Of a DNA stretch of 24,559 nt, positions 1 to 24,559 are shown in pieces. The translations under genes and the position numbers were made by a program. The stretch is taken from positions 1 through 24,559 of IMG/VR virus record IMGVR_UViG_3300042453_002738. The stretch is one strand, 5' to 3'. The DNA is from a virus. The notes beneath the pieces are model-generated. The model made no database searches. It worked only from the letters and a program-made list of their open reading frames with translations, and was not told where the DNA came from. The first letter of the stretch is position 1. Each line of letters starts with the position of its first letter.

Positions 1-232
1 AAACCCACGAACCAACGGTTCCTGTTAGATAGTAGTATGTCGAATTTTGTTCAACATACACAAGCATTCCGACTTCTCTTCTTTGATCGGGAATAGCATC
101 TCTATCTGAAATTGTAGAAACAGTTCTTAAACCACCTAAACCATAAATTGGTTTTGTTACAGGATATGTATCAGCCGAATCGAACGGACTGATAAAACCT
201 GCAAGTGGTATTCCTCCTGTTATTTGAGCCAT
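1..232 (-). CDS. Virion structural protein, N-terminal part (cut by left edge)
   Basis: The first 77 residues of a protein that runs off the left edge are visible, starting at the ATG at 232. The segment around DTYPVTKPIYGLGG, then STISDRDAIPDQRRE and GMLVYVEQNSTYYYL, is the kind of sequence found in T4-like environmental phage fibre and baseplate-associated proteins, where a short adaptor precedes repeated structural domains. It starts 15 nt after the stop of the preceding gene and has no clear Shine-Dalgarno sequence, so it is probably co-transcribed and coupled with the two genes upstream. The family resemblance is from memory. The exact role cannot be fixed from a fragment. Confidence 0.7.
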   Translation of the reverse strand, partial: MAQITGGIPLAGFISPFDSADTYPVTKPIYGLGGLRTVSTISDRDAIPDQRREVGMLVYVEQNSTYYYLTGTVGSWV

Positions 233-247
233 TTAAGTATTTTGATA

Positions 248-1237
248 TTAAACTATAAGAGAAATTGTTAAGGAACCAGAAGTAGCATTAGGTAATCTGT
301 AATATTTATAATTTAAACTCAAACCATGTTGGTTCGTGATTGTCACTGTGCCGGTTTCAAATTGTGTCGTAAAACCTCCAACTTGGAATGTCGGTGTACT
401 AAAAGATACTGGAAAAAAGTAATAAATGTATCTTGGCGAATCAGTTGATGGAAAAGTTTTTGTAAATGAAGAAATATTTGTTAAGAGTTGTCTTTCATAA
501 TTAACACCATAAATATCATTTTTCGCTTGTCTGTAATCATCTGTGGTAGATGCACCCCAAAACCCCGAATATCTCCATTCATGCGTTTCTGTTCTAGACG
601 CGGCAGAACCTTGCAATTGATTTCCTTCAATGTTAAAAACTATAGATGCCGGAGCATTATTGCTATATGCTGGATGTGTATAATTTTGTGGTGAACTATT
701 ATAATTTAAAGAAGATGAAACTGGTGTTCCTAAAATTTGAGATGAACCCCTATATATTTTAATACTGCCTGCAACCCAATTTGTAGTTCCTGATGTTGTC
801 CAAGTAAATTCTCTAGTTGCAGACGGAACAGAATAACCAACCTCATAAATTCTAGATCCCGTTGTAATTCCTGTGCTGAATGAAGTAAATGAAACAGATT
901 GATAGGGATATAGCATTTGCTCCAAAACTTCTATAGCATTTTTATTTGTTAATGTCACACCAGCTATAATTCCACCTACAGTAGTAGTAACTGGTTGGGC
1001 GTTGGTCCAAATTAAATTTCCACCAGCAATACCTTGTACACCTTGTATTCCCTGTGCACCTGTTGGGCCGGGACCACTACCACCAACTCCACCCCCACCA
1101 GAACCATATATTATGGTAGAATTTCCACCAATAACAATTTCTCTTTGAGGAATAATTGATATCGAAGGATACTGTGATGTAACATTAACAGTTAATTTTG
1201 GATATTCCGATTCCTCGTTGACTGTTATATCTGACAT
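248..1237 (-). CDS. Fibre-like virion protein with short collagen-like repeat
   Basis: A 329-aa protein. Residues about 1-45 form a leader region, followed by a glycine-rich hinge (about 45-57) and five collagen-type Gly-X-Y triplets at residues 57-71 (GPT GAQ GIQ GVQ GIA). The remaining 250 residues are rich in Ser, Thr, Tyr and Asn, look beta-structured, and resemble phage receptor-binding or fibre domains. Collagen-like triplets are common in phage fibres, where they trimerise and form a flexible stalk. Its ATG overlaps the stop of the preceding gene by one base (TAATG), which implies translational coupling. No signal peptide or membrane segment is visible. I infer a tail fibre or baseplate appendage protein; the receptor is unknown. 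Confidence 0.7.
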   Translation of the reverse strand: MSDITVNEESEYPKLTVNVTSQYPSISIIPQREIVIGGNSTIIYGSGGGGVGGSGPGPTGAQGIQGVQGIAGGNLIWTNAQPVTTTVGGIIAGVTLTNKNAIEVLEQMLYPYQSVSFTSFSTGITTGSRIYEVGYSVPSATREFTWTTSGTTNWVAGSIKIYRGSSQILGTPVSSSLNYNSSPQNYTHPAYSNNAPASIVFNIEGNQLQGSAASRTETHEWRYSGFWGASTTDDYRQAKNDIYGVNYERQLLTNISSFTKTFPSTDSPRYIYYFFPVSFSTPTFQVGGFTTQFETGTVTITNQHGLSLNYKYYRLPNATSGSLTISLIV

Positions 1238-1632
1238 TAGATTCTGGTAACCTCATCCAAAACTTCAATTGATCCGCGTAAAATTGTAGTTACAGAATTG
1301 TTATTCGGTCCAACAATTTGTATATCATATTTTGGTGTAGACCCCGGTGAAAGTTGACTAGTATATGTTGCACCAATTGCAACATAAATTGTACCTCCAG
1401 CCGCAGATCCAGAAAGACCCCCAATTATGCCACCGGGCATAGTTACACCAGAACTGCCCACGGGAATATAAACACTATATGAGGCAACTAGAGGTGAAGG
1501 ATAATATCCTTTTCTTAATTGCATTGACAGTGTGCATCCACCCAAATTATAAGGTGATCCAGCATCATTTAAATACATGGACCATTTATAGCTGTCTCCC
1601 TGTATAATAGTAAAATCGTAGTTTGCGCTCAT
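1237..1632 (-). CDS. Small beta-rich baseplate/fibre-associated protein
   Basis: A 131-aa protein opening with YDFTIIQGDSYKWSMYL, followed by a LGGCTLSMQLRKGY segment. This pattern (aromatic residue, I-x-Q-G-D/A, short strand, then a TARMQIR-like strand) recurs in small T4-like phage virion proteins and resembles the N-terminal domain of baseplate upper proteins. The middle is Gly/Ser-rich and the end, ILRGSIEVLDEVTRI, fits a final beta strand. It is first in a late operon with the fibre-like gene and the truncated gene. GGAG lies 5 nt before the ATG, and a CCTAAATA element and a hairpin precede it. Family assignment is tentative; a virion role is inferred from context. Confidence 0.6.
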   Translation of the reverse strand: MSANYDFTIIQGDSYKWSMYLNDAGSPYNLGGCTLSMQLRKGYYPSPLVASYSVYIPVGSSGVTMPGGIIGGLSGSAAGGTIYVAIGATYTSQLSPGSTPKYDIQIVGPNNNSVTTILRGSIEVLDEVTRI

Positions 1633-1643
1633 AATTTCTCCAA

Positions 1644-1675
1644 AAATAATAGCCTATAGATATAGGCTATTATTT
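1644..1675 (-). terminator. Perfect 15-bp inverted repeat between glycosyltransferase and fibre operon
   Basis: AAATAATAGCCTATA at 1644-1658 is repeated as its exact reverse complement at 1661-1675, leaving 2 nt in the centre, so a few inner pairs would open to form a loop. On the minus strand the stem ends in a run of five T (three belonging to the stem) and then GGAG. It lies after the glycosyltransferase stop and could terminate that transcript. It also begins at about the predicted start point of the late promoter at 1679-1686, so it may be the 5' terminal stem of the fibre mRNA. Confidence 0.6.
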
Positions 1676-1678
1676 AAA

Positions 1679-1686
1679 TATTTAGG
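1679..1686 (-). promoter_or_regulatory. Late-type promoter element CCTAAATA
   Basis: The minus strand reads CCTAAATA. It matches the elements ahead of gp22 and gp23 in this window and resembles the T4 late -10 element TATAAATA. With T4 geometry (start 6 nt beyond the element) transcription begins near 1673, giving a leader of about 41 nt that starts with the inverted repeat and ends with GGAG-AAATT-ATG. It would drive the three fibre-type genes. Confidence 0.45.
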
Positions 1687-1699
1687 AGTTGGATATAAG

Positions 1700-2920
1700 T
1701 TATAATTTGACCGTTTGGGCCTTATTTAAATCTACATTTAGAGTAGTCTTATTTTCCATCTTTTCAATTTTTTTATTTTGCTCTGCCTTTAATTTTTCTT
1801 GATTTTCATTAAATTCGGCAACTGCTTTTAGATAAACTTCTTTATTTTTTTGAATTCTTGGACGATGTTCTTCTGGCATATATGGCTCAGAAAGTAATTT
1901 TTCACAAGCTGCCAAGCCCATATGAATTTTTCCAACATAGAATGCTGTTGTTGAAATTTCATCTAAAATTCCCCATTGATAGACGGCTTTATCGACAAAG
2001 AGAATATCATCTTTCGGAACTGGAATTGTTAAAGCTTGAGCAGCAATCAAAAATGCATTTCTGGGTCTATTGTATTTTCTATAAATGCAAGATAAATGAT
2101 ATAAAGCTTCTGCTCTATTTGGTTTGGTTTCATAAGATTTCATTAACGCATCTGCAACTTCTTCTACTGGTTTACCAATAATTTCTCTACAAATTGCAAT
2201 CCGAATCCACGAATAAAAAATTTCTTCTGGCCACTGACCCATCTCAACCCGTTTCATGTATTCTTTTTCTGCAACTTCAAACAATTGTGCGTCGAATGCG
2301 GATTGTGCTGCATAAAACTGTTTTCTAACTGAGGTTGGGTCTTTTTCAAGATATTTTTTCAATAAAAAATAATCTCTTGCATATTTTTCTCTATCACTAT
2401 TAACTTCTCTAGAACGGCAACCCTCTGTTCGAACATTCCATGAATAATTTCCCTCAAGTCTTTCAACTTGCATCGGCTGTTCGCAAATAGCATATTCGTG
2501 TAATGGTTCTTCATACCACCATAATTTTTTTTCTAAATTGAAAACCTGCGCCCGGTACCATACCATGTTTCCTCTGGCAACTTTTACAACATATCCATCC
2601 AAATTATCATCAAACGATGACACCGGAAGTTCACCCTCAATATTATCGTCGGCATCGATCATCAGTGCCCATTTTGTTTTGCCGTGGCAGTGTTTTAAAA
2701 CTTTAGATCTATTGGTTCCAAAATCTTCCCACTGATGATCCAAAATTTCTCCGGGGATATTTTTAGAATCAAAAAACTTTTTAATTATTTCTTTAGTATT
2801 GTCAACTGATCCCGTATCAGCTATGACATAATAATCAATATATTTTGCGACAGATTCAAGGCATCTTTCGATATTTGGTGCCTCGTTTTTTACGATCATT
2901 GCTAATGTTAAACTATACAT
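1700..2920 (-). CDS. Family 2 glycosyltransferase with C-terminal TPR-like repeats
   Basis: A 406-aa protein from the ATG at 2920. An in-frame ATG lies two codons earlier at 2926, but the AAGGA at 2926-2930 is 5 nt from the 2920 start and directly abuts the 2926 one, so 2920 is preferred. The N-terminal GT-A domain shows the GT2 signature: LTLAMIVKNEAPNIERCL near residues 4-21, ADTGSVDNT near 34-42, and the DADD metal/nucleotide-sugar site near 89-92, with an EPLHEYA segment after it. The second half is helical with TPR-like spacing and ends in a charged lysine-rich tail. Family knowledge says transfer of a sugar from a nucleotide sugar; substrate and acceptor are unknown. It follows regA at the end of the replication operon and precedes the fibre genes. 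Confidence 0.8.
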   Translation of the reverse strand: MYSLTLAMIVKNEAPNIERCLESVAKYIDYYVIADTGSVDNTKEIIKKFFDSKNIPGEILDHQWEDFGTNRSKVLKHCHGKTKWALMIDADDNIEGELPVSSFDDNLDGYVVKVARGNMVWYRAQVFNLEKKLWWYEEPLHEYAICEQPMQVERLEGNYSWNVRTEGCRSREVNSDREKYARDYFLLKKYLEKDPTSVRKQFYAAQSAFDAQLFEVAEKEYMKRVEMGQWPEEIFYSWIRIAICREIIGKPVEEVADALMKSYETKPNRAEALYHLSCIYRKYNRPRNAFLIAAQALTIPVPKDDILFVDKAVYQWGILDEISTTAFYVGKIHMGLAACEKLLSEPYMPEEHRPRIQKNKEVYLKAVAEFNENQEKLKAEQNKKIEKMENKTTLNVDLNKAQTVKL

Positions 2921-2925
2921 AGTCA

Positions 2926-2931
2926 TCCTTA
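2926..2931 (-). promoter_or_regulatory. Shine-Dalgarno TAAGGA deciding the glycosyltransferase start
   Basis: The minus strand reads TAAGGA here, overlapping the regA stop codon. The spacer to the ATG at 2920 is 5 nt. The alternative ATG at 2926 begins on the last base of the motif and could not be served by it. Confidence 0.55.
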
Positions 2932-3354
2932 TGAATTAAAAAATTTGCGTAATGAACCGGGATTAAATTTTGGAATAAGATCCCAGTTATCTTTTTCTTC
3001 GTATTTAATAATTTTTAGAGCATTTATTGGAAGAGTATTTTTTATTTTTTCTTTGTCTATTACTTCCAATAATTCCCAATCCTCTAAAAGTTTTACAATG
3101 GTATTTCTTCTTTTTATATCTTCTTCACTGGTATTTGAAGGCAATCCATCCAAAGAAAATAATTCCTTAAAATGAGCTATAATATATACATCATTTTTAT
3201 GAATTAAATGGCATGATTGATAAAGAACTTTTTTTCCTTTTGGGGAAACCCCTATTCTTGACAGGGTTTCTTTTATTACCATGTAATCTTCGGAATCTAA
3301 TAATTTTATATGGACTCCAACATTATTGAACACTTTATCTGAAATACTTGACAT
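2929..3354 (-). CDS. regA: RegA-like translational repressor
   Basis: A 141-aa protein (T4 RegA is 122 aa) with recognisable RegA blocks: VIKETLSRIGVSPKGKKVLYQSCH near residues 26-49, YIIAHFKELFSLDG near 57-70, then a KRRNTIVKLLEDWELLEV block, and the closing segment WDLIPKFNPG near 124-133. In T4, RegA is a cytoplasmic RNA-binding protein that represses translation of many early phage mRNAs, including its own, by covering the ribosome-binding site. The leader has AAGGTG upstream of the ATG. Position is canonical: gp45-gp44-gp62-regA on one strand. In T4 DNA polymerase gene 43 follows; here the next gene is a glycosyltransferase and then virion genes. The extra residues are mostly at the ends. 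Confidence 0.88.
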   Translation of the reverse strand: MSSISDKVFNNVGVHIKLLDSEDYMVIKETLSRIGVSPKGKKVLYQSCHLIHKNDVYIIAHFKELFSLDGLPSNTSEEDIKRRNTIVKLLEDWELLEVIDKEKIKNTLPINALKIIKYEEKDNWDLIPKFNPGSLRKFFNS

Positions 3355-3362
3355 AACACACC

Positions 3363-3749
3363 TTATAAATTGGTTGGACCGCCTTTGTCTAAAGACTTTT
3401 TAAGATTGTCTAGATCTTTTGGTCCAATAATATTTAGCACTTCTCTAGCTTTACTTTCACTGTATGAAAAAGCTTGTTTTATTAAGTTTATTTTATCATC
3501 TTTTTCTTTTCTAAGCCAATATGAATATCTTTTCTTTTTTCTTACACCCAGTCTATAAAAATCAAATTGAGCTTTTGAATCTAGAATTGGTTTGCAATTC
3601 ATTTCATTTGCATAAAAAATAGTATCATTAAAATATGATAAGCAACGATTTACTACATATGCCGGATATTCTTTTGCGGCAACCTCATCATTATCCATGA
3701 GAGGTTTTTTGTCATAATTGATACTGTTGAGATATTCTTTTAATTCCAT
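3363..3749 (-). CDS. 62: Clamp-loader small subunit, gp62-like (short form)
   Basis: A 128-aa protein between the gp44 homologue and regA, exactly where T4 encodes gp62. The motif YPAYVVNRCLSYFNDTIFYANEMN (residues about 29-52) corresponds to the small clamp-loader subunit conserved in T4-like environmental phages. A DFYRLGVRKKKRYSYW stretch follows, where T4 gp62 has the comparable YLMAAVPRGKRYGKW. The protein would join four gp44 ATPase subunits to load the gp45 clamp. It is much shorter than T4 gp62 (187 aa), but short forms are typical outside the close T4 relatives, so I do not read it as truncated. Its ATG shares a base with the gp44 stop (TAATG), implying coupled translation. Confidence 0.82.
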   Translation of the reverse strand: MELKEYLNSINYDKKPLMDNDEVAAKEYPAYVVNRCLSYFNDTIFYANEMNCKPILDSKAQFDFYRLGVRKKKRYSYWLRKEKDDKINLIKQAFSYSESKAREVLNIIGPKDLDNLKKSLDKGGPTNL

Positions 3750-4693
3750 TATGCAAACTCACAATCCATCATCAATTGGACCAATAGGGCCATCGTATTA
3801 ATTTCTTGATCTGCTGCAAAAGCAGATTTATATTGATATTCAGCAATATGAAGAATTGCTGCAGGTACTGAATTTGGTTTTAAAGTTGTATAAAGTTCTG
3901 TGTAGAGTTTTTTAAAGAACTCTGTTGTATTGAGATCTAAATTTTGCACCACCCATTTACGGCACGAAGTAAAATCTTTTGACTTCATGTATCCCATGAG
4001 TTCTTTGTAGGATTCACTGCTACCATGTGAAAGAATTCCAACATCAATTTTTCCAGAAGAAGAATACTTTTGAAGTTCGTTGATAATACGACGAAAATCT
4101 GGAAAATGTTTTTTGATGAGATTAGCGACAACTTGCTGTTCATATGGTACATTCTCTGTTTTAAGTATATATTCAACTCTATCCATCATTGCTTTTGCAA
4201 TTTGTGCTTTTTCTGCAGTTGGAACAGTAAAATCTATACCAGTACAGCGAGAATGCAGAGGATCTATAACTCTATTTTTATAATTACATGTCAAAACAAA
4301 TCTACAATTTGTATGAAACTCTTCAATCGCACCACGCAATGCTGGTTGAATTGATTGTGGATTTGCATAATCAAACTCATCAAGAATAATTACCTTTAGA
4401 GTACCGTTCAACGAAACTGTAGATGCGTATTGTCTAATTTTAGTTCGAAGAGTATCGATACCATTTTCTTCTGAACAGTTGATTATCATGGAATCGTAAT
4501 TTAGATCTCTAGCAAGAGCACGGGCAACCGTAGTTTTGCCCGTGCCTGCCTTGCCATAAAACAACATATTTGGCATTGCCCCTTCTTTAATCATACCATT
4601 AAAAACTGTAGTAAGATCAATCGGGAGAATGCATTCAGACAAAGACTTGGGTCTATACTTTTCGACCCAAAGCACATTATTAATATCAGACAC
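3749..4693 (-). CDS. 44: Sliding-clamp loader ATPase, gp44
   Basis: A 314-aa AAA+ protein (T4 gp44 is 319 aa). It opens with WVEKYRPKSLSE, the usual clamp-loader start. It has Walker A GKAGTGKT at residues 47-54, Walker B VIILDEFD at 101-108, a sensor-1 region TCNYKNR near 135-141 and the SRC arginine-finger motif at 148-150. It would hydrolyse ATP to open gp45 and place it on primed DNA with gp62. The start codon is GTG at 4693, preceded by GGAG with a 6-nt spacer, and it begins 2 nt after the gp45 stop. It is part of the gp45-gp44-gp62-regA unit read from the promoter near 5525-5552. Confidence 0.96.
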   Translation of the reverse strand: MSDINNVLWVEKYRPKSLSECILPIDLTTVFNGMIKEGAMPNMLFYGKAGTGKTTVARALARDLNYDSMIINCSEENGIDTLRTKIRQYASTVSLNGTLKVIILDEFDYANPQSIQPALRGAIEEFHTNCRFVLTCNYKNRVIDPLHSRCTGIDFTVPTAEKAQIAKAMMDRVEYILKTENVPYEQQVVANLIKKHFPDFRRIINELQKYSSSGKIDVGILSHGSSESYKELMGYMKSKDFTSCRKWVVQNLDLNTTEFFKKLYTELYTTLKPNSVPAAILHIAEYQYKSAFAADQEINTMALLVQLMMDCEFA

Positions 4694-4695
4694 TT

Positions 4696-5367
4696 TTAGC
4701 TCCGGTTAATTCCGATGTAATATGATAGATTACTGTTGGTATGTGTAAATTTTGAAATTATTGTGTTGCTCAATTCTACTTTATAAGAACCGGGCAAAAA
4801 TTTAATGTCTGATACATTAATTCTGCCTTTATAATCTTGTCCTTTGTAATTCTCTTCAATTACAAGCGTAAAATTATTTGAACTGTCGTTTTTAAAATCA
4901 ACTACAACAATTTTTAATACACCATTTTCACCTACAATTTCAAGATCATTAACTTGAAGAATTCTAGATACCTTTAGAATTTCATTCAAATCATTTTCAT
5001 TCAAATCAAATGTAATTTGAGTGTTTGGTAATTTAAGCTTTTTTGGTGGAACTGTCAAAATTGATGGTTCGGTATAATAATACCGAACTGTGGATTTTCC
5101 ATTTGAAATATCTACATAAGTATCATTAAACTCAAGTTCCGGATCATTAAACATGCTAATGACTCCCAAAAACTTATTAAGATCAAAAATACCAATTTCT
5201 GTTTCAAAATCTTCTTGTATTGAAGACTCTGCGTAGATATTTCTACCAACAGACATTGTGTTGATAAAATTTCCCGGTTTAATCAAAATATTGGAATTGA
5301 TTTCCGCAAAATTTTTAAGTAGTGAAAGTGTTTCTTTGCTAAGTTTCATTTTAGTCACGGTTGTCAT
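4696..5367 (-). CDS. 45: Sliding clamp, gp45
   Basis: A 223-aa protein (T4 gp45 is 228 aa) at the gp45 position. It starts MTTVTKMKLSKETLSLLKNFAEIN and continues with a beta-rich clamp-like pattern including an IGIFDLNKFLGVISMF stretch near residues 57-72. Gp45 is the trimeric ring that holds the replicative polymerase on DNA and, in T4, activates late transcription through gp55 and gp33. AAAGGA lies 5 nt before the ATG, so it can be translated independently of the 55-aa gene that overlaps its start by 17 nt. Assignment rests on N-terminal resemblance, length and synteny. Confidence 0.93.
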   Translation of the reverse strand: MTTVTKMKLSKETLSLLKNFAEINSNILIKPGNFINTMSVGRNIYAESSIQEDFETEIGIFDLNKFLGVISMFNDPELEFNDTYVDISNGKSTVRYYYTEPSILTVPPKKLKLPNTQITFDLNENDLNEILKVSRILQVNDLEIVGENGVLKIVVVDFKNDSSNNFTLVIEENYKGQDYKGRINVSDIKFLPGSYKVELSNTIISKFTHTNSNLSYYIGINRS

Positions 5368-5518
5368 AATTATCCTTTGTTTTATAAATCATGTCATTGA
5401 GCTGTTGTTTTTGCTCATGACGGTTTCCACGCTTATTACGATTTTGCTGTTTACGTCCAAAACTAGAAGGCTTGTTCTTTTTACGATTAGTAAATTTTTC
5501 AAAACTGTCTTCATTCAT
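5351..5518 (-). CDS. Small highly basic protein upstream of gp45
   Basis: A 55-aa frame starting at the ATG at 5518 and ending in a TAA inside the gp45 start region. It begins MNEDSFEKFTNRKKNK, then has a strongly basic Lys/Arg/Asn/Gln stretch (residues about 12-39, with GRKQQNRNKRGNRHEQ) and an acidic-polar end. The composition suggests a nucleic-acid or RNA-polymerase contact. T4 places rpbA, an RNA-polymerase-binding protein, beside gene 45, but I see no clear sequence likeness and do not claim it. A TTGATT-N16-TATAAT promoter would start transcription at about the first base of its ATG, so it may be translated from a leaderless message. Support is composition, promoter placement and tight overlap with gp45; the length makes it provisional. 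Confidence 0.6.
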   Translation of the reverse strand: MNEDSFEKFTNRKKNKPSSFGRKQQNRNKRGNRHEQKQQLNDMIYKTKDNYDNRD

Positions 5519-5524
5519 AATTGT

Positions 5525-5552
5525 ATTATAACTCCAATAATCTATAAATCAA
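5525..5552 (-). promoter_or_regulatory. Sigma70-type promoter for the gp45 operon
   Basis: The minus strand has TTGATT at 5552-5547 and TATAAT at 5530-5525 with a 16-nt spacer. Three other promoters in this window have the same spacer. The predicted start, 7 nt past the -10 box, is at about 5518, the A of the 55-aa gene's ATG. It would serve the 55-aa protein, gp45, gp44, gp62 and regA. Confidence 0.6.
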
Positions 5553-5833
5553 GTTTCAATCCACTGAAAACTATTGCCATCATTATACCAAATATATTTG
5601 GAACCACTTGGGGTGACCCATTCTTGACCTTCTACAGGATTTATTGGTGGGTTGCTACCGTAAAAAATTTCAGTATTTCCTGAATATTTCCAAAATAATT
5701 TGCTTTGTTCAGGTGAATTTGTTGTGGTTTTTAAACACTCATACAATTTTCCCTGATAAAAAACAATTTCTCCGGGAAAATAATATTGATTTTTTCCGTT
5801 ATATGTTTTAAATTTGAATTCTCCACGAAACAT
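5549..5833 (-). CDS. Small virion-like protein with carbohydrate-binding-type module
   Basis: A 94-aa protein. Residues about 18-50 (YFPGEIVFYQGKLYECLK through PEQSKLFWKYSG) follow the pattern of small chitin-binding-type carbohydrate modules: Y-x-x-G-x-x-V-x-Y-x-G-x-x-Y, then a P and a final aromatic W. Residues about 56-93 (YGSNPPINPVEGQEW, then YIWYNDGNSFQWIET) match the short repeat often seen in phage fibre and decoration proteins. It therefore looks like a virion or adhesin component, yet lies between recombination gene 46 and the clamp operon. It lacks a Shine-Dalgarno sequence but has TATAAATA just upstream, suggesting late expression. The role is inferred. Confidence 0.65.
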   Translation of the reverse strand: MFRGEFKFKTYNGKNQYYFPGEIVFYQGKLYECLKTTTNSPEQSKLFWKYSGNTEIFYGSNPPINPVEGQEWVTPSGSKYIWYNDGNSFQWIET

Positions 5834-5840
5834 TTACAAA

Positions 5841-5848
5841 TATTTATA
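5841..5848 (-). promoter_or_regulatory. TATAAATA late-type element ahead of the 94-aa gene
   Basis: The minus strand is an exact match to the T4 late element TATAAATA. Its last base is 8 nt before the first base of the ATG at 5833, so T4 geometry gives a 2-nt leader. It overlaps the gp46 stop codon. AT-rich DNA makes chance matches common, but the virion-like nature of the downstream protein supports it. Confidence 0.4.
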
Positions 5849-7565
5849 CTTGTACTTTTACTCTAGAAAAATTATTTTTCTTTTCAAAGTGCATATGTAA
5901 ATCAAATTTATCTGCTAAAGAGTCTGCTTTATGACTTATGATGAATATAGAGCATTTGCTCTTCATCTTATTTAATAGTTTAAGGAATGATTCTGTACCC
6001 GTTGCATCCAAAGATGAGTCAAGAATTTCATCAAAGATTAAAAGATTGCAGTTAAGACTGTTCTTCATCTTTGCTATTTCTCGCCAAGTCAACAGTATGG
6101 CCAAATCGATACGCTGTTTCTCTCCCTCAGAGAAAGAGGAATATGAAAATTCATCTCTGTATCTGGATTTGATTGTTTCTTTAAATTCCTCATCGATGTT
6201 GAAGTCAACATATAGATTGAGTTTTCCAAGGTACTTGTTGACGAGTCCATTGATGATGGGAACATAATGTTTGATAATACGGCTCTTAAGGCCACCATCT
6301 TTGAGGATATCGTACACAACATCGTGGTGAATTTGATCATTGATTAGACTCTGCAATTTATTTAAAATATTTTGTTTTTCGGATTCAGATTTATTTAAAC
6401 TTTCTTCTAGAGAAGATATATTATTAGCTGCTTGTTTATCTTTCTTTTCCTTTTGAAGCCGCTTTACATTCTCTTCTCCATTTCCTATTCTATAATCAAT
6501 ACCCATGATATCATCGGACGTTGATTGTATTTTTACGTTATAAGAATTATATTCTTCTTGTGCATTTAAAAATTTTTGATTTTTCTCTTGAGCAATTTTT
6601 ATTGCTTTTTGGCATTCTAAAAGCTTAACTTCTTTTTCACTAATATGTTTTTGCTTTTGATCTGTTGGCAATTCTTGGCCACAACATTTACAAGTTGCAG
6701 AAGTCTTCAAAGACTCAATCTCTTCTTTTAGTGTTACTTCCATTGTTTCAGTTTTAAGCAACATAAGAGGAACATCTTTCAGAGACTTAATTGCCTTCTG
6801 GTATTTTAATTGTTCTTCTGATAATTTTTTTAACTCTTTGGTATATTCGGTTTTTTCAGATTTGCTGAGTTTAATGTTTTCTTCAAAAGATTGAATTTTT
6901 TCATCAATTGCTTTTATATCATCTGCATTATGGCTTTTGACTTGATCGATGAACTCTGTTTGGGATTTGATCTTTTCGTGAGCAATTTTAAGTAAAGATT
7001 GATTTTCTGCAATTTCTACTTTCAAAGAACCAAGATGTCCCTTTACATATTGATTCATATCTGCCAAAATATCAAGGTCCAGCAAACCCTCAATAATTTT
7101 TCTTCTTTCTGCTGGAGTCAATTGCATGAAAGGAACAAAGTTTGATTTACCTAGAATTACAACCTGTTTAAAGGCAGCATAATCAAACCCTAAAATATGT
7201 TCTTCAAAGTGTTCTTGGTAATCCTTGGACTTTGCATGCTGATCTAGCATTTCACCATCTTTGTAGATTTCGAACATCTTTGGACTAAGTCCACGGCGAA
7301 CCAAATAAGTCGAATTGGATCTCTTAAACTCTATTTCAACCACGCATTGCTTAGCGTTAATGCTGTTTACAAGCTGCGGAATGTTGATTGGGCGAAATGG
7401 CTTGCCAAACAAACCAAAGCAGAGAGAGTCAAGCAGGGCGAAGGATTTGCCATTTCCGTTGGTCCCCGTGACCAAGGTAGTCTTGTTTGTATTCAGTTTA
7501 ATTTCAGTAAAATTATTCCCAAACGAACCAAAGTTTTTAATTTTTACCGAGACAAATTCAATCAT
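5844..7565 (-). CDS. 46: Recombination endonuclease subunit gp46 (Rad50/SMC-like)
   Basis: A 573-aa ABC-type ATPase (T4 gp46 is 560 aa). Walker A GTNGNGKS is at residues 34-41 and a Q-loop-like region around residues 134-150 precedes a long coiled coil (about 180-410). The coil is broken by a zinc-hook motif CKCC at 292-295. The C-terminal lobe has the ABC signature SFSEGEKQR at 477-485, Walker B LLIFDEILD at 508-516 and a switch histidine in IISHKADS near 543-550. With gp47 it resects DNA ends for recombination-dependent replication. The start ATG overlaps the gp47 stop by 4 nt (ATGA). Domain order is complete and undamaged. Confidence 0.96.
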   Translation of the reverse strand: MIEFVSVKIKNFGSFGNNFTEIKLNTNKTTLVTGTNGNGKSFALLDSLCFGLFGKPFRPINIPQLVNSINAKQCVVEIEFKRSNSTYLVRRGLSPKMFEIYKDGEMLDQHAKSKDYQEHFEEHILGFDYAAFKQVVILGKSNFVPFMQLTPAERRKIIEGLLDLDILADMNQYVKGHLGSLKVEIAENQSLLKIAHEKIKSQTEFIDQVKSHNADDIKAIDEKIQSFEENIKLSKSEKTEYTKELKKLSEEQLKYQKAIKSLKDVPLMLLKTETMEVTLKEEIESLKTSATCKCCGQELPTDQKQKHISEKEVKLLECQKAIKIAQEKNQKFLNAQEEYNSYNVKIQSTSDDIMGIDYRIGNGEENVKRLQKEKKDKQAANNISSLEESLNKSESEKQNILNKLQSLINDQIHHDVVYDILKDGGLKSRIIKHYVPIINGLVNKYLGKLNLYVDFNIDEEFKETIKSRYRDEFSYSSFSEGEKQRIDLAILLTWREIAKMKNSLNCNLLIFDEILDSSLDATGTESFLKLLNKMKSKCSIFIISHKADSLADKFDLHMHFEKKNNFSRVKVQV

Positions 7566-8608
7566 TCTTCATCCTTTGACAAGGCGCTATTATATGCCGA
7601 GTTTATGATCTCTGCAAGTGTATTCTTGTTGACGGACTTCTCATTAATTGTTTCTAATTCTTCGTGGAGAAGTTGAAGGGTGTCTTTATGAATATCGACA
7701 GCAACAAGTTCTGGATTTGAACTTACTTCTTCTGCAATTTGAAGTTCTGCCACTCCAGCTTCATAAAATTTGTCGATATACTTTTCAAACTGATTTTGCT
7801 TAGTTTTGTTTTTGATAAAAATTTTGACATATTTGTCTTTGTACTCGGCATAATTTAATTTTTCCGTGGAGTCTTCGTTATAGTCAAGCGTATAGAAAAG
7901 CTTTTCTGGATTTTGTACAAATTCAAGAGTGCGGTTCTTGAAATCAAAGACATGGAAGCCCTTCTCTTCCCACACATCCGAATAAGCCATCTGATATTGC
8001 GTACCGAGATAATGAATGTTATCCCTGCTAGACTTAACATGATAATGCCCAGTAAGAACATACTCAAACTTGTCGAAGTGCTTATGATCATATCCTTGCT
8101 CTATAAATACGCCACGAATACTCTGGAATCCGCATAATTCTAAATGACCCAGTAAAATAGAACATGTTGTGTTTTCCAAAAACTCTGAAACAGCCATTTC
8201 ATTTTCTGGATTTATCCAAGGAAGCAAAGCAACACAACCATCTTTTAGATTTATCTCTGTTGGTTCAGAGTATACATTCCAATTTGGATAATAAGAAACT
8301 AATTCATTTAAAGAATTTACTTTATTAGTATTTCTAAAAAATGTATCATGATTCCCACATATAATGTGTACTTTGATACCCATTTCTCTTAATGGTTCAA
8401 AAAATCTTTCTCTGACAGCATTTAGTGTTTTAAAATTAATATATTTTCTTCGATCAAATAGATCGCCTAAATGAAAAATTGTTGTAATATTATTGTTTTT
8501 GATATATGGAAATAACTGATTTTCAAAAAAAGAAAGTGTATATTCCAATACAATCGTAGAATCGGCTTTATAACCAAAATGTGTATCGTTAAGTATTATT
8601 GCTTTCAT
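7562..8608 (-). CDS. 47: Recombination endonuclease subunit gp47 (Mre11-like)
   Basis: A 348-aa calcineurin-type phosphoesterase (T4 gp47 is 339 aa). Metal-binding motifs appear in order: NDTHFG with D8 and H10, GDLFDRR at residues 48-54, GNHD at 85-88, LLGHLEL near 152-158 and TGHYH at 186-190. This is the full two-metal nuclease set of the Mre11/SbcD family. The C-terminal third is the divergent capping and gp46-binding part. It pairs with gp46 in end processing. Its ATG shares one base with the gp55 stop and its own stop overlaps the gp46 start, so gp55, gp47 and gp46 form a coupled unit read from the gp55 promoter. Confidence 0.96.
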   Translation of the reverse strand: MKAIILNDTHFGYKADSTIVLEYTLSFFENQLFPYIKNNNITTIFHLGDLFDRRKYINFKTLNAVRERFFEPLREMGIKVHIICGNHDTFFRNTNKVNSLNELVSYYPNWNVYSEPTEINLKDGCVALLPWINPENEMAVSEFLENTTCSILLGHLELCGFQSIRGVFIEQGYDHKHFDKFEYVLTGHYHVKSSRDNIHYLGTQYQMAYSDVWEEKGFHVFDFKNRTLEFVQNPEKLFYTLDYNEDSTEKLNYAEYKDKYVKIFIKNKTKQNQFEKYIDKFYEAGVAELQIAEEVSSNPELVAVDIHKDTLQLLHEELETINEKSVNKNTLAEIINSAYNSALSKDEE

Positions 8609-9180
8609 TATTCAAATATATCTAATTTTGATGATTTCTTTTTTTTCTTTATTTTTGATTTTTTTGGATTTGTCATTTCATCAAATCGTTCCATATCGGA
8701 ATCAGTTAATCCAAAAAAATCTTTTCTTCCTATATCTACTCCAGCATAAACTTCATTAAACCAATTTTGAAAGTCTTTATTGTTTTGTTGTTCGGCAAAT
8801 TTAAATTGAGTGTATTTTTCTTTTTTTTCTTTGTTTATGATACGAACAAAAGAAAACCAGCATATTTGGGTTAAATAACCAAACGGGCTGGTAGAAAGTT
8901 TTGGATCAAAGTTATCTATGTATGTTATGCAATTTAAAACACCATCTGATACCATTTCTTCTCTGTATGGATAATTTGCAAAATTAGGTCTATAAGAAAG
9001 TCTTGATGCTATTTTTAAAATACATTCGCCTATGTAATCAGGCAATTTTGGTTTTTTGCGTCCTGCATTTTCTGCATCTTTTAACTTTTTTTTATATTCA
9101 ACCAAAGCATCGTAGAGAGCTTGATTATCTACATAATCAGCATCAGATGGTTTGGATTTCTTTTTCTTTGGCTTTTTCAC
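8608..9180 (-). CDS. 55: Late-transcription sigma factor gp55
   Basis: A 190-aa protein (T4 gp55 is 185 aa). A lysine-rich N-terminus is followed by a sigma region-2-like core: GECILKIASRLSYRPNFANY near residues 51-70, EEMVSDGVLNCITYIDNFDP near 74-93, then SPFGYLTQICWFSFVRIINKEKKEK near 97-121. T4 gp55 has matching features ([64 protein letters not shown]). With host RNA polymerase core, gp33 and the gp45 clamp it recognises TATAAATA-type late promoters. The tail is basic. The start is GTG at 9180, the only candidate before the conserved core. The predicted sigma70 promoter places transcription start on that GTG, so translation would be leaderless. Confidence 0.92.
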   Translation of the reverse strand: MKKPKKKKSKPSDADYVDNQALYDALVEYKKKLKDAENAGRKKPKLPDYIGECILKIASRLSYRPNFANYPYREEMVSDGVLNCITYIDNFDPKLSTSPFGYLTQICWFSFVRIINKEKKEKYTQFKFAEQQNNKDFQNWFNEVYAGVDIGRKDFFGLTDSDMERFDEMTNPKKSKIKKKKKSSKLDIFE

Positions 9181-9186
9181 AATATT

Positions 9187-9214
9187 ATTATAGCTTATAC
9201 ATCGACTAAATCAA
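9187..9214 (-). promoter_or_regulatory. Sigma70-type promoter for gp55-gp47-gp46
   Basis: The minus strand has TTGATT at 9214-9209, a 16-nt spacer and TATAAT at 9192-9187. The -35 half lies in the last codons of gmd. Predicted start is about 9180, the G of the gp55 GTG. This separates the recombination/late-sigma unit from the sugar operon upstream. Confidence 0.6.
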
Positions 9215-10196
9215 CATTTGATTTACTTAATTTAAACATCCAGTAATCTACCATTTCATCCATCATTTCTTCAAATGTTATTTTTGGATTCCATCCAAGA
9301 ACAGTTCTAGCCTTTGTTGAATCACCTCTGAGGTAATGTAATTCCTCGGGACGACAATACTTTTCAGAAGTCTCTACGTATTTTTTTGAATCTAAACCAA
9401 TCTTATCAAATACATAGTCAACCATTTCCTTTACCGTTCTCGTCTCTCCGGTTGCAATTACAAAGTTATCTGGCTCTTTGTTTTGAAGCATTAACCACAT
9501 TGCTTCCACATAATCCTTTGCGTGGCCCCAGTCTCTTTTAGCGTTTATATTTCCAAGTACCAATTTATCTGCCATACCAAGTTTAATTTTTGCAGCTTGA
9601 AGTGCTACTTTATTGGTTACAAAATTAATTCCTCTTCTGGGAGATTCATGGTTAAATAAAATTCCTGAACAGGCAAAAATACCATAAGATTGACTGTAAT
9701 TTCTGCAAAGAGTATGTGCATACAATTTGGCACAACCATAAGGACTCACTGGTATCATTGGCGTAGTCTCTCTTTGAAATCCATCTAAATCTTGAGAATT
9801 TCCAAACATTTCTGATGTGGACGCGTGATAAACTTTTGAATGCCGTGAAAATCTTCTAACAGCTTCCAAGACAGCCAGTGTTCCACCACCATTTACATCT
9901 AACGTATACTGTGGTAATTCAAAAGAAATTTGAACGTGCGATTGAGCAGCCAAATGATAAATTTCGTCGGGTTGCAATTTTTGTATAATGTTTTCAATAC
10001 TTAAAGCATCGGTTAAATCAGCATAATGCAAATTTATTAAATTTTTATCATATAAATGTTGAATTCTTGTTGTTTGAGATTCTGGAACAGAATTTCTTCT
10101 AATTGTGCCGTGAACAGTATAATTTTTAGTTAACAAAAATTCTGCAAGGTAAGAAGCATCCTGACCATTTGCACCGATAATTAAAGCTGTTTTCAT
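9195..10196 (-). CDS. gmd: GDP-mannose 4,6-dehydratase
   Basis: A 333-aa extended SDR enzyme (bacterial Gmd is about 340-375 aa). The N-terminal nucleotide-binding segment LIIGANGQDASYLAEFLL with GTIRRNS is diagnostic for Gmd, although the usual third glycine is Ala (GQDAS rather than GQDGS). Catalytic residues line up with E. coli Gmd: STSE at 126-129 (T127, E129), Y153 and K157 in SPYGCAK. NHESPRRG near residues 192-199 is also Gmd-specific. It makes GDP-4-keto-6-deoxy-D-mannose from GDP-mannose. It starts 1 nt after the stop of the ColD-like gene, which uses its product. No ManB or ManC is in the window, so GDP-mannose is presumably host-supplied. Confidence 0.95.
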   Translation of the reverse strand: MKTALIIGANGQDASYLAEFLLTKNYTVHGTIRRNSVPESQTTRIQHLYDKNLINLHYADLTDALSIENIIQKLQPDEIYHLAAQSHVQISFELPQYTLDVNGGGTLAVLEAVRRFSRHSKVYHASTSEMFGNSQDLDGFQRETTPMIPVSPYGCAKLYAHTLCRNYSQSYGIFACSGILFNHESPRRGINFVTNKVALQAAKIKLGMADKLVLGNINAKRDWGHAKDYVEAMWLMLQNKEPDNFVIATGETRTVKEMVDYVFDKIGLDSKKYVETSEKYCRPEELHYLRGDSTKARTVLGWNPKITFEEMMDEMVDYWMFKLSKSNVDLVDV

Positions 10197-10197
10197 A

Positions 10198-11355
10198 TTA
10201 ATTTATATTCCTGTTAACAATATTACAAATATAATCTATTTCATCATTAGTCATATCTGGATTATTTGGTAAATACAATCCATTATCATGAATAATATCA
10301 GAAAAGGGATATGTTTTTCTACCATACACTGTATAATAAAATGGTTGTCTTGACATAGATCCACCAACCAATGGGCGACATTCTACATTATTTGTATTTA
10401 AATCTTTTACGATTAAATTTTTATTTGGATGTATTATTGGATAAGCAAAATTGCTTACAAAATTTGAATAATTAATTTTCCAATATGAATTGGAAATGTT
10501 TTTATGATATCTTAAAAAATTAAAATATCGTTTTTCATTTTTTTCTTCTAATGTTTTTAACTGTGATAAACCTATGTAAGCCTGAAGATCTGTCGATCTT
10601 AAATTAAAACCCGGATAGTAAAAAGTATAAAAATTTGTAAAATCATCTACATTAAATTTTTCTTTTAAACTATTTTGTGTTTCTTTACACAAATCACGAC
10701 TCCATCCATGAGATCGTATTGATTTTAAAATTTCATACGTTTCAAAATCATTTGTAGAAACCAAACCGCCTTCTATGGTTGAAAAATGATGACCATAGTA
10801 CGTTGAAAAAGAAGACATTAAACCAAATGTTCCAGTTTTTTTCTCACCATACATTGATCCAACACTTTCACACGAATCTTCTATTAAAATCACATCATAT
10901 TTTTCACAAATTTCAACTATCTCTTTCATTTTATTTGGAAAACCTAAAACATGAACTAAAATAACACAGGAAGGATTTTCTTTTTTGCATATCTCTTCTA
11001 AATGCTTTGGATCTAAACCTAAAGTTTCTTTATCGGTATCACAAAGAATTAATTCCATCCCTAATTGCATTATAGGTGTAATAGTTGTTACCCAAGAAAC
11101 ACACGGAGCAACAATTTTATTATTTTTTAATTTGTTTGAGACTTTTAACGCCTGAAACATTGCTAAATTGGCTGAAGAACCAGAATTAACAAAAACAGAG
11201 TATTTGACACCTAGCCACTTAGACCAAGCCTCTTCAAATTCTTCTGTTAATTTTCCTTTTGTGAGTTGTGGGTGAGTTTTTAACCATAAACACAAATCAT
11301 CTATTTCATTATTTCGAATAGTATCTTTAACTAATTTGATTGGAAGATTCATCAC
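10198..11355 (-). CDS. colD: ColD-like GDP-4-keto-6-deoxymannose 3-dehydratase (PLP enzyme)
   Basis: A 385-aa DegT/aspartate-aminotransferase-fold protein. SGSSANL near residues 58-64 binds PLP phosphate, LIEDSCES near 157-164 carries the PLP-ring Asp, and ECRPLVGG sits near the C-terminus. Where sugar aminotransferases have the PLP lysine, this protein has SSFSTYYGHHFSTIEGG with His189. E. coli ColD, whose catalytic base is His188, has the comparable YSHHIATMEGG, as well as GTFGLM and IRAHGW (here GTFGLM and IRSHGW). ColD removes the C3 hydroxyl of the Gmd product, using PMP regenerated with glutamate. Start is GTG at 11355 or, three bases on, ATG at 11352; AAAGG at 11361-11365 suits both. 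The start overlaps the DUF4254-like gene by 29 nt. Confidence 0.88.
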   Translation of the reverse strand: MMNLPIKLVKDTIRNNEIDDLCLWLKTHPQLTKGKLTEEFEEAWSKWLGVKYSVFVNSGSSANLAMFQALKVSNKLKNNKIVAPCVSWVTTITPIMQLGMELILCDTDKETLGLDPKHLEEICKKENPSCVILVHVLGFPNKMKEIVEICEKYDVILIEDSCESVGSMYGEKKTGTFGLMSSFSTYYGHHFSTIEGGLVSTNDFETYEILKSIRSHGWSRDLCKETQNSLKEKFNVDDFTNFYTFYYPGFNLRSTDLQAYIGLSQLKTLEEKNEKRYFNFLRYHKNISNSYWKINYSNFVSNFAYPIIHPNKNLIVKDLNTNNVECRPLVGGSMSRQPFYYTVYGRKTYPFSDIIHDNGLYLPNNPDMTNDEIDYICNIVNRNIN

Positions 11356-11707
11356 TTATACCTTTATAAATTTTAACAGAATTTTCTGAAAGAGATTTTT
11401 CTGTTAAAATACATTGATCTATCATCTTATTTATTGCTTGAACTAATACTGGTCTTTTTTGTTTAAAACAAATATCTACTTTTCTTTTTATATCGGCTAA
11501 TTCATCATTTGTTTTAGCAAGACCAGCCATGTCTTCTAAAAACCAAGTTCTAATATGCAAAATGCACAGTTTTTCTATAACCTCTCCAATATTATCTGTG
11601 TTAGTATAATCAGCTGGAAGATCGGGAATGGTTTTTGAAACCAATGTAGTACTTACTACATTTTTTAAAATTTCTTCAATATTAATTGCAATATTTGTGT
11701 TTTTCAT
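11327..11707 (-). CDS. DUF4254-like protein of sugar-biosynthesis clusters
   Basis: A 126-aa helical protein. The segment from about residue 42 to 95 (IEKLCILHIRTWFLEDMAGLA, then ADIKRKVDICFKQKRP and VQAINKMID) follows the DUF4254 pattern of a short helix with H-x-x-x-W-x-L-E-D, an IKRxID-type helix and a final N/I-x-x-ID helix. Members of that family occur in LPS and exopolysaccharide loci, but their biochemical role is not established. AAAGGA lies 5 nt before the ATG. It overlaps the SDR gene upstream by 26 nt and the ColD-like gene downstream by 29 nt, so it is a committed member of the pathway operon. Family assignment is from memory of the motif. Confidence 0.6.
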   Translation of the reverse strand: MKNTNIAINIEEILKNVVSTTLVSKTIPDLPADYTNTDNIGEVIEKLCILHIRTWFLEDMAGLAKTNDELADIKRKVDICFKQKRPVLVQAINKMIDQCILTEKSLSENSVKIYKGISDESSNQIS

Positions 11708-12488
11708 TTAATTCCTTTACTGTTTCGTTTAATACAAAATCTTTATCATAATTGTTTACTTTAACAGAACTATAAAAAATATTTTTTCTATACAGTGAAG
11801 GTCTATCAAATTTTTCAATAACATAATCATAATAATTTAAATTCATTTTTTTGTATAAATTTTGAATAAAATCATTAATATTAGTTAAATGACCAGACCC
11901 AATTATAATATCTTCTCCAACTATATCATGTTTTAATACAGAGTCAATTATTATTTTTGGGTGAATTATATCCCTATAATAGTGTGTGTCACCTATTTCT
12001 ATTTTTATTTTGTTTAAAATAGAATCAAATATTTTACTAAAAAGATATCCTTCTTTTCTATAAACAGAATTAAAATTAAAAGGATAAACTATAGAAACAT
12101 TTGGATATTTATTTTTATTTTTTAATTCTTCTGTAATTTCATATTTTGAATTTGTATAATTGTTCATAATAAAATTAAAAGGACTATTTAATGATATAGG
12201 TCCACTTAAATTATTCCATAATTCTGCAGTAGAATAATAAAATATTTTTTTAGCATTTAAATTTAATATGATTTTTTTTACTAAATTTACATTTGTATCA
12301 AAAAAACATTTTTTAAACTTATCATCATTTGCTAAAAATGTTCTTTGTTCAGCAAAACAAATATGAACACTGTCCCAATTGTTATTTTTTAAATAGTCTT
12401 CATCTATATTTCTTGAAGAAATTTTTATATAATTTGCAGGGAAATATTGTGCTAGTTGTGATGTTTCACCGATTACCAAATTTTTCAT
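11682..12488 (-). CDS. SDR-type nucleotide-sugar reductase candidate (ColC-position enzyme)
   Basis: A 268-aa extended-SDR-like protein. The Rossmann start LVIGETSQLAQYF is degenerate, with only the first glycine of GxxGxxG kept. The catalytic triad is visible: S86 in YYSTAELW, Y111 and K115 in YTNSK. The RfbB-type dehydratase Asp is absent (STAE rather than STDE), so a reductase or epimerase is likelier than a dehydratase. ColC, the expected partner of ColD, is an epimerase-reductase. In the related GDP-fucose synthase the epimerase Cys is two residues after the catalytic Ser; here that position is Ala88. I infer a 4-ketoreductase for the ColD product, possibly without C5 epimerisation. AAGGA lies 5 nt before the ATG. 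Confidence 0.65.
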   Translation of the reverse strand: MKNLVIGETSQLAQYFPANYIKISSRNIDEDYLKNNNWDSVHICFAEQRTFLANDDKFKKCFFDTNVNLVKKIILNLNAKKIFYYSTAELWNNLSGPISLNSPFNFIMNNYTNSKYEITEELKNKNKYPNVSIVYPFNFNSVYRKEGYLFSKIFDSILNKIKIEIGDTHYYRDIIHPKIIIDSVLKHDIVGEDIIIGSGHLTNINDFIQNLYKKMNLNYYDYVIEKFDRPSLYRKNIFYSSVKVNNYDKDFVLNETVKELNEKHKYCN

Positions 12489-13362
12489 TTATTTCCTTAT
12501 CTATTAAGTCATAAAGTCTATCAGGTGTATCAGGATGTGATCCAACCCAAAGTTGTTTTGCATGTTCTGTTAGATTATAATCTGACATAGTTACCCAATT
12601 TATTTCTCTTTCTGTATTTCCTGTTGATATATAAGTTTTATTCTTATTATATAAATTTTCTTTTACGTGAGTAAAACAAAATGGACCACTACCTCTTCCA
12701 ATGATTATATCACATAATGTAGAAATATACGAAATTTCATTTAAATTAGAGTTTGTTTTTTCTGAAATTATACTATTACAATCAACTATATTTTTTAAAT
12801 CGGTGGGAAAAGCATGTGTAACATAAAAAGTACAAGAAGGATGTTTTGAAGCCAAATTTACAATCATAGGATTCATATCAAAATTCATTGCTTGTCCCGA
12901 CATACACATACCATTTGATATTAAAATATTTTTGTCTAATGTAATTTTTATATCATCAATAGAATATTTGCTGTAATCAATTTCTGGAATATAGTCTAAT
13001 TCATTTTTTAATTGTATATTTAATATATTTGCAAAAGATGAATACATATTGTAATTATTTTTAATATTACAACACCCAGTAGAATTACACCATTTATAGT
13101 GGTGTTGACCAATCCATGTTCCACAAAATAAAATATTATTTTCTATAAAAAAGCCAGCTTCATTTGGATGAGTTTGTTGTGCTGGCATTAGAGAAGAATA
13201 TTCTACTGAAACGTCTCTTAATATAAATGGACACTTTTTATGTGTATAAAAAGATTTAATTGGTATTTTTGAAATAAAATCTTTTATAAATTCTCTGGAA
13301 TAATGTAAATCACCGTTTCCAAATAAATTAAAATAATATATTGTATGTATTTGTGTTGTCAT
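12466..13362 (-). CDS. Unassigned glycosyltransferase-like protein (GT-B type suspected)
   Basis: A 298-aa protein starting with IHTIYYFNLFGNGDLHYSREFIKDF. Its C-terminal half contains HPSCTFYVTHAFPTDLKN and ISTLCDIIIGRGSGPFCFTHVKEN, the layout of a nucleotide-sugar-binding lobe of a GT-B enzyme, where a Gly/Ser-rich loop follows a buried strand (CDIIIGRGSG near residues 216-225). An internal cysteine-rich segment (WCNSTGCCNI near 90-99) is unusual. I do not recognise the family with confidence. It lies 6 nt after the fucosyltransferase-like gene and overlaps the SDR gene by 23 nt, so a sugar-transfer or sugar-processing role is inferred from context. Confidence 0.55.
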   Translation of the reverse strand: MTTQIHTIYYFNLFGNGDLHYSREFIKDFISKIPIKSFYTHKKCPFILRDVSVEYSSLMPAQQTHPNEAGFFIENNILFCGTWIGQHHYKWCNSTGCCNIKNNYNMYSSFANILNIQLKNELDYIPEIDYSKYSIDDIKITLDKNILISNGMCMSGQAMNFDMNPMIVNLASKHPSCTFYVTHAFPTDLKNIVDCNSIISEKTNSNLNEISYISTLCDIIIGRGSGPFCFTHVKENLYNKNKTYISTGNTEREINWVTMSDYNLTEHAKQLWVGSHPDTPDRLYDLIDKEINEKFGNR

Positions 13363-13368
13363 AGTTTT

Positions 13369-14145
13369 TTATTTATAACGAACGTGTTTGTCTATCTGAT
13401 AATATTTTATGTTTGGGTTTATACTAAAAATATAATGTGATATATTACTGGTTGTAATAATAATTTCATCACAAGCAGCTAAAGATAATACATCAATAAA
13501 AACATCTTCAGCTAATTTTTCTTTATGTTCAGGATACTTTCCAGTATGTATTGGATCATGATTGTCACTTCTGATAATTTTTTCATTTAAATGTAATTTA
13601 TCACCATATTTGTTTTGAAACTTATTAACAATTATATTTTCATCCGTTGCTAAGAAAATATAATCATAATCTTTTATTTTTTCATCTATCTTTTTAAAAT
13701 AATATTCACATGGTAAAATAGGTCCATGAATCCAGTGATCGGTTTGTCGTACATGAACACCAAGAGTTTTTGGTTTTATATTTATTTTTTCTTTGCAGTT
13801 TTTATAAAACTCATTTTCAAAATAATTGAAATGTTTTAGTGTTTCGTGTAAATTTTGAAATCCAGATCTATCATCATTGTTTTTTATATTATTTTCAGCT
13901 ATCACAATATATGGAAAACCAACATCAACAGCAGTTTGGTATATTTTCTCGTTATTAATTTTAGAAACATCTTGATTAAAAAAATACTTATCAAACATAT
14001 TATAATTCAAGTCTTGATAATGAACATTATTCCAGTCACAATAAAAATCAATATTATTAATTTTTAAATGATGCAAACTTCCTAGAATAGTATTAAAATC
14101 AGAAAAAAATCCGCAACTTCTCTTTTGTGTTATTATGATAGTCAT
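13369..14145 (-). CDS. Fucosyltransferase-like glycosyltransferase (HxRxTD motif)
   Basis: A 258-aa protein with the signature of alpha-1,2/1,6-fucosyltransferase-type GT-B enzymes. LGVHVRQTDH at residues 128-137 corresponds to the GDP-fucose-binding H-x-R-x-T-D motif of the NodZ/FUT8 and GT11 group. IFLATDE near 163-169 and SLAACDEIIITTSNIS near 226-241 match the later donor-binding motifs. These enzymes use GDP-linked 6-deoxysugars, consistent with the Gmd and ColD-like genes in the same operon; known colitosyltransferases are related to alpha-1,2-fucosyltransferases. It starts 3 nt after the stop of the GT25-like gene. Donor and acceptor are inferred. No membrane segment is evident, so it should be cytoplasmic. 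Confidence 0.72.
   Translation of the reverse strand: MTIIITQKRSCGFFSDFNTILGSLHHLKINNIDFYCDWNNVHYQDLNYNMFDKYFFNQDVSKINNEKIYQTAVDVGFPYIVIAENNIKNNDDRSGFQNLHETLKHFNYFENEFYKNCKEKINIKPKTLGVHVRQTDHWIHGPILPCEYYFKKIDEKIKDYDYIFLATDENIIVNKFQNKYGDKLHLNEKIIRSDNHDPIHTGKYPEHKEKLAEDVFIDVLSLAACDEIIITTSNISHYIFSINPNIKYYQIDKHVRYK
13370..13377 (-). promoter_or_regulatory. TATAAATA match ahead of the 298-aa gene (weak)
   Basis: The minus strand is an exact TATAAATA whose last base is 8 nt before the ATG at 13362, the same spacing as at 5841-5848. However, it also encodes the last codons (Tyr-Lys-stop) of the preceding gene in a very AT-rich stretch, and the operon already has an early promoter. It is listed as a possible late start point only. 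Confidence 0.2.
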
Positions 14146-14148
14146 ATA

Positions 14149-14778
14149 TTAAAAATAAGGATTTAATAAAATTTGCGTTAATGAATCATTGTGACCATCT
14201 TTTTGATAAAAAAATGGTTTTTTCACAGATAATACTGTGTGATTTTTTAAATTTAAAGCAACACATTCGTCACAATATCTGGATATAGATATACATTCTT
14301 GTAATGTATTTATAGTAGAGTTAACATACTCTTTTGTAATATACAAAATTGCATGTATTCCCAACATATTATATACACGTAAATACGATTCATCATAAAT
14401 TGAACTTATAGTTCCCCCCATTGTGGAAACATTTCTTACCATACCATATTGGTGTGTTCCAAGATATAAAGCATCACATTTTGGTAAATCTATATTTGTT
14501 TTAAAATTTGTTTCAACGATGGCGCAATCATCTTCTAAAATTAAAAATGGAGGTTCAAAAGTTTTTAATGCTTTTATGTGAGCTTCTGCAACAGAATTTG
14601 TTTTTTTTTGTTGAATTTCAATAAATGACAATCCATTTTTATCAATAGATTCACCATTAATTTCAATAATCGTTTCAAATCCTATTTTTTCAATAAGAGA
14701 TTGCATTGATTTTTTATAATCAAGTGATTTTGGATGTGTAACCCAACATGTTGGTATTTTTTTTAAATCAATTAGCAT
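14149..14778 (-). CDS. GT25-like LPS-type glycosyltransferase
   Basis: A 209-aa protein. The N-terminus (IPTCWVTHPKSLDYKKSMQSLIEKIG near residues 8-33) has the opening of family-25-type enzymes, where an arginine- or lysine-rich helix follows the first strand. SVAEAHIKALKTFEPPFLILEDDCAI near 62-87 carries the characteristic S-x-x-x-H helix and the ILEDD acidic site that binds metal and nucleotide sugar. LGIHAILYITKEYV near 139-152 resembles the conserved late G-x-x-A-Y-x-I strand. It overlaps the GT32 gene by 11 nt and lies 3 nt before the fucosyltransferase-like gene. Substrates are unknown; transfer onto an LPS-like glycan is the usual family role. Confidence 0.65.
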   Translation of the reverse strand: MLIDLKKIPTCWVTHPKSLDYKKSMQSLIEKIGFETIIEINGESIDKNGLSFIEIQQKKTNSVAEAHIKALKTFEPPFLILEDDCAIVETNFKTNIDLPKCDALYLGTHQYGMVRNVSTMGGTISSIYDESYLRVYNMLGIHAILYITKEYVNSTINTLQECISISRYCDECVALNLKNHTVLSVKKPFFYQKDGHNDSLTQILLNPYF

Positions 14779-15424
14779 CTTTTACTATATCGCTTTCATC
14801 TTGGCCATATTGAAACTTTGAATGTGGTGTACTGCCATTTAGATGTTTGCCATAAGATTTATCGTTAGTGTAAAAATGAGATACACCGCTAAAATGTTCT
14901 GGAATAAAATAATAGCTTGGATAAATTCTCAATTTTGTATATCTTAAATGTCTAACAATATTTGTGAGCAAAACTGGTCCTGTTACTTTCCATGCATTTA
15001 AAGGTCCAAAATAAATCTGTTCTTGCATACCAATATGGTGTATTAACTGCGACATCAACTCATTATTTTTGCAAGAACCGATATGTCCATTGTGGATTAA
15101 TCCAGTAACAGAATATTCATTTTCCCAACAAGCAAAAGAATCATTTTGCAAAAATAATTCTTCTAATGGGTTCAAACATACTGTGTCTGCGTCTATATAA
15201 ACACCCCCATACATATGGAGTAATTCATATCTAAGTATGTCGGCTTTTCCGGCCATTTCTTCCATTTGATGAAATTGTTTTTTATTTTTTAATTCTGGTA
15301 AATTTTCATCAGTCCAAAGCATATAATCCCAATCAGGATGCTTGGATTGCCATGTTTTCATGATTTTACTGGGTCTTTTTGATTGGTCACCCAACCAAAT
15401 TTGGTGTATAATTTTTGGAATCAT
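14768..15424 (-). CDS. GT32-type glycosyltransferase (DXD protein), first gene of the sugar operon
   Basis: A 218-aa protein with textbook family-32 features: MIPKIIHQIWLGD at the N-terminus, WDYMLWTDENLP near residues 32-43, KADILRYELLHMYGGVYIDAD near 60-80 with the DXD motif D78-A-D80, then CLNPLEEL. GHIGSCKNNELM and GPVLLTN-type segments complete the domain. Family members move hexoses onto glycans using Mn-bound nucleotide sugars. It leads the operon, 92 bases from divergent uvsY, and is read from a TTGACT-N16-TATAAT promoter with a predicted leader of about 8 nt and no Shine-Dalgarno sequence. The acceptor is unknown. Confidence 0.85.
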   Translation of the reverse strand: MIPKIIHQIWLGDQSKRPSKIMKTWQSKHPDWDYMLWTDENLPELKNKKQFHQMEEMAGKADILRYELLHMYGGVYIDADTVCLNPLEELFLQNDSFACWENEYSVTGLIHNGHIGSCKNNELMSQLIHHIGMQEQIYFGPLNAWKVTGPVLLTNIVRHLRYTKLRIYPSYYFIPEHFSGVSHFYTNDKSYGKHLNGSTPHSKFQYGQDESDIVKDAN

Positions 15425-15438
15425 AAGATCTTGCAGCT

Positions 15439-15466
15439 ATTATAGAGTATCAAAAACTAAAGTCAA
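15439..15466 (-). promoter_or_regulatory. Sigma70-type promoter for the sugar operon
   Basis: The minus strand has TTGACT at 15466-15461, a 16-nt spacer and TATAAT at 15444-15439. The predicted start near 15432 leaves an 8-nt leader before the ATG at 15424. It lies back-to-back with the uvsY promoter; the two -35 boxes are 10 bp apart and are halves of one inverted repeat. Confidence 0.65.
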
Positions 15467-15481
15467 ATATATTTATTTGAC
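15462..15481. repeat. Inverted repeat GTCAAAT-N6-ATTTGAC between divergent promoters
   Basis: GTCAAAT at 15462-15468 is the exact reverse complement of ATTTGAC at 15475-15481. Each arm contains most of one -35 box, so the symmetry comes partly from two similar promoters facing apart. It could equally be bound by a dimeric regulator acting on both directions. Confidence 0.5.
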
Positions 15482-15504
15482 ATTCTCTAGAGTTACTTTA
15501 TAAT
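15477..15504 (+). promoter_or_regulatory. Consensus sigma70 promoter for uvsY-uvsW
   Basis: TTGACA at 15477-15482 and TATAAT at 15499-15504 are both perfect consensus hexamers, with a 16-nt spacer. The predicted start near 15511 leaves about 6 nt before the uvsY ATG at 15517. There is no room for a conventional ribosome-binding site. Confidence 0.75.
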
Positions 15505-15516
15505 ACATCTTAAAAG

Positions 15517-15954
15517 ATGAATCTAGAGAACCTTAAAGAACTTATTACTAAAGACTCTCAAATAGACTCTACAGAGTTAGGAGTAGAGTCTCTTAAGATA
15601 CCTCAAATACACTCAAAGTATCTTACGATTTTATCAGATGTCAAATTACTTTTGGCAAAACAACAAAATGATTTGGCAATTTTAAAATTGCGTAAGTGGA
15701 AAATTTACACAGGTAAGGCTTCAAAAGAAGAACTTGAGGCATGGAATGAAGAGCCATGTGATTTTACATTATTGAAAAGCGATGTAGAACAATTTGTTGA
15801 AGCAGATCCAAAAGTTATTGAACTAAAATCTAAAGTTGCTGTAACCGAAGTAAAACTTCGTATTGTTGAAGATTTTTTAAAATCGCTAAACAACAGAAAT
15901 TTTATGATAAAGTCTGCTATTGATTGGCAAAAAATGATGAACGGAATCATCTAA
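15517..15954 (+). CDS. uvsY: Recombination mediator UvsY
   Basis: A 145-aa protein (T4 UvsY is 137 aa). It starts NLENLKELITKDSQIDSTELGVESLKIPQIHSKYL, parallel to T4 RLEDLQEELKKDVFIDSTKLQYEA through YSKWL. LKLRKWKIYTGKASKEEL near residues 56-73 corresponds to the ALKARLDYYSGRG region. A C-terminal helix with SLNNRNFMIKSAIDWQKMMNG resembles T4 SRGFAIKHIQDMRAFEAG. UvsY loads the UvsX recombinase on gp32-coated single-stranded DNA. It is first in the plus-strand operon with uvsW, 7 nt upstream of that gene's start. The predicted leader is about 6 nt, so initiation would be near-leaderless. A 9-bp hairpin lies in codons 16-25. Confidence 0.93.
   Translation: MNLENLKELITKDSQIDSTELGVESLKIPQIHSKYLTILSDVKLLLAKQQNDLAILKLRKWKIYTGKASKEELEAWNEEPCDFTLLKSDVEQFVEADPKVIELKSKVAVTEVKLRIVEDFLKSLNNRNFMIKSAIDWQKMMNGII
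15564..15591 (+). repeat. 9-bp hairpin inside the start of uvsY
   Basis: AGACTCTAC at 15564-15572 pairs perfectly with GTAGAGTCT at 15583-15591 across a 10-nt loop. It is unusually GC-balanced for this sequence and lies about 50 nt into the coding region. A regulatory role in uvsY translation is possible but unsupported. Confidence 0.4.
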
Positions 15955-15961
15955 ATATTAT

Positions 15962-17470
15962 GTGGATTTAGACGTTGAATCTATTGATGAAGTACGATAT
16001 TATGTGAAAACCGAAAAAGGAATTAAACAAGAATTGAGAGATTATTTCTCATTCATGGTTCCCGGTGCTCAATATATGCCATTGTACAAAAAGCGCATAT
16101 GGGACGGAAAAGTTCGGCTCTATGATATTCTTTCATCCACTCTGCCTAGAGGTCTAAAAACTTATTTACAAAAATTTTGCAAAGATCGTGGTTATGAGTT
16201 AAATATAAAGGAGACTCAGAACCCATTATGTGTTACCGAGGATCAACTTCAGGATTTTTACGAATCATTGAAGGTTTCGGTACGCAAACAACCAGTCAAA
16301 ATGCACGACCATCAGAAACAGGGTATTTTGCATGTATTGAACAATCATCGTTCGGTCTTGATATCACCGACTGGCTCAGGAAAAAGTCTTATTATATACG
16401 TATTGGTTCGATATCTTCAAAAGGTATTGCGTACAGATCGCAAAATCCTAATTTTAGTTCCAACAGTCGGTCTCGTCAATCAGATGGAGGCCGATTTTTT
16501 TGATTATTCTTGTCAAGATAAATCATGGTCTTGCAAGAAGTATATACACAAAATATCTGCTGGCGTAGATAAAGAAACAAATAAACAGATAGTAGTATCC
16601 ACTTGGCAATCCATATACAAATTGCCCAGAGAATGGTTTGATCAATTTGATGCTATATTTTTTGATGAATGTCACCAAGCAAAAGCAGAATCTATAAACT
16701 TTATTGGTCAAAAACTCACCAAGGCTTGGTTTCGTTGTGGGACTACAGGAACATTACAACAAACACAAGCTCATAGATTGAGTATTGAAGGAATTTTAGG
16801 TCCAGCAGTTCAATTTATTCATACAAAGAATCTAATGAATAAAGGGTTGTTGGCTACACTCGGTATAGATTGCATTGTATTAAAATATACAGATCAAGAA
16901 AAACAATTATTAAAAAAACAAAAATATGCAGAAGAAATTAAATGGATAATAACTAATAATAAGAGAAATGAATTCATCTGGCAACTGGTCTCCAGAACAA
17001 AGGGCAATACGCTTGTACTCTTCAATTATGTTGAAGCGCAAGGGAAGCCTCTCTACGAACTTTGCAAAGAAAAAGCGGGAACACGCAAGGTTTATTTTAT
17101 CTCAGGCAAAACAGAAGCAGAAGCCAGAGAATACATTCGAAGAATTATTGACTCTGAAAAAGATGCCATCTTGGTTGCTAGTTACGGCACTACTTCTGCT
17201 GGGATTAACATTGTCAATCTTGATAACATTATCTTTGCTTCCCCAACTAAATCAGTAATAAGACTTTTACAAAGCATTGGTAGAGGATTGCGTGTATCAG
17301 AAAAAAAGAAAACTTTGAAAGTATTTGATATTGTTGATGATCTTTCTTGGAAATCATATAAAAATCACGTGTTCAAACATTTTGAAGAGCGTGTTAAAAT
17401 TTATAAAAAAGAAAAATTTGATTTTAAAATATTTTCTATGGGTTTTACAGACCTGACACAAGATAAATAA
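15962..17470 (+). CDS. uvsW: DNA helicase UvsW
   Basis: A 502-aa superfamily-2 helicase (T4 UvsW is about 503 aa). The N-terminal domain carries FSFMVPGAQYMP and RIWDGKVRLYD near residues 29-55, like T4 FFSFEADGYRFNP and NWDGRIRLLD. Helicase motifs follow: HQKQG near 117-121, Walker A SPTGSGKS at 135-142, DECH at 235-238, GTTGT near 260-264 and the arginine-finger motif QSIGRGLR at 437-444. It unwinds branched DNA and R-loops, driving the switch from origin- to recombination-dependent replication. The start is GTG at 15962; an ATG at 15960 is out of frame and stops after three codons. No strong Shine-Dalgarno is seen, so coupling to uvsY is likely. Confidence 0.95.
   Translation: MDLDVESIDEVRYYVKTEKGIKQELRDYFSFMVPGAQYMPLYKKRIWDGKVRLYDILSSTLPRGLKTYLQKFCKDRGYELNIKETQNPLCVTEDQLQDFYESLKVSVRKQPVKMHDHQKQGILHVLNNHRSVLISPTGSGKSLIIYVLVRYLQKVLRTDRKILILVPTVGLVNQMEADFFDYSCQDKSWSCKKYIHKISAGVDKETNKQIVVSTWQSIYKLPREWFDQFDAIFFDECHQAKAESINFIGQKLTKAWFRCGTTGTLQQTQAHRLSIEGILGPAVQFIHTKNLMNKGLLATLGIDCIVLKYTDQEKQLLKKQKYAEEIKWIITNNKRNEFIWQLVSRTKGNTLVLFNYVEAQGKPLYELCKEKAGTRKVYFISGKTEAEAREYIRRIIDSEKDAILVASYGTTSAGINIVNLDNIIFASPTKSVIRLLQSIGRGLRVSEKKKTLKVFDIVDDLSWKSYKNHVFKHFEERVKIYKKEKFDFKIFSMGFTDLTQDK
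17462..17469 (+). promoter_or_regulatory. GATAAATA late-type element ahead of the 213-aa gene
   Basis: GATAAATA at the end of uvsW fits the nATAAATA form of T4-like late promoters. T4 geometry gives a start near 17475 and a 15-nt leader that contains AAGGAGG. It overlaps the uvsW stop region, so chance is possible. Confidence 0.35.
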
Positions 17471-17473
17471 TTT

Positions 17474-17481
17474 AAAGGAGG
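17474..17481 (+). promoter_or_regulatory. Strong Shine-Dalgarno AAAGGAGG
   Basis: This is the strongest ribosome-binding site in the window, 8 nt before the ATG at 17490. It fixes that start and shows the host ribosome uses the usual anti-Shine-Dalgarno sequence, which makes the near-leaderless genes elsewhere notable. Confidence 0.75.
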
Positions 17482-17489
17482 ACATTTAA

Positions 17490-18131
17490 ATGTCCGATTC
17501 TATTCCCGAAACTGATTTGTCGGGTTCCTTGAAAGTCATTCGTTTATTGACTGGTGAAGAATTAATAGGAACTGCTATAGAAAATGATAATTCTATTATA
17601 ATAAAATTTCCAGCAAGACTGGAATCATATATCACAAAAGATAATATGAACAATATGATAGAATATGTTAAATTAACAAATTATCTTTCAAGTATAAAAA
17701 ACTTTGAAGCAAAAATTTTTAATACATCAATAGTATATTGTGGAGAGCCACAAGAAGAACTTGTAAAAATGTATAACGCATATTTATTGGCAATTCAGAG
17801 CGATCCAAAATCTATAATGACATCTTCTGCAAGCGATTCTGAAAATTCCAATGATCCGGGATTACTATTATTAAATGATCTTTTTACGAATGATGATTTT
17901 GTAAATTTTGTCAATGATTTGATAGAAACTTATGAAGATTCAGAATCTTTAAATGACGAAGAAGACGTAGAATCGGTTATAGAGGCCATCGAAGAAGAGA
18001 TGCCCAAACCCCAACCCAAGCCAAAGAAACGCTCCAGAGTCAAACCAGAAACGAATAAGCTACCATATAATCCCGAGAAGCCACCTGAAAATCCAGAAAG
18101 CTGGTCTGACAACCCTTCTGATTATTTTTAA
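17490..18131 (+). CDS. Conserved phage-type protein with Sm-like N-terminus and acidic, Pro-rich tail
   Basis: A 213-aa protein. Residues about 13-48 (LKVIRLLTGEELIGTAIENDNSIIIKFPARL) follow the short beta-barrel pattern seen in Sm-like or LSM-type small proteins of T4-like environmental phages (L-x-T-G-E-x-x-I-G). The middle is polar and strongly acidic (residues about 130-170). The end, from EEMPKPQPKPKKRSRVKPE onward, is a basic, proline-rich and presumably disordered linker finishing in SWSDNPSDYF. I do not know its function. It sits after uvsW with its own strong ribosome-binding site and overlaps the convergent tail-tube-fold gene by 4 nt. An RNA-binding role is a guess from the fold pattern only. 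Confidence 0.6.
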   Translation: MSDSIPETDLSGSLKVIRLLTGEELIGTAIENDNSIIIKFPARLESYITKDNMNNMIEYVKLTNYLSSIKNFEAKIFNTSIVYCGEPQEELVKMYNAYLLAIQSDPKSIMTSSASDSENSNDPGLLLLNDLFTNDDFVNFVNDLIETYEDSESLNDEEDVESVIEAIEEEMPKPQPKPKKRSRVKPETNKLPYNPEKPPENPESWSDNPSDYF

Positions 18132-18655
18132 GCGGTATTTTTTAAATTTGATGGAGCATCTGGGTTTATTGTATAGTGTGAATATTTAAATTTGCATGTG
18201 GCTTTTTGAACCAATGCGTCTGCACTATCCGATTGAAACATGAATCCACTCAACGCTACAGGTATTATATGGTAAAATTTAAAAGTTGTTGGAGGGGAAT
18301 CGTTAAAACCATCATAAATTAATAAATTTGCTTGATGATGCCAATCTTGATAATTTAAATTATGATCATAATCATTTGCAATATTTGTTAAATTTCTCAT
18401 CCAAGAATAAATACTTTTCCAATTTTGTAAATTAGAATCTATAATAAATTCAACGTTCAACAATTCAAATTGAATTGATTGAGTGGCAACTGGAATAGTT
18501 GTACCAAGAGTAGTGGGCTGTGGTTGATCACCTATTGAAATGCCGGGAATATTTACTTTTTGACACATCAATTCCATTTGTTTAGTTCCACGACCAAAAA
18601 TTAAACGAAAGTAACTATTGTATAGTGGATTTATATTTGGTGAACATGTGGTCAT
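18128..18655 (-). CDS. Tail-tube-fold virion protein (gp19/tube-initiator-like)
   Basis: A 175-aa protein. FRLIFGRGTKQMELMCQKVNIPGISIGDQPQPTT near residues 17-50, then IQFELLNVEFIIDSNLQNWKSIYSWMRNL near 61-89, match a family of T4-like phage structural proteins whose members have the pattern CQSVNIPGIS, a proline-rich loop, then F-x-V/I-D-x-x-L-x-N-x-x-x-I-x-x-W. That layout belongs to the tail-tube fold used by gp19-type tube subunits and tube-initiating baseplate proteins; I cannot decide between them. It has no Shine-Dalgarno sequence. CATAAATA lies 5 nt before the ATG, so T4 geometry puts the start on the A of the ATG. It is next to gp23 but behind that gene's terminator. Confidence 0.65.
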   Translation of the reverse strand: MTTCSPNINPLYNSYFRLIFGRGTKQMELMCQKVNIPGISIGDQPQPTTLGTTIPVATQSIQFELLNVEFIIDSNLQNWKSIYSWMRNLTNIANDYDHNLNYQDWHHQANLLIYDGFNDSPPTTFKFYHIIPVALSGFMFQSDSADALVQKATCKFKYSHYTINPDAPSNLKNTA

Positions 18656-18660
18656 AAAAA

Positions 18661-18668
18661 TATTTATG
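18661..18668 (-). promoter_or_regulatory. CATAAATA late-type element, predicted leaderless start
   Basis: The minus strand reads CATAAATA, between the gp23 terminator and the tail-tube-fold gene. Five T residues separate it from the ATG. T4 geometry (start 6 nt beyond the element) puts transcription start at 18655, the first base of the start codon. Confidence 0.45.
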
Positions 18669-18670
18669 GT

Positions 18671-18704
18671 AAAACAAAAACCTCCCGATTACTCGGGAGG
18701 TTTT
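18671..18704 (-). terminator. Intrinsic terminator after gp23
   Basis: CCTCCCGA at 18681-18688 and TCGGGAGG at 18693-18700 form a perfect 8-bp GC-rich stem with a 4-nt loop. On the minus strand it is followed by TTTTTGTTTT, the classic intrinsic layout, 27 nt beyond the gp23 stop. The plus-strand side also carries TTTT, so some bidirectional activity is possible. Confidence 0.9.
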
Positions 18705-18727
18705 CGAAGTTTTAATTATTACTTAGA

Positions 18728-20131
18728 TTAAAAAGTTCCGCCGTGGAGACTCTTAACAGCAGTCAAACGGTAGTATTGGTTCAAGCCAGAGGTGAGGGTT
18801 TCACCGTCTGGAATACCTGCGCTGTTGATGACGTAGGGGTTGGCTACGACACCATAGCGAGTCTTGAAGGCAATACGTGGTTGGAAAGTGTTAGGATCAA
18901 CTGCACGTACCATTTGTAGCGGAACGTATGGGCAGTAGAACAATCCAGCGTCGTATGGGGATTCACCCTTATAACCTACGCAGAAGAAGTTATATCCTGC
19001 TGGGCTATATGGATCAATGTACACACGGATCTTACCGTTGATTACGCCAGCAAAGGTGCTTTGAGTATCATCAACGTTAAGTTGTGGTGCAATTGCTGGG
19101 CTTAGGCTCATGAAACCAGACATTGCGAGTGCTGCAGCGGTATCGCTGTCGCAGATGATGAAGTTACCACGACCACGGCGAGTTTCCTTGGCGAGGTAAT
19201 TGCATTCACGCTCAATTTGGAAGCTAAGACCACGGAAACGTTCAGCAGACCAACGACCGTCTGAGTCAATATCGAGATCGTATTCACCATCATTAGCAAG
19301 ATCGCTTTGGACTGAACCTTGACGAGCAACGTAGTAAATTGTTTTGACGATTTCGCGGTTGATTTCAGCAAGAATTTCTGTGCTGAGAAGATTTGCGAGT
19401 TCGGCTTCAGCGTCAAGACCGTGAACAGCCTTAAGATCTTGTGCCAATTCGACGGTGTAGTTGCTGCTTAGAGCGCGAGTCTTTGCTTGGACAGCAACAC
19501 GGTCGATTGAGAATGCCATTTGATTCCAGTTGGCATATGGTGAAGTCTTGCCGATTCCTTCGCCCTGTGAAGTCAAAATACCTCTAAGAGCATTAAAAGC
19601 AGTTAAGCCGGGTTTGACACCGCTTGAAAAAGCAGCAGACAAGCCTTTTCCTGTAACATAGCTTGAATCAAGTGTCCAACCTGAACCACCGAATGCAGCT
19701 TGTGGCTCTTGGAACATGGCTTCAACGTAGCCAGCGTTTCCGTAGGTTGTGCCAACGGTTCCGCCATAAGCATAGTTAGCGCGCATTGCAAAGATGAGGC
19801 CAGTTGGAGCGGTCATTGGTTGAACGCCGCAAATGTCATAAGCCATCAAATTGGGCATTGCACGGCGAACCAAGCTGATGAGAACTGGATCATATCCAGA
19901 TACAGCAGCTGTATTGTAGCCGGTTGAGGTTGCTGGACCACCGAGATTGTTTCCAGAAGCCATGTCTTCAACGAGGTGTTGTTGACGAATAGCTTGTTCT
20001 TGGTTCTCTAAGAGAACTGCGGTTACTTTCTTACGATAGTCATCTTGAATGGAAGGAAGAGCTTCGTGACCAAGCACTGGCTCCCACTTCTCGGTTAATA
20101 CGTCATATGGTGTGTTTTCTGCAAATTGCAT
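18728..20131 (-). CDS. 23: Major capsid protein gp23
   Basis: A 467-aa protein (T4 gp23 precursor is 521 aa). Hallmarks are VLISLVRRAMPNLMAYDICGVQPMTAPTGLIFAMRANY near residues 82-119, TYGNAGYVEA, a long HK97-fold body, and RIAFKTRYGVVANPYV near 425-440. The N-terminal 55 residues up to QQHLVE are helical and likely the prohead delta domain. LVE (53-55) fits the (L/I)-x-E site cut by T4 gp21, so cleavage there is inferred. AGGAG precedes the ATG, and TCTAAATA gives a predicted 22-nt leader. Codons are visibly richer in G and C than in neighbouring genes, consistent with very high expression. A strong terminator follows. Confidence 0.97.
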   Translation of the reverse strand: MQFAENTPYDVLTEKWEPVLGHEALPSIQDDYRKKVTAVLLENQEQAIRQQHLVEDMASGNNLGGPATSTGYNTAAVSGYDPVLISLVRRAMPNLMAYDICGVQPMTAPTGLIFAMRANYAYGGTVGTTYGNAGYVEAMFQEPQAAFGGSGWTLDSSYVTGKGLSAAFSSGVKPGLTAFNALRGILTSQGEGIGKTSPYANWNQMAFSIDRVAVQAKTRALSSNYTVELAQDLKAVHGLDAEAELANLLSTEILAEINREIVKTIYYVARQGSVQSDLANDGEYDLDIDSDGRWSAERFRGLSFQIERECNYLAKETRRGRGNFIICDSDTAAALAMSGFMSLSPAIAPQLNVDDTQSTFAGVINGKIRVYIDPYSPAGYNFFCVGYKGESPYDAGLFYCPYVPLQMVRAVDPNTFQPRIAFKTRYGVVANPYVINSAGIPDGETLTSGLNQYYRLTAVKSLHGGTF

Positions 20132-20158
20132 TTTTATGTTATCTCCTGTGAGTAAAAT

Positions 20159-20166
20159 TATTTAGA
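20159..20166 (-). promoter_or_regulatory. Late-type promoter TCTAAATA for gp23
   Basis: The minus strand reads TTTTCTAAATAATTTTAC, closely like the gp22 element. T4 geometry gives a start at 20153 and a 22-nt leader carrying AGGAG, the same leader length as at gp22. Confidence 0.55.
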
Positions 20167-20177
20167 AAATTTTGTGT

Positions 20178-21200
20178 TTAGACCTTTTTATTAAGTCTTC
20201 CGATAGCTCCAACATAATTTTCTACTAAAGTTGTTGGTGCTTGTTTTACTGGTGCAAATGTTTGTTCTGGCTGAGACAATTTTGATGGAGCTGAAACCTT
20301 CGAAGCATTTACGTAATTTTCTCTAATTGCTACAAGCTTTTCACGATATTCTTCTGGGGTTTCAAAAGAAACATTTTCCATCAAGTTTTGTAGTTTTGCA
20401 ACTTGTGTATCAGCAAGGTCTCTTGTTTCTGCTACGAAAATACCAGCACATTCAGTCAAAGAAACTTCTTTCTTGAGAGAAATGTTGTTATTTACTGCTT
20501 CATTGAGTTTTTCTTGCAATTGTCTATTTTGTTCATAGAGTTCATCAAGAACATTATATTTTTCTGCTGGAACATCAATATAATGGTTTTCAAAAAGATT
20601 CTTTAGACCACTAATAAAGTTTTCAGCAATTTGTGTCTTAATTCCTTGTTCAACGGCAACAGCATTATCTGTCATCCATTCTTCAACGACATAATCAAGA
20701 TAATCATCAACTTTTTCTACAAGAGCTTCAGTTAAATTATCAAGATATTGTTTTACATTTTGGTCGGCGGATTCAGAAATTACTTCAACGACTTTTTGAA
20801 CTCTATCTGCAATCGAAGCCTCAAAAATAGCTTCAAGTTTTACAATTAGATCTTCGTTAATATTTTCTTCACCGAGAAGAGAAACGAGAGCGTCGCGGAA
20901 TTCTGCGCGGGCTTCTTCTTGCATTTCTTCTTCGCCTTCTTCGGTTTCTTCGGTTTCTTCACCTTCTTCTTCGGGCGAAGAATTGGCCATTTTTTGACCC
21001 CCACCCATTGAAAGTTGTGCTGACATAGGGACAACTGGAGCACCGACTGGAGTTGTCGATGGCATTCCGGTTACGACTGGTGACGCTGACATAGAACCTC
21101 TGCCTGTAGCATCATAATCTGGCTTTCCATCAGAAACAGCACCCAAGCCCATTGCTTGTGCTACTGCTTCGGAAATTGTTTTTTTGTTTGTATTTTTCAT
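20178..21200 (-). CDS. 22: Prohead core scaffold protein gp22
   Basis: A 340-aa protein (T4 gp22 is 269 aa) in the canonical place between the prohead protease and the major capsid gene. It has a disordered N-terminus, then a Glu-rich block at residues 77-97. Long helices follow (about 98-230, including DALVSLLGEENINEDLIVKLEAIFEAS and repeated amphipathic segments), with a C-terminal tail rich in Ala, Ser and Pro. Scaffold proteins of this class form the prohead core and are digested by gp21. Several (L/I)-x-E sites occur (IFE-A near 128, LTE-A near 157, LNE-A near 237). AAAGGA precedes the ATG, and TCTAAATA lies upstream. Assignment rests mainly on synteny and composition. Confidence 0.85.
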   Translation of the reverse strand: MKNTNKKTISEAVAQAMGLGAVSDGKPDYDATGRGSMSASPVVTGMPSTTPVGAPVVPMSAQLSMGGGQKMANSSPEEEGEETEETEEGEEEMQEEARAEFRDALVSLLGEENINEDLIVKLEAIFEASIADRVQKVVEVISESADQNVKQYLDNLTEALVEKVDDYLDYVVEEWMTDNAVAVEQGIKTQIAENFISGLKNLFENHYIDVPAEKYNVLDELYEQNRQLQEKLNEAVNNNISLKKEVSLTECAGIFVAETRDLADTQVAKLQNLMENVSFETPEEYREKLVAIRENYVNASKVSAPSKLSQPEQTFAPVKQAPTTLVENYVGAIGRLNKKV

Positions 21201-21227
21201 AAAAAGGATCCTTTAATCGATGTAAAA

Positions 21228-21235
21228 TATTTAGA
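21228..21235 (-). promoter_or_regulatory. Late-type promoter TCTAAATA for gp22
   Basis: The minus strand reads ATTCTAAATATTTTACATC. T4 geometry places the start at 21222, with a 22-nt leader that includes AAAGGA before the ATG. It is in the gap between gp22 and the 224-aa gene. Confidence 0.55.
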
Positions 21236-21246
21236 ATAATTTAAAA

Positions 21247-21921
21247 TTATGGTGTTGACCCCATTGGCGGTGACGAGGAAGGGGATGGGGTTGGAGGTGA
21301 TTTAGGTGTTTTTGGTTTTGCTTTTTTTGAATTATTTTGGTTTTCTAAATCCTCTAAAGATGGAACTGATTTTGATTTTGGTATCAAAATTGGAGCAAAA
21401 GGTTTGCCCATTCCACCGAGAACATTTTGCATATTTGCGTTTGCAATATTTCCTAAATTAATATTTACAAAATCATAACCGGAAAGTTGTTTCAATTGTC
21501 CTAAAACATTCCCAGCAAAAGCTTTTCCAATAGATCCACCAAAATTTTTAGTTAATCTATCGGCAAAAGATTCTGCACCAGAGACAACATGGGGTCCCAA
21601 CAAATCACCGATACCACCAGCAGCATACATGCCAGCAGCAGCAGCTTTATCCATGTTACTCATATCACCAAACATAACACTGTCTTTTTTTTCTTTTGTC
21701 GGTGCACCTGAACCCGAACCAATTGGACCAAAACTTGTTTTTGGTGGAGTTGGTTTGGAAGTTGTTAATACAGAACTTGATGATGCTTCATTTATATAAT
21801 GATTTTCTGGAAAAAGAATAGAATAATTTTTTATTTTATAATTTGAATCATTATTTTTTTCAATAGATTCATTGATGCTGTACATCAAATACTGAAATTC
21901 TTCTTTTCCTATAAATCTCAT
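21247..21921 (-). CDS. Unrecognised head-cluster protein with candidate gp21 cleavage site
   Basis: A 224-aa protein between gp21 and gp22, a place where T4 has no gene. Residues 1-42 are polar and mixed-charge. HYINEASSSS at 41-50 contains I-N-E followed by A, a good match to the T4 prohead-protease site (L/I)-x-E, and an I-N-E-S also occurs at 16-19. A Pro/Ser/Gly linker follows. Then comes an Ala/Gly-rich helical region (about 90-150, with MDKAAAAGMYAAGGIGDLLGP), and a Lys/Pro/Ser-rich tail ending in SPPMGSTP. It begins 2 nt after the gp21 stop with no Shine-Dalgarno sequence. A gp21-processed internal head protein is a reasonable inference, not an identification. Confidence 0.65.
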   Translation of the reverse strand: MRFIGKEEFQYLMYSINESIEKNNDSNYKIKNYSILFPENHYINEASSSSVLTTSKPTPPKTSFGPIGSGSGAPTKEKKDSVMFGDMSNMDKAAAAGMYAAGGIGDLLGPHVVSGAESFADRLTKNFGGSIGKAFAGNVLGQLKQLSGYDFVNINLGNIANANMQNVLGGMGKPFAPILIPKSKSVPSLEDLENQNNSKKAKPKTPKSPPTPSPSSSPPMGSTP

Positions 21922-21923
21922 TT

Positions 21924-22568
21924 TTATAAATTTTTAAAGTAATTTTCAAATATCTTTACAATATTTTTATTTAAATTTCTAGAAGAAGAATTTTTAATAG
22001 TTTTAATTGATTGTTCATGCATTCTTTCGGACCAAATTCCATTATTAAAAATCCATTCTCTTCCTTCCATAATACCATTGACAAAAGCATTTGGTGCAGA
22101 TGGGTCAGCAACAATGTCTATTGCTGCCAACATAAAATCTTCTTGAACTTCTTGAAATCCATTTTTGGATTTCAATGATCCCATTCCACGTGTAGATACA
22201 CCGAGTTGGGCTCCTTCATCGATAAGATTTTTTACAATTTTTCCCATTGGAGTATCAAGAACTTTTGCTCTTCCTACAATATTATTTCCGTCTTCGTGAA
22301 GTTCTTTTACGATATGCGATACTCTATCCAAATTTACGGTAGGACCGGTTGGATGGTTTAATTCTCCTAAAGCGCGCCCCTTTGCAACGTATTCATTAAT
22401 GTATCTTTTGCATTCTTTTATTAATGTATTTTGTGGATAAATTCTTCCGTTGCGATTTTTTACTCCGGCTTGCATAAAAACACCATCAATGTAATAATTT
22501 TTATCGCCGTTTCCGACGTTTTCTTTGATGTATTTTATGTCTTCAGTTAATTCAGTTATTAGTTTCAT
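21924..22568 (-). CDS. 21: Prohead core protease gp21
   Basis: A 214-aa protein (T4 gp21 is 212 aa). GVFMQAGVKNRNGRIYP near residues 29-45, GRALGELNHPTGPTVNL near 64-80 with catalytic-type His72, and GAQLGVSTRGMGSL near 119-132 with Ser125 match the gp21/U9 protease family. DFMLAAIDIVADPSAPNAFVNGI completes the core. The enzyme cleaves scaffold, core and capsid proteins after (L/I)-x-E and then itself. It overlaps the small gene upstream by 17 nt and is followed closely by the 224-aa gene. Active-site numbering is by motif. Confidence 0.95.
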   Translation of the reverse strand: MKLITELTEDIKYIKENVGNGDKNYYIDGVFMQAGVKNRNGRIYPQNTLIKECKRYINEYVAKGRALGELNHPTGPTVNLDRVSHIVKELHEDGNNIVGRAKVLDTPMGKIVKNLIDEGAQLGVSTRGMGSLKSKNGFQEVQEDFMLAAIDIVADPSAPNAFVNGIMEGREWIFNNGIWSERMHEQSIKTIKNSSSRNLNKNIVKIFENYFKNL

Positions 22569-22725
22569 TTTCTTTTCTCATGAAAGCTTTCTTAGAAATT
22601 TCTTTATATTTGGTTTCTAATTTGCTGCCAATTTTTTCATATAAAACTTTTGAGGTTTTATCTTTAAATTCGATGGCATTTTCTTCTATGATGTTTTTTA
22701 ACATGTATCGGATGTCGTTTTTCAT
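22552..22725 (-). CDS. 57-aa prohead-core-type small protein
   Basis: A 57-aa frame from the ATG at 22725 to a TGA inside the gp21 start. The sequence MLKNIIEENAIEFKDKTSKV, followed by LYEKIGSKLETKYKEISKK, is an amphipathic lysine/glutamate-rich helix pair. It resembles the short core proteins that T4-like environmental phages encode just upstream of gp21, where T4 has genes 67 and 68. The ATG overlaps the upstream stop by 4 nt (ATGA) and its end overlaps gp21 by 17 nt, so the gene is embedded in a coupled chain. I infer a prohead core or scaffold accessory role by position and composition. Confidence 0.72.
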   Translation of the reverse strand: MKNDIRYMLKNIIEENAIEFKDKTSKVLYEKIGSKLETKYKEISKKAFMRKENETNN

Positions 22726-23135
22726 ATTATTCCTTTTGCTTCTTGAGAAAATTTAATATGTTCTTTAAATTTTTCTGGTGTCTCGAAAATTTCTTTAGCC
22801 ATCAATTTTCTGTTTTTTGAATTTAAAGATTCAAATAAACTTATTAAATTTTTTACCTCTGATTCCGTAATATTTATATTCATTCCATTTTTAAAGGTAT
22901 ATTTTCCTTCTTGAAAATTATTTATAAACTTAATAAAATTTTTTATATTATCTTCATTTTCTGTTAAAGATTCAGAATATAACAGTTTAGTTTGAACTTC
23001 TTTTTTGATTTGTTTTAAAGATTCATTCAATTTATATGCAATAGAATTTACGACATTTGTTTTAAAATGTTCTTGATCTTCATATACTAAACCCATTATT
23101 CCTTTTTTAAGCAAAATTTGTGTTATGTCTTTCAT
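22722..23135 (-). CDS. Prohead core protein, gp68-like by position
   Basis: A 137-aa helical protein between the portal gene and the small core gene; T4 has genes 67 and 68 here (gp68 is 141 aa). It shows YEDQEHFKTNVVNSIAYKLNESLKQIKKEV near residues 18-47 and a C-terminal SLNSKNRKLMAKEIFETPEKFKEHIKFSQ near 103-131. Several (L/I)-x-E sites (LNE-S, LTE-N, ITE-S, LFE-S) are compatible with digestion by gp21. Its start overlaps the portal stop by 4 nt (ATGA) and its stop overlaps the next start by 4 nt. Sequence likeness to T4 gp68 is weak by eye, so I leave the symbol blank. Confidence 0.68.
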   Translation of the reverse strand: MKDITQILLKKGIMGLVYEDQEHFKTNVVNSIAYKLNESLKQIKKEVQTKLLYSESLTENEDNIKNFIKFINNFQEGKYTFKNGMNINITESEVKNLISLFESLNSKNRKLMAKEIFETPEKFKEHIKFSQEAKGII

Positions 23136-24559
23136 TGTTGCTCTTGTCCCATATTTTGCTGTGCTTGTTGCATCATTGCTGCCATTTGTTCTTGACGCAT
23201 TCGTTCACGGTCAACTTCCATTTCTTTATCCATATCTTTCATTTCTTCTTCTGTTTGTCTGAGAACATTTTTTCTGACATATGCTGAAGAAAAATATTTT
23301 CCAATATATGGATCAACAAAAGAAAGCATTTTAATTCGTTCTGCTAAAATTTCTGCTTCTTTTAAATCCCAGAAATAGTTGTCTGTGTTAAAAATTACTT
23401 TAATCTGAGAACGAAGTTCATGCCAATCGTCATCAGTCATTATTCCCTTTAAAAGTAATTGAACTCTAAGGGTGTCTAAAAATAGTTTAGAAAATTGATG
23501 ACGAAGTCTTTCTACAAATTTATAGAACTTAATTTCCTCTCTGCTAATCTCGCTGCTTCTTCCCATATTAAATCCAGTGGAATCGGAAGTCAGTCTGCTG
23601 ATAGGTACGTTTAATGCATTTAACAATTTCTTTTTAAAGAATTCTACGTCATCTATCTGAGACATAGCTTGACCGCCCGGAAGAGTTGAGATTTCAGTTC
23701 CACGTGAACCTTCTCTTCTTGGTAGCCAATAGTCTTCTAAAATTGAAAGATGATTTCTCTCATCTCTAACTTCACCTGTTGCCTGATTATAGATTAATTT
23801 ATTTCTAAATCGGCTCATCATATCTCTAATATATTGTTCTGCTTTTTGTTTTGGTAATTGACCAACGTCTACGTAAAACACTCTTCTTTCTGGTGCTCTA
23901 GCAACACGATAAACCAATAAAGCATCTTCTAATTGTCTTAACATGTTTAACGGTCTTATTGCTTTATGCAAATAACCCAAAACGCGTTTAGTATTTAAAT
24001 CAAGAAGCCCGGATGGAACATATACTACACTATCTAAAGATAATTGCAATCCACCCGGACCAGTCATCATATAAGTTTCTTTATCCGTATTTGTATACTG
24101 ATAATATTCTTCTATATCCTTAATTAAGGAAACTGACTGCCCATCAACCCGTTCCATTTCTTTTTTAATTTTTCTTACCTTTTTAATTTTTAAAGGATCG
24201 ATAGGAATAAGTTCTTTAATACCCTCTGTAGGCAGATCTTTATCAATTACAATATTATAATAAACTTTAGAATCAATATACCATCTTCTAAAAATTTCAT
24301 ATGATTTGGAATTAAAATCCATTATATGTAAAATATTATCAAATTCTTTATATATTTTAACTTTAATATTTTCTGATAAAGGAACTTCTGCCAAATCAAT
24401 TTTTACTGGTTTTCTATCTGTGCCAGAAACAATAGAAGCATTTACTATTTCATCTACAGCATTATCTACTTCCGGATAAACCGACATATTTCGGTATTGA
24501 ATTACTGAAGAATTCTCATCACGCATATTTGATGCGTAATCAAGTGCAGTTCCAAAAAA
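23132..24559 (-). CDS. 20: Portal vertex protein gp20 (N-terminus beyond right edge)
   Basis: An open frame of about 475 codons continuing to the right edge. An internal ATG at 24526 has coding sequence without stops before it (FFGTALDYASN), so the true start is outside; T4 gp20 is 524 aa. Diagnostic segments are VDNAVDEIVNASIV, FRRWYIDSKVYYNIVID, VLGYLHKAIRPLNMLRQLEDALLVYR, ARAPERRVFYVDVGQLP and EDYWLPRREGSRGTEISTLPGG. FKKKLLNALNVPISRL, the glutamate-rich AEILAERIKML and DPYIGKYFSSAYVR follow. It forms the dodecameric portal through which DNA is packaged and to which the neck attaches. The C-terminus is Met/Gln-rich. Its stop overlaps the next start (ATGA). Confidence 0.96.
   Translation of the reverse strand, partial: FFGTALDYASNMRDENSSVIQYRNMSVYPEVDNAVDEIVNASIVSGTDRKPVKIDLAEVPLSENIKVKIYKEFDNILHIMDFNSKSYEIFRRWYIDSKVYYNIVIDKDLPTEGIKELIPIDPLKIKKVRKIKKEMERVDGQSVSLIKDIEEYYQYTNTDKETYMMTGPGGLQLSLDSVVYVPSGLLDLNTKRVLGYLHKAIRPLNMLRQLEDALLVYRVARAPERRVFYVDVGQLPKQKAEQYIRDMMSRFRNKLIYNQATGEVRDERNHLSILEDYWLPRREGSRGTEISTLPGGQAMSQIDDVEFFKKKLLNALNVPISRLTSDSTGFNMGRSSEISREEIKFYKFVERLRHQFSKLFLDTLRVQLLLKGIMTDDDWHELRSQIKVIFNTDNYFWDLKEAEILAERIKMLSFVDPYIGKYFSSAYVRKNVLRQTEEEMKDMDKEMEVDRERMRQEQMAAMMQQAQQNMGQEQQ

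Follow-up and report, generated by a model that had tools for sequence, protein, structure and literature searches.

A conserved hairpin at the predicted 5′ end of a late operon message in uncultured T4-like phages

The DNA analyzed here, hereafter the window, is the 24,559 nt (24.6 kb) stretch of a T4-like phage from IMG/VR virus record IMGVR_UViG_3300042453_002738. Its T4-like markers are homologs of the gp55 late sigma factor (8608–9180), the clamp loader, RegA, and UvsY. On the minus strand, a glycosyltransferase gene (1700–2926, stop codon 1700–1702; phrog_13126) is followed by a structural gene of the tail-fiber region encoding 131 amino acids (1237–1632), which is the first gene of a late operon. 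The ATG of a second gene, encoding 329 amino acids (248–1237) and lacking a PHROG match, overlaps the 3′ end of the first, and the two are presumably carried on the same message. The sequence-only reading had called the message for the 131 amino acid product a fiber mRNA. That name is weakly supported, since the protein matches phrog_3304 (L-shaped tail fiber assembly) only at 6e-4, compared with 1e-18 for phrog_1084, a family of unknown function.

The junction between the glycosyltransferase gene and the operon contains a compact series of elements, all on the minus strand. A gp55-type late promoter, CCTAAATA, occupies 1679–1686, with its CTAAATA core at 1679–1685. It conforms to the expected arrangement of TATAAATA or CTAAATA about 12–13 nt before the start, and the phage encodes the corresponding sigma factor. 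In phage Aeh1, the C of CTAAATA is placed at −12 (PMC1524935); by this rule the predicted late +1 is at 1673, 12 nt past the C and at the very position proposed from the sequence alone. Two 15 nt arms, AAATAATAGCCTATA and TATAGGCTATTATTT, separated by 2 nt, form an inverted repeat at 1644–1675 without a mismatch. The repeat is followed by two T residues, a GGAG Shine-Dalgarno (SD) sequence (1638–1641), and the ATG (1632–1630). Five T residues (1642–1646), three of them inside the 15 bp arm, make up a run between stem and SD that varies among relatives. Both the order of promoter, repeat, GGAG, and ATG and the coordinates of the repeat had been read correctly.

The inverted repeat is the longest in the window for loops of 2–10 nt, and first-order Markov sequences of window length (n = 100) gave a longest repeat of 14 bp, against 15 bp here. 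The sequence-only reading had the message begin with 13 of the 15 paired bases; 13 arm bases do remain downstream of the predicted +1, and with a real loop 12 of them pair, giving a hairpin, with 12 bp and a 4 nt loop, that starts at nucleotide 1 of the RNA. The predicted fold of this late RNA leaves the SD unpaired and has an energy of −13.3 kcal/mol (z = −3.45), a stability that none of 200 shuffled sequences reached. A search of Rfam at gathering score gave no match in the window, the best score at the element being 17.7 bits on the plus strand, against a gathering score of 36.

The spacing between late motif and ATG provides a second line of evidence on the position of the start. Across eight contigs (748 ORFs, 215 motif cases in all), this spacing has a sharp edge at a predicted leader length of 0: 48 genes fall exactly at 0, whereas lengths −3 to −1 together account for 4. 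Scrambled motif pairs (n = 19) placed 0–3 genes at this length, and CTAAATA is the motif used by 7 of the 48. For this lineage, the sharp edge lends the +1 rule independent support, and we infer a start at 1673.

In these 48 genes, transcription is predicted to start at the A of the start codon. One lies in the window at 18655 (minus strand; CATAAATATTTTTATG) and 47 in contigs G001, G002, G004–G007, and G009, so that late mRNAs of this group are predicted to be often leaderless. A predicted leader length of 0 also occurs in the named phages HTVC008M (10/33) and Melnitz (3/38), both counted up to base 140,000, and in P-SSM4 (2/39), with 0/34 in T4. A partial literature search found no statement on leaderless late genes in T4-like phages; leaderlessness is reportedly mentioned in a paper on the jumbo phage AR9. 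Elsewhere in the window, CTAAATA precedes gp23 (20159–20165) and the gene at 21200 (21228–21234), each with a predicted leader of 22 nt. A further copy (3431–3437, minus strand) lies inside the gene for the clamp-loader small subunit, with a 71 nt predicted leader before RegA. The motif is also found in G001 (18372) and G002 (29742), 69–72 nt before a gene of 141 amino acids; it may be kept by constraint on the coding sequence or serve as an internal late promoter. On the plus strand, at 17462–17495, GATAAATA is followed by a short hairpin (GGACAT...ATGTCC) in which the gene at 17490 has both its SD and its start codon. This layout is repeated in G001, G002, G005, and G006, and could be an SD-hiding structure.

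Close relatives and two profile searches in IMG/VR yielded 40 places encoding a protein related to the 131 amino acid product. Together with the window these give 41 leaders, or 30 distinct ones after merging 11 that are identical over the last 75 nt. The order of late promoter, hairpin, GGAG, and ATG is present in 26 of the 30 and persists down to about 39%–41% protein identity. All 26 have the late promoter, in the form CATAAATA in leader L183, and all 26 have a glycosyltransferase gene upstream. The layout is absent from L193, L199 (which has only 126 nt before the gene), L200, and L202; L200 and L202 have other upstream neighbors. L193 carries a 9–10 bp inverted repeat centered on its CTAAATA promoter (3975–4000), with a 3 nt predicted leader and no leader hairpin. 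Among named phages, the profile matched HTVC008M (1e-5) and Melnitz (0.017), whose homologs have no hairpin leader; their neighbors are annotated as hypothetical proteins and were compared by annotation rather than by BLAST. The window protein itself had no match in 50,697 phage records and no relative in the genome_contigs set. A weak match in Limnohabitans phage DC31, where the start annotated for the gene lies 12 nt past the end of its upstream neighbor, was left out of the comparisons.

Pairing in the stem is maintained across these leaders. We aligned 24 of the 26, leaving out L004 and L170 as near-copies, and 98.7% of the cells in a 10-pair stem are paired. The shuffle mean is 94.9, and 0 of 500 shuffles were as high; because the shuffles ignore relatedness, these values are counts rather than probabilities. 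Sliding the partner by one to three columns reduces pairing to 25%–58%. Changes on both sides of a pair account for nine cells in four pairs and occurred in at least four separate lineages (L169, L181, L183, and L191, together with the degenerate L166). Wobble cells number 12 G-U and 0 A-C in the sense strand, where an A-C would correspond to a G-U in the antisense strand, and 3 cells are other mismatches. Some stems are poor: those of L169 and L170 contain A-U pairs only (L169, −3.6 kcal/mol, z = −0.47), and in L166 two of nine pairs are broken. The compensatory changes and the restriction of G-U wobbles to the sense strand indicate that the structure acts as RNA of the fiber-gene strand. This covariation marks the hairpin as a genuine RNA element of the late message, its pairing being under selection.

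The element recurs at one gene rather than throughout the genome. Among 388 late motifs in the eight contigs, seven have a 5′ hairpin of −6 kcal/mol or lower, and all seven precede this gene; the version in the eighth contig, G005, is weak (−3.0). The sequence-only reading had suggested looking for the same layout elsewhere in the genome; it is not seen before other late genes. Random places give a hairpin of that strength in 62 of 3,000 cases, so such energies are not rare, and the informative feature is the recurrence before a single gene. A covariance model, R1, likewise found one strong match per contig in seven of the eight family contigs, with only weak matches in G005 and in reverse-strand readings; Melnitz, HTVC008M, P-SSM4, and T4 gave no strong match. 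A pattern scan for CTAAATA with the AATAGCC stem returned at least 119 stretches. Most of the roughly 80 matches listed belong to CTAAATAAAAATAGCCACCC...GGCTATT, a recurring element of another uncultured phage group (many of L049–L125) that does not precede an SD, and we rejected these stretches as relatives of the leader.

A perfect dyad beside a promoter, with strongly conserved stem letters, could also be a DNA site for a regulator, or could owe its sequence conservation to a mobile cassette of promoter and stem-loop resembling a PeSL. A DNA dyad would not prefer wobbles of one strand, as observed here, and a mobile cassette fits poorly with a single strong copy in each contig and a downstream gene of one family at all 40 places. 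We disfavor this reading on sequence grounds and consider it highly improbable.

The spacing of the elements bears on the placement of the hairpin. The foot of the stem is 4–5 nt from the SD in 22 of the 24 aligned leaders (2 nt in L191, 3 nt in L166), and the letters in this interval differ (TTTTT, TCTTT, TAATT, ATCT, CTTTT). Other distances are not constant: stem to ATG varies from 12 to 19 nt, SD to ATG varies too, and promoter to stem differs by several nucleotides between clades. A fixed spacing from stem to SD with unconserved T residues would be expected of a hairpin positioned with respect to the ribosome rather than for a U tract, and its constancy while the other distances vary favors a sealed, protected 5′ leader. 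In 17 of the 26 leaders, including the window, the stem begins at the predicted +1; in the other nine it begins 1–6 nt later, and this overhang weakens a strictly 5′-terminal model and would lessen the shielding of a 5′ end.

We propose that the gp55-type promoter would start the RNA at, or a few nucleotides before, the foot of a roughly 10–13 bp stem-loop, beyond which lie 4–5 mostly U bases, the SD, and the AUG. In such a “sealed leader,” a 5′ hairpin would be followed almost at once by the ribosome, and little single-stranded leader would be left for 5′-end-dependent decay through removal of the 5′ pyrophosphate or entry of RNase E or J. The operon message would be longer lived with its ribosome site open, and if read-through RNA from the glycosyltransferase gene stopped here at all, that would be a weak side effect. 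We give an even chance to this account, in which a hairpin-capped leader shields the late operon message and leaves the SD open. The protective effect itself we infer from known 5′ stem-loop stabilizers: 5′ stem-loops protect the ompA, papA, and aprE messages, and B. subtilis RppH requires at least two unpaired 5′ bases (PMC3997798, PMC7509114). One B. subtilis case (PMC7509114) indicates that a stem too near the SD can lower stability.

Because the hairpin lies on the same strand just past the glycosyltransferase stop, it could instead be an intrinsic terminator or attenuator, at which read-through RNA from the regA/glycosyltransferase side ends at the T run, keeping the replication module apart from the operon of late structural genes. 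The sense direction outscores the antisense in most relatives, and 0 of 150 random window stretches score above 0 (two values of −4.5 in this background are probably the window hairpin itself, sampled). The score, which we take to follow the d'Aubenton Carafa formula, is nevertheless −4.5 for the window hairpin, exceeds 0 in 7 of the 26 leaders, and is below −15 or gives no match in 12. By comparison, a canonical GC-rich terminator at 18677–18704 (minus strand) scores 41.9. It follows the gene at 18728–20131, which from its translation we take to be gp23, and its sequence is nearly identical in G001 and G002. It stands upstream of the next late promoter (18661–18668), the usual order, whereas the hairpin comes after the promoter of its own late message. 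An intrinsic terminator has a stable G-C stem with a conserved U tract directly behind it; here the tract is broken in relatives, even though the spacing from stem to SD is conserved. We therefore reject termination as the primary role, on the score and the T-run variation, and regard this reading as possible but doubtful.

The neighborhood keeps some form of insulation in play. With a glycosyltransferase gene upstream of every hairpin leader, and GC-rich terminators at the same place in the two homologs that have other upstream neighbors (L200, score 19.0; L202, 31.3), insulation here may be of some importance; L193, which also has the glycosyltransferase upstream, nevertheless has neither a hairpin leader nor a terminator. 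The pairing of hairpin with glycosyltransferase, and its absence beside other neighbors, would also allow a role tied to the junction. The sequence-only reading had proposed one hairpin with two roles, stabilizer and terminator. Half of this is supported: a conserved hairpin at the predicted 5′ end of the late message, with a free SD, stands, upheld by its occurrence in 26 of 30 leaders, by compensatory changes, and by the sense-strand wobbles, and a stabilizing role would fit it; the terminator half is weak. More speculatively, and with a rather low probability in our estimate, this may be one operon in an often leaderless lineage with a promoter-coupled hairpin leader, the stem set 4–5 nt from the SD. 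Hairpin and 30S subunit would then jointly cap the message, and read-through RNA would also be stopped, weakly, by this stem, the outcome being set by where transcription starts.

Two further readings concern the read-through RNA. For T4 genes e, soc, 49, and I-TevI, the SD is buried in long RNAs and becomes accessible in late ones (PMC3014915). A switch of this type would require promoter-derived bases in the read-through RNA to pair with the SD and block translation, and the late RNA to begin within the structure and so release it. In the window, opening GGAG costs 1.9 kcal/mol in the late RNA, 5.5 in the read-through RNA, and 2.8 with shuffled upstream sequence (2 of 30 shuffles as high), and L168, L175, L179, L182, and L186 show a similar effect. 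Over all 26 leaders, however, the means are 1.97, 2.98, and 2.60 kcal/mol, respectively, and six leaders are at or below 3/30 where about three are expected, three of the six being near-identical. Nor does the late start remove one arm of the hairpin: the predicted +1 is at the stem foot, the stem with its 12 pairs is intact in the late RNA, and the SD is outside it. We reject the switch as a family trait, the window effect not being general, and consider this reading unlikely. Alternatively, read-through RNA may be cut in the A/U-rich single strand immediately 5′ of the conserved stem, giving the same hairpin-capped message. The late promoter alone already accounts for such a 5′ end, and we view processing as quite unlikely.

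Considered together, these data are best accounted for by a leader that would be a variant of the known 5′ stem-loop stabilizers, a modest but well-conserved regulatory element. No description of it was found in a partial full-text literature search. As a conserved, compact late leader with natural variants in stem, loop, overhang, and T run, it offers a means of telling apart the stabilizer and terminator roles. For uncultured T4-like phages, in which late regulation is usually judged by promoters alone, the leader also suggests a post-transcriptional layer of late-gene control.

Several known systems share parts of this arrangement. PeSLs are repeated units of early promoter and terminator found between different genes. 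The adjoining promoter and stem-loop recall these cassettes of T4-type phages, but here the promoter is a late one and a single strong copy per contig always precedes the same gene, which by the above definition sets the leader apart. Like Rho-independent terminators of T4-like phages, such as that of gp23, it has a sense-strand hairpin followed by T residues after a gene, but unlike the gp23 terminator it has few G-C pairs, a short unconserved T run, and a position downstream of its own promoter. The leaders of T4 genes e, soc, 49, and I-TevI resemble it in that a late promoter overlaps a hairpin in a T4-like phage; in those leaders the hairpin hides the SD in a long early RNA and is lost late, whereas here the late RNA would keep the hairpin and carry the SD outside it. 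The E. coli ompA and papA and B. subtilis aprE stabilizers have a stem-loop at or near the 5′ end followed by a free SD, as is predicted for this leader, and selection at the RNA level is indicated here by the compensatory changes and sense-strand wobbles. In contrast to those stabilizers, a third of the distinct leaders have an overhang of 1–6 nt, and the hairpin is coupled to a phage late promoter and precedes one phage operon, where its effect on decay is a prediction.
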